From: Flavipsychrobacter sp.
GTDB taxonomy: Bacteria; Bacteroidota; Bacteroidia; Chitinophagales; Chitinophagaceae
NCBI GenBank assembly: GCA_025963465.1
Contig: JAOQAP010000192.1
Span: forward strand, 1-46,045
Reading direction: 5' to 3'
Length of the DNA stretch: 46,045 nucleotides
The notes under the pieces were generated by a model, which was not told where the DNA came from, searched no databases, and was given only the letters and a program-made list of their open reading frames with translations. Every line of letters begins with the position of its first letter. Positions within the stretch are counted from its first letter, which is position 1. The position numbers were made by a program, and so were the translations under genes. Below, piece by piece: positions 1 through 46,045 of this stretch.

Positions 1-1
1 T

Positions 2-994
2 ATTTTAAACGGCACCATAGAAGGCGATCAGAACGCAAAGATCTCTAAACTATCAAAGATAGAAGAGGGTGTGCCCGGCTCTATTTCCTTCCTCGCTAAT
101 CCGCTGTACAATCAATATCTCTATAATACCAAGGCCACGCTGGTAATAGTGGGCAAAGACCTCGTGCTTACAGGCCCGGTGGAAACCACGCTGATACGTG
201 TAGACAATCCAGGTGGCGCATTTGCCAAGCTGTTGGAAATGTATAACCAGGTAAAGCTGAACAAAGTGGGCGTTTCCAAGCAAGCATATATATCAGACAA
301 GGCAAGGGTGGGGGAGAACATTTATGCAGGCGAATTTGCAGTGGTGTCCGATGGTGCTAAAATAGGCAACAACGTAAAAATATACCCGCAGGTATATGTG
401 GGTGAGAATGTAACAATTGGTGATAACACAACGCTCTTTGCCGGGGTAAAGATATATTCCGATACCGTGATCGGTAAGGACTGCATTATCCACTCTGGTA
501 CAGTAATAGGCAGCGACGGCTTCCGTTTTGCACCTGAGAATGCAGAGGGCCAGCGGAAGATACCACAGATAGGTAATGTAGTAATAGAAGATGATGTGGA
601 AATAGGCGCCAACTGTGCCATAGACAGGGCCACACTTGGTTCTACCATCCTCCGCAAGGGCGTTAAGTTCGATAACCTTGTACACATAGCTCATAACGTA
701 GAAATAGGGGAGAGCAGCTATCTAGCTGCATGCAATGTGGTAGCAGGCTCTACCAAAATAGGCAAGAACTGTATGTTCAGCGGCCAGGTAGGTATAGTAG
801 GCCACCTGCAGATAGCTGATAATACCATTATCACTGCACAGTCAGGTATATCCAAGAGCATCACAAAGCCGGGCGGCGTATACATGGGCTCACCCGCATT
901 CGATGCCAACAAATACCGCAAAGCCTACATCCACTTCCGCAACCTCGATGCACTTTCCATCCGTATAGATAAACTGGAAAAGGAAACCAAATAA
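2..994 (+). CDS. lpxD: UDP-3-O-acylglucosamine N-acyltransferase, 5'-truncated by the window edge
   Basis: LpxD transfers a 3-hydroxyacyl chain from acyl-ACP to the 2-amino group of UDP-3-O-acylglucosamine, the third step of lipid A synthesis, in the cytoplasm. The frame is open from base 2, so about 330 codons are visible and roughly 10-15 N-terminal residues lie outside; the GTG at 71 is internal. The N-terminal uridine-binding part ([18 protein letters not shown]) is followed by a long left-handed beta-helix of hexapeptide repeats ([IV]GxxxxI). The HIAHNVEIG stretch carries the family's catalytic histidine region. The C-terminal helix ([26 protein letters not shown]) is also typical. Downstream lpx genes are not present on this side. 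The assignment is firm; only the true start is missing. Confidence 0.95.
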
Positions 995-1040
995 ATTGTT
1001 ATTCAGAAAATGAAAATGCAGTAATAAGTGAGCTGCATAA

Positions 1041-1073
1041 CACTTCCCCTCTAGAGAGGGGTTAGGGGTGTGT
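1041..1073. repeat. GC-rich interspersed repeat, family A copy 1
   Basis: A 33-bp element identical to 20179-20211. It holds 7-bp inverted arms (CCCCTCT at 1046-1052, AGAGGGG at 1055-1061) followed by a GTTAGGGGTGTG tail. It lies between the convergent ends of lpxD and the TonB-dependent receptor and could form a terminator-like hairpin for either gene. The identical second copy 19 kb away shows it is a dispersed repeat rather than unique terminator sequence. Confidence 0.8.
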
Positions 1074-1140
1074 CTGCTTGTATTTGTGACCTAACATTTA
1101 CCCGAACAGGTAGTAATCATATGTTTCTATACACAAACCC

Positions 1141-3552
1141 CTACATTCTCCTGCTCTCCTCAGTAGCCCCGCCATTTCTATCCCTTTTCGACTTCACATT
1201 CTTATTCCCGAATTTGTAGGTTATATTCATGTGCATCGCGCGCTCATCGTAGTAGTTATTGGTCACTGCATCGTTATACAGGTTCCTTGCCTTGATGATC
1301 TCCGTTCTGAAGATGTCGTTTACATTGATGCCTATTATCAGGTTGCGCTGCAGGAACAGCATTTTCACCCCCGCGTTTATATTGTAGTTAGGATAGTGGT
1401 AGTTGAAATCTTGTATCATAGTAGAGTTATAGGAAAATCCACACTCTGCTAAAAAAGTTTTTTTCTTGTTCAGCGTAAAGGTATTGTCGTTCTCCAATAC
1501 AAAGCCGGTCAGGTCATACTGGGTATGCACAGCTGTGTTGTAGTAGTTAGCGTTTACATGCGCGTGAAAGCCGTAGAACTGCGTGTTGCACTCCCACCAT
1601 TTGGTTGGTGTTAGTGCCGCGCTTGCTGTTATGCCATAATTAAGTGACGTGCCTATATTCGCATAGCTGAAATAATATCCCCTGTTCACCGAGTCTATTT
1701 TTAATATCTGTGTTGATAGTTGTTGTGTTTGCTGCGTGTATACCGAGAACGTATACTTCGATCGCAGTGTATAGCTCAGTTCCAGGTTAGATGTAAATGA
1801 TGGTTGCAGGAACGGGTTCCCTTCCGCGTAAGAATTAGGGGTAAGGTAGGTCCGGAACGGATTTATCTGGCCCATGTTTGGTCTGTCTATGCGCCTGCTG
1901 TAGTTCAGGTTAAATACGTTGTCCTCGTTGATGGTGTATTGTAAATATCCGGTTGGGAAGAACTGCAGATACCTGGTTTCATTAGCCGCAGCCAGCGTTA
2001 GCGATACAGCTTTTGTTTGTGTATACTCCGCCCTTAGTCCTGCTTGTGCGTCCCATTTGGTGTTTAGCTTTTTCTGCCCGCTCAGGTACAGCGCTTCGGT
2101 ATTTTCGCTGTAGTCAAACTTGTTGGTCTTTCCGAGGTCAATGAGGTAACTGCCTGCGTTCATGTACTCAAATACATTGTCGCTGATCACGTGTATGAAC
2201 GATGCTTTGCCGCCAAAAGAAAGCTTGGCAAATTTCGTGGGTAACTCCATATCTGCCTTTCCTGAGCCTATATACAGCACCTGTTTTCCTGTGGATCTGT
2301 TTGTGCTGTTTATGCCCGTCAGGCTGCCGTCTTCATACATATTTATCGTTCTGAAATCCCTAACTGTTCTTCCAGTACGCGTAAAGAAATCACCGTCCAT
2401 ATTCAGCTTTTTCCCGGCAGAGTCTATCTTCCATTCATAGTTCACATTCACCACGTTCCGTTCGCCGAAATCATGTGTTTGCGCCTTTGTATTAATAATG
2501 GAATCTACATCATTAGAATTGTTGATCCATCTTCCGGTTATGTCTTCATTTCTTCGTGGTGTGCTTCCTGCATAGGTATATAATATGCCTATTATTGCTT
2601 TGGGTGTAATGTTATAATCTATACCCAGCTGGCTGTAATGAAAATTATGCAGGTTTTCGATATTATTCACCTGCGCCCACCGTTGGTTTGGGTAGCCTGA
2701 CGTGTATGTTTCTACAGGACGTGAAAAGTTGTCTCCGAAATTTGTATGCCCGTAGATATTTAGCTTATTCTTCCTGTAGTTGAGCGACAATGATGGCAAA
2801 GCAGATGAAAAATGATTCTGCATATAAGTAACACCCGCGGTGCCATTCAGTCCCTGCTTTTTCTGTTTTCTGGTGACTATATTGATCATGCCCGAATTGC
2901 CGGCAGCGTCATACTTTGCCGGTGGAGTAGTGATCACCTCTATACGGGCTATGTCACTCGATGGTATAGATCGCAGCATTTCTGCCAGTTCATTTCCTCC
3001 CAGTTGCTGCAGTTTATCGTCGATCATTACGCTGACTGTGTTTTTCCCAACTATAGATATGTCATCAGCATTGCTTACATGCACGCCGGGCGCTTTACTT
3101 ATCGCTTCCAGTGCGTCGCTGCCTATGGCGCTGATGCTGTTCTCTACGTTAAATACCACGCGGTCTACCTTACGCTCTATCAATGGCTTTTTACCGCTTA
3201 CAGATACTTCTTTAAGTATCCGGTTGTCTTGTTCAAGAGTAGTGTTAATTTGCTGGCTTACAGGGGTAGCGATAAGCTTAGTAGCGGGCAGATAGCCCAT
3301 TGCTGATATTGTGATCAACCCGCGGTCAAATTTTTTGATGTCCATCCTGTAGTCGCCCATACTATCGGCAACTGCGGTTTCCAGTATTGCACTATCAGGT
3401 AAGTGTTGCAGTATGGCCGATGCATAGGGCACCCCTGTGCCATTCCTGTCAGTTACAGTTCCTGTCAGTATCACCTGTGCTTTTGCGCTGTGTACACAGG
3501 TTGCTAAAATCAGAACGCATAAAAAACGGGCAAAGGTTATATGGGAGAACAT
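1141..3552 (-). CDS. TonB-dependent receptor / outer membrane beta-barrel family protein
   Basis: An 803-aa outer-membrane protein. Residues 1-25 form a signal peptide ending CVHSAKA|Q. Residues about 28-110 are a carboxypeptidase-regulatory-like beta-sandwich (ILTGTVTDRNGTGVPYASAIL). About 115-235 is a TonB plug with the typical segments VDRVVFNVENSISAIGSDALE and IPSSDIARIEVITTPPAKYD. The rest is a barrel of alternating aromatic strands. The architecture matches the OMP_b-brl_3 family of Bacteroidota, which take up unknown substrates with energy from TonB. No SusD-like partner or anti-sigma gene is adjacent, so it does not look like a polysaccharide locus and the substrate cannot be inferred. 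The C-terminus is unusual in carrying a charged tail (SKRDRNGGATEESRRM) after the last predicted strand. Confidence 0.9.
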   Translation of the reverse strand: MFSHITFARFLCVLILATCVHSAKAQVILTGTVTDRNGTGVPYASAILQHLPDSAILETAVADSMGDYRMDIKKFDRGLITISAMGYLPATKLIATPVSQQINTTLEQDNRILKEVSVSGKKPLIERKVDRVVFNVENSISAIGSDALEAISKAPGVHVSNADDISIVGKNTVSVMIDDKLQQLGGNELAEMLRSIPSSDIARIEVITTPPAKYDAAGNSGMINIVTRKQKKQGLNGTAGVTYMQNHFSSALPSLSLNYRKNKLNIYGHTNFGDNFSRPVETYTSGYPNQRWAQVNNIENLHNFHYSQLGIDYNITPKAIIGILYTYAGSTPRRNEDITGRWINNSNDVDSIINTKAQTHDFGERNVVNVNYEWKIDSAGKKLNMDGDFFTRTGRTVRDFRTINMYEDGSLTGINSTNRSTGKQVLYIGSGKADMELPTKFAKLSFGGKASFIHVISDNVFEYMNAGSYLIDLGKTNKFDYSENTEALYLSGQKKLNTKWDAQAGLRAEYTQTKAVSLTLAAANETRYLQFFPTGYLQYTINEDNVFNLNYSRRIDRPNMGQINPFRTYLTPNSYAEGNPFLQPSFTSNLELSYTLRSKYTFSVYTQQTQQLSTQILKIDSVNRGYYFSYANIGTSLNYGITASAALTPTKWWECNTQFYGFHAHVNANYYNTAVHTQYDLTGFVLENDNTFTLNKKKTFLAECGFSYNSTMIQDFNYHYPNYNINAGVKMLFLQRNLIIGINVNDIFRTEIIKARNLYNDAVTNNYYDERAMHMNITYKFGNKNVKSKRDRNGGATEESRRM

Positions 3553-3634
3553 GCAATTAATTATGCTGCAATAGTAAGTTGTATTTATTCATCAAAGAAG
3601 TCCCTTAACATCAATTAACCATCACCCAAACAAA

Positions 3635-3659
3635 AGCCCCGATACGAGGTATCGGGGCT
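3635..3659 (-). terminator. Intrinsic terminator of the desaturase gene
   Basis: A perfect 11-bp stem (3635-3645 with 3649-3659) and a GAG loop. On the minus strand it is followed by TTTTGTTTG. It lies 24 bp after the desaturase stop codon. Confidence 0.85.
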
Positions 3660-3682
3660 GAAAATTATAAATATAGTTGTTG

Positions 3683-4675
3683 TTACCTGGCCATCCTTAC
3701 TTCAGGGTCTTCATAACCTATCATGCTGTTCTTTTCAGGGTCCCATACTTTTAGCTTCAGGCATGCTATGATATCTGATGGCATCAAAGAAGTTGTTTTA
3801 GGCTCCTGTAGTTCAGGTATAGCGGCCATAGCTTCCGGCAGACGGTAAAATGGTATTTTGGAATTAAGGTGATGGATATGGTGAAACCCGATATTTGCCG
3901 TCACCCACTGCATGAACGGGTTCAGGTCCATATAGCTCGATGATTCAAGAGCTGCATGAGTATAATTCCATTCAGTGTTGTTCTTGTATTTCGCGCCCGG
4001 AAAATTATGCTGTGCGTAGAACAGGTAAGCGCCCATCATATGCGACAGAAAGAAAGGTAGCAGGAATGTAAGCAGGAAGATAACAAAACCAAAATGTATC
4101 CACAGGAAAGCACCGAAAGACCAGTGAAGCAAAAGTACCACCAGTGAATCCCAGTGCCTTTTCGGGCTGCTTAAAAACGACTGTATGCACATGCCGTAAG
4201 AAAAAGTGGTGAAATAGGCAAAGAACATATTCAGCGGGTGCCTTACCGCCAGGTAGGCAAACTTCTCACCCTTGCTCGCCTCTAGAAATTTCTGTTTGGT
4301 CATTATTGGATACGAGCCAATACTGGCGCTGAACAGTTTCGCGTTATTGTTATGGTGGTGATCATGAGAACGCTTCCATATATTGGGCGGCGTTATCATG
4401 TATATCCCAAACACAGTAAATACCACATTGGCTGGAAATGAGTCCCTCAATATCGTATGGTGCTGGTAGTCATGAAATATAATGAACATTCGGGATAGCA
4501 GCATCGCCGAGAAAAAGCTGCATACTATCTTTATGAAAATATTTTCAATATATGTGCTGCCCAATAGAGTACCTACCAGCAGAAATAATGTTGTAAGCGT
4601 ATAATACCAACTTTTCCAGCGGATCTCCTTTGCAAAAGGTTTGGTAGCCAGAATAAGTTCTTTTCCTGTAAGCAT
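3683..4675 (-). CDS. Membrane fatty acid desaturase
   Basis: A 330-aa integral-membrane di-iron desaturase. The three histidine boxes expected of the family are visible: HDYQHH (68-73), HDHHHNN (104-110) and FHHIHH (264-269), with an extra AQHNF motif at 221-225. Hydrophobic pairs lie around 25-65 and 175-220. Such enzymes introduce a double bond into acyl chains of membrane lipids (or acyl-CoA/ACP) using O2 and a reductase chain; regiospecificity cannot be read from the sequence. The layout resembles the DesA/omega-6 group. It has a TAAATTTG promoter box just upstream and a terminator just downstream, so it is probably transcribed alone. Confidence 0.9.
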   Translation of the reverse strand: MLTGKELILATKPFAKEIRWKSWYYTLTTLFLLVGTLLGSTYIENIFIKIVCSFFSAMLLSRMFIIFHDYQHHTILRDSFPANVVFTVFGIYMITPPNIWKRSHDHHHNNNAKLFSASIGSYPIMTKQKFLEASKGEKFAYLAVRHPLNMFFAYFTTFSYGMCIQSFLSSPKRHWDSLVVLLLHWSFGAFLWIHFGFVIFLLTFLLPFFLSHMMGAYLFYAQHNFPGAKYKNNTEWNYTHAALESSSYMDLNPFMQWVTANIGFHHIHHLNSKIPFYRLPEAMAAIPELQEPKTTSLMPSDIIACLKLKVWDPEKNSMIGYEDPEVRMAR

Positions 4676-4679
4676 CGTG

Positions 4680-4712
4680 CAAATTTAAGCAACATTCATA
4701 AATAATAACAAA
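4680..4712 (-). promoter_or_regulatory. Bacteroidota-type promoter of the desaturase gene
   Basis: On the minus strand a TAAATTTG box (4680-4687) fits the TAnnTTTG -7 consensus and a TTTG (4709-4712) sits 21 bp upstream as a -33 element. The box is only 4 bp from the ATG, so the transcript would be leaderless or nearly so. Confidence 0.5.
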
Positions 4713-4808
4713 AACAGGCGCTGATATGTGTTAAAACCTTGTTTTATTTACCTTATATCAGTTGCAATTCTGAATTATAATTTTTTGATCAACTTTTCAA
4801 GCCTGAAA

Positions 4809-5609
4809 TTACCAATCATTGCGCAATAATAACATACGCCCGGCAAAATAATATACTGCACACCATGCTACGGTAATAGTAGCATAGGTGGTCATATTGA
4901 TGCCTGTTCCGCTACCCATCATGGTTTTTGCCATCTGCATCAGCGGGAAAGGCAGTAATTCATCACTTGCCTGCAATGGCAGGAAATTGCCAAAAGGTTT
5001 ATCCATCATGCTATTCAGCAGCCCCCTTGCAATATTTTCAATGATCATCGAATACAACAGGAATAGCCCGATCGCCAGCCCGCTTCTCCTTATCCATAGC
5101 GCAAGAAATAATGCAAAACCCAGGTAGTCAAGAGACAACAGGAAGAAATAACCTACTTGCTGAAATTGCGAGAACAACCCGCTCAGCGAACCTGAATTCA
5201 CGCCTCCGAAAGCGAGGCCCAGGACAAATAAATAAACAGTGGCAAGTACACTCAGCAACAACACCAGCGCTACTTTGGCATGGAAAAACTCTATCCTTTT
5301 CATGCCATCTATTATATTCTGCCTGTTCGTGCGGTAAGCATACTCGTTGGTAGTAAGTATGATGACCAGTATAGACAGGAACATGATAAATATACTGCCC
5401 CAGAAGCCCAGGTTGCCCCACACCTCCGGAAAAGAGTAGGCAGTACTCAGAAAGTTAAGCCCGCCTTTGGCGTTGCCGCCAAATTTCAGCATGCCGTTAG
5501 CTACTTCTATGTTCCATAACGGCATTAGCAGCAGGAACAGGCCTGCCAGTATCCAGAAGGTGCGGTAGCGTTTTATTTTAAGCCATTCTATTGCCAGTAG
5601 TTCTTTCAT
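4809..5609 (-). CDS. ABC-2 type transporter permease subunit
   Basis: A 266-aa membrane protein with about six hydrophobic segments, beginning with the typical permease opening MKELLAIEWLKIKRYRTFWIL and a TNEYAYRTNRQNIIDGMKR cytoplasmic segment, as in ABC-2-type export permeases. It starts 3 bp after the stop of the ATP-binding gene, so the two are one transcription unit and form one exporter. The substrate is unknown. No membrane-fusion or outer-membrane partner is adjacent. Confidence 0.85.
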   Translation of the reverse strand: MKELLAIEWLKIKRYRTFWILAGLFLLLMPLWNIEVANGMLKFGGNAKGGLNFLSTAYSFPEVWGNLGFWGSIFIMFLSILVIILTTNEYAYRTNRQNIIDGMKRIEFFHAKVALVLLLSVLATVYLFVLGLAFGGVNSGSLSGLFSQFQQVGYFFLLSLDYLGFALFLALWIRRSGLAIGLFLLYSMIIENIARGLLNSMMDKPFGNFLPLQASDELLPFPLMQMAKTMMGSGTGINMTTYATITVAWCAVYYFAGRMLLLRNDW

Positions 5610-5612
5610 TGT

Positions 5613-6503
5613 TTATTGGTTGGTCAGCTCCATGAATTTTGTTTCCAGGCTCTTCTTCCGCAACAGCAGGTGAGATAGTGTTATTCCCATGCCGGTACAA
5701 TAAGCATTTACCTGTGCCGTAGTAACGGTCGCATCGCAGGTAAGTTGCAGTGTATTGTCGTTCAGCTTTATCTTTTTAATTCCGGGCATGGCCTCCAGTG
5801 CCTGTTGCAACTGTGCTGTGTTGTCGGCTCTTACTTCTACCTGGTCTTCACTCAGCAGCACTTCATCTACCGGGCCGTGTAGCAGTAGTGTGCCTTTCTT
5901 CAGTATGGCTACGTGGGTGCATACCTTTTCTATCTCGTCCAGCATATGGCTGGCTATGATAATAGTAATGCCTTGCTTGTTCAGCTGGCGTATCAGTTCT
6001 CTTATCTCCGCTATTCCGGCAGGGTCCAGTCCGTTTGTAGGTTCGTCCAGCACCAGTATTTTAGGGTTGCCCAGCAGGGCAGCGCCTATTGCCAGCCGCT
6101 GCTTCATGCCCAGCGAAAAGGTCTGGAACTTGCTGTCCTTACGTTCATACAACCCTACTTGTTTCAGCACCTGGTCACGGTCATCATGCCCGCGTTGCTT
6201 TATTGCGGCATTTATTTCCAGGTTATCAAAGGCCGATAGATAATGGTAAAAGTTAGGCGTTTCAAGCAGCGCACCTATTTGTTTGCGGGCTGTACTGTGT
6301 TCCATGCCGCCATACCAGCTATAGTTGCCGACATCAGCCAGCAGCACGTCCAGTACTATGCCCAGCATAGTGGTCTTGCCACTGCCATTAGGCCCCAGTA
6401 TCCCGAACACACAACCTTCGGGAACATCAAACGAGACATCTTTCAGCGCCTGTATAGGCCCGTAAGATTTAGATATATGCTGTATAGAAAGTATGGAGCT
6501 CAC
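5613..6503 (-). CDS. ABC transporter ATP-binding protein
   Basis: A 296-aa nucleotide-binding subunit. Walker A is GPNGSGKTT (37-45), the signature is SLGMKQ (130-135) and Walker B is ILVLDEP (149-155), followed by the H-loop region (IIIASHMLDEIEKVC). The last 80 residues form the C-terminal extension typical of the DrrA/CcmA-like subfamily that works with ABC-2 permeases. It hydrolyses ATP at the inner membrane to drive the permease encoded 3 bp downstream. First gene of the two-gene unit. Confidence 0.93.
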   Translation of the reverse strand: MSSILSIQHISKSYGPIQALKDVSFDVPEGCVFGILGPNGSGKTTMLGIVLDVLLADVGNYSWYGGMEHSTARKQIGALLETPNFYHYLSAFDNLEINAAIKQRGHDDRDQVLKQVGLYERKDSKFQTFSLGMKQRLAIGAALLGNPKILVLDEPTNGLDPAGIAEIRELIRQLNKQGITIIIASHMLDEIEKVCTHVAILKKGTLLLHGPVDEVLLSEDQVEVRADNTAQLQQALEAMPGIKKIKLNDNTLQLTCDATVTTAQVNAYCTGMGITLSHLLLRKKSLETKFMELTNQ

Positions 6504-6563
6504 TGCAAGTTTGCTTTAAATGGTAGGTAACACACTTTGAGGTTTTAACTTATCCCTTTTAAC

Positions 6564-7385
6564 TTAATTAACGTACAGGTCTTTCTGCAAAGGCCCGCCC
6601 GGCGTCACTGCATAATGGCTAAGGTCAGTTATTCCTTCGCTCTTCAGCACATCTTCGTCAATGAACAGGTTGCCCGTACATTCCTTTGCTGACCGTTGTA
6701 AAATGTAAAAAGCACAGTCAGCAAGTATCTCAGGTTTCCTGCTCATGTTGATGAGCATATTGCCGCCCAGTATGTTCTTCACTGCAGATGTGGCTATGGT
6801 GGTCATAGGCCATAGCGAATTAGCAGCTACGCCATATTTTTTAAATTCCTGTGCCCAGCCCAGTGTCATCATGCTCATATTGAACTTGCTGATGGTATAG
6901 GCCACATATGGCGCTATCCATTTTGGGTTCATTTCTATTGGTGGCGATAAGGTAAGTATATGTGGGTTCTCTGCTTTCTGTAAAAAGGGCAGGCAATGTT
7001 TGGTCACTAAAAAAGTACCCCGCACATTAATGTCATGTATCAGGTCAAAACGCTTGGTCTCTGTTTTTTCGGTGTTGCTGAGTGATATGGCAGATGCGTT
7101 GTTGATCAGTATGTCTATACCGCCAAATATGCTTATGGCCTGTTGCACAGCTGCTATTATCTGCTCCTCGTCACGTATGTCGCATTGCACGGCAAGAGCT
7201 TTGCCACCGGCTTCGTTTATTTTATCAGCCACGCTATATATTGTGCCGCCCAGTCTCGGGTCTTCCGTTACCGATTTAGCTACTACAACTATATTAGCTC
7301 CTTCTTTTGCCAGTCGCAGCGCTATCGCTTCACCTATTCCCCTGCTTGCTCCTGTTATAAATGCCGTCTTTCCATTAAATAGCAT
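6564..7385 (-). CDS. Short-chain dehydrogenase/reductase (HSDL2-like)
   Basis: A 273-aa NAD(P)-dependent oxidoreductase with a Rossmann fold. Seen: the cofactor motif TGASRGIG (11-18), NNAS (95-98), catalytic Ser147, and Tyr163 and Lys167 in YTISK. The segment after the first strand (AKSVTEDPRLGGTIYSVADKINEAGG) matches the hydroxysteroid-dehydrogenase-like 2 branch rather than FabG. The substrate is not known; HSDL2-type proteins are linked to lipid metabolism. It is followed by the ABC exporter on the same strand, separated by 60 bp. Confidence 0.88.
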   Translation of the reverse strand: MLFNGKTAFITGASRGIGEAIALRLAKEGANIVVVAKSVTEDPRLGGTIYSVADKINEAGGKALAVQCDIRDEEQIIAAVQQAISIFGGIDILINNASAISLSNTEKTETKRFDLIHDINVRGTFLVTKHCLPFLQKAENPHILTLSPPIEMNPKWIAPYVAYTISKFNMSMMTLGWAQEFKKYGVAANSLWPMTTIATSAVKNILGGNMLINMSRKPEILADCAFYILQRSAKECTGNLFIDEDVLKSEGITDLSHYAVTPGGPLQKDLYVN

Positions 7386-7503
7386 AATGTGTATTTGATC
7401 TACCGAAGATAAGCCGTTTTTCGCAGCATAAATTATGTCTTGGGTCTTGTTAACTGTCTGAATGGATTTCTTTAGTCTGCAAAGTTCGCAAGCTTAATAG
7501 ATG

Positions 7504-7550
7504 GTTCCCCGAAACAAGGTCCCGCTACAGCGGGAGGGGTCAGGGGTTTA
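7504..7550. repeat. GC-rich interspersed repeat, family B copy 1 (overlaps the rlmB stop)
   Basis: A CCCCGAAACAAGGTCCCGCT module, a short hairpin (TCCCGCT/AGCGGGA) and a GAGGGGTCAGGGGTTTAG tail. It is closely similar to 15430-15477. The rlmB stop codon (7540-7542, minus strand) and its last three codons (Leu-Asn-Pro) lie inside the repeat. Confidence 0.75.
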
Positions 7551-8292
7551 GTACTCTTTGCCTCAAAGCTTCATAAAGTATCATCCCGGCAGCTACAGAT
7601 ACATTCAGCGAATCGAAGTTAGCAACCATCGGTATGCGTATCAGCTGGTCAGCACGTTTCAGCACATCCTTGCTGATACCGGTATCTTCCGCACCCATCA
7701 CTACTACTGTTGGTATGGTAAGGTTGCTCTCGTAAACCGGCACACTTCCTTTCATCTGGGTACCTAGTATCTGTATGCCGTTCAGTCGCAGCACGTCCAT
7801 GGCCTGCTGCACAGACGGTGTACGGCATAGCAGGATTTTGCGCAACGCTCCTGCCGATGTTTTTATAGCTTCCTCGGTCAGCGAGGCTGCATGAGACGTA
7901 GGTAGAATAATGCCCTGTGCACCGCAGCATAAGGCGCTACGGGCTATCGCACCCACATTACGCACATCTGTTATGCCATCCAGCAATAAGAACAAAGGTG
8001 TTTCTCCCTTTTCCACAACATAAGATATCCCTGCCTGCAGGTCTATATATTGCAGTAGTGATGTCCATGCCACTATGCCCTGGTGCTGCGACTTGGTCAT
8101 GTAGTCCAGCTTCTCTACTGGCACCTGGCTTATAGGTATATTGTATTCACGTGCACGCAGTTTTATAGCATTTATTTCAGGCCCGGTGGCCGTGCGCAGC
8201 AAAAAGATCTTTTCAATAGTAGTTCCCGACTCCAGTGCTTCCAGCACAGGCTTTCGGCCAACAAGTAATGGTAACGTCGGTTTGGGGGGCAT
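7540..8292 (-). CDS. rlmB: 23S rRNA (guanosine-2'-O-)-methyltransferase, RlmB/TrmH (SpoU) family
   Basis: A 250-aa SPOUT methyltransferase. An N-terminal substrate-binding domain (LLVGRKPVLEALESGTTIEKIFLL) is followed by the three SpoU motifs: LLDGITDVRNVGAIARSA, VMGAEDTGIS and IPMVANFDSLNVSVAAGMILYE. RlmB methylates the 2'-O of G2251 in the peptidyl-transferase P-loop of 23S rRNA with S-adenosylmethionine. The YebC gene precedes it on the same strand, separated by a terminator. Its 3' end runs into an interspersed repeat. Another TrmH-family specificity cannot be excluded without alignment. Confidence 0.88.
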   Translation of the reverse strand: MPPKPTLPLLVGRKPVLEALESGTTIEKIFLLRTATGPEINAIKLRAREYNIPISQVPVEKLDYMTKSQHQGIVAWTSLLQYIDLQAGISYVVEKGETPLFLLLDGITDVRNVGAIARSALCCGAQGIILPTSHAASLTEEAIKTSAGALRKILLCRTPSVQQAMDVLRLNGIQILGTQMKGSVPVYESNLTIPTVVVMGAEDTGISKDVLKRADQLIRIPMVANFDSLNVSVAAGMILYEALRQRVLNP

Positions 8293-8306
8293 TCGTTTTA
8301 TTTTTA

Positions 8307-8314
8307 CAAAAATA
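8307..8314 (-). promoter_or_regulatory. -7 promoter box of rlmB
   Basis: TATTTTTG on the minus strand matches TAnnTTTG, 14 bp upstream of the rlmB ATG. No clear -33 TTTG was seen, so this is a partial match. Confidence 0.4.
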
Positions 8315-8350
8315 GTTATTAAGAGAGTATCAGGGCATGCTTAAAATTAA

Positions 8351-8379
8351 AAGAGCTAAGAAATCGTTCCTTAGCTCTT
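8351..8379 (-). terminator. Intrinsic terminator of the YebC-family gene
   Basis: A perfect 10-bp stem (8351-8360 with 8370-8379) and 9-nt loop, followed on the minus strand by TTAATTTTAA. It lies 20 bp after the stop at 8400. Confidence 0.75.
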
Positions 8380-8399
8380 TCAGTTCTTTTCTTTTATGC

Positions 8400-9110
8400 T
8401 TATGCCATGTTATGAAACACGTGTTGCACGTCATCATCGCCTTCCAGCCTTTCTATCAGCTTGAACACGTCTTCTGACTGCTCATCGCTTATTTGTATGG
8501 TATTGAATGGTATCCACTCTATTTCAGAAGAGATAACCGTTAACTTTTTTTCTTCCAGGGCTTTCTGCATATTGCCGAAATCGGTAAATGCACACCTGAT
8601 AATAATGTTGCCTTCGCTGTCTTCACCTACTTCTTCCAGTCCGTAGTCTATCAGTTCCAGCTCCAGGTCTTCCATGTTCAGGCCATCAGCTTTCAGCTTG
8701 AACATGCCCAGGTGGTTGAATAAAAAGCTTACAGAACCACTGTTTCCTGCCGATCCGCCGCCTTTATTAAAGTGTGCACGTACGTTTGCTACGGTACGTG
8801 TTGTATTGTCAGTAGCAGTTACTACCAGCAAGGCTATGCCATGTGGCGCGTATCCTTCATACAGTACTTCATCATAGTTGCTCTGGTCTTTACCCATCGC
8901 GTTCTTTATCGCTGCTTCTATGCGGTCTTTCGGCATGTTGAAAGACTTCGCATTCTGCATCACACGGCGCAGCATAGGGTTAGTGTCCGGTTCAGGGCCG
9001 CCTTTCTTTACAGCTATTGCTATTTCCTTACCTACGCGGCTGAATTGTTTTGCCATGCGGTCATACCGCGCGAACATTGATGATTTACGTACTTCAAATA
9101 TCCTACCCAT
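8400..9110 (-). CDS. YebC/PmpR family protein
   Basis: A 236-aa protein of the three-domain YebC fold. The opening MGRIFEVRKSSMFARYDRMAKQ differs from the canonical MAGHSKWxNI, as in the divergent Bacteroidota members. The NPMLRRVMQNAKSFNMPKDRIEAAIKNA and YEGYAPHGIALLVVTATDNTTRTVANVRAHFNKGGGS blocks are clear. Family members are described as transcriptional regulators and, more recently, as translation factors that relieve stalling at proline stretches; which applies here cannot be told. It is monocistronic, with its own terminator. Confidence 0.92.
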   Translation of the reverse strand: MGRIFEVRKSSMFARYDRMAKQFSRVGKEIAIAVKKGGPEPDTNPMLRRVMQNAKSFNMPKDRIEAAIKNAMGKDQSNYDEVLYEGYAPHGIALLVVTATDNTTRTVANVRAHFNKGGGSAGNSGSVSFLFNHLGMFKLKADGLNMEDLELELIDYGLEEVGEDSEGNIIIRCAFTDFGNMQKALEEKKLTVISSEIEWIPFNTIQISDEQSEDVFKLIERLEGDDDVQHVFHNMA

Positions 9111-9184
9111 ATATTTTATTGCCTATATTTAGAATCAGGGTGCTAAATTAAGAATTGTTTTTTAGACCTGCGTATAAACTGAAA

Positions 9185-9205
9185 AAACAGGGAAAAACCC
9201 TGTTT
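9185..9205 (-). terminator. Intrinsic terminator of the cytochrome peroxidase/OMP pair
   Basis: An 8-bp stem (9185-9192 with 9198-9205) and a five-A loop, 21 bp after the stop codon of the beta-barrel gene. It is A/T-flanked on both sides, so it may work in both directions. Confidence 0.7.
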
Positions 9206-9226
9206 TAATTGTTGATAAAGTAGTTT

Positions 9227-9943
9227 TTAGAACCGCACATTGACAAATAGCACTACCGGCAAGCTGAATGACACTACTTTTAAGTAATTGCTCACTTTGG
9301 GTGCATTAGAAACGCCGTCTATCCGTATCAGGTTGCTCTGGGTGCCTGTCACATAGTAAAAACTGGCTTCCGTACCTATCAACACCCTTTGGCTGATAGC
9401 ATATCGCAGCCATCCCTGCGGCCCTCCGCCTTTACTGCTTACTGTTGTTTTTGTATCTGTTGTTCGTATTACGGTTGTAGTGCCGCCACTAAAGCCTGTG
9501 CTTGTGATCACACTTACCATGCTTGTGGTGTGGTCGTTGTCATTATTATACACACCGTCTATGCCTATTCCGGTTGTCCATTTTTTCGAGATTTTATAGG
9601 CTCGCTCTATACCTATTCTTGCATGTACATCATCTAAATTGGTTTTTGTTGAGGTAATACCATCATTGCTGGACGAGGAGCGGTAATTATAGCCGACACC
9701 GACCCTTATTCCCCAACCTTTATTAGCTGAGTTAATGGAGTAGGTCAGTTGGTACGGATTGGTATTTGTTGATGTGGTGCTGCTGTTGAAATTAAGTATC
9801 TGCTTTACAAGGTCATTTACCTGCACGCCAATACTATGATTTATCTTTTTCTCTTTTTTTTCGCTCAATGTGTCTGATTGGGCCATAGAGGTAAGGGTAC
9901 ATCCGGAAAGAAGGATACCGGTGAGCATTATTTTTTTTAGCAT
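9227..9943 (-). CDS. Predicted outer-membrane beta-barrel protein
   Basis: A 238-aa exported protein with no recognised family. The N-terminus is a signal peptide and is ambiguous: LLSGC at 11-15 would fit a lipobox, while TSMA|Q at about 18-22 would fit signal peptidase I. The mature part is rich in Ser/Thr/Gly, shows alternating hydrophobic strands (WGIRVGVGYNYR, HARIGIERAYKISKKWTTGIGIDGVY, SFSLPVVLFVNVRF) and ends in Phe, as expected for an 8-10-strand barrel. Its ATG overlaps the stop of the cytochrome c peroxidase gene by one base (TAATG), so translation is probably coupled and the two proteins may act together at the envelope. Confidence 0.65.
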   Translation of the reverse strand: MLKKIMLTGILLSGCTLTSMAQSDTLSEKKEKKINHSIGVQVNDLVKQILNFNSSTTSTNTNPYQLTYSINSANKGWGIRVGVGYNYRSSSSNDGITSTKTNLDDVHARIGIERAYKISKKWTTGIGIDGVYNNDNDHTTSMVSVITSTGFSGGTTTVIRTTDTKTTVSSKGGGPQGWLRYAISQRVLIGTEASFYYVTGTQSNLIRIDGVSNAPKVSNYLKVVSFSLPVVLFVNVRF

Positions 9944-11097
9944 TATTTTACTTTAAAAGGGTTAGCAAATTTGGGGTCAGATACAACGTCAAAGTCAGTC
10001 ATAGTTTGAAGGAAAGCAATAAGCGCCTGCTTATTGTTGTCATTGATATTCATCTGCATAGGATGGCCTGCACTGTCGGTCAATTCTCTGTCAAGGTTCG
10101 GGCTGTTTTGAATGCCATGGCTGTAATGGTCTATTACCTCATCTAATGTCTTATAGCGCCCGTCATGCATGTATGGGGCTGACAGTGCGACATTCTTGAG
10201 CTTAGGAACTTTAAATTTTCCATTGTCATAGGTATCACCTGTTATAGTACCACTGCCGTTATCAACATATACTGCGTCAAGTCCTATGTCTCGCATGTCG
10301 CTTATGCTATAGAAGTTAGTAAAAATATGGTGGCATCCTTCACAATTGTAGGTATTCGTAAAGAGATTAAAACCTGCAAGCTCTTGTGTTGTGAGTAAAC
10401 CTGTTGCAGCAGCTGCAATAGAGCTACTGGTAATCATGTTTGAAGTGAGTCTTTTAGCGAATAGGTCAAAGCGGCTGTTATTGGATTGAATGGAAATAAT
10501 GAAAACAGATACAGCGTCAGCTATTCTTTGGCTGGTTATCTGGGTATCGCCATAAGCATTTTTAAATAGCGCAGAATAATAGGGTAGTGCCGATAGTTTT
10601 GATGGCAGAGAATTAAAATCGTCGATTCCCATTTCTACATGATTGGTTACCGGGCGGGAAATAAGGTTGGTCAATAATATTTCCCGACCATCCCAGAACA
10701 GCGGGATCATGTTCATGCTTTTTACATTAGATCTGGGTTGGTCGCCAAGCAGGTTGGCGATCATCGGCGAGTTCCTTTTTGTAAGCCGTCCTTCATAACC
10801 TGTACTAAATGCTACATTGTCCGCAAAGGATGCCGACTGTTTATGACAGGAACCGCACGATATTGCATTATTAAGGGACAGGTGTGAATCATAAAATAAT
10901 ACCCGCCCTAATGTTGCAACGTAATTGCTGTTACGGCTGGCGAAGCCTGAATCAGCAAAGTGGTAATTGTCAACAGTTGGCGGCAGATCAAGGTATACTG
11001 TACCTGTAGTTAATGTCGTTTCATCTGAATGCTTCTTGCAGGAATAAACAACAACTACCAGCAGCACAATGGCGAGCGTCGTGATGGTCTTTTTCAT
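9943..11097 (-). CDS. Di-heme cytochrome c peroxidase (MauG/CcpA family) lipoprotein
   Basis: A 384-aa exported di-heme protein. Residues 1-20 form a lipoprotein signal (LLVVVVYSC, Cys20). Two c-type heme sites are seen: CGSCH (81-85) and CEGCH (252-256). Other family marks are LGRVLFYDSHLS, the IPLFWDGRE segment and the C-terminal SAPYMHDGRYKTLDEVIDHYSHG. Such enzymes reduce H2O2 with electrons from small cytochromes, or in the MauG branch oxidise protein substrates; here anchoring by lipidation points to a periplasm-facing membrane location. It is coupled to the barrel gene after it (TAATG). The specific substrate is not evident. Confidence 0.9.
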   Translation of the reverse strand: MKKTITTLAIVLLVVVVYSCKKHSDETTLTTGTVYLDLPPTVDNYHFADSGFASRNSNYVATLGRVLFYDSHLSLNNAISCGSCHKQSASFADNVAFSTGYEGRLTKRNSPMIANLLGDQPRSNVKSMNMIPLFWDGREILLTNLISRPVTNHVEMGIDDFNSLPSKLSALPYYSALFKNAYGDTQITSQRIADAVSVFIISIQSNNSRFDLFAKRLTSNMITSSSIAAAATGLLTTQELAGFNLFTNTYNCEGCHHIFTNFYSISDMRDIGLDAVYVDNGSGTITGDTYDNGKFKVPKLKNVALSAPYMHDGRYKTLDEVIDHYSHGIQNSPNLDRELTDSAGHPMQMNINDNNKQALIAFLQTMTDFDVVSDPKFANPFKVK

Positions 11098-11165
11098 AAG
11101 ATAGGTTTAGATATAAGAGATTATCTGTAAAAGTAGTAAATTATTTAATGGATATTTTGCTCACC

Positions 11166-11804
11166 CTATATTAGTTTCGGCACATATACTACATACTTAT
11201 CTTCAAACGCCGGTTCCGGGAATATATTGTTCACCGCCCACATCTGCGTTATCTTTTTCATGCCACTATCGTTTATCTCGTTCCTCAGGTCGCCACCTTT
11301 CAGGCATATAAGGCCATTGGGCAGTTCATCGCTTTTTTGGCCTATACGCAATAGTGGGTTTATCCACCGCCACAGGTCGCCCAGTGGTGCTACCGCGCGG
11401 GATACTGCGTAGTCAAATTTTCTGTGTTTCTGTTCTTCTGCTCTTCCATGCACAGCAGTTACATTCTTTAACCCTACAGCATCAGCCACTTCCTGCACTA
11501 CTTTTATCTTCTTGCCTATACCATCTACCAGCAGAAAATCAACATTAGGATACATGATTGCCAACGGAATGCCGGGGAACCCGCCACCGGTGCCTATGTC
11601 TATTATTTCAGCTCCATCGTCAAAATTGCAAACCACCGAAATAGCCAGTGAATGCAGTACATGCCGCTCATACAGCGAGTCAATGTCTTTGCGCGATATT
11701 ACATTGATCTTTTCGTTCCATTCCTTATACAATCCCTCCAGTTGCCGGAACTGGTTCAATTGCTCTTCAGTAAAATCAGCGAAGTATTTTAGTATTATGT
11801 CCAA
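11166..11804 (-). CDS. rsmG: 16S rRNA (guanine527-N7)-methyltransferase RsmG
   Basis: A 212-aa Rossmann-fold methyltransferase that adds a methyl group to N7 of G527 in 16S rRNA. The SAM-binding motif is IDIGTGGGFPGIPLAI (68-83), followed by FLLVDGIGKKIKVVQEVADAVGL and the HGRAEE motif. The N-terminal NEKINVISRKDIDSLYERHVLHSL block is diagnostic. Its start overlaps the preceding glycosyltransferase gene by 10 bp, so the two are co-transcribed, although no functional link is evident. Confidence 0.95.
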   Translation of the reverse strand: MDIILKYFADFTEEQLNQFRQLEGLYKEWNEKINVISRKDIDSLYERHVLHSLAISVVCNFDDGAEIIDIGTGGGFPGIPLAIMYPNVDFLLVDGIGKKIKVVQEVADAVGLKNVTAVHGRAEEQKHRKFDYAVSRAVAPLGDLWRWINPLLRIGQKSDELPNGLICLKGGDLRNEINDSGMKKITQMWAVNNIFPEPAFEDKYVVYVPKLI

Positions 11805-12913
11805 TGCTTTTTGTTTTTCCAGGTTATGTATGGCAGGAAGGCAAAGTTATATACCATCCACGCTATATCGAAGAATGGGAATAAATAAATAAGACTTTTT
11901 TCGTTCAGCTTATTGGCTGCTCTTGCCCATATCAGCCAATATACCCCGCAGCGTATGCCCATAACTATAAGCGCTGCATCCCGGCACGGTGTCGCCAGCA
12001 GTATGAAAAATGACAGCCACATGGCCGCGTGGCTTACCCCGTATGCCCCCAGTAGCAGCTTTATGTCGCTTTTGTAGTATTTTCCAGTAGATAAATGCCT
12101 TTGTTTCTGCGCTATCCAGCTACTTATGCTGGCTTTAGCTTCCGAGTAGGTAAAAGAAGTCGGCTCAACTACTATTGCAGTATTGTTAGCACTCCCGGTT
12201 ATACGCACCAGCAGGTCATCGTCGCCAGAGGGTAGGGCATTCCATAGTTCGCTTTTTTGTGCTTTTTGTAGTGCAGCCCTGGTACATGCCATATTGCGTC
12301 CCACAGCCATGTATGGCTTGCCTGCAAGTGTATAAGTGCTGTATTGTAAAAAGGAGTGTACAGTTTCCCAGCGTATAAAGGCATTGAGCAGCCCGCTTGC
12401 TTCATTATATCCGCCATATCCCGCTACTATCTCTTTCCCATTATGCAATGGCGCCACCATTTGCTTTAGCCATTGGTCACTTGCCGGCACACAATCAGCA
12501 TCAGTAAGCAGTAGCAGGTCATACTTTGCAATAGCTAACCCCTTGCTCAACGCAAATTTCTTTCCTTGCAGCTCCCGTTTGGCATCTTTTGCTATAATTA
12601 TGTCCCAAAGGTGGTCATACTCTAATTCAAGGTCCTGTAGTACCTGTGCTGTATGGTCATCGGAGGCATCATTTACCACTATCACCTCATACATGGGTTT
12701 GCCTGCCTCATTATGGTATTGCTGCAATAATATTCCCGGGAGGTTCTTTTTAAGGTGCTCTGCTTCATTCTTTGCACAGATAATGATACTTACCGGCTGC
12801 AAGCTATTGTTTTGTGCTTTAGAGGCAGGTAATGCAAATATCCGCACAAAGAAATACAGCGCATACAAGCACTGTATAATCACTACACAGATAAATAACC
12901 AGTAGAGTATCAC
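11795..12913 (-). CDS. Family 2 glycosyltransferase, membrane-bound
   Basis: A 372-aa GT-A glycosyltransferase. An N-terminal membrane helix (3-25) precedes the catalytic domain: VSIIICAKNEAEHLKKNL (41-58), VIVVNDASDDHT (78-89) and the metal-binding LLTDADC (136-141). The acceptor region around PSGDDDLLVRI fits the ED-type motif position. Two to three C-terminal hydrophobic helices follow. The layout suggests a processive or lipid-linked sugar transfer at the inner membrane. Donor and acceptor are unknown. It is the first gene of the unit with rsmG and has a promoter box 5 bp upstream of its start. Confidence 0.88.
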   Translation of the reverse strand: MILYWLFICVVIIQCLYALYFFVRIFALPASKAQNNSLQPVSIIICAKNEAEHLKKNLPGILLQQYHNEAGKPMYEVIVVNDASDDHTAQVLQDLELEYDHLWDIIIAKDAKRELQGKKFALSKGLAIAKYDLLLLTDADCVPASDQWLKQMVAPLHNGKEIVAGYGGYNEASGLLNAFIRWETVHSFLQYSTYTLAGKPYMAVGRNMACTRAALQKAQKSELWNALPSGDDDLLVRITGSANNTAIVVEPTSFTYSEAKASISSWIAQKQRHLSTGKYYKSDIKLLLGAYGVSHAAMWLSFFILLATPCRDAALIVMGIRCGVYWLIWARAANKLNEKSLIYLFPFFDIAWMVYNFAFLPYITWKNKKHWT

Positions 12914-12917
12914 CGGG

Positions 12918-12948
12918 CAAAGGTAACCGTCAAAATCGCTAAGACCAA
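12918..12948 (-). promoter_or_regulatory. Promoter of the glycosyltransferase-rsmG unit
   Basis: Minus-strand TTG (12946-12948), a 20-bp spacer and TACCTTTG (12918-12925), close to the TTTG-N19-TAnnTTTG Bacteroidota consensus. The box ends 4 bp from the ATG, implying a very short leader. Confidence 0.5.
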
Positions 12949-13021
12949 TCTCTTCTTTTACTTAAATAAAATTACATATAACTATCCTTTCGTAATTTTT
13001 CAGCAAATCCTCCAAACTCAT

Positions 13022-13029
13022 TACATTTG
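13022..13029 (+). promoter_or_regulatory. -7 promoter box of icd
   Basis: TACATTTG matches TAnnTTTG and leaves a leader of about 50 bases before the icd ATG at 13085. The -33 region is only T-rich, so this is a partial match. Confidence 0.4.
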
Positions 13030-13084
13030 AGCGGTTTTATAAAATAACACCCACACATACTAAAAACTTAAAAACTGATCAATA

Positions 13085-14311
13085 ATGGCAAAGATTAAAG
13101 TTGCAAACCCGGTCGTGGAACTGGACGGCGATGAAATGACCCGAATCATCTGGAAGTATATCAAGGACAAGCTGATACTTCCTTACCTCGACATTGATAT
13201 AAAATATTATGACCTCGGCATGGAGCATCGTGATGCTACCAACGACCAGGTAACTATAGATTCAGCAAATGCTATACGCCAGTATGGTGTTGGTATCAAG
13301 TGTGCAACTATCACACCTGATGAAGCGCGTGTAAAAGAGTTCAACCTGAAACAAATGTGGAAGAGCCCTAACGGCACTATCCGTAATATACTTGATGGTA
13401 CCGTGTTTCGCGAGCCTATCGTTATGAGCAATATCCCGCGCCTGGTGCCAAACTGGACAGCGCCTATCTGCATTGGCCGTCACGCATTCGGCGACCAGTA
13501 CCGTGCTACAGACTTCGTGGTAAAAGGTAAAGGTAAACTGACTGTGAAATTTGAAGGCGAAGATGGTAATGTGATAGAGCATGAAGTATACAACTTCAAA
13601 GGCGATGGCGTTGCATTGACCATGTATAATACAGATGAGTCTATCATGGGCTTTGCACGCTCCTGCTTCAATATGGCGCTGTCTAAAAAATGGCCGCTGT
13701 ACCTGAGCACAAAGAACACCATCCTTAAAAAATATGATGGCCGTTTTAAAGATATTTTTGAAGACATCTACAATAACGAGTTCAAGGCTGAATTTGAAAA
13801 AGCAGGTATCGAGTATGAGCACCGCCTTATTGATGACATGGTAGCGAGCGCGCTTAAATGGCATGGTAACTTTGTATGGGCATGTAAGAACTACGATGGT
13901 GATGTACAGAGCGATACAGTTGCACAGGGTTTCGGTTCACTCGGTCTTATGACCTCAGTGCTCGTAACACCTGATGGCAATACTATGGAGGCAGAAGCTG
14001 CGCATGGTACTGTTACGCGTCACTTCCGTGAGCATCAGAAAGGTAATCCTACTTCTACCAATCCAATTGCTTCCATCTATGCATGGACAAGAGGCCTGGA
14101 ATTCCGTGGTAAACTGGATAACAACCAGGAGCTGATCAAATTTGCACACGCGCTGGAAGCAGTATGTGTGGAAACAGTACAAAGCGGCAAGATGACAAAA
14201 GACCTTGCAGTTTGCGTACACGGCAATAAAGTGAAGCACGGTGAGCACTACCTGTACACAGAGGAGTTCCTTGATGCACTGAACGAAGGCCTGAAAGTAA
14301 AGCTGGGATAA
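13085..14311 (+). CDS. icd: NADP-dependent isocitrate dehydrogenase (homodimeric, IDH1-like)
   Basis: A 408-aa enzyme that oxidises isocitrate to 2-oxoglutarate with NADP+ in the TCA cycle. It belongs to the eukaryote-like homodimeric class rather than the E. coli Icd type: [20 protein letters not shown] at the N-terminus, [12 protein letters not shown] (72-83), [19 protein letters not shown] (94-112), and Arg132 within [11 protein letters not shown] at the same number as the substrate-binding arginine of human IDH1. [19 protein letters not shown] and [13 protein letters not shown] complete the C-terminal part. A strong terminator follows. The next 2-oxoglutarate-using enzyme subunit (E2) is encoded 1.2 kb away on the opposite strand. 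Confidence 0.97.
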
Positions 14312-14333
14312 TCAGTATAGAATAACATTGAGT

Positions 14334-14361
14334 AAAAGCCCCGTGTAAGCGGGGCTTTTTT
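14334..14361 (+). terminator. Intrinsic terminator of icd
   Basis: A 10-bp stem (14334-14343 with 14350-14359), 6-nt loop and a run of six T. It lies 22 bp after the icd stop. Confidence 0.92.
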
Positions 14362-14430
14362 AGTGCGCTCGCAAGCGTTGTTGACCTTATTTTCTGACCA
14401 ACAGCGCTCGCGAAGGACAAAGAAATAATA

Positions 14431-14455
14431 GCTCCCCTTTAGGGGCTGGGGTAAA
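14431..14455. repeat. GC-rich interspersed repeat, short variant
   Basis: CTCCCCTTTAGGGGCTGGGG, a diverged relative of the 33-bp repeat at 1041 and 20179: inverted CCCCT/AGGGG arms, then a second G4 run. It sits just upstream of the gene at 14477. Confidence 0.5.
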
Positions 14456-14476
14456 ATAATTTGCTTATTTTTACTT

Positions 14477-14797
14477 ATGATCATCGGTATAGCAGGACCC
14501 TATTCAGCGCCTACAGAAGAGCAGCGCAACAAAAATTTCGAGGCCATGAACATTGCCGCGGCAAGAGTTTATGAAAAAGGCCACATCCCGTTCATTGGCG
14601 TGAACATGGCGCTGCCTGTTATTGGCCAGTCCAGCGTCAGCGACCCTTATGAAGCAGTAATGGCCATTTCTCTTGCCGTCATTGATAAGTGCGATGCGAT
14701 ATTGATGATCGGAGAGAGCAGGGGAGCCAACAGGGAAAAGGAAATATTAATAGCAAAAGGACTGCCAGTATATTATTCACTCGATCAAATACCATAG
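14477..14797 (+). CDS. DUF4406 / nucleoside 2-deoxyribosyltransferase-like protein
   Basis: A 106-aa small Rossmann-like protein. IIGIAGPYSAPTEEQRNKNFEAM at the start, and CDAILMIGESRGANREKEILIAKGLPVYY at the end with a Ser...Glu pair, match the DUF4406 / nucleoside deoxyribosyltransferase-like fold, which cleaves or exchanges bases on nucleosides or their analogues. Activity is inferred from the fold only. Its stop is 5 bp before the ATG of the VOC protein, so the two form a unit. Confidence 0.7.
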   Translation: MIIGIAGPYSAPTEEQRNKNFEAMNIAAARVYEKGHIPFIGVNMALPVIGQSSVSDPYEAVMAISLAVIDKCDAILMIGESRGANREKEILIAKGLPVYYSLDQIP

Positions 14798-14802
14798 AAA
14801 CC

Positions 14803-15180
14803 ATGCAGAAAGTAAATATTCCGGAAGGATACAACCAGGTAATGCCGTACCTGATCATAAAGGATGCCGCAGGTTTCCTTAAATTCACACAGGATGTTTT
14901 CGGAGCAGAGGAGCGCATGAAGCACATGCGCGATGAGCACATCATCATGCATGCCGAGATAAAGATAGGCGACTGCTCAATCATGTTTGCCGATGCTACT
15001 GATGAGTTCTCCTCAAGTACTGCCGGCATGTTCATCTATGTAGTCAATGCTGATGAAACCTATGCGAAAGCTCTGGCTGCAGGAGCCACCTCCGTTATGC
15101 CCATGTGCGACCAGCCCTACGGCAGAACCGGCGGTGTAAAAGACCCGCATGGTAACACCTGGTGGGTAACATCTGTGTAG
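14803..15180 (+). CDS. VOC family (glyoxalase/PhnB-like) protein
   Basis: A 125-aa single-module vicinal-oxygen-chelate protein. The start used is ATG 14803, giving MQKVNIPEGYNQVMPYLIIKDAAGF; the longer reading back to 14689 overlaps the preceding gene and is unlikely. Two beta-alpha-beta-beta-beta units are seen: PYLIIKDAAGFLKFTQDVFGAEE, and DETYAKALAAGATSVMPMCDQPYGRTGGVKDPHGNTWWV, the latter the typical PhnB-like DPxGNxW ending. Family members bind metal and act on small molecules or sequester antibiotics; the substrate here is unknown. Confidence 0.85.
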   Translation: MQKVNIPEGYNQVMPYLIIKDAAGFLKFTQDVFGAEERMKHMRDEHIIMHAEIKIGDCSIMFADATDEFSSSTAGMFIYVVNADETYAKALAAGATSVMPMCDQPYGRTGGVKDPHGNTWWVTSV

Positions 15181-15236
15181 GCGTGGCTCGGTTATTATAA
15201 GTATTGGTGAAACTTCACAATACTAAATCAATAATC

Positions 15237-15368
15237 ATGGGTATCTGGTCAATAACAGCAATATTAGTCGTCGTCGTGTTTCTTCTGTACAGAACAGGCC
15301 ACCACATTTATCATACCCACAAGGCAAAGAAGAGAACGAACTTCGATAAACAGACCCCAACTCATTAA
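15237..15368 (+). CDS. Small single-pass membrane protein (43 aa)
   Basis: A short reading frame starting ATG GGT ATC TGG. Residues 4-18 are a hydrophobic helix (WSITAILVVVVFLLY), followed by a basic, His-rich tail (RTGHHIYHTHKAKKRTNFDKQTPTH). It has a hairpin terminator 10 bp after the stop and sits 56 bp after the VOC gene. Composition and terminator support it as real, but no family is recognised. The His cluster (HHIYHTH, residues 22-28) could bind metal. Confidence 0.55.
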   Translation: MGIWSITAILVVVVFLLYRTGHHIYHTHKAKKRTNFDKQTPTH

Positions 15369-15377
15369 TAAAGCAAG

Positions 15378-15400
15378 AACGCCACTCAATGAGTGGCGTT
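15378..15400 (+). terminator. Hairpin terminator after the 43-aa protein gene
   Basis: Perfect inverted arms of 11 bp (15378-15388 with 15390-15400), followed by TTGTATAATTG. The stem is strong but the T tract is weak. Confidence 0.65.
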
Positions 15401-15429
15401 TGTATAATTGCTAAGTAAAATAAGGGGCA

Positions 15430-15477
15430 GCCCCGGAACAAGGTCCCGCTTCTTCAGCGGGAGGGGTTTGGGGTTTA
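15430..15477. repeat. GC-rich interspersed repeat, family B copy 2 (ends at the sucB stop)
   Basis: A GCCCCGGAACAAGGTCCCGC module, a hairpin (TCCCGCT/AGCGGGA around TCTTC) and a GAGGGGTTTGGGGTTTA tail; closely similar to 7504-7550. The final TTA of the element is the complement of the sucB TAA stop. Confidence 0.75.
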
Positions 15478-16695
15478 GATTTCCAGCAATGTCTTCACCG
15501 GGTCCTGTCCGAACAAAATCAGCTCCGGATTTTCCAGCAATTCTTTCACCCTCACCAGGAAGCCTACAGACTCACGGCCGTCAATGATACGATGGTCATA
15601 GCTTACTGCCAGGTACATCATCGGGCGTATCTCTACTTTGCCGTTGATGGCCATTGGCCTGTCCTGTATCTTGTGCATGCCCAGTATTGCAGACTGTGGT
15701 ATATTGATGATGGGTGTAGACATCAGTGAGCCAAACACACCACCATTGGTAAGTGTGAACGTACCACCAGCCATTTCATCAGGGCTTAATTTATTGTCGC
15801 GTGCTTTCTTCGCCAGTTCTACTACCTTCTTCTCTATATCGCTCATGCTCATGCTCTCCGCATTACGGATAACAGGCACTACCAGCCCTTTCGGTGCAGA
15901 TACCGCTATTGATATATCGCAGTAGTCATGATACACAAGAGAATCGCCGTCTATGTAAGCATTCACCGCAGGCCATTCCTGCAATGCGATACATGCTGCC
16001 TTGGTAAAGAACGACATAAAGCCCAGGTTCACACCATGAGACTCTTTGAACGTATCCTTATACTGCTTGCGTATATCCATGATACGGGTCATGTCCACCT
16101 CGTTGAACGTGGTAAGCATGGCCGTGCTGTTCTTTGCTTCTACCAGCCTGCGAGATACTGTCTTACGCAGGTTGCTCATTTTCTCACGGCGCTCTTCGCG
16201 GGTGAAAGCAGCTGCGCCGCTCTTGCGGCCCGGGTTAGCTATCGCATCCAGCACATCGTGCTTCATGATCCTGCCCATTGCTCCGCTGCCTTTTACTTCA
16301 GCAGGCTTCACTTGCTTGTCGGCCATTATAGCGTTAGCTACAGGCGTAGCCTTTACATCGCTCTGTGGTGCTTCAGCCTTTGGTGAAGCTGGAGCCGCAT
16401 TTTCAGTTTTCTTGGGTGCTTCTGCTTTTGGTGCAGGTGCCGCAGCGCCTTCAGGCTTTGCCGCAGTTTCATCTATCTTGCAGGCTACATCACCTATCAG
16501 CAGGGTATCACCTTCCTTAGCTACTAAATGCAGGGTGCCGGCCTTTTCAGCGGGCAGTTCAAACGTCGCCTTTTCTGACTCCAGCTCGCACAATACCTCA
16601 TCCATATTCACGTAATCACCCTCTTTTTTTAACCATTTCACCAGTGTTACTTCACTGATCGATTCTCCAACCGTAGGGATCTTTATATCTATCAT
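15475..16695 (-). CDS. sucB: 2-oxoglutarate dehydrogenase E2 (dihydrolipoyllysine succinyltransferase)
   Basis: A 406-aa E2 core enzyme that moves the succinyl group from lipoate to CoA. Domains in order: lipoyl domain with lipoyl-Lys42 in [10 protein letters not shown]; an Ala/Pro-rich linker (about 78-110); the peripheral subunit-binding domain ([22 protein letters not shown], about 116-137); and the catalytic domain with His368 and Asp372 in SYDHRIIDG. The EKATFEL lipoyl site and the [16 protein letters not shown] segment favour the succinyl over the acetyl enzyme. The E1 gene (sucA) is not next to it; the upstream neighbour is crcB. It has the clearest promoter in the window. Confidence 0.93.
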
Positions 16696-16722
16696 ATTAA
16701 ATGTGATTTATGCTGCGGAACG

Positions 16723-16754
16723 CAAAATTACCAAACAACCAACTATAAAGCAAA
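16723..16754 (-). promoter_or_regulatory. Promoter of sucB
   Basis: Minus-strand TTTG (16751-16754), a 20-bp spacer and TAATTTTG (16723-16730), a near-exact fit to the Bacteroidota primary sigma consensus. It leaves a leader of about 20-25 bases. Confidence 0.65.
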
Positions 16755-16811
16755 CGGATATTCACATTCCCTCTAAAAGTCATTTTTTGATAATATAATT
16801 GTTAGGCAAAC

Positions 16812-17189
16812 CTAAGCCCCCGTCAGCCATAGCCCCGCCCTGCACAGCAGTAGCCCTATTACCACGCTGGCACCTGTATATAAAAAAGCCGTTACTGATT
16901 GGCCCTTTTGCATGAGCGTTACGTTTTCAAGTGCAAAGGTAGAGAACGTAGTAAACCCGCCGCAGAAACCTGATGCCAGCAGCAGCATACCACCGTCCTG
17001 CAACCATTGGTTGCGCCCCATTAGCCCGAATAGGATGCCAATGAGTAATGAGCCAACAATATTGATAGTAAAAGTGCCGAACGGGAATGGATTACTGATA
17101 TACTTATTCATCAGCGTAGCTATACCGTATCGCGACATGCTTCCCGCAGCCCCGCCTATCCCCACCAGTAAAAAAGTCTTAATGTTCAA
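16812..17189 (-). CDS. crcB: Fluoride efflux channel CrcB (Fluc)
   Basis: A 125-aa four-helix membrane protein that exports fluoride. Family motifs are present: GGAAGSMSRYGIA (12-24), PFGTFTINIVGSLLIGILFG (36-55) and GFCGGFTTFSTFALE (73-87). Length and hydrophobicity are normal for a Fluc subunit, which works as an antiparallel dimer. No fluoride riboswitch was recognised in the roughly 100 bp upstream, so regulation is not evident. Confidence 0.95.
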   Translation of the reverse strand: MNIKTFLLVGIGGAAGSMSRYGIATLMNKYISNPFPFGTFTINIVGSLLIGILFGLMGRNQWLQDGGMLLLASGFCGGFTTFSTFALENVTLMQKGQSVTAFLYTGASVVIGLLLCRAGLWLTGA

Positions 17190-17296
17190 TCCTAATAAAT
17201 TTCACCACCAAATTACAAAAATTACTGCACTTAGGGCATGAGACGCTGTCAGCGACATACAGGAGTTGAGCCATTCAGCAATTGAGCCATTACGCA

Positions 17297-18364
17297 TTAA
17301 TCCACCCAGTCACACAGGAAAACATTGGTATCATGCCCGCCGCCATTATTGCGGTTAGAGCTGAAGATGAACTTCTTGCCATCTGGTGAGAACATAGGAA
17401 AAGCGTCAAAGCCGCCATCATGAGATATGCGTTCCATACCCGTTCCATCCGCATTGATAAGATACATATTGAACGGGAACCCGCGCTCATATTCATGGTT
17501 CGATGCGAATACGATCTTCTTGCCATCAGGTGTGAATGCCGGTGCCCAGTTGGCCTTGCCAAGGTGGGTTACTTGGTGCACATCTGTTCCATCTGCATTA
17601 GCGGTAAATACTTCCATCTTTGTAGGCATTACCAGTCCCTGTGCCAGCAGGTCTTTATATTCCTTCACCTCTTCCGGTGTGCCTGGGCGCGATGCGCGCC
17701 ATACTATCTTCTTGCCATCAGGCGAGAAGCATGCGCCACCATCATAGCCTGTGGTGTGGGTCACCTGCTTTACATGAGTGCCATCCAGGTTCATGGTATA
17801 CAGGTCTATGTCGCCATTGCGCATGCTGGTAAATATGATCCTGTCTCCCTTCGGCGATATGGTCGCTTCCGCATCATAGCCTTTGGTTTTGGTCAGTTGC
17901 TTGGTGATGTTACCTTTCAGGTCGGCTACAAAAATGTCGTAGCTGTCGTAGATAGGCCATACATACTTTTTGATCTTGCTCCTGTCCGGCGTGGCAGGGC
18001 AGGTATCTGCCGCCAGGTGTGTGCTTGCATACAGCAGGTGCTGCTTATCAGGCATCAGGTAGGCGCAGGTAGTGCGGCCCTTGCCTGTGCTCACCAGGTT
18101 GTATTTGAACGTACCATTATTATCGGCAGTGGTCACATCACCATAATATATCTGGTCGCAGTTAACGCCCTCCTTAGGGTTAGTGCGCTGGAAGGTCACA
18201 TGCTCATTATCAAAGCCGAAGTAGGCCTCTGCATTATCGCCGCCTGTGGTCAGCTGGCGCATGTTCTTAAAGTGCTTTTCGTCGGGGTAGGCAAGGCTCT
18301 TTTTGTCCTGTGCTGTTGCGCTGAGGCTGGCTAATAGTACTACTGCGGGCAATATCTTATACAT
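17297..18364 (-). CDS. TolB-like PD40 beta-propeller protein, exported
   Basis: A 355-aa secreted protein. ATG 18364 gives a clean signal peptide (MYKILPAVVLLASLSATAQ); the longer TTG reading to 18388 runs into a promoter box and is rejected. At least five WD40-like/PD40 repeats are seen with the [AT]xSPDGKKI[VIF] pattern: ATISPKGDRIIFTSMRNGDIDLYTMNLDG, ACFSPDGKKIVWRASRPG, APAFTPDGKKIVFASNHE, PMFSPDGKKFIFSSNRNNGG. These propellers bind peptides or proteins in the periplasm; there is no peptidase domain. No Tol-Pal genes are nearby, so it is not TolB itself. Confidence 0.85.
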   Translation of the reverse strand: MYKILPAVVLLASLSATAQDKKSLAYPDEKHFKNMRQLTTGGDNAEAYFGFDNEHVTFQRTNPKEGVNCDQIYYGDVTTADNNGTFKYNLVSTGKGRTTCAYLMPDKQHLLYASTHLAADTCPATPDRSKIKKYVWPIYDSYDIFVADLKGNITKQLTKTKGYDAEATISPKGDRIIFTSMRNGDIDLYTMNLDGTHVKQVTHTTGYDGGACFSPDGKKIVWRASRPGTPEEVKEYKDLLAQGLVMPTKMEVFTANADGTDVHQVTHLGKANWAPAFTPDGKKIVFASNHEYERGFPFNMYLINADGTGMERISHDGGFDAFPMFSPDGKKFIFSSNRNNGGGHDTNVFLCDWVD

Positions 18365-18385
18365 ATGAGATCGTAGGTGTGGCCG

Positions 18386-18393
18386 CAAAAGTA
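18386..18393 (-). promoter_or_regulatory. -7 promoter box of the TolB-like gene
   Basis: TACTTTTG on the minus strand, 21 bp upstream of ATG 18364; it matches TAnnTTTG. No -33 TTTG is evident. It supports the shorter start. Confidence 0.45.
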
Positions 18394-18468
18394 ATTCAAC
18401 CTCAATTCATTAATACTGATACTAAACGGTCAATTGTCAGTACAATGTAAAAACACCCATAAGTAAAA

Positions 18469-18492
18469 CGGGCAACCCCAAGGGGTTGCCCG
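18469..18492 (-). terminator. Intrinsic terminator of the small lipoprotein gene
   Basis: A perfect 11-bp stem (18469-18479 with 18482-18492) with a two-A loop. On the minus strand it is followed by TTTTACTT. It lies 69 bp after the 52-aa lipoprotein stop. Confidence 0.8.
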
Positions 18493-18561
18493 CAACTATC
18501 ATTCATCATTATTGATTCATTTACCACATTCCGCACATGATCAAATGGCCACATTTACAGA

Positions 18562-18720
18562 CTACCAGTCCCTGTGACTGTGCTGGTGCCATGGACGGTA
18601 GCGTTTCTTATGCACATAGTGCTCACGGTACTTGTAGCGCCTCCAGCGGCCCTCGCCACAACTGCTCACAAATGCCAGTAATACTATTAATGCAACTATT
18701 CTCAGTAGGCTATGTTTCAT
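18562..18720 (-). CDS. Small basic lipoprotein (52 aa)
   Basis: A short gene read from ATG 18718-18720. Residues 1-20 form a lipoprotein signal with lipobox FVSSC (Cys21). The 31 residues after the Cys are strongly basic and aromatic (CGEGRWRRYKYREHYVHKKR, then YRPWHQHSHRDW), with about 7 Arg, 5 His, 4 Tyr and 3 Trp. A terminator follows. The combination of signal peptide, lipobox and terminator supports a real gene. No family is recognised; by composition it may bind polyanions such as LPS or nucleic acid at the outer membrane, which is only inference. Confidence 0.65.
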   Translation of the reverse strand: MKHSLLRIVALIVLLAFVSSCGEGRWRRYKYREHYVHKKRYRPWHQHSHRDW

Positions 18721-18791
18721 AAATAACTAAGTTCTGTAAGTAGACCTGTTGTCAAAATTTTAGCTAATATCGGTATTTTTTTCTCTTTTTC

Positions 18792-20048
18792 TTAATTCAT
18801 AAGGATTTCTTTGGAAGTTTTGCCTTCCCCGGCCTTCAGCCGCATCAGGTCTATGAATACCATACACCATACCACTATACACGGAAAGGTCTTTATTTTA
18901 TAGGGGTATATCAGGTGCTCCTTCACGTATGGCGGGAAAATATCGGTAGTGCTGAGGCAGGTGAACAGGAACACGAAGAAAAGCAGACCCGTCCGCCAGT
19001 TCGTCTTCGGCATGGCAAAGTACCATATGGCCACACCCGCCACCGCTATTATGTAGGTCGATGATTCTGCCTTGTGGTTGAAGATGATCACCCATATCAG
19101 CATAGAGGCCACTACCAGTAGCCGCCACAGCTCGTTCTTATACATATTCACCCTTGCCAGCGGCACCAGGAAGAGCACCAGCCCCACCACCGTCACCTCC
19201 GCCTTACCGTTCATGATGCCGAACCATGTGCTCAGCACCCCCGCTACCGACAGCCCCACAGCTGCCGTGGCATCAGCTATCATCAGGTCGGCCCAGTTGT
19301 GGTATTGCCATATAAGGGTGTGGAAAGGCGTCACGATCAGCGGCAGTGCGCCCAGCACTATCGTCCACAATATGGCCCAACCTATAAATTTCAGTTTGCC
19401 GGGGTAGAAGAGGAACAGGCAGAAGCCTATGGCCCCGTATACCTTTATATAAGTGGCCAGCACCAGCCACAGCGTGGCCCATATGGCCTTGCCGTTGTGC
19501 ATGCTGCCGTAGGCGGCTATCATCAGCCCGCACATCAGGCCGTTGCTCTGCGTGTTCTGCAGGCACGTCAGCATCTCAAAGCTGATGAACCACAGCAGCA
19601 GGCATTGCACCTTAGTGGTAAAGGGCAGCATACGTATGGCCAGGAACACCACCAGCGCATTCAGTATGTTCCATATGCACAGGCCTATTATATTAGGCAG
19701 CACCGCCATAGGGCCCATCAGCAGGGCAAAGGTGGGGCTGTACTTATAGTAGTCCCAGTGCCTGTCCGGGTACAGGCCGTAAAGGTTGCTGCCATCCAGC
19801 AGGTGATAAAAGGAGTATTTGAAGATGAGGTAGTTATTGTATTCCGTCAGCTGCTTGCCGTAGAACTGGTTCATCTTCTCCACATGGTTCATGATATCAT
19901 CCGGGTACGGATCCTTCGGGAACGTGAACTCATGCGACCCCAGCGAATACAGCTGCACAGCAGCAAATATTGCCGCTATCACATACACCATCATCACTAT
20001 GTGCGGCTGCAGTGCCAGTTCCCGTATTTTCAACCAAGTGTTCTTCAC
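18792..20048 (-). CDS. GT87 family (DUF2029) membrane glycosyltransferase
   Basis: An integral-membrane protein of about 418 aa with around ten hydrophobic segments. The early periplasmic loop (LGSHEFTFPKDPYPDDIMNHVEKMNQFYGKQLTEYNNY) and the YGLYPDRHWDYYKYSPTFALLMGPMAVLP segment match GT87/PimE-like polyprenyl-phosphate mannosyltransferases. It would move a sugar from a lipid-phosphate donor on the outer face of the inner membrane; donor and acceptor are unknown. The start is uncertain: a TTG at 20069 lies in the T tract of the thiolase terminator, so GTG 20048 is preferred; ATG 19994 is also possible. Confidence 0.8.
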   Translation of the reverse strand: MKNTWLKIRELALQPHIVMMVYVIAAIFAAVQLYSLGSHEFTFPKDPYPDDIMNHVEKMNQFYGKQLTEYNNYLIFKYSFYHLLDGSNLYGLYPDRHWDYYKYSPTFALLMGPMAVLPNIIGLCIWNILNALVVFLAIRMLPFTTKVQCLLLWFISFEMLTCLQNTQSNGLMCGLMIAAYGSMHNGKAIWATLWLVLATYIKVYGAIGFCLFLFYPGKLKFIGWAILWTIVLGALPLIVTPFHTLIWQYHNWADLMIADATAAVGLSVAGVLSTWFGIMNGKAEVTVVGLVLFLVPLARVNMYKNELWRLLVVASMLIWVIIFNHKAESSTYIIAVAGVAIWYFAMPKTNWRTGLLFFVFLFTCLSTTDIFPPYVKEHLIYPYKIKTFPCIVVWCMVFIDLMRLKAGEGKTSKEILMN

Positions 20049-20069
20049 CCCAACAAATATATAAAACAA

Positions 20070-20097
20070 AGAACACCAAGCCCAGACCTGGTGTTCT
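20070..20097 (-). terminator. Intrinsic terminator of the thiolase gene
   Basis: A 9-bp stem (20070-20078 with 20089-20097) and 10-nt loop, followed on the minus strand by TTTGTTTTATAT. It is 149 bp from the thiolase stop, with repeats between, and abuts the 5' end of the GT87 gene. Confidence 0.65.
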
Positions 20098-20131
20098 ATT
20101 AAAAGATCAAAAACTAAAATAATAATCGCAT

Positions 20132-20160
20132 CATTGCGAGGAATCGAAGCAATCTCACGA
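20132..20160. repeat. CATTGCGAGGAA-type interspersed repeat fragment
   Basis: CATTGCGAGGAATCGAAGCA followed by ATCTCACGA. This matches a sequence motif found scattered in intergenic regions of many bacteria (recalled, not searched). It has short inverted arms ATTGC...GCAAT. It lies next to family A copy 2. Confidence 0.5.
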
Positions 20161-20178
20161 AATGCGTGTAAGTAACCA

Positions 20179-20211
20179 CACTTCCCCTCTAGAGAGGGGT
20201 TAGGGGTGTGT
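20179..20211. repeat. GC-rich interspersed repeat, family A copy 2
   Basis: Thirty-three bases identical to 1041-1073, in the same orientation and, as there, just downstream of a minus-strand gene (35 bp from the thiolase stop). Confidence 0.8.
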
Positions 20212-20245
20212 TAACCCACATTCCAATCACATTAAATCACATTCC

Positions 20246-21424
20246 TCACATTAACTCAATTACCACCGCGCTTGCGCCGCCGCCGCCATTGCATATGCCT
20301 GCTGCGCCATACTTAGCGCCGTTCTGCTGCAGTACATTGATGAGCGTAGTAATGATACGCGCACCACTCGCACCCAGCGGGTGACCCAGCGCTACCGCAC
20401 CACCATTCACATTCACCTGCGCAGCAGTAAGACCCATTTTCTGGGCGTTCACTATACCTACCGAACTGAATGCTTCGTTCAGTTCAAAGAACTGTATATC
20501 TTCCATCCTCAGGCCCGCCTTGGCTACTGCCTTTGGCACTGCTATTGATGGTGAAGTTGTAAACCATTCCGGAGCCTGCTCAGCATCAGCATAGCCACGT
20601 ATTTTGGCTATTGGCTTTATGCCCAGTGCTTCCGCTTTTTCTTTGCTCATCAGCACCAGTGCCGCTGCGCCATCGTTCATGGTGCTGCTGTTGGCTGCCG
20701 TAGCTGTTCCTTCCTTGCTGAATGCAGGACGCAGGCCGGCTATCTTGTCAAACTTCACATTCCACGGATCTTCGTCCTTGCTTATTTTTATCGGGTCGCC
20801 CTTTTTCTGTGGCACCTCTATAGCTATTACCTCGTTGTCAAATTTGCCTGCATCCCATGCAGCCTGGCTGCGCTTGTAGCTTTCTATTGCAAATTCATCC
20901 TGCGCTTCACGTGTTATGTTGCACTCCTTAGCGCACAGGTCGCTTGCGTTGCCCATAGCATAGTTGTGGTATACATCTGTCAGACCGTCCTTAGCCAGGC
21001 CGTCTATCATTGTTACATCGCCATACTTGCTGCCCCAGCGCATGGTAGGACTGTAGAAAGGCACATTGCTCATGCTCTCCATACCGCCTGCTACCACCAC
21101 ATCATTATCACCCAGCATGATGCTCTGCGCACCCTGCATTACCGCCTTCATACCGCTTGCGCATACTTTGTTTATTGTAGTTGCAGGTACATTGTCCGGC
21201 AGGCCGGCAAACTTTGCCGCCTGGCGTGCAGGTGCCTGACCCAGGTTGGCCTGCAGCACACTACCCATTAGTACTTCATTTACCTCGCTTGCAGCCACAC
21301 CCGCTTTCTCAAGAGCGCCTTTTATGGCAAATGAGCCCAGCCTGGTAGCGCTAAAATCTTTCAGAGCACCGCCCCATGCGCCTATAGGAGTACGCACGGC
21401 AGATACGATATATACTTCTTTCAT
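20246..21424 (-). CDS. Acetyl-CoA C-acyltransferase (thiolase)
   Basis: A 392-aa thiolase of normal length. The nucleophile Cys88 lies in INKVCASGMKA, His348 in GHPLGASGAR and the acid/base Cys378 in GICNGGGGASA, completing the catalytic triad. It condenses two acetyl-CoA or cleaves 3-ketoacyl-CoA with CoA. The loop and the C-terminal AVVIELM resemble biosynthetic acetoacetyl-CoA thiolases (AtoB/PhaA-like), but with no fad, pha or hbd neighbours the pathway (fatty acid breakdown or acetoacetyl-CoA synthesis) stays open. It has its own promoter box and terminator. Confidence 0.93.
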   Translation of the reverse strand: MKEVYIVSAVRTPIGAWGGALKDFSATRLGSFAIKGALEKAGVAASEVNEVLMGSVLQANLGQAPARQAAKFAGLPDNVPATTINKVCASGMKAVMQGAQSIMLGDNDVVVAGGMESMSNVPFYSPTMRWGSKYGDVTMIDGLAKDGLTDVYHNYAMGNASDLCAKECNITREAQDEFAIESYKRSQAAWDAGKFDNEVIAIEVPQKKGDPIKISKDEDPWNVKFDKIAGLRPAFSKEGTATAANSSTMNDGAAALVLMSKEKAEALGIKPIAKIRGYADAEQAPEWFTTSPSIAVPKAVAKAGLRMEDIQFFELNEAFSSVGIVNAQKMGLTAAQVNVNGGAVALGHPLGASGARIITTLINVLQQNGAKYGAAGICNGGGGASAVVIELM

Positions 21425-21442
21425 AAATTATTTTTTGTGGCG

Positions 21443-21450
21443 CAAAGGTA
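21443..21450 (-). promoter_or_regulatory. -7 promoter box of the thiolase gene
   Basis: TACCTTTG on the minus strand, 18 bp upstream of the ATG; identical to the glycosyltransferase box at 12918. No clear -33 TTTG. Confidence 0.45.
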
Positions 21451-21520
21451 CGAATAAGAAAGGGTTCTTTAAAATCACAGTGATAAAATGAAATTCAATC
21501 AATAACATGTCATTAAGTAA

Positions 21521-21540
21521 ATACCGTTTTTAAACGGTAT
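21521..21540. other. Inverted repeat in the thiolase/TIR intergenic region
   Basis: Nine-base arms ATACCGTTT/AAACGGTAT around TT, followed on the plus strand by TTTTATATAAT. There is no plus-strand gene before it to terminate, and the minus strand has no T tract, so an operator or a boundary element of the AT-rich island is as likely as a terminator. Confidence 0.5.
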
Positions 21541-21633
21541 TTTATATAATAAAATCAGATTATTTTTATGTAGAGGGTGGAGCTATTTTAACGATAATCT
21601 CTGTTTTTTTTACTTTTTTAAAAATAACTGTCT

Positions 21634-23202
21634 ATGAATCATGGTGGATTAGGGTATCTGAATAAAAACGGAGAATTAGCTTTACATCCTGACTTGTTGG
21701 ATTTACTATGTTTTGGACATGGAAGTTCGTTGTATGGATTATATTACCCCAGGCCAAAGGACGACCCCAAGTATAAAAACATCAGTATAGATCATGATTT
21801 CATGTTAACACCAATTCCTCCCCAATATTGGAATAGGTGTGCTCGTTTAATAATTCACTTAAAGCAAGATGAACGTGGAGCGTTAAGGAAAGTTTCAGAA
21901 ATTCTTGAAAAAAATAGCGCTTCGATAATTCATTCGGAATCCACAAGATCAGGATACAAATTTGCAACATGGACTATTCATATTGCTTTTACTTGGTTAG
22001 GCGAAAATCTTACTTACAAGAAAAAAGGACAATATTATGAAGAATCTAAAGCGGCTCTTGATGATTTATCCGAAGCATTATATAATAAATGCCATCATTG
22101 TCTGTTTATTGATGAGGATTCAGAAGATTTAAATGAAAAAAATGCAATTAGATTTGAATTGAATGGAGAATTGGCTTATTTCTATAATAAGCTACATGGA
22201 GAGAATTTGCCTGAAAACGAAAAGATCAATTTTGAACCATTTGAAATGACTTTATCTCTTGATGGAGAACTTCCCCTATTGTCTGCCAATTCACGCGATA
22301 TACAGAAGATAACTAACGGCCTGGATTTTGGAAATAAAACTATTTTACCTGCAATAACATTTGCAGAGCTAGATAGCAAGGTATTGAATGTAAGAATGGG
22401 GGTCATTCCAGTAATTGATTCGCATAAATTTATTGAAATTGGTATCAAATATGAGAGGGTTGGAGAGAATAAAAAAGGGAATGACAGTGTCGGATTAATG
22501 AATGCACTGTTGGATAAACTTCCTTCTGAATATAATTTATGGAGAACGTATAACTTCACAAAGATCAACACAAACGTTTTAGAGGAGGGAGGGATTGTCT
22601 TGTTAATTGAAGATCAAGACAAATCTGATGTTAATGATCCAAAGGATAGAGCATTAAAAACATGTAAAAGATTAGAGTCTATTACAAGCCTTAACGGGAT
22701 GAAAGTTCATATTAAAGCAATGCCATCTACAGTAAATAAGACAAAAATTTTACATGCAATAAAAAATGCAAAACATAAATTGCCGAACAAAAAACACGTT
22801 TTTATAAGTTATAACAATGAAGATCAAAAATATGCAAAGGCGTTAGCCCATACATTGGAGAAAAACTATTTCAGTACATTTTGCTATTCAAATGACAATC
22901 AGACCGGGGAAGAGTTTTATCGGAAAGTAAAAGAAAATTTGAATAGCGCGTGGGAGGTGTGTGTTTTATGTTCTCTTGATTCAATGAAGAGTGAATGGGT
23001 TCGTTCTGAATGGTTAGCTGCGTGGTTTATGGGTAAAAACATTTCGCCTTTGTTTTTACCTGGTTTTAGAATAAGTGATTTACCAATAAAATTAATGGGG
23101 ATTGTTGGGCAATCATTTGAAGATATGGAAATATACATTTCGGATTTGAAACATAGAGCCGAGATTAACGATATAATTGAGTATAATAATTTTATTAAAT
23201 AA
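21634..23202 (+). CDS. TIR-domain protein with N-terminal ACT-like region
   Basis: A 522-aa soluble protein. Residues 387-505 form a TIR domain: HVFISYNNEDQKYAKALAHTLE (388-409) is the first strand and helix, and SEWVRSEW (453-460) matches the S-x-W-xxx-E motif in which the Glu, here Glu459, is the catalytic residue of NADase TIRs. Residues 68-120 (RLIIHLKQDERGALRKVSEI and on) look like an ACT domain, with a second ACT-like stretch at about 265-362 (FIEIGIKYERVG... GLMNALLDKLP... GIVLLIEDQ). Codons are AT-rich compared with both flanks, suggesting acquisition. The likely role is a ligand-sensing NAD-cleaving effector in defence. The TIR call is firm; the ACT call and function are inference. 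Confidence 0.8.
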   Translation: MNHGGLGYLNKNGELALHPDLLDLLCFGHGSSLYGLYYPRPKDDPKYKNISIDHDFMLTPIPPQYWNRCARLIIHLKQDERGALRKVSEILEKNSASIIHSESTRSGYKFATWTIHIAFTWLGENLTYKKKGQYYEESKAALDDLSEALYNKCHHCLFIDEDSEDLNEKNAIRFELNGELAYFYNKLHGENLPENEKINFEPFEMTLSLDGELPLLSANSRDIQKITNGLDFGNKTILPAITFAELDSKVLNVRMGVIPVIDSHKFIEIGIKYERVGENKKGNDSVGLMNALLDKLPSEYNLWRTYNFTKINTNVLEEGGIVLLIEDQDKSDVNDPKDRALKTCKRLESITSLNGMKVHIKAMPSTVNKTKILHAIKNAKHKLPNKKHVFISYNNEDQKYAKALAHTLEKNYFSTFCYSNDNQTGEEFYRKVKENLNSAWEVCVLCSLDSMKSEWVRSEWLAAWFMGKNISPLFLPGFRISDLPIKLMGIVGQSFEDMEIYISDLKHRAEINDIIEYNNFIK

Positions 23203-23321
23203 TAATTGGACCGCGTTGTTCTGGTGTTCATTGGCTATTGCATTTCTGAAAAAAATATAGTCGTTAGGTAGTTTCCAAGCTATCGAATGTGGCCACAGTC
23301 TACTCGAGAAATATCATACTA

Positions 23322-23329
23322 TAAATTTG
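23322..23329 (+). promoter_or_regulatory. -7 promoter box before the 160-aa membrane protein
   Basis: TAAATTTG, 4 bp upstream of ATG 23334. If used, the gene has its own near-leaderless transcript and need not be co-transcribed with the TIR gene 131 bp upstream. Confidence 0.4.
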
Positions 23330-23333
23330 TAAA

Positions 23334-23816
23334 ATGGAGAAGTTTTTTAAGAAGTATAAAATCCTATTAATTATTATTAATGTATGCTTTGGAATTGCTC
23401 TCTTGTGGTTATGGAGCATCAGAACACAAAAGGCCGAAAGGTATTGGGATAACATTTTGATAAACTTTATAGTAGGTGGCTTTTTGCTATTTGTTCCATT
23501 AACTATTGGGATATTTATTTGGGCGAAAATTGAAGAAGATGATTTTTACGATGACATTACACACCTATTGCATTTGCTGAAAAGAAATAGAATGAGTGAT
23601 AAGGTAAAAAAGGAAGTTGCACGTGATTTTGTAGAAGAGTTAGCGCGATCTTTTGGCGATGAAATACTCAGTGACCCAAAGTTTGATAGGTTGGCCAAAG
23701 CTAACAGTAGGGATAAGGATTTTGTTGAATGTGGTATTTGTGGCTTGCCGGCAAGGATTGTCGATGATAAGTGTGCAAAGTGTAAGTTGAAGTGTTTTGC
23801 GTGGAAAGATATTTAG
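23334..23816 (+). CDS. Two-TM membrane protein with C-terminal zinc-ribbon-like Cys cluster
   Basis: A 160-aa protein. There are two membrane helices (about 9-28 and 43-64) with a short RTQKAERYWDN loop, an acidic segment (EEDDFYDDITH), a helical cytoplasmic region (80-125), then CGIC (133-136) and CAKC (147-150) plus Cys154, a CxxC-x10-CxxC zinc-ribbon-like arrangement. Codons are AT-rich like those of the TIR gene. No family is recognised. Being the only other gene in the island, it may be a partner or membrane sensor of the TIR protein, but its separate promoter box leaves this open. Confidence 0.65.
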   Translation: MEKFFKKYKILLIIINVCFGIALLWLWSIRTQKAERYWDNILINFIVGGFLLFVPLTIGIFIWAKIEEDDFYDDITHLLHLLKRNRMSDKVKKEVARDFVEELARSFGDEILSDPKFDRLAKANSRDKDFVECGICGLPARIVDDKCAKCKLKCFAWKDI

Positions 23817-24114
23817 CATCGGCTCCCGCACTCGTTTGCAACGAGGATGTCACGGAACCGCGTCTGCTACGCCAGTAACTAAACACTAACCTTTCGTACT
23901 AAAAACTACCATAGAAATTTGTGGATATCTTTTCACAAAACCACATCTTTTGGTTCAATAGTTGTGCTATCATCCGGCATGCTCACCCGCGCAAGATGCC
24001 ACACACCTCCAGGGTGTAGGATGGTTGACAACTTCCGGCAAACGCAATAATCGAAAAAAAGCAGCAAAAAACCGGAAGAGATTCCGGCAATAAAGTGCCT
24101 GCGCGGCTGACTAG

Positions 24115-24189
24115 ATGTGAGCAACAATTTGCAGCAAAAACAACCTAACTTATTGATTGTCAAAACCAATGTGAGCAACAATTTTGCAA
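24115..24189. repeat. Pair of direct repeats, 54 bp apart
   Basis: ATGTGAGCAACAATTTGCA at 24115-24133 and ATGTGAGCAACAATTTTGCA at 24169-24188, differing by one T. They may be recombinase arm-type sites or duplication remnants. No copy was found at the left side of the island. Confidence 0.6.
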
Positions 24190-24242
24190 GAAAGGTGCGC
24201 GTCCGACTGCATAACTGAGGTATAATAAGTGAGGTAGATAGC

Positions 24243-24270
24243 ATCTCCCTTTAGGGTCGGGGTTAGGTGA
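24243..24270. repeat. GC-rich interspersed repeat, degenerate variant
   Basis: CTCCCTTTAGGGTCGGGGTT, related to the 14431 and 1041 copies: CCCT/AGGG arms, then a G4 run and TTAGG tail. Confidence 0.4.
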
Positions 24271-24317
24271 GTTATTTATGTGCACGGTTTTTCTATAGGT
24301 GATAGAAACTGATGTAA

Positions 24318-25109
24318 TTGCAACACGCTCCTTATTACCTGTACTTGTGGCTGGCCTACCATCTGGTCTTCATCCTGGCATTTGTAGTGCGAGGGCAAAG
24401 GTGGCCGGCAACAGATGATCTGTACTATCCAGCACGCAAATTGTTCATGATACTGGGCGCAGTGGTAGTGCTGTATGTGGTGAGCATAAAATGGATAGCC
24501 GGCTGGCGTATAGATAACTGGTGGGCAGAGGCACTGCCGGTGTTCTTTACTTTTTGCCTGGGGCATATAGTGTTCATCATAGGTCCGCGGGGCGGGGTTA
24601 AGGATATATACAGCAGGTACAGGCGGCAGTATGTGGGTGTGGCCGCAGGCTATATAGTGCTGTTCTACGCCAGGCTGCTGCTGGCGGTTTTATCGGGCTT
24701 CTCTTATAATGTGCATGCCTCAGCCTCCTTCCTGCCCGATGTGCGGACCAATGACCTGCACCTGTTCAGGAATTACTACCTCAGCTCATCAGAACGCAAG
24801 GGGATTGTGCTGGAAAAGAAGATGTTTATATTCTCTAAAGATATTGGTGACAGGCACCGTCTCGCCGGTAGCATGTGCAGTTTCCACAATTACGATCTTG
24901 CCGGAGATGGCTCCGCAGATCCGTTCCCCTATGTGGCGCGCAGTGATTCGGAAGTGCAGCTGCAGCTTACACCCGCACACCGGCGCATGGGCTATGTAAG
25001 CTTCAGGATGGCAGGGGACAGCCTGGAGGTAACAGGCTACAGGGCTGTGTTCGATACTGCAGCTACTACCCTGCAATATGAGCAGTGTGGGGTGTACCGC
25101 GCGAAGTAA
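24318..25109 (+). CDS. Membrane protein of unknown function
   Basis: A 263-aa protein. Four hydrophobic segments are seen in the first half (about 8-25, 42-62, 72-90 and 108-128), then a soluble C-terminal domain (about 140-263) rich in polar residues and beta-like strands. An in-frame TAA lies directly before TTG 24318, so the protein starts there or further in; no ATG gives a full first helix. GC content returns to that of the bulk genome here, so it lies outside the AT-rich island. No family is recognised. It is on the same strand as the patatin gene, 137 bp upstream of it. Confidence 0.6.
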   Translation: MQHAPYYLYLWLAYHLVFILAFVVRGQRWPATDDLYYPARKLFMILGAVVVLYVVSIKWIAGWRIDNWWAEALPVFFTFCLGHIVFIIGPRGGVKDIYSRYRRQYVGVAAGYIVLFYARLLLAVLSGFSYNVHASASFLPDVRTNDLHLFRNYYLSSSERKGIVLEKKMFIFSKDIGDRHRLAGSMCSFHNYDLAGDGSADPFPYVARSDSEVQLQLTPAHRRMGYVSFRMAGDSLEVTGYRAVFDTAATTLQYEQCGVYRAK

Positions 25110-25246
25110 AACGCCTATTTGCCTCCAATGTAATGTATGAACATGTTGTGGATTTGTTGCATTAACACCGCATAAACAGTCAATTACATACATGATGTAA
25201 ATTATTTTATATTTTAGCGGTCAGTTGTAACAACCTGATCGTTTAT

Positions 25247-26794
25247 ATGTCGACATACGAAGACCGTTATACCCAGGTGGCCACACCACTTACTACTCCT
25301 TTCGAGGCTATCGCACTTGCCTTTTCGGGCGGTGGTTTCCGCGCTGCGTCATTCAGTCTTGGCTCGCTATGTTACCTGAACAGTTTAAAGATCAAAAAGA
25401 ACGGGTCGGAAGAAGAGCAGCCCCTGCTGGAAAAGGTCACCTACATATCATCGGCATCGGGCGGCACTATTACCAATGCTATGTATGCCCTGCACAAAGC
25501 AAAGGGCCACGACTTTGATACATTCTACAAGGCCATATACAAGTCGCTGGACGGTGATGATATACTGAATGTGGCCATCGACTTCCTGAATGATAAAAGG
25601 GCATGGAACGAATACTATAGCTACAAGTCCAGGAACATCATTAATGCTTTTGCCAAGAGCTACGACACCGAACTTCTGTTTAACGGCGCCACCATAGGCG
25701 ACCTGGCAAAGCCCGAGTTTCCATCGCACCTGGAAGAGGTATGCTTCAACTCTACAGAATTCTTTACCGGGCTGCCATTCAGGCAGCAGGTGAAGATGCA
25801 GCACTGGGCCGGCGAAGAAGACGCGCGTTTCTACTTCGGCAATGAGAATGTGCACCTGGATGGTGATGTGGTGAATAAGCTGAAGCTGGCCGATGTGCTG
25901 GCAGCTTCTTCCTGTTTTCCCGGCGGTTATGAGCCATTAGAACTGCCCCGCGATTTCTGCTACCTCAACTATACCGACGATAACGAACCTGATGTGGAAA
26001 AATGCCTGACCCCGGAAATGCTGTGGGAGCGAATGAACATAGCGCCGCAACGCAGCAGTAAAAAAGAGTACGAATTTATAAAGAATGGCAGGGTAGGGCT
26101 GATGGATGGCGGCGTGACCGATAATCAGGGGCTGGAAAGCGTGATGGAGGCTGATGAGCGCAGGCGCAACGGCAATACAGCGGCAGACAACTTCAACCCG
26201 TTCGACCTGATCCTTATTAATGATGTAGGTAGTTTTTTTATGGCGCCATATGTAGTGCCCGGGGTAAAGGATAATCACATAAGCCTGCTGACCATAGATA
26301 CAATAGTACTGCTGCTGGCACTGGTAATGGGGGTGGGGTTTGTGTCGTTCTACATGGCGTTTATGCACAACCATATCTGGTTTGCCATGCTGGGCAGTAT
26401 AGGTATTATCGTGCCCGCTGTGCTCATATACCCATGGTGGCGGTTGCATGGCAAAATAAAAGACCGGGGTAACAGGGACGCGCTGAACCTGCAGGACACG
26501 TTCTCGCAGGAGGTGATAGACAAGCTGCTGAAGTTTATGAGAAAGACACCGGTATCACTATTGTCTGAGGTGAACAAGAGTCGCTTTAACTCCGTAATGA
26601 TACTCACCAATGATGTGTTCATGAAACGCATCAGGCAGATACTGTTCGAGAGTTTTTATCATAATCCTATATGGAATCACCGCCGCAAGTGCAGCCATAT
26701 TTACGACCTTTCCTACACCAACGCGATAAACAGGATCAGGTCGCAGGAGAGTAAAGATACGGCTCCCGTGCCATCGCATCCTATACAGAGGTAG
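25247..26794 (+). CDS. Patatin-like phospholipase with C-terminal membrane helices
   Basis: A 515-aa protein. Residues 21-300 form a patatin domain: oxyanion-hole GGGFR (28-32), nucleophile Ser71 in SSASGG (68-73, so the residue two before the Ser is Ser69 rather than the usual Gly), and the catalytic Asp285 in MDGGVTDNQG. Two hydrophobic helices (about 347-370 and 374-396) anchor it in the membrane, and a 115-residue tail follows. It would hydrolyse acyl esters of membrane lipids. The frame ends at 26792, while clearly coding-like sequence continues in another frame, so this may be a truncated form of a longer protein. Confidence 0.85.
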   Translation: MSTYEDRYTQVATPLTTPFEAIALAFSGGGFRAASFSLGSLCYLNSLKIKKNGSEEEQPLLEKVTYISSASGGTITNAMYALHKAKGHDFDTFYKAIYKSLDGDDILNVAIDFLNDKRAWNEYYSYKSRNIINAFAKSYDTELLFNGATIGDLAKPEFPSHLEEVCFNSTEFFTGLPFRQQVKMQHWAGEEDARFYFGNENVHLDGDVVNKLKLADVLAASSCFPGGYEPLELPRDFCYLNYTDDNEPDVEKCLTPEMLWERMNIAPQRSSKKEYEFIKNGRVGLMDGGVTDNQGLESVMEADERRRNGNTAADNFNPFDLILINDVGSFFMAPYVVPGVKDNHISLLTIDTIVLLLALVMGVGFVSFYMAFMHNHIWFAMLGSIGIIVPAVLIYPWWRLHGKIKDRGNRDALNLQDTFSQEVIDKLLKFMRKTPVSLLSEVNKSRFNSVMILTNDVFMKRIRQILFESFYHNPIWNHRRKCSHIYDLSYTNAINRIRSQESKDTAPVPSHPIQR

Positions 26795-27189
26795 CAGAAA
26801 CGGCACGTTGCATGGGCACTACGCTATGGTTTGATGAGGGTAGCAAGCTGACCGCGCAAACAATGGCGTGCATCATAGCCTGCGGGCAGTTCACAACCTG
26901 CTACAACCTGATGGATTATATAACAAAGCTGAGGAAGCCCGAAGTGTGGGATAACTTTGACCAAGCCTATAAAGACAGGATAGACTATATAGACCAGCAA
27001 CTAAAAAGGGACTGGAAGGCATTCCAGAAAGATCCTTTCTTCCTGTATAACAAAATGGGCGTAGCTATACTGGGTCCGACATTTGTTCCCGTAGATCATA
27101 CCAGGATACCCGTTCCGGAACAGTCTGATTTTGACACGACGAATGAGCCTGCACTGAAGCCATTGCTGGGTGGTTACGGCGATCATTAG
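26755..27189 (+). pseudogene. Frame-shifted C-terminal continuation of the patatin-like protein
   Basis: This frame is open from 26755 and overlaps the end of the patatin frame by 40 bp. It encodes YTEVAETARCMGTTLWFDEG and then a 125-aa region from ATG 26812 (MACIIACGQFTTCYNLMDYI, DRIDYIDQQLKRDWKAFQKD). The coding-like sequence before the ATG and the abrupt patatin end fit a single-base loss near 26755-26794 in one longer gene of about 645 codons. Alternatively ATG 26812 starts a separate small gene 17 bp after the patatin stop. No canonical slippery heptamer for programmed frameshifting was seen. Confidence 0.5.
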
Positions 27190-27281
27190 GGAATCGTTAA
27201 AACAATGTTGATACTCACTCGCTGGCACAGATTTTGATTTGGTTAAAATGTATAACAACCAAAGAAATTAAAATCAACGAC

Positions 27282-27536
27282 ATGAGTAACGCACAGGAAG
27301 TTTTCGAATTTATAAAGAATAAGTGCATCAATAATGACATGGACGAGCGCAGCGATTGCTACCGCGAGTTGTCTAATATGCTGACCGCTACCATAGGGGA
27401 GCGATCTGTACTTGCCTATGTGCGCAAGCTGGCTTATGCAGGCCTTATAAAATTTGATGAGTTCAGCCGCCGCATTGTGCTTACGCGCAAGGGCAGGGTA
27501 ACGCAGTCTGTAAATGACATGGCACTGGGTATCTAA
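27282..27536 (+). CDS. Small winged-helix-like protein, unknown function
   Basis: An 84-aa protein from ATG 27282; the longer reading to 27234 lacks a normal start codon. Residues 36-74 (NMLTATIGERSVLAYVRKLA, then YAGLIKFDEFSRRIVLTRKG) have the helix-helix-wing character of a small winged-helix domain, so it may bind DNA. Its stop overlaps the stop of the convergent phospholipase gene by 3 bp. No family is recognised. Confidence 0.55.
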   Translation: MSNAQEVFEFIKNKCINNDMDERSDCYRELSNMLTATIGERSVLAYVRKLAYAGLIKFDEFSRRIVLTRKGRVTQSVNDMALGI

Positions 27537-28537
27537 TCTTTCTGCCTGTTTATTTTAGGTTTCAGGAACGGCTTATCAAAAGAGGATATCACGAAGGTAA
27601 AGCCCAGGCTGCTCATTCTCTTGCCATATTGCGCTATGTCGCCGTTAAAGCCATTCATATAGGTAATGCCCATTGGTAACTTTGCCAGGTTGAAACCCAG
27701 CAGCAGCTTTACAGTATTGTGTGCAAAAGGACTGGTGATACCGCTTTCGTATGATACCCTGAGTTTGTTGAAGCGTTTTTCCGGCCTGAATACGGTGAAG
27801 ATAGCAGTTAGTCCGCTTACTTCATTGCGTGTGTACCTGTTGCCATACCAGGCGCTTTCCCAGCTCCTGTATTCTTCTTTGTTTCCCTCCATAAAGCCAT
27901 AGTCGAGATAGTAACGCATGCTCAGCTCTGTTTCTATCACCACATTCTTATCCTTACGTGTTGCAAAGTCATACACCCCGCTGAAGCCCACATAGTCCCA
28001 TCCGCGGCTTATATAGTCCAGCGTTTGTTTTATCGGGTCCTGCGATTTGTTGATCTTATATGAGTGTGACAGAGAATAAAAAGTAGCGGAGTCCTCTACC
28101 GATTGCCCGTTCGATTCATGACCATAACCAAACCTGATCTTCAGGTCGGTAGGGCCTTTCTTCGGTGAGTATTCCAGGTACATCTGCGGGTTGAATCGTT
28201 TTTCTATTACCGGCGATGATGGCCTTGTGCCAATGTACTGTGCCAGTCGCGTAGTAAACGAAAAGTAGAGGTGCAGGTCTTGTTGTATGAGATCAGAGAG
28301 CTTGTCAAAAGGGTATACCCTCAATGATTCTGATAAAGTAAAATCAAGAAATGGCTGGTCATCGGAATCGAAAGAGTAGCCAACGAGGTTGTCTTCAAAG
28401 GTCTGCAGCTTCAGCACCTGCTCTATTTTCTTCTTCAGCTTGCGTGGTTTTGAAACAGTACTTTGTTCTGTTTCAACAGTTTGCGCATATGCATGAAGTG
28501 ATAAGAAGGAAAGAAATACCAGGAAGGACTTTTTCAT
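27533..28537 (-). CDS. Outer-membrane phospholipase A (OMPLA/PldA-like)
   Basis: A 334-aa outer-membrane protein with a signal peptide (MKKSFLVFLSFLSLHAYA|Q). The active-site motif is FGYGHESNGQ with His140 and Ser142, matching the YxHxSNG of E. coli PldA, and a second block ISRGWDYVGFSG (equivalent to the RSWNR region) follows after a long insert. The rest is beta-barrel (RFNPQMYLEYSPKKGPTDLKIRFGYG; LRVSYESGI; KLLLGFNL). PldA removes phospholipids misplaced in the outer leaflet, calcium-dependently, on dimerisation. It lies next to a patatin-like phospholipase, so the locus has two lipid hydrolases of different compartments. Confidence 0.85.
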   Translation of the reverse strand: MKKSFLVFLSFLSLHAYAQTVETEQSTVSKPRKLKKKIEQVLKLQTFEDNLVGYSFDSDDQPFLDFTLSESLRVYPFDKLSDLIQQDLHLYFSFTTRLAQYIGTRPSSPVIEKRFNPQMYLEYSPKKGPTDLKIRFGYGHESNGQSVEDSATFYSLSHSYKINKSQDPIKQTLDYISRGWDYVGFSGVYDFATRKDKNVVIETELSMRYYLDYGFMEGNKEEYRSWESAWYGNRYTRNEVSGLTAIFTVFRPEKRFNKLRVSYESGITSPFAHNTVKLLLGFNLAKLPMGITYMNGFNGDIAQYGKRMSSLGFTFVISSFDKPFLKPKINRQKD

Positions 28538-28571
28538 ACGGGTAAGGATATAATAATAGTTTTATAAAAGT

Positions 28572-28820
28572 TTATTTTTCCCATTCCTGGTCGCTGCCGG
28601 GTGCGTGGCATACTATGCGCCAGTCTATGCAGTTGCCTTTACGGTCTTTTTTAAAGCACTTCATGAAGCAGATATTGCCGTCCTCATCCGGCTCCATGTG
28701 GGTTTCCGCAGCATCGGGTGCGGCATTCATTTTTTTAATGGTGAACTTCATGGCCTTGTTGCCCACATTGATGTGGATATCACCCTCGAAATGTTCCGGC
28801 AGATTGATCGTTTTTTTCAT
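28572..28820 (-). CDS. Small Cys-containing cytoplasmic protein, unknown
   Basis: An 82-aa protein from ATG 28820 (the reading to 28850 adds a Gln/Asn-rich leader). Strand-like N-terminal half (INLPEHFEGDIHINVGNKAM), then an acidic stretch (MEPDEDGN) and four cysteines (51, 55, 64, 71) in CFMKC-x8-C-x6-C spacing near WRIVCHAPG, which might bind a metal. No signal peptide. It lies 34 bp upstream of the phospholipase start on the same strand and could be co-transcribed with it. Confidence 0.55.
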   Translation of the reverse strand: MKKTINLPEHFEGDIHINVGNKAMKFTIKKMNAAPDAAETHMEPDEDGNICFMKCFKKDRKGNCIDWRIVCHAPGSDQEWEK

Positions 28821-29116
28821 AAAGGGAGGTTGTTGGTTATTGTACTGCAAATATGAAAAACTTTGCTGACTATTGATATGGGAAAAACACCCCTTTGGGT
28901 AAACGCCCGTTTGCGGGGTGAATATTTGTTTGATATTTTTTAATTCCCGTTAAGTAATAAACGGGTGATGCTTCGATACGCCGGCATTAATCAACTATTA
29001 ATAGCGCTGTTTTTGCGTTGCCGCACGCACCGGAATACAACCCAACCTTTGGGTATACCCGTGTGTCTTTAGTCGTTGACCACTTCTTTTCTTTACCTAA
29101 AACCAAACTTAACAAA

Positions 29117-30679
29117 ATGAAGAAACGCTACTTATTATTTGCAGCCATGTTTACTATTGGCACTATTACCTCACAGGCCCAGACAATATCTACTTACGCA
29201 GGCTCAGGTACCGGCTCAGGTGGATACAGCGGTGACGGCGGCCCTGCAACTGCAGCACAAATGAAGATAACAGGTGGCATAGCCCGGGATATTACCGGCA
29301 ACCTGTACATAGCTGATCCTATGAACTTTTGCGTGCGCATGGTGACGCCGGCAGGCATCATCTCTACCTTTGCAGGCGGGGGCTCTACGCTGGGCGATGG
29401 CGGTCCTGCCACTGCCGCTATGATAGTTACTCCCAGTACAGTGGCTGTAGACGCCTCAGGGAATGTATATATTGCTGACCTGGATAACCGTATACGTAAA
29501 GTAACGACAGCAGGCACCATATCCACTATAGTGGGTGTAGGTGGCACAGGCGGCTCGTCAGGTGATGGCAGTGCAGGTATCCTTGCAAAGCTGGACCAGC
29601 CTGAAGCGCTTGCATTTGATGCCACCGGCAACCTGTACATAGGAGACTATGGCAACCATAAAGTGCGCAAAGTAACACCGGCCAATCTTATAACTACTTT
29701 CGCAGGCAACGGCACGTCGGGTTTGTCAGGAGATGGAAGCCCTGCTACCGCGGCTGAGCTGAAAGCGCCGTCTGGCCTGGCGGTAGATGCCGCAGGCAAT
29801 GTATACATTGCTGATGCAGCAAACTCTAACATCCGTATGGTGACGCCGGCCGGTATCATCTCCACCTTTGCAGGTGGGGGTTCCACACTGGGCGATGGTG
29901 GTCCTGCTACAGCAGCTAAGCTAAGCCTGCCCAGCGGGCTGGCATTTGATGGTAGTGGTAATTTGTATGTAGCTGATGAAGCCAATCATAGAATGCGTAA
30001 GATAACTCCGGCGGGTATAATAACAACCGTGGCAGGCGATGGCACCGGTGCTCTTATGGGTGATGGTGGACCTGCTACTGCTGCACAGCTGAACCAGCCC
30101 ATTGCGGTGGTCTTTGATGCGACAAACAATATGTTTATCTCTGATAATGGCAACCACCGTGTACGTAAGGTTACAGCATCTTCCACTACAATTACTGTAA
30201 CGGGCAGTGCAGGTACTTTGTGCACTGCGAAAACAACCACGCTCAGCAGTTCCACAACAGGTGGCACGTGGACAAGCACTGCAACCACTGTGGCAACAGT
30301 AGGTTCTTCTTCAGGCGTGGTAACAGGTGTGGCAGCTGGTACGGCAACCATTTCTTACAACACCAGTTCCGGTGGTGGGGCGAAAACAGTTACTGTTGTG
30401 GTGTGTAAAGTGGGCGTGAACAATGTAAACGCAAATGATGCCGGGTTAAAGATATTCCCTAATCCTAACTACGGCACGTTCAATATACACCTGGCAACAC
30501 CATTTGATGAGTATGCTGTAGTAACTATTACCAATATGGTAGGCGTGAAAATAAAGGAATTGAAAATGACCACTAATCAGCCACTGGACCTGCAACTGAA
30601 TGCACCTCCGGGTATCTACTTCCTGGAGGCAGTGACGCCCCATGGCCGGTGGAGCGAAAAGATAACGCAGCTGCAATAG
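29117..30679 (+). CDS. Secreted NHL-repeat protein (6 repeats) with Ig-like domain and T9SS tail
   Basis: A 520-aa protein from ATG 29117, which gives a clean signal peptide (MKKRYLLFAAMFTIGTITSQAQ). Six NHL repeats of about 54-57 aa follow (pattern: TFAGxG...GDGGPATAAxL..PxGLAxDxxGNxYIAD..NxRxRKVTPAGIIS), enough for one six-bladed propeller. A single Ig-like (Big_2-type) module (TTGGTWTSTATTVATVGSSSGVVTGVAAGTATISY) and a type A C-terminal sorting domain (IFPNPNYGTF ... GIYFLEAVT) complete it. It should be exported by Sec and then by the type IX system to the cell surface. Propellers of this kind bind ligands or proteins. It is a shorter paralogue of the gene at 34042. Confidence 0.85.
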   Translation: MKKRYLLFAAMFTIGTITSQAQTISTYAGSGTGSGGYSGDGGPATAAQMKITGGIARDITGNLYIADPMNFCVRMVTPAGIISTFAGGGSTLGDGGPATAAMIVTPSTVAVDASGNVYIADLDNRIRKVTTAGTISTIVGVGGTGGSSGDGSAGILAKLDQPEALAFDATGNLYIGDYGNHKVRKVTPANLITTFAGNGTSGLSGDGSPATAAELKAPSGLAVDAAGNVYIADAANSNIRMVTPAGIISTFAGGGSTLGDGGPATAAKLSLPSGLAFDGSGNLYVADEANHRMRKITPAGIITTVAGDGTGALMGDGGPATAAQLNQPIAVVFDATNNMFISDNGNHRVRKVTASSTTITVTGSAGTLCTAKTTTLSSSTTGGTWTSTATTVATVGSSSGVVTGVAAGTATISYNTSSGGGAKTVTVVVCKVGVNNVNANDAGLKIFPNPNYGTFNIHLATPFDEYAVVTITNMVGVKIKELKMTTNQPLDLQLNAPPGIYFLEAVTPHGRWSEKITQLQ

Positions 30680-30800
30680 TTCTTTATAGATAATGTAACT
30701 GCTGCCCATGGACTACTGTTCATGGGCAGTGTTATGTACTATTTGTGGCTGGTGAGCAAGATCCGGTTATTTGGTGTATATTTATTTTACAGTTGCCATT

Positions 30801-31634
30801 ATGAAATACATCCTGTTGTGTTTTATGCCCTTACTCTTGCTTTGTGCCTGCTCCCATGAAAAGGCCTTGTATGTGCATACAACAAACAAAGTATTCAGTC
30901 CGGGCATTAAGGATTCGGGAGATATCAAAGTGGACGGGTCGTTAAAGTTCCAGTCGCTGGATAAAGAAGGCAAGGGCTCACCCGTGAGTTTTTTCGCAGA
31001 CGTAGCATGGAGCCCGGTCAATCACCTTAGCATTTTTGGTTCTTATCGTGGTGTGAATAGCAAGGGCGTAACTCATGAACGGTTCTATGGTGGCGTTTTA
31101 AACAGCCGTAACCTGGAGTATCAAACATTTGATCTGAACGGTTACGCCGGCGATATGGGTATTGGTTACTATTGCCGTACGGGTGAGATCGGTAAATTTG
31201 AAGTGTATGGCGGCTTTGGTGTGGGCAACCTGTTCAACTCATCAAATGACATAGACCCCGGTTATTACCGGCTCAATTACTATCGCTATTTTACACAGGT
31301 GGGCTACGGCTATGATTATGATATTCTTTCTTTCATGACAGGTTTCCGGTTGTCAATGGAGCAACTGACGAGCTTTGTGGATGGCGGTAATATAGCCCAG
31401 GGATATGGCACGGGTGCAATTCCTGATCTACTCAACATCACTCGTTCGTATGTTGATCCGTATATGGAGCTGCAGATAGGCGGCAGGCATGTAAAGTTCA
31501 CGATGCAGCTGGGTTATGATATTTCTGTTTACACTCACCCGGCCGGGATCTTATACAGGCCATCGGCCGGTTATATTACTATGGGGGTAGTGTACCAGCG
31601 CAATCCCGCGGTAAGAAAAAAACAGCACCCTTAG
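30801..31634 (+). CDS. Outer-membrane lipoprotein, unknown
   Basis: A 277-aa protein from ATG 30801; an in-frame start 30 bp earlier would add residues before the signal peptide. Lipobox LCAC gives Cys17. The mature part alternates hydrophobic and polar residues with many aromatics (SFFADVAWSPVNHLSIFGSYRGV, VKFTMQLGYDISVYTHPAG, SAGYITMGVVYQRNP), as in beta-barrel-like surface lipoproteins. It follows the NHL-repeat gene by 120 bp on the same strand. No family is recognised. Confidence 0.6.
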   Translation: MKYILLCFMPLLLLCACSHEKALYVHTTNKVFSPGIKDSGDIKVDGSLKFQSLDKEGKGSPVSFFADVAWSPVNHLSIFGSYRGVNSKGVTHERFYGGVLNSRNLEYQTFDLNGYAGDMGIGYYCRTGEIGKFEVYGGFGVGNLFNSSNDIDPGYYRLNYYRYFTQVGYGYDYDILSFMTGFRLSMEQLTSFVDGGNIAQGYGTGAIPDLLNITRSYVDPYMELQIGGRHVKFTMQLGYDISVYTHPAGILYRPSAGYITMGVVYQRNPAVRKKQHP

Positions 31635-31723
31635 CCCGGCAGCGTAACAGATTATGGATGTGCTTTATTCCTGAAATGATCATAGTGTATAGCTATAACC
31701 ACAGAATTGTCTATTTTTACGCC

Positions 31724-32578
31724 ATGTCATTAACATTCTATAAGGAATTGGCTGCACTGAACCGTGCTAAAAGCATTACATCATTATTGCCTGAAAAGGC
31801 CAGGCTTAGAGTTGCAAAAAAGCTATATGATTATCAATCCGCATCTATACATGGTATAGATATGGTAGTGCCGTTGCAGAATGATGGACTGGTGTGCTTC
31901 ATCAATACCAAAGACCTGATAGGATGGAAAATATTTTTCACCGGTGAATATGAGCGTGGTACAAACCGTGTGCTGGAGCAATACGTGAAGGAGGGAGATA
32001 TAGTGATAGAGGCCGGTGCCAACCTTGGTAGCGAAACGGTGCTGCTTTCTAAGATGGTAGGCAAGGGCAGGGTATATGGTTTTGAACCGAACCCGTATAC
32101 ATTTGACCGGCTGAAAACAAATGTGGCCATAAACGAGCTGACCAATGTTGAGGTGTTTGATATTGCCATGGGTGAGAAGAACGGCAGCATCAGCTTTAAT
32201 ATTTACCCGAAGAACTTTTGTAATGCGGGCATGTCCAGCAAATACATGGAAACCCCGCTTACCCGGAAAATAACAGTACAGCAACAGACCCTCGATTCTT
32301 TTGTAAAGGCGCACAACATCAGCAAGGTAGACTTCCTGAAGATGGACATACAAGGCGCGGAAATGGACCTGCTGAAGGGTGCAGGTGAAACTATGGCAAA
32401 GTATAAGCCTAAAGTATTCCTGGAGGCACTGGAAGTATATAATGATGTGAAGGCTATGTATGAAGAGCTGAAAAAGTATGGCTATACCGTACACAATATC
32501 TCAGACGAAGGCACTACGCCTATGAATACCTTAGCCGACGTGAAAGAAGGTAACTGGCTTGCGTTGTATAATAAGTAA
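31724..32578 (+). CDS. FkbM family SAM-dependent methyltransferase
   Basis: A 284-aa protein from ATG 31724; upstream readings give unlikely leaders. SAM-binding motif I is VIEAGANLGS (94-103), with the acidic residue Glu121 in VYGFEPNP, and the FkbM-typical VDFLKMDIQGAEMDLLKGA block follows. FkbM enzymes O-methylate sugars or polyketide-like hydroxyls. The acceptor is unknown; a surface glycan is plausible but no glycan cluster is adjacent. It ends 48 bp before a bidirectional terminator shared with rplI. Confidence 0.88.
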   Translation: MSLTFYKELAALNRAKSITSLLPEKARLRVAKKLYDYQSASIHGIDMVVPLQNDGLVCFINTKDLIGWKIFFTGEYERGTNRVLEQYVKEGDIVIEAGANLGSETVLLSKMVGKGRVYGFEPNPYTFDRLKTNVAINELTNVEVFDIAMGEKNGSISFNIYPKNFCNAGMSSKYMETPLTRKITVQQQTLDSFVKAHNISKVDFLKMDIQGAEMDLLKGAGETMAKYKPKVFLEALEVYNDVKAMYEELKKYGYTVHNISDEGTTPMNTLADVKEGNWLALYNK

Positions 32579-32626
32579 GCCAATAACCTTTGTACGGTAA
32601 ACTGAATAATAAAAAGCATAAAACAC

Positions 32627-32655
32627 AAAAGCCATTCCGCAGGGGAATGGCTTTT
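32627..32655. terminator. Bidirectional terminator between the FkbM gene and rplI
   Basis: A perfect 12-bp stem (32627-32638 with 32644-32655) with loop GCAGG, A-run on the left and T-run on the right, so it can end both converging transcripts. Confidence 0.88.
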
Positions 32656-32675
32656 GCAATACTTGTACAGTAAGC

Positions 32676-33122
32676 TTATTCGCTAACTACTTCGAATTCG
32701 ATCTCAACAACATTGTCTTTACCGAAGTCTATGCTCGCTTTGTAAGTACCAGCTTCCTTGACATCGTCAACGATAGAGATACGACGGCGATCAATTTCGT
32801 AGCCTTTCTGCTCACGGATAGCACGTGCTATCTGTATTGCAGTAACAGAACCGAATATCTTGCCACTGATGCCGATCTTAGCACCTACCTTAACAGGAGA
32901 TGCTTTAAGCACCGCTGTAACGTTAGCTATCTCAGCCATCAGTTTAGTTTCTTTCTTCTGCAATTGCTTGCGGCGCTCTTCCATTATTTTGGTATTAGAG
33001 CCACTTGCTTCTATTGCGTACTTCTGTGGTATCAGGTAGTTACGGGCATATCCCGGCTTTACTTCTACCATCTCATGGGCAGCGCCCAGGTTGTCAACAT
33101 CTTTTATAAGAATTACGTTCAT
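32676..33122 (-). CDS. rplI: 50S ribosomal protein L9
   Basis: A 148-aa ribosomal protein. The N-terminal domain is MNVILIKDVDNLGAAHEMVEVKPGYARNYL, followed by a long connecting helix (KIMEERRKQLQKKETKLMAEI) and a C-terminal RNA-binding domain. L9 binds domain V of 23S rRNA at the base of L1. It is the last gene of the rpsF-rpsR-rplI operon; spacing to rpsR is 6 bp. Confidence 0.97.
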   Translation of the reverse strand: MNVILIKDVDNLGAAHEMVEVKPGYARNYLIPQKYAIEASGSNTKIMEERRKQLQKKETKLMAEIANVTAVLKASPVKVGAKIGISGKIFGSVTAIQIARAIREQKGYEIDRRRISIVDDVKEAGTYKASIDFGKDNVVEIEFEVVSE

Positions 33123-33128
33123 TTTGTT

Positions 33129-33395
33129 TTACTTTAAAAGGTCAGTAACATAAGGTAAAAGAGCCATCTGGCGGGCCTTTTTTATCGCCTGGGATACTTT
33201 ACGCTGGTATTTCAGCGAGTTTCCGGTAATACGGCGTGGTAACATCCTTCCCTGTTCGTTAAGGAACTTTTTCAGGAATTCACCATCCTTATAATCTATG
33301 TACCGGATGCCCATTTTCTTAAAACGACAGTACTTTTTCTGGCGTTTTTCTACCTTCTGGGAGGTAAGGAACTTTATTTCGTTTTGCTTAGCCAT
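33129..33395 (-). CDS. rpsR: 30S ribosomal protein S18
   Basis: An 88-aa ribosomal protein with the conserved [33 protein letters not shown] and [20 protein letters not shown] blocks. S18 pairs with S6 on the platform of the 30S subunit. Middle gene of the operon. Confidence 0.97.
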
Positions 33396-33406
33396 TTTCG
33401 TGTTGT

Positions 33407-33772
33407 TTAAGAAGCTGTTTCTACTGATGTGTTTTTGTTACGTTTCCTTACATTGTATGCAAGAGCATACTTGTCAAGGCGTGTTACCATATGACGGATG
33501 ATGTGCTCATCACGGTTCATCTGGATCTCCAGCTTAGCGTTCAATTCGCTAGGCGCTTTGTATTCCAGCACATAGTAAAGGCCAGTTGTCTTTTTCTGGA
33601 TTGGATAAGACAGGGAACGTAATCCCCATACTTCGTGATGAACGATGCTGCCTCCATTGTCTTTAATGAGGTCTGCATACTTCTTCTGAGCGGTCTTGTA
33701 ATCTTCTTCGGCCAGGACCGGGGTGAAGATCAACATCAGCTCGTAACTCTGAAGGTTGTTTTCTGTTGCCAT
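33407..33772 (-). CDS. rpsF: 30S ribosomal protein S6
   Basis: A 121-aa ribosomal protein ([77 protein letters not shown]). It binds the 30S platform as a heterodimer with S18, whose gene follows 11 bp downstream. First gene of the operon. The stretch upstream holds a leader hairpin and a promoter-like box. Confidence 0.97.
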
Positions 33773-33802
33773 AATATTTTTTAAATGGTTAAATCCAATC
33801 GT

Positions 33803-33840
33803 CCGGCAGGAACTCCGGATACCTGTTTTACAGGCAGCCG
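33803..33840 (-). promoter_or_regulatory. Possible structured leader of the rpsF operon
   Basis: On the minus strand the transcript would carry GGCTGCCTGTAAAACAGGTA and then TCCGG, a bulged hairpin 30-65 bases upstream of rpsF. Leaders of rpsF operons often hold an S6:S18-binding structure for autoregulation with CCG in a bulge. This is a weak match by eye. Confidence 0.3.
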
Positions 33841-33856
33841 AACGAATTTGGGAGTG

Positions 33857-33864
33857 CGAAGGTA
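33857..33864 (-). promoter_or_regulatory. Possible -7 box of the rpsF operon
   Basis: TACCTTCG on the minus strand, one mismatch from TAnnTTTG, 84 bp upstream of the rpsF ATG, leaving room for the structured leader. Confidence 0.3.
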
Positions 33865-34041
33865 TTAAAAGCTATCATTTATTCCAAAAAAATGTAGCAT
33901 AAAAGGTGTAATATTCTTAAAAAAGTAGCTGCAAAGAGGAATATAGTAGTTTAAATGTTTATTATTATTCGGTAATATTGTTGAAGGTAACGAACTTTAC
34001 TGCAATAATCACTATCCGTAACTACCGTATAAGCCGTCAAT

Positions 34042-37000
34042 ATGAAGGTATTTCTATATTTATTCCTGTTATTACAGTTATTCACATGGCCGGGCAGGTC
34101 TGAGGCGCAAACCATATCTACGATAGCCGGAAATGGCTATTATAGTTATAGCGGCGATGGTGGCCCGGCTTCTGCAGCCCAGTTCTTCATTCCTAACGGT
34201 CTTGCCCTGGATGGCAGCGGCAACATGTATGTGGCCGATAAATTCAACCATTGTATCCGTAAGATCACCCCGGCAGGTATTGTTTCCACTATTGCCGGCA
34301 ATGGTGAGGGAGACTATACAGGTGATGGAGTGCCCGCGACAGCCACCAGTTTGTACACACCTCCCAGCGTTACCGTAGATGGGGCAGGCAATGTGTATAT
34401 ACCTGACTTCGGCAATAATCGGGTACGTAAAGTGACCCCGGCAGGTATCATCAGCACGGTGGCCGGTAATGGTTTTGCAGGTTATTTTGGTGATAATGGC
34501 CCTGCTACTGATGCTAAATTATATGGCCCTGCATCAGTTGTTTTTGATCCTGCGGGGAATATGTATGTATCCTGCCAGCTGACGCATGTGATACGTAAGA
34601 TAAATACGTCAGGGGTTATTACCAGGTTTGCCGGCACCAGTGCTCCGGGTTATTCGGGTAATGGTGGTCCTGCAACCGCAGCAATGTTCGCTTTTCCTTC
34701 CGGTCTTGCAATAGATGCTGCGGGTAATATTTATATATGCGATTATACCAATTGCTGTGTGCGCAAAGTGAACCCTGCAGGCATCATTTCTACGATAGCA
34801 GGGAAGGCTACAGCGGGCTACAGCGGTGACGGCGGGCAAGCAACCAATGCTGAACTGGACAGGCCGAACGCGTTAAATATTGATGCAGCGGGTAATATTT
34901 ACGTTGCAGATGTGGGCAATAATTGTGTGCGCAAAATAAATACTTCGGGCATCATCAGTACAATTGCAGGTAATGGAACAGCAGGGTTTTCCGGCGACGG
35001 CGGGCCGGCCACTGCGGCTACAATAATGGGGTGTGAGACAGTAGTGCGTGATCCTTCAGGAAACATTTATATAGGTGACAGTGGCAGTTTCCGGATCAGG
35101 AAAGTAAATACTTCGGGTATCATCAGCACATATGGCGGCGGCACGGGCGACGGCCACCAGGCCACAGCAAACTCTATGAACGTGTTCCATTCCATAGTTG
35201 ACGCCAGTGGCAATATTTATGTTTCTGATGGTGACAACAACCGTATCTGCAAAATAAACAGCTCCGGCATTGTGACAACAATAGCTGGCAACCAGTCGCC
35301 CGGCTATTCGGGTGATGGCGGGCCGGCAACTGCGGCCCAACTGGATTACCCCGTAGGTGTAGCCATAGACGCCAGTAATAATATTTATGTTATAGACCAG
35401 GATAACAGTGTGATCAGGAAGATATCGGCGGCAGGTATCATAACAACTATAGCCGGAGATGGAACGCTGGCGTATGGTGGAGATAATGGTCCCGCCACGA
35501 ATGCCTCTATGCACTTCCCTATGAGCATGGCAATAGATAACGCAGGGAATGTTTTTTTTGCAGACAAAACAAACAACCGTGTAAGAAAAATAAGTACCAG
35601 TGGTATTATGACCACTATTGCAGGTACGGGAGCTTATAATTATACCGGTGATGGTGGTCCTGCCACAGATGCTACGCTGGAAAATCCGATAGGTGTGGCA
35701 TTTGATATTGCAGGGAACCTGTACGTATCCAATGCGGGCAATGGTACTATCCGTAAGATAGACAATGCGGGGATCATCAGCACCGTGGCAGGGACGGGAA
35801 TTATAGGTAATACAGGCGATGGTGGTCCGGCTACAGCTGCAAGGCTGAGCCTGAATGGTATTTCCGTAGACAGCAGCGGCAATATTTTTACGGTAGACGG
35901 GCACAGGCTATGCCGTAAGATAAATGCGCTGGGAATAATAACCACAATTGCAGGTACAGGTACATCAGGATTCAGTGGTGATGGCGGCCCTGCAACTGCG
36001 GCCCAGCTGCACAACACTACCAGCGTGACGACGGATGGCGCAGGCAATGTTTACATTTCCGATTATGATAATTACCGGCTGCGGAAAATAACAACAAATC
36101 AATTGCCTAAAATAACCGGAACGTTAAAGGTATGCCTGGGGGGAACCAGTACCCTAAGCGATGCCACGCCCGGAGGAACATGGACCAGCCTAGGTACTAC
36201 TGTAGCTACTGTCGGGTCATCAAGTGGTGTAGTTACGGGAGTGAATGTTGGCACCGCTACTATAGTTTATGACGTGGCGGGCAATACCACTGCTACTACA
36301 GTAACAGTGGTGCCATTACCTACAGTAGCCGCTATAACAGGATCCGTTTCTTCAGTATGTGCAGGCGGAGGTACTATAACAGTTACCGATGCCACACCAG
36401 GTGGTACCTGGAGCAGCAGTAATGCTAATGCCTCAGTATCAGGCGGCACTGTTACCGGCATATCGGGCGGTACAAGTACTATAAGCTATGTGATCACTGC
36501 CGCATGCGGTACTGCAACAGCTACAAAAACCATAACAATTAACCCGCTTCCCCCTGCGAGTACGATCACAGGGCCATCTGCAGTATGTATGGCAGGAGGT
36601 ATCATAACCCTTACTGATGCAATAGCCGGTGGCACCTGGAGCAGCAGCAATACAAATGCTTCAGTATCAGGTGGTACTGTTACGGGTATAGTGGCAGGTA
36701 CAAGTACCATCAGCTATGTGCTCACCAACTCATGTGGGTCCACGCCTGCGGTAAAAACGATCACAATTAATCCGCTTCCTGACGCAGGAACAATTACGGG
36801 CCCATCAGCTGTGTGTGAGCTATCGTCTGTAACGCTGAGTGATGCCATAGGTGGCGGCATATGGAGTAGCAGCAGTACTACCATATCTGTCTCAGGAAAC
36901 GTTGTTACAGGCGTATCGGCAGGCACAGGTGTTGTAAGTTATGCGGTAACTACCTCATGCGGCACTGCATATACCACTAAAACAATTACGGTAAATCCTT

Positions 37001-38607
37001 TACCGTCAGGGGGCGTTATTACAGGTCCTTCATTTGTTTGCATAGGCAGTGCAGTAAACTTAACCGATGCCGTGGCCGGTGGTGTGTGGAGCAATAGTAG
37101 TACTACTATTGCTGTGGCCGGACCTGTAGTATTTGGTTTAAATGTTGGTACAGGTGTAATAAGCTATACGGTGACCAATGGCTGCGGTACAGCACTTGCT
37201 ACCTATACAATAGTAGTCAATCCGATGCCATCGGCAGGAAGTATTACCGGGCCGTCAAACTTGTGTGAAGGGACTACCATAACATTGACCGATGCTGTGA
37301 CAGGAGGAGTATGGAGCAGCAGTAATACAAACGCATCTGTATTGGGTGGGGTAGTGAATGGTATAATAGCCGGCACCAGTAATATCAGTTATACAGTAAC
37401 CACAGTTTGCGGCACCGTATCAGCTATAGTCACAATAACGATAGATCAGTTGCCGTTTGCAGGTACTATCACAGGTGCATCCTCTGTGTGTGAAGGGGCG
37501 TTCATTGTTTTAACTGATGCGGCGACGGGTGGCATATGGAGCAGCAGTAATACAAATGTTGTTGTAACAGATAGTATGGTGACGGGAGCTGTTGCAGGAA
37601 CAAGTATGGTCATGTATAGTGTTACCAACGGATGTGGTACAGATGTAGCTTCTAAAGTTATTACAGTCAATCCGCTTCCTGTGGTAATAACAGGAACGGC
37701 GCATGTTTGTGTGGGTGGTATCACTTCCTTAAATGATAATACACCAGGCGGTAGCTGGAGTAGTGATAATTCATTCCAGGTGGCAGTAGGTTCCGCTTCC
37801 GGTATTGTATCCGGTTTGGCCGTGGGAACGGCTAATATTTCCTATACACTTGGTACCGGCTGTTCAGTAAGTGTTGTAGTGACAATAGACCCGATCCCTG
37901 CGGCAATTGGTGGCGCTGCAAGTGTCTGTGTAAATGCGATAGCCCAGCTTAATGATCTGAATGCAGGAGGTACATGGCGTTCAGCAAATATATCATTAGC
38001 AGGTATTGACAGTATGAGCGGGGTGGTAAGGGGAGTAGCTGAAGGGGTTGTTTCTATTACTTACACGCTGCCTACAGGGTGTAGTACCAATGGGCTGGTA
38101 CGGATAGATCCATTGCCTTACGTATTGCCAATTACAGGTGCAACGGTAGTATGTGTCGATTCAGGTATATCACTGTCTGATGGCGTGAATGGAGGCATAT
38201 GGTCTGTGAAAAATCCATTAGCAACTGTTTCGGCAACAGGACAAGTGAAAGGGTTAGCCCCCGGAAATGACACAGTGATGTATGCTGTAACAAATGTTTG
38301 CGGGACAGCTACGGAATCATGGGCCTTAAGTATAAGCTCATGCAATTCAGCCGGCATACCTACTATACTGCACGTTTACCCTAACCCTAATGACGGGGAC
38401 TTTACGCTTATGCTCTCCTCGGGTTCCGGCCAGGAGGCTGCGATGTATATAACAAATGTGCTGGGGCAGAAAGTACTGATACAGCCTATTATTACCAACC
38501 AGGCATACTCCATAAGCCTGTTGGTGAACCAGGCCTCTGGTATATATCTCGTTACTGCTTTGCTGGGTAATAATAAGTATGAAACGAAAGTGGTCGTGAT
38601 CCATTAG
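34042..38607 (+). CDS. Giant secreted NHL/Ig-like repeat protein with T9SS tail
   Basis: A 1521-aa protein. A signal peptide (MKVFLYLFLLLQLFTWPGRSEAQ) precedes twelve NHL repeats of about 56 aa (to residue 690 or so; pattern TIAGNG..GYSGDGGPATAAxL..P.GVA.D.AGNIYVAD..NN.VRKI...GIIS). Ten Ig-like modules of about 75 aa follow (pattern ITGPSxVCxxxxITLTDAxxGGxWSSSNT..SVxxGxVTGxxAGTxxISYxVTxxCGT...). A type A sorting domain ends it (VYPNPNDGDF ... ASGIYLVTAL). It is exported by Sec and type IX to the surface or medium, and probably acts as a multi-domain adhesin or binding scaffold. No catalytic domain is seen. The repeats are near-identical at DNA level in places and may recombine. Confidence 0.87.
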   Translation: MKVFLYLFLLLQLFTWPGRSEAQTISTIAGNGYYSYSGDGGPASAAQFFIPNGLALDGSGNMYVADKFNHCIRKITPAGIVSTIAGNGEGDYTGDGVPATATSLYTPPSVTVDGAGNVYIPDFGNNRVRKVTPAGIISTVAGNGFAGYFGDNGPATDAKLYGPASVVFDPAGNMYVSCQLTHVIRKINTSGVITRFAGTSAPGYSGNGGPATAAMFAFPSGLAIDAAGNIYICDYTNCCVRKVNPAGIISTIAGKATAGYSGDGGQATNAELDRPNALNIDAAGNIYVADVGNNCVRKINTSGIISTIAGNGTAGFSGDGGPATAATIMGCETVVRDPSGNIYIGDSGSFRIRKVNTSGIISTYGGGTGDGHQATANSMNVFHSIVDASGNIYVSDGDNNRICKINSSGIVTTIAGNQSPGYSGDGGPATAAQLDYPVGVAIDASNNIYVIDQDNSVIRKISAAGIITTIAGDGTLAYGGDNGPATNASMHFPMSMAIDNAGNVFFADKTNNRVRKISTSGIMTTIAGTGAYNYTGDGGPATDATLENPIGVAFDIAGNLYVSNAGNGTIRKIDNAGIISTVAGTGIIGNTGDGGPATAARLSLNGISVDSSGNIFTVDGHRLCRKINALGIITTIAGTGTSGFSGDGGPATAAQLHNTTSVTTDGAGNVYISDYDNYRLRKITTNQLPKITGTLKVCLGGTSTLSDATPGGTWTSLGTTVATVGSSSGVVTGVNVGTATIVYDVAGNTTATTVTVVPLPTVAAITGSVSSVCAGGGTITVTDATPGGTWSSSNANASVSGGTVTGISGGTSTISYVITAACGTATATKTITINPLPPASTITGPSAVCMAGGIITLTDAIAGGTWSSSNTNASVSGGTVTGIVAGTSTISYVLTNSCGSTPAVKTITINPLPDAGTITGPSAVCELSSVTLSDAIGGGIWSSSSTTISVSGNVVTGVSAGTGVVSYAVTTSCGTAYTTKTITVNPLPSGGVITGPSFVCIGSAVNLTDAVAGGVWSNSSTTIAVAGPVVFGLNVGTGVISYTVTNGCGTALATYTIVVNPMPSAGSITGPSNLCEGTTITLTDAVTGGVWSSSNTNASVLGGVVNGIIAGTSNISYTVTTVCGTVSAIVTITIDQLPFAGTITGASSVCEGAFIVLTDAATGGIWSSSNTNVVVTDSMVTGAVAGTSMVMYSVTNGCGTDVASKVITVNPLPVVITGTAHVCVGGITSLNDNTPGGSWSSDNSFQVAVGSASGIVSGLAVGTANISYTLGTGCSVSVVVTIDPIPAAIGGAASVCVNAIAQLNDLNAGGTWRSANISLAGIDSMSGVVRGVAEGVVSITYTLPTGCSTNGLVRIDPLPYVLPITGATVVCVDSGISLSDGVNGGIWSVKNPLATVSATGQVKGLAPGNDTVMYAVTNVCGTATESWALSISSCNSAGIPTILHVYPNPNDGDFTLMLSSGSGQEAAMYITNVLGQKVLIQPIITNQAYSISLLVNQASGIYLVTALLGNNKYETKVVVIH

Positions 38608-38653
38608 GTCAGCCTAATTATTTTTTTAAAAGTCAATTATTTATAATTATTTG

Positions 38654-38693
38654 AAAATCATTGTATGATTCACATCTGATTAACAATGATTTT
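38654..38693 (+). terminator. Possible terminator of the giant NHL/Ig gene
   Basis: Eleven-base inverted arms (38654-38664 with 38683-38693) and an 18-nt loop, 46 bp after the stop. The stem is AT-rich and no long T tract follows, so it is weak. Confidence 0.3.
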
Positions 38694-38767
38694 GAAATAC
38701 TTGTAATAATATTGGGTATGGTACGGGTTTTGTACCGGAAAACTATAATTATTCTATCACATTTCAA

Positions 38768-38962
38768 ATGGATTCCATGAAAGCGTCGCACAATGAAATG
38801 TCTGCAACGATCAATGCAAATACAGTAGTCCGCATTCTGAAGCAGCTCAAGGAAAAGATAACCCTGCTTTTCGAACCTGAAGAGGTAGAAATTACGTTTA
38901 ACGTAAATGGCAGGAAAGGAAGTTACACCTATACCAAGGTGTCCCGTAAACAAGTAGCCTGA
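38768..38962 (+). CDS. Small conserved-looking protein, unknown
   Basis: A 64-aa soluble protein. An amphipathic helix (TVVRILKQLKEKITLLFEPE) is followed by two beta-like strands (VEITFNVNGRKGSYTYTKVS). No signal peptide and no TM segment. No family is recognised. It stands alone between the giant NHL gene and the phosphate transporter, with which it converges. Confidence 0.5.
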   Translation: MDSMKASHNEMSATINANTVVRILKQLKEKITLLFEPEEVEITFNVNGRKGSYTYTKVSRKQVA

Positions 38963-38997
38963 TTATTTCCGATAAATATTGGTGTATCGTTTTGTTG

Positions 38998-40194
38998 TTA
39001 TAAAAACAGCTTAACAATAGAGTATACTATAGCCGCCAGCAAACCGCTGACCGGTATAGTCAACACCCATGCCCACAGCAGGCTGATAGTAACACCCCAG
39101 CGCACTGCAGAAAGACGCTTTGTAGCACCAACACCGATGATAGAACCTGTGATAGTATGGGTAGTACTTACAGGTATCTTCAGGTTCTCAGTAAGGAACA
39201 AAGTAATAGCACCTGCGGTCTCTGCAGCCACACCTTCAAAAGGGGTAACCTTAGTGATACGCGTACCCATCGTTTTAATGATTTTCCATCCGCCGCTCAT
39301 AGTACCTAATGCTATTGCCGAATAGCATGCAAGAGGAACCCACACTGGCATCTGGGAGAAGTTGGTGATCTGGTGGTCTGCAATAAGGGCTACAGTGATG
39401 ATACCCATTACTTTCTGCGCATCGTTACCGCCATGGCCTATACTGAACGCTGCTGATGATACCAACTGGAAACGTTTAAGATACAGTGTAGAGCGTGCGG
39501 CGTTCAGAGAGCCAAGGAACATAGTGAACACGCTCATGGATGTGATAACAAGGCCCATGAGCAACCACTTGAAATTCTTGCTTTCCAGTATTACGTTGAG
39601 TACATAGCTGTCGTGCAGGTTTTTCAGTTTTGCAGGGTCTGTTTCCATGAAATTCCACAACAGGCCCACAACCACTGATATAATGATAAGCGATATGATC
39701 TTAGGTAACGCTCCTTTGCGGAATGAATAGATGAACCAAAGGGAGATAATAAATGCCATGATCATACCTAAAAGCGGTGCAAGTACAATGAAGCTAACTG
39801 TTTTGATGATAGGCTCAGAATTGACCGCGTGAAAACCTGCATGTGCAATTGCTGCACCGGCAAAGCCGCCTATAAGTGTATGCGATGAGCTGGATGGTAT
39901 GCCAAACCACCAGGTAACAAGGTTCCAGGAGATGGCCGCAATAAGGCCGGACATAATTACCGGCAAGGTAATGAACTGCTCCTGTACTGTCTTGGCAATG
40001 GTATTGGCGACGCCGTGGTCCTTGAATATAAAAAAGGCCACAAAGTTGAAGAAGGCTGCCCACACTACCGCCTGGAAAGGCGTAAGGACCTTGGTAGATA
40101 CAATGGTGGCTATTGAATTCGCCGCATCATGAAAGCCATTGATATAGTCAAATACTATAGCCAGGAAAAGGATCACTAAAAGAAGAACCGACAT
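38998..40194 (-). CDS. Low-affinity inorganic phosphate transporter, PiT family
   Basis: A 398-aa membrane protein with about ten helices and the two inverted PiT signatures: GFHDAANSIATIVSTKVLTP near the N-terminus and GGNDAQKVMGIITVAL in the second half. IPSSSSHTLIGGFAGAA and VSTTHTITGSIIGVGA are the matching symmetric motifs. It imports metal-phosphate with protons or sodium. It is encoded 8 bp after its DUF47 partner gene, as in many bacteria. Confidence 0.95.
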   Translation of the reverse strand: MSVLLLVILFLAIVFDYINGFHDAANSIATIVSTKVLTPFQAVVWAAFFNFVAFFIFKDHGVANTIAKTVQEQFITLPVIMSGLIAAISWNLVTWWFGIPSSSSHTLIGGFAGAAIAHAGFHAVNSEPIIKTVSFIVLAPLLGMIMAFIISLWFIYSFRKGALPKIISLIIISVVVGLLWNFMETDPAKLKNLHDSYVLNVILESKNFKWLLMGLVITSMSVFTMFLGSLNAARSTLYLKRFQLVSSAAFSIGHGGNDAQKVMGIITVALIADHQITNFSQMPVWVPLACYSAIALGTMSGGWKIIKTMGTRITKVTPFEGVAAETAGAITLFLTENLKIPVSTTHTITGSIIGVGATKRLSAVRWGVTISLLWAWVLTIPVSGLLAAIVYSIVKLFL

Positions 40195-40202
40195 ACGGGC
40201 AA

Positions 40203-40850
40203 TTATGAGTATTTGATGATAATTGTTTCAACAACATTGGCAGCGTCTTCACACTTATCAGTTACTGTTTCCAGCATCTGGTAAATGTCTTTTTGCTTGA
40301 TAAGCTCCATCGCGCTGATGTTTGATGAGAATAATTTCATCATGGTACTGTCCAGCAGGTCATCGGCGTCATTTTCAAGGCTATTGACCAGGACGCACGC
40401 TTCGGTAATAGCGCGCAGGTCTTTCATGTCACGCAGGGCGTGTATGCTTGTATTAATAGCAACTATCGATTTGGAAATGATCTCAGCAAATGCCGGTAAT
40501 GTATTGTACTGGTCGGTGATCTGGTAGTTTACAATCCGTTTTGCAGCCCCCCAAGTATAATCAGCGATATCATCGAGAGATGTGGCCAGGTAGTGGATGT
40601 CTTCCCGGTCGAAAGGAGTAATGAAATTGCGCCCTAACTCTACGAATAGTCTGTGAGTTGTGTCATCGTTCTTGTGTTCCCAGTTTTCCAGGCTCCTGAG
40701 CATTTCGTCTCTTTTACTAAGATCCTGCTCTTGCAGTGCCCCTTTGAACACATCGCCCATTTGCACAAGCGTATCAGATACTTCCTCAAACAGACTATAA
40801 AATACCTTGTCTTTAGGCAAAAAGAACTTTAATACCGAATCGAAACCCAT
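40203..40850 (-). CDS. DUF47/PhoU-like PiT accessory protein
   Basis: A 215-aa all-alpha cytoplasmic protein (FLPKDKVFYSLFEEVSDTLVQM, EHKNDDTTHRLFVELGRNFITPFDREDIHYLATSLDDIADY). The THRLF...FITPFDREDI motif is the hallmark of the PhoU-like DUF47 family that regulates PiT transporters. It is the first gene of the two-gene unit with the transporter. Confidence 0.92.
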   Translation of the reverse strand: MGFDSVLKFFLPKDKVFYSLFEEVSDTLVQMGDVFKGALQEQDLSKRDEMLRSLENWEHKNDDTTHRLFVELGRNFITPFDREDIHYLATSLDDIADYTWGAAKRIVNYQITDQYNTLPAFAEIISKSIVAINTSIHALRDMKDLRAITEACVLVNSLENDADDLLDSTMMKLFSSNISAMELIKQKDIYQMLETVTDKCEDAANVVETIIIKYS

Positions 40851-40988
40851 AACAATTAATTAATGTAAAGTTAACACGGCAAAACTATCGTCAATTATCG
40901 GTCTTAAAAAATGATAACGTAGACTTAATAATTTCTTAACATTGAGATTAATGACAATTTTTCAATGAATTATGAATTGATTTTTAGT

Positions 40989-42362
40989 TTAATAATATTG
41001 ACTTTTGTAGTGTTTAGCAGGGATCGTAATTAAAAATACCGTGCCTCCTGTTTGATCGGGATCTACATTAATATTCATGCCATGTAGGCGGAATATTTTT
41101 TCGGACAGGGAAAGCCCTATACCAAAACCAATATAACCCTGTGTATTTGCTCCCCGGTAAAAAGGTTGGAATATTTTTTGCATATCTTCTTTTGCAATTC
41201 CAATGCCATGATCTTTTACGGTAATAACAGCAGCATTTTCTGTGCAATGAATACTGCATATAACGGGTTTATTTCCGGAGAATTTTATTGCATTCTTTAC
41301 AATGTTGCCCATGGCTATATACAGTAGGTACCTGTTACCTTGTATTGTATAATCCCTGTGATCGTCCGGTAGGTTGTAGACAAGCTCTATATTGCTTCCC
41401 GGTACTTTATTGGTCCATTCATCTTTTACCTGCCATAGCAGCTCATCCAATCTTATTTCCTCAAAGTCATTTACATCTATATTAGCCTGGGCCATTTCGA
41501 ACAGGTTGTTGATCAGTTCATTTAGCCGTCCTGTTTCTGCGAGTACCCGTTGCAGGGTTTTCTTATATTCTTCCTTCTCCCTGTCAAATACGAGGGTTAC
41601 CTCTATATCGCCAATGATAGACGTAATTGGCGTTCTTAATTCATGAGAGGCATTGGCGACGAAAGATCTTTGCGCTTCAAATGATTGTTCGAGGTGCTCC
41701 AGCAGGTTGTTGAAGGTAATGACCAGTTCATTTATTTCGTCTTTGCTCGCCTTGGCCTGCAGCCGCTTATCAAGGCTTGTAGCCCGAATGATCTTCACAT
41801 CATTAATGACCTTTGAGATCGGCGAGAGGGCTATGCGGGCAAACAACTGCCCCAGGAAGAACATGATGATAACAGAGATAAAGAACGTAAGCGTCATAGC
41901 CCAGAACAACTGGTGCATATGCTGATGACCATAATGATCGACAGCGGAAATGAGTACAGTGAAATTGCCGGAATTGTCGATATAGTAAATACCAGATACC
42001 TGTGTATTGCCTTCTGTATAATTAAGTGTCCCTTGCGCCTTTACTTTATCTATTATTTTACGGTCCCATTGCGCGGTGCCTTCTTTGATAAATACAGATT
42101 CGTAACTATTGTTGTATACGCGCACTACTTCCTCAGGAAGGGAAAGCGGGTATTTTTTCTGTACTTCGCTGAATTTTTCTTTGGACAGGTTATCTTCAGC
42201 CAGGAACAACTCTGCAACAGTAAGCGCCCTGTTGTTCATTCGGGAGAAGAAATCTGTTTTCCTGTTCTTTTCGGTGGTAATATATATGCTGACCAGTACC
42301 ACCAGCAGCAGTATGGCAAAGCTTAAAGTAAACTGCAATGACAGGCGGTCCCTTATTTTCAT
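40989..42362 (-). CDS. Sensor histidine kinase
   Basis: A 457-aa membrane kinase. TM1 (9-29) and TM2 (153-175) enclose a periplasmic sensor of about 120 aa. HAMP follows (176-228), then HisKA with phospho-acceptor His240 in ASHELRTP, and the ATPase domain with N box NIVKNA (353-358), DHGIGIA (384-390) and GFGIGLS (412-418). It phosphorylates the OmpR-type regulator encoded 11 bp upstream. The signal is unknown. The nearby PiT/DUF47 genes might be targets, but no link is seen in the sequence. The HAMP/HisKA layout resembles CusS/ArlS-type kinases. Confidence 0.95.
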   Translation of the reverse strand: MKIRDRLSLQFTLSFAILLLVVLVSIYITTEKNRKTDFFSRMNNRALTVAELFLAEDNLSKEKFSEVQKKYPLSLPEEVVRVYNNSYESVFIKEGTAQWDRKIIDKVKAQGTLNYTEGNTQVSGIYYIDNSGNFTVLISAVDHYGHQHMHQLFWAMTLTFFISVIIMFFLGQLFARIALSPISKVINDVKIIRATSLDKRLQAKASKDEINELVITFNNLLEHLEQSFEAQRSFVANASHELRTPITSIIGDIEVTLVFDREKEEYKKTLQRVLAETGRLNELINNLFEMAQANIDVNDFEEIRLDELLWQVKDEWTNKVPGSNIELVYNLPDDHRDYTIQGNRYLLYIAMGNIVKNAIKFSGNKPVICSIHCTENAAVITVKDHGIGIAKEDMQKIFQPFYRGANTQGYIGFGIGLSLSEKIFRLHGMNINVDPDQTGGTVFLITIPAKHYKSQYY

Positions 42363-42373
42363 GATCTATGCTA

Positions 42374-43048
42374 TCATACTTCTTTAAGTGTGTATCCCAT
42401 GCCTATCACCGTATGTATAAGGGTTGGGGTATGCCCCTTATCTATTTTACTGCGCAGGTAATTGATGTACACATCAATTACATTGGTACCACGGTCGAAA
42501 TCAATGCCCCAGACTGCCTGTGATATATAAGCCCTTGCCAGTACCTTGTTTTTGTTAGTAATGAGCAGCTCCAGCAAAGCAAATTCTTTTTGCGTCAGCA
42601 CTATCTCTTTACCTGCACGGGTGACCGTCTTTTTATAGCTATCCACTTCCAGATCTGCTACTTTGTATTGGGCTGGTGGCACAGCCTGCATCCTTCTTCG
42701 TGTTACTGCTTTTATTCTTGCCAGTAACTCTTCGAAATGAAATGGCTTTACCATATAATCATCTACCCCTGAATCAAAACCAAGCAATTTGTCCTGTGTG
42801 GTGCCAAGGGCGGTAAGCATTAATACCGGCAAGTCTGATCTTGAGCTCCTGATGCGCCTGCACAGTTCCACGCCTGTAATCCCCGGTAGTATGACATCGA
42901 GAATGGCAAGGTCGTATTCTTTGCCGGTTGCAAGTTTTTCCCCTGAAAGGCCATCGTGAGCTACTTCCACAACGTACCCCTGCTCTTCCAGTCCCTTCCG
43001 GATAAAGTCAGCTACTGTAGGTTCATCTTCAACTAATAGAATATTCAT
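42374..43048 (-). CDS. OmpR/PhoB-family response regulator
   Basis: A 224-aa regulator. The receiver domain has EDE (7-9), phospho-acceptor Asp51 in AILDVILPG, Thr79 and Lys101 (MVKPF). The C-terminal winged helix (residues about 125-224) has the typical VDSYKKTVTRAGKEIVLTQKEFALLELL, RAYISQAVWG, NVIDVYINYLRSKID blocks. It is the first gene of the pair with the histidine kinase. DNA targets cannot be read here. Confidence 0.96.
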   Translation of the reverse strand: MNILLVEDEPTVADFIRKGLEEQGYVVEVAHDGLSGEKLATGKEYDLAILDVILPGITGVELCRRIRSSRSDLPVLMLTALGTTQDKLLGFDSGVDDYMVKPFHFEELLARIKAVTRRRMQAVPPAQYKVADLEVDSYKKTVTRAGKEIVLTQKEFALLELLITNKNKVLARAYISQAVWGIDFDRGTNVIDVYINYLRSKIDKGHTPTLIHTVIGMGYTLKEV

Positions 43049-43129
43049 AGGCGAATGCGCCGTAAAAATACATATTTCTATTACTGTAGATAGTTAAAAA
43101 TTGTGGCAGTTGAAAATAAGTGCCCAGGT

Positions 43130-43603
43130 TTAGTGCAGCTTGGTGCCATCTCTATGAGATTGTTCTTTGAATATTGTATTTTTCTTAGCCTCATCTATAG
43201 AATGCGAAGCGCCGAGGTCCTGTTCTTCTTCTGAAAGGTTGCTCAGTTTAGCATAGAATTTTTTCAATACTTTCAGTTCGTCTTCAGTCAGATCCTCAAT
43301 GTTCAGTACACGGTTGCTGGCTCCTTTTGTAGCTGCGATCAGCTCGTTCAGCTTTAGCTGCAATGCCATGGTATCTTTATTGGCAGCTTCCTGTATCACA
43401 AATACCATAAGAAAAGTGATGATGGTAGTGCCTGTATTGATCACCAACTGCCAGGTATCTGAAAAATGAAAAATAGGGCCTGTAATACCCCATATGATGA
43501 CGATGGACAATGCGCAGATAAATGCTGTGGAACTGCCTGTAGCTTTTGATACCCTGGAGGAGAACTTGTCAAACGTTGCTGATAATTTGTTTTCACTTTT
43601 CAT
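43130..43603 (-). CDS. Low-affinity iron permease family protein
   Basis: A 157-aa protein from ATG 43603, which overlaps the DUF2252 stop by 11 bp (the upstream reading to 43633 starts inside that gene). Two TM helices (about 22-40 and 50-70) and the conserved WQLVINTGTTIITFLMVFVIQEAANKD block define the low-affinity Fe(2+) permease family, followed by a soluble tail (about 75-157). Bacterial members have no proven iron activity, so the name is by family only. It is translationally linked to the DUF2252 gene. Confidence 0.85.
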   Translation of the reverse strand: MKSENKLSATFDKFSSRVSKATGSSTAFICALSIVIIWGITGPIFHFSDTWQLVINTGTTIITFLMVFVIQEAANKDTMALQLKLNELIAATKGASNRVLNIEDLTEDELKVLKKFYAKLSNLSEEEQDLGASHSIDEAKKNTIFKEQSHRDGTKLH

Positions 43604-44822
43604 TGTCACTGATTTTATTGTTAAGAAAGTCACCTTTTTTATGATCGTTCAGATACTCTTTATAGTCTGCTTTTACCTTTGCAGCATATTGCTCTGCATA
43701 TTCCAGTATAGTATTCTGCCATTGGTCATCCTGGCCAAAAGCAATGAGCTCGTCTGCAATTGAAGCGCCCTGCCTGCCAGTGCTGCGCAACTGTGCCGAT
43801 GCTGTGAGCATGGCCATATCGTTTATTACCTGGTACATATCCCTGTAACGCTCTTTCAGGAGCTTAAAGTTGATACTGTCTTTTGTAGGCTGCATTTCCT
43901 GTATGAGGTAAGCTTCGTCCTTAAATATGCTGTGACTGAGCAGTGCAGGAGGGATGTTTTGCATACGTTGCTGTACGGCTACCACACGCTCTGCTTCAGA
44001 GCTCCATTGAGGTTGCGGAATAGTTACATATGGTGCAAGAGAAGAAGGCCTTGCCTGTTTCATATCCACCAGCAGGTATCTTCCTTGGGCATTTACACTC
44101 TTCAGCAGGAATGCGTAGCGTTTTAGGCCTACGCTGCCGGTGCCGGCCAGCCGGAAAACGGCATCAACAACCTCGTAATTGTATGGGCTATCCGTATTGT
44201 AAATGACCCAATCAGTAATGTGGTGGATCAATTCCCGTTTCAGGAATTTGTCTATCTCAAAATGATTGGGATGGTCTATGTGAATGACCAGTGTGTCCTT
44301 GTCTTTTACAGTGCGTTTGCGCAACAGTTCTTTCTTCTTGCGCTTGCTGGCACCATCCAGGAAAGTGCGCACAATGCCATTAGCTGTTTTGCGCTCTATA
44401 TAGTACGGCTTTCCTTTGCTGAGCGTAGCCGAGTAGCTTTTTAAGAATAGCTGTGCCATACGCAGTGCCTTCTCCCTTTCTATCTTCAGCGAGGTGAATG
44501 CAATAAATATGCTGGTGACAATTCTTGTAAGTTCCCACGCTGCGGGAGCCAGTATACTTTCGTCAAAATCATTCAGGTCGAAGTACACAAGGCGGTTATC
44601 TCCTTTATAGCTGCCAAAGTTCTCCAGGTGCAGGTCGCCGCACACCCAGGTAAGTGGTGATGCCGGTATCGTATTTGCCTTGCTCAGATCCTCATAAAAC
44701 AAGTGACATGTCCCCCGGTAGAAGCGGAACATATTTTCGGTCATCAGCTTATACTTTATCTGTACCATTTCCGGCAACAGATCTTTATTGAAATCTTTAA
44801 TTCGCTGTGAAACTGCGTTCAT
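43593..44822 (-). CDS. DUF2252 family protein (kinase-like fold)
   Basis: A 409-aa cytoplasmic protein. FRFYRGTCHLFYEDL (33-47), WVCGDLHLENFGSYKGD (59-75) and YFDLNDFDESILAPAAWELTRI (about 80-101) are the DUF2252 hallmarks; HLEN and the NDFDE motif resemble the catalytic loops of aminoglycoside-phosphotransferase-like kinases. The substrate is unknown. It heads a unit with the iron-permease-family gene and has a TGGCATGAT motif upstream, shared with the divergent ferritin-like gene. Confidence 0.88.
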   Translation of the reverse strand: MNAVSQRIKDFNKDLLPEMVQIKYKLMTENMFRFYRGTCHLFYEDLSKANTIPASPLTWVCGDLHLENFGSYKGDNRLVYFDLNDFDESILAPAAWELTRIVTSIFIAFTSLKIEREKALRMAQLFLKSYSATLSKGKPYYIERKTANGIVRTFLDGASKRKKKELLRKRTVKDKDTLVIHIDHPNHFEIDKFLKRELIHHITDWVIYNTDSPYNYEVVDAVFRLAGTGSVGLKRYAFLLKSVNAQGRYLLVDMKQARPSSLAPYVTIPQPQWSSEAERVVAVQQRMQNIPPALLSHSIFKDEAYLIQEMQPTKDSINFKLLKERYRDMYQVINDMAMLTASAQLRSTGRQGASIADELIAFGQDDQWQNTILEYAEQYAAKVKADYKEYLNDHKKGDFLNNKISDNEK

Positions 44823-44875
44823 ATATGTTTATAGCATTGGTGGGTGTGAATTAATGCCGTGTATTGAACTATTTT

Positions 44876-44887
44876 AAAATCATGCCA
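44876..44887 (-). promoter_or_regulatory. Shared TGGCATGAT motif, copy on the DUF2252 side
   Basis: TGGCATGATTTT on the minus strand, 54 bp upstream of the DUF2252 ATG. Same core as the plus-strand copies at 44917 and 45560. Confidence 0.45.
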
Positions 44888-44916
44888 GTAATGACTAACT
44901 AAATATACTCAATAAT

Positions 44917-44931
44917 ATTGGCATGATGTTT
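44917..44931 (+). promoter_or_regulatory. Shared TGGCATGAT motif, copy before the DUF892 gene
   Basis: ATTGGCATGATGTTT, 30 bp upstream of the DUF892 ATG; identical over 15 bases to 45560-45574. Likely a promoter element or binding site. Confidence 0.55.
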
Positions 44932-44961
44932 TTAAAAACTTGGTTTCAAAACTGAAACCAT

Positions 44962-45543
44962 ATGAAAAAGACAGCGACAAAAAACGCAACAGCAGGCAAA
45001 AAAAGTACGGCTGTAAAAGCGGCTAAGCCGGCAAAGCAAAAAGATTCTATGCTGGAAGAGTTCTTTTGCGATGAGCTCAAAGACATTTACTGGGCTGAGA
45101 AACATCTGGTAAAAACATTGCCTAAAATGAAGAAGGCTGCTACATCACCGCAATTGCAGCAGGCATTTGCCGATCACCTGGAAGCAACTAAGGTACACGT
45201 GATGAGGCTCGAGCAGGTTTTTGAGCTGATGGGCAAAAAAGCGCAGGCCAAAAAATGTGATGCTATGGCAGGCATAACTGAGGAAGGTGAAGGTATAATA
45301 GAAGAAACAGAAGCTGGAACAGCTACAAGGGATGTAGGTCTGATACTGGCTGCGCAAAAGGTGGAACATTATGAGATATCTACTTATGGCGGGCTGGCAC
45401 AGGTAGCACGTACAATAGGTCGTGATGATGTGGCTGAGCTATTAGCTGCAACTCTTGCTGAAGAAAAGGAAGCTGATGAATTGCTTACAGATGTTGCAGA
45501 AAACAACATCAATTATGAAGCAAGCGAAGAAGAGGAAGAGTAA
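44962..45543 (+). CDS. Ferritin-like DUF892 (YciE/YciF) protein
   Basis: A 193-aa protein. A Lys/Ala-rich basic N-terminal arm (1-28) precedes the four-helix DUF892 bundle: LEEFFCDELKDIYWAEKHLVKTLPKM, AFADHLEATKVHVMRLEQVFELMG, AGTATRDVGLILAAQKVEHYEISTYGGLAQVA and LAATLAEEKEADELLTDVAEN. The Glu and His residues in these helices sit where ferritin-like proteins bind a di-metal centre. The acidic C-terminus (EASEEEEE) is unusual next to the basic arm, which could bind DNA. Family members are stress induced. Confidence 0.9.
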   Translation: MKKTATKNATAGKKSTAVKAAKPAKQKDSMLEEFFCDELKDIYWAEKHLVKTLPKMKKAATSPQLQQAFADHLEATKVHVMRLEQVFELMGKKAQAKKCDAMAGITEEGEGIIEETEAGTATRDVGLILAAQKVEHYEISTYGGLAQVARTIGRDDVAELLAATLAEEKEADELLTDVAENNINYEASEEEEE

Positions 45544-45559
45544 CAAAAAGAGCAAGGCA

Positions 45560-45574
45560 ATTGGCATGATGTTT
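45560..45574 (+). promoter_or_regulatory. Shared TGGCATGAT motif, copy before the YflT-like gene
   Basis: Fifteen bases identical to 44917-44931, 36 bp upstream of the ATG at 45611, so this gene probably has its own promoter in addition to read-through from the DUF892 gene. Confidence 0.55.
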
Positions 45575-45610
45575 ATTAACTAAGGCAAACCAAATCAAAA
45601 ATCTAACAAC

Positions 45611-46045
45611 ATGGAAAACAACAAAGAGTACCTCGTAACAGGAATGTTTAATGACAAAGAAAGTGCAGACCGCGCATACAGTATGCTGCAGGCTCGTGGG
45701 TACAGCAACAATGACATTCACCTGATCATGTCTGACGACACCAGGAAGAAACATTTTGCCGGTGAAGCAGTAAAGACAGAACTGGGTACTAAAGCAATGG
45801 AAGGTGCGGGAACAGGATCTGCTATAGGCGGCACACTGGGCGCGATAGCAGGCGCAGTAGCTGCTATAGGCACTACACTGCTGATACCTGGCCTAGGTAT
45901 TGTGGTAGCAGGCCCGTTAGCGGCGGCAGCAGCGGGCGCGGGTGCAGGCGGGCTTACCGGCGGTATCATTGGTGCACTTGTAGGCTCAGGTATTCCTGAA
46001 GCTCGCGCAACAGTGTATGAAAAAGGAGTAAAGGAAGGTAGGATC
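45611..46045 (+). CDS. YflT-like stress protein with Gly/Ala-rich helix, cut by the window end
   Basis: A frame open from ATG 45611 to the last base (145 codons; the stop lies outside). Residues 6-45 (YLVTGMFNDKESADRAYSMLQARGYSNNDIHLIMSDDTRKKHF) resemble the heat-induced YflT-type fold. Residues 60-125 form a Gly/Ala-rich stretch (AGTGSAIGGTLGAIAGAVAA) of the glycine-zipper type found in stress proteins that may insert in membranes. It lies 67 bp after the DUF892 gene. The family call is by pattern. Confidence 0.65.
   Translation, partial: MENNKEYLVTGMFNDKESADRAYSMLQARGYSNNDIHLIMSDDTRKKHFAGEAVKTELGTKAMEGAGTGSAIGGTLGAIAGAVAAIGTTLLIPGLGIVVAGPLAAAAAGAGAGGLTGGIIGALVGSGIPEARATVYEKGVKEGRI

Follow-up and report, generated by a model that had tools for sequence, protein, structure and literature searches.

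Classical sigma-54 (RpoN) promoters follow the consensus TGGCACG-N4-TTGCW, in which TTGC is the -12 box, and place the transcription start about 26 nt beyond the T that opens the motif. General stress and stationary-phase responses are elsewhere the job of sigma-B in Bacillus or sigma-S in E. coli, whose regulons include YflT-, YtxH-, and YciF/DUF892-type proteins and small membrane proteins, while little is known of stress-gene control in many Bacteroidota. In this phylum, sigma-54 is already known to control genes for protein quality and the envelope. In Flavobacterium psychrophilum, SM4 is a sigma-54 motif, with promoter mutagenesis at one operon, and the portion of that study drawn on here places GroESL, Lon, DnaK, GrpE/DnaJ, ClpB, HtpG, and Skp in its regulon, together with AsmA, a thioredoxin-family protein, an OmpA-like lipoprotein, and exported proteins (PMC9723704). 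The same portion gives this species a median leader of 24 nt, seven ECF factors, and one sigma-54 (PMC9723704). Chaperone and protease genes of Bacteroidota are enriched for sigma-54 sites in the part of a comparative sigma-54 study used here (PMC12316311).

In the window analyzed here, the whole stretch of 46,045 bases from Flavipsychrobacter sp., which is an entire contig (C28) and one of the 277 contigs of a 4.18-Mb genome, we found three exact copies of TGGCATGAT, all within 700 bases and each upstream of one of three genes (DUF2252, DUF892, YflT-like), as the sequence-only reading had proposed. These copies are probably the -24 elements of sigma-54-type promoters with a relaxed -12 box that serve envelope and stress genes. 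The genes and candidate promoters, along with a fourth promoter-like site, are the following.

43593..44822, minus strand: DUF2252 gene (Pfam PF10009, E 2e-82)
44872..44887, minus strand: candidate sigma-54-type promoter of the divergent DUF2252 gene, with exact TGGCATGAT at 44879-44887, TTA at positions 11-13, and the ATG 65 nt downstream
44919..44934, plus strand: candidate sigma-54-type promoter of the DUF892 gene, with -24 TGGCAT, exact TGGCATGAT at 44919-44927, TTT at positions 11-13, and the ATG 43 nt downstream
44962..45543, plus strand: DUF892 gene (Pfam PF05974, E 3.7e-55)
45562..45577, plus strand: candidate sigma-54-type promoter of the YflT-like gene, with exact TGGCATGAT at 45562-45570, TTT at positions 11-13, and the ATG 49 nt downstream
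45611..46045, plus strand: YflT-like gene, truncated by the contig end (Pfam PF11181, E 3e-5, 24.9 bits, just missing the curated cut-off of 26.2)
27223..27238, plus strand: fourth promoter-like site, TGGCACAGATTTTGAT, 59 nt ahead of an 84-aa ORF starting at 27282

The predicted transcription starts would lie at about 44945 for DUF892, 45588 for the YflT-like gene, and 44861 for DUF2252, giving leaders of 17, 23, and 39 nt, respectively. A perfect inverted repeat, GGTTTCA-AAAC-TGAAACC, at 44942-44959 lies between the motif and the DUF892 ATG and spans the predicted start; it is absent elsewhere in the loci examined, save for overlapping copies of the same stretch. Elsewhere in the window, a 1521-aa ORF at 34042-38607 contains repeats of the NHL-like and Ig-like types, its tail by eye resembles a secretion signal, and protein starts like its own are also present in the genome sample. 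A phosphate-type cluster at 38998-43048 encodes a PHO4 transporter, a PhoU_div (DUF47) protein, a histidine kinase, and a response regulator.

Shuffled windows contained on average 0.74 exact copies of TGGCATGAT, and three were reached in 5 of 100 shuffles, so that the window count by itself is just mildly unusual; with up to one mismatch allowed, the window has no excess of TGGCATGAT (16 seen versus 19 expected). The longer identity reported upstream of the DUF892 and YflT-like genes is exact, since the 15-mer ATTGGCATGATGTTT stands at both 44917 and 45560, and none of 100 shuffles held two copies. The core claimed on the minus strand before the DUF2252 gene is also present, but at 44879-44887 rather than at 44876.

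The genome-wide search for which the sequence-only reading had called favored the motif, with sites enriched upstream of genes, and the motif also proved to keep to a narrow range of distances and to be retained in relatives. With up to one mismatch, TTGGCATGATKTTT occurs at 23 sites in the host genome versus 2 for a reversed-pattern control, and the looser TGGCAYRNNNTTT at 74 versus 42. Of these 74 sites, 26 lie outside predicted ORFs and 25-110 nt ahead of a same-strand start codon, a placement that holds for 2.48% of sampled positions (244 kb) and would be expected by chance for about 1.8 of the 74. Under a laxer sorting, 30 sites are upstream, 27 are inside ORFs of at least 120 aa, and 17 are elsewhere, several of the last having no gene start within the locus. 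A comparison of 16 sense with 6 antisense sites is not a clean control, because divergent promoters share the same DNA. When dyads were counted de novo in 505 upstream regions of the own-genome sample, GCAT-N5-TTG was found 21 times versus 5.3 expected and ranked 14th; the top dyads were mainly primary-sigma-like boxes, and the motif was not among them. One locus of contig C49 (L005:1501-1730) has two TGGCMTGAT sites 206 bases apart, each ahead of a very short ORF (45 and 74 aa).

The distance to the gene was taken from 40 site-gene pairs outside long ORFs, each defined by the first ATG 18-130 nt past the motif that opens an ORF of at least 45 aa (or at least 15 aa if the ORF leaves the locus). 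This distance is at least 38 nt in 39 pairs, the lone exception being a DnaJ-domain gene at 31 nt, although gene models are simple ORF calls and the starts and distances of single genes may be off. Such a lower limit is what a transcription start about 26 nt past the motif would lead one to expect. Combined with sigma-54 geometry, the observed distances yield leaders of about 12 nt and longer and are compatible with a start 23-28 nt past the -24 element.

A second element accompanies the motif at the -12 distance. Among 32 TGGCAYR sites located 34-75 nt upstream of genes in Chitinophagaceae-like loci, T occupies position 11 in 81%, position 12 in 94%, and position 13 in 59%, compared to 17%, 27%, and 22% for TGGCAYR sites in coding sequence (n = 107). 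This T-rich stretch was not selected for, as only TGGCAYR was fixed and the following bases were free. The full pattern was counted with four of 80 loci (L058, L063, L076, L093) omitted: it occurs 28 times in the Chitinophagaceae-like DUF892 loci (45 loci, 275,894 bases), 20 of them upstream, versus 2 for the control, and 3 times, never upstream, versus 4 controls in Sphingobacteriaceae/Cytophagales loci (31 loci, 197,472 bases). The T-rich element is displaced by no more than one base from the TT of a sigma-54 -12 box.

The resemblance to the -24 half of a sigma-54 promoter suggested by the sequence-only reading is supported by this T-rich element, as it is by two intact rpoN genes and SM4-like targets, while the canonical GC of the -12 box is mostly lost. 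TGGCA(C/T) is exact at all three window sites, but positions 14-15 read TT, AT, and AA, so the earlier observation of a missing GC stands and these sites are not classed as canonical sigma-54 promoters. Across 30 upstream sites of the own genome, G is found at position 14 in 7 and C at position 15 in 10. A few genes, namely Lon (TGGCATAAGTATTGA), GroES (TGGCATAAAAAGTGA), and thioredoxin (TGGCATTGATTTTGT), have G at position 14, and both Lon and RimP stand behind a G-containing form of the motif.

To follow the motif in relatives, 80 loci were sorted by hand from record titles into 45 Chitinophagaceae-like and 35 others, several being Bacteroidetes or Chitinophagales MAGs without a finer name, and 78 DUF892 upstream regions were usable. 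The closest DUF892 relatives among the matches listed are two Flavipsychrobacter MAGs (76 and 83% identity). With a pattern chosen post hoc, after inspection of the same upstream sequences, the motif is found upstream of DUF892 in 27 of the 45 Chitinophagaceae-like loci, compared to a mean of 1.39 and at most 6 in shuffles, and in 3 of 33 other loci (shuffle mean 0.52, maximum 3). Within the stored flanks of the 45 loci, DUF2252 is a neighbor in two and YflT in none; since neighbors are rarely shared, the motif travels with the DUF892 gene and not with its neighborhood.

The same pattern, left unchanged, was applied to orthologues of the other two genes, for which tblastn rows with E >1e-4 were excluded, as were L256 and L258 for want of a start. 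It matched 6 of 14 YflT rows (shuffle mean 0.23, maximum 2), or 4 of 12 without the window itself. Among the six YflT orthologues with at least 57% identity, the motif is retained in L247 (81% identity), L248, and L250, and two more close orthologues (L249, L251) have near-matches. For DUF2252, 6 of 31 rows matched (shuffle mean 0.6, maximum 4), a count that falls to 4 of 29 once the window is left out. Of the three sites, that of DUF2252 is thus the weakest and least conserved, and chance is harder to exclude for this copy alone.

On a broader scale, TGGCAYRNNNTTTNNA has 1692 sites versus 1068 controls in 119 genomes of the order, with an excess in 90 and a deficit in 24, counts that give no clean probability because the genomes are related. 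This excess is modest overall and differs widely by family, from 337 versus 256 controls in the window's own family to no excess in family f52 (74 versus 79). The exact 14-mer was also tried as a test across the phylum; found in 70 of 296 genomes, it was uninformative.

The products encoded 3' of the motif sites include DUF892, YflT-like, and DUF2252 proteins, a YtxH-like protein (below the curated cut-off), a tail-specific protease, a DnaJ-domain protein, OEP, DUF2383, Transgly_assoc, MlaE, a K+ transporter, Lon, YceI, a pyridine nucleotide oxidoreductase, Ku, a redoxin, DUF5670, AsmA, OmpA, GroES, and thioredoxin. We liken the OmpA-domain target to the OmpA lipoprotein of the F. psychrophilum SM4 regulon. 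The 40 scanned target proteins were picked by hand from the site lists; for some, the upstream site overlaps an ORF on one strand, and 13 of the 40 have no Pfam family at E 0.01. The idea that the motif marks one regulon is not supported in that form: the motif marks a promoter class of about 30 or more genes at scattered places, chaperones and secreted proteins among them, and the DUF2252 site is the least conserved of the three.

The host genome encodes two intact rpoN genes, each with activator-interaction, core-binding, and DNA-binding domains. Both proteins, when aligned to solved sigma-54 chains, keep ARRTVAKYRE, which we take to be the RpoN box, and STxSR. Candidate enhancer-binding proteins are represented by six strong PF00158 matches, with five weak ones set aside, and by six PF25601 matches, which are not exactly the same six and include one contig-edge fragment. 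The second rpoN belongs to a module of its own.

L181:2394-10432 (contig C171): DUF2383 gene, divergent kinase-like ORF, second rpoN, NtrC-type regulator, PAS histidine kinase, and a further receiver-type ORF

The NtrC-type response regulator 3' of the second rpoN has receiver, sigma-54-interaction, and Fis-type HTH domains and is followed by the PAS histidine kinase. The DUF2383 gene, beyond the divergent kinase-like ORF upstream of this rpoN, has the motif 41 nt before an ATG, or 14 nt if an earlier ATG is its start. In three other genomes (G033, G253, G375), the lower-scoring rpoN is likewise followed on its own strand, at a distance of about 1 kb, by an enhancer-binding-protein domain. A search of 20 upstream regions for an activator site gave no shared palindrome; the 8-mer TATACTCA was found in four of them, two being the same DNA. 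TATACTCAATA, common to the window upstream of 44919 and to the DNA preceding the YceI site in L020, where it stands 15 and 35 bases ahead of the motif, respectively, is a possible activator site seen in very few cases.

The number of rpoN genes does not explain where the motif occurs. As a test, rpoN presence or absence is uninformative, since the gene is nearly universal (294 of 296 Bacteroidota genomes). The second rpoN was considered as the reader of the motif but is not proposed as such, as the six genomes of the family that have two rpoN genes show no greater excess (111 versus 82 controls) than the 13 that have one (226 versus 174). Among the DUF892 genomes, at least two rpoN matches, some of them fragments, occur in 16 of 27 with the motif and in 10 of 18 without it. 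The motif thus does not track the second rpoN, and the housekeeping RpoN may well be its reader. DUF2252 matches occur in five of six two-rpoN family members versus none of four traceable one-rpoN members, a hint only, and the DUF2252 promoters of four other two-rpoN genomes (L271, L275, L279, L281) lack the motif under the same test.

Most sites lack the -12 GC, which would also suit a different sigma factor, either an ECF factor or a primary-sigma variant with TGGCA as the upstream half of its promoter, and ECF factors do exist in Bacteroidota, with seven reported in the F. psychrophilum material (PMC9723704). However, the two elements have the spacing of -24/-12 and not that of -35/-10 or -33/-7, and a -35-type element 38 nt before the ATG would leave almost no leader. 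Moreover, the -7 box TAnnTTTG of the Bacteroidota primary-sigma promoter (TTG/TAnnTTTG) is absent between motif and gene at the three window sites, and only 4 of the 40 pairs have it ahead of the ATG within the stretch that follows the motif, versus 64 of 363 other genes in their last 40 nt, a difference that is not significant (Fisher p 0.27). With the GroES and Lon sites also combining sigma-54 spacing with a G at the -12 box, we consider recognition by another sigma factor unlikely.

The fixed 9-base core could instead be bound by a transcription factor, whether an activator or a repressor, with no sigma factor involved, and a single dimeric regulator could occupy the two divergent copies at 44879 and 44919. 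Such a site is quite improbable for a motif that is directional rather than palindromic, that keeps its lower limit to the start codon in nearly every pair, and that has a T-rich element at a fixed distance from it. Chance recurrence in A+T-rich intergenic DNA, or copies left by local duplication, would agree with the few shuffles in which three exact 9-mers were reached, but is extremely improbable in view of the genome-wide excess, the distance to genes, and the conservation among relatives with different neighborhoods.

We favor sigma-54-type promoters with a relaxed -12 box because of the enrichment, the distance to genes, the conservation at DUF892 and YflT, the T-rich element at the -12 distance, the intact rpoN and the activators, and the SM4-like targets; against this reading stand the mostly lost GC, the lack of an activator site in the search described above, the poor conservation at DUF2252, the lack of a link to rpoN number, the modest excess in the order, and the absence of the motif from the top de novo dyads. 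At such promoters, RNA polymerase with RpoN would bind TGGCAY at -24 and the T-rich -12 box 10-12 bases on, and the complex would stay closed until an NtrC-type enhancer-binding protein, activated by a signal, hydrolyzes ATP and opens it. Transcription would then start about 26 nt past the first T, producing the three leaders given above. About 30 or more genes would share this promoter class, many with roles in the envelope, protein quality, and stress, and these may be induced under stress.

It is possible, if rather doubtful, that Chitinophagaceae run a general stress and stationary-phase response through sigma-54, in which relaxed -24/-12 promoters, activated by kinases and the NtrC-type regulator beside a specialized second RpoN, would switch on DUF892, YflT, DUF2383, YtxH, Ku, and similar genes. 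In a limited literature search, we found no link of DUF892/YtxH/CsbD-type genes of Bacteroidota to sigma-54, and no description of DUF892/YflT-type targets in Chitinophagaceae, of a relaxed -12 box, or of a second RpoN beside an activator. A searchable promoter class with defined geometry provides lists of candidate targets and candidate regulators, making it testable whether sigma-54 takes the role of sigma-B or sigma-S here and whether a -12 box functions without its GC.

Compared to the sigma-B and sigma-S regulons, the kinds of target are similar, whereas the sigma class and the promoter differ, and the stress role here is putative. Like classical sigma-54 promoters, those described here have TGGCAY at -24 and a T-rich stretch at the -12 distance, in a genome with intact RpoN and enhancer-binding proteins, but the -12 GC is not conserved and no upstream activator site was found. 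Set against the available portion of the SM4 description, the targets here also include DUF892, YflT-like, DUF2252, YtxH-like, DUF2383, DUF5670, and Transgly_assoc proteins, and, unlike in F. psychrophilum as presented there, the -12 GC is mostly lost and a second rpoN adjoins an NtrC-type activator. Judged by the kinds of downstream genes and the promoter type, SM4 as covered in that portion is alike, sharing the phylum, the -24/-12 promoter type, and the same kinds of target, from GroES, Lon, and thioredoxin to AsmA, an OmpA-like lipoprotein, and exported proteins.
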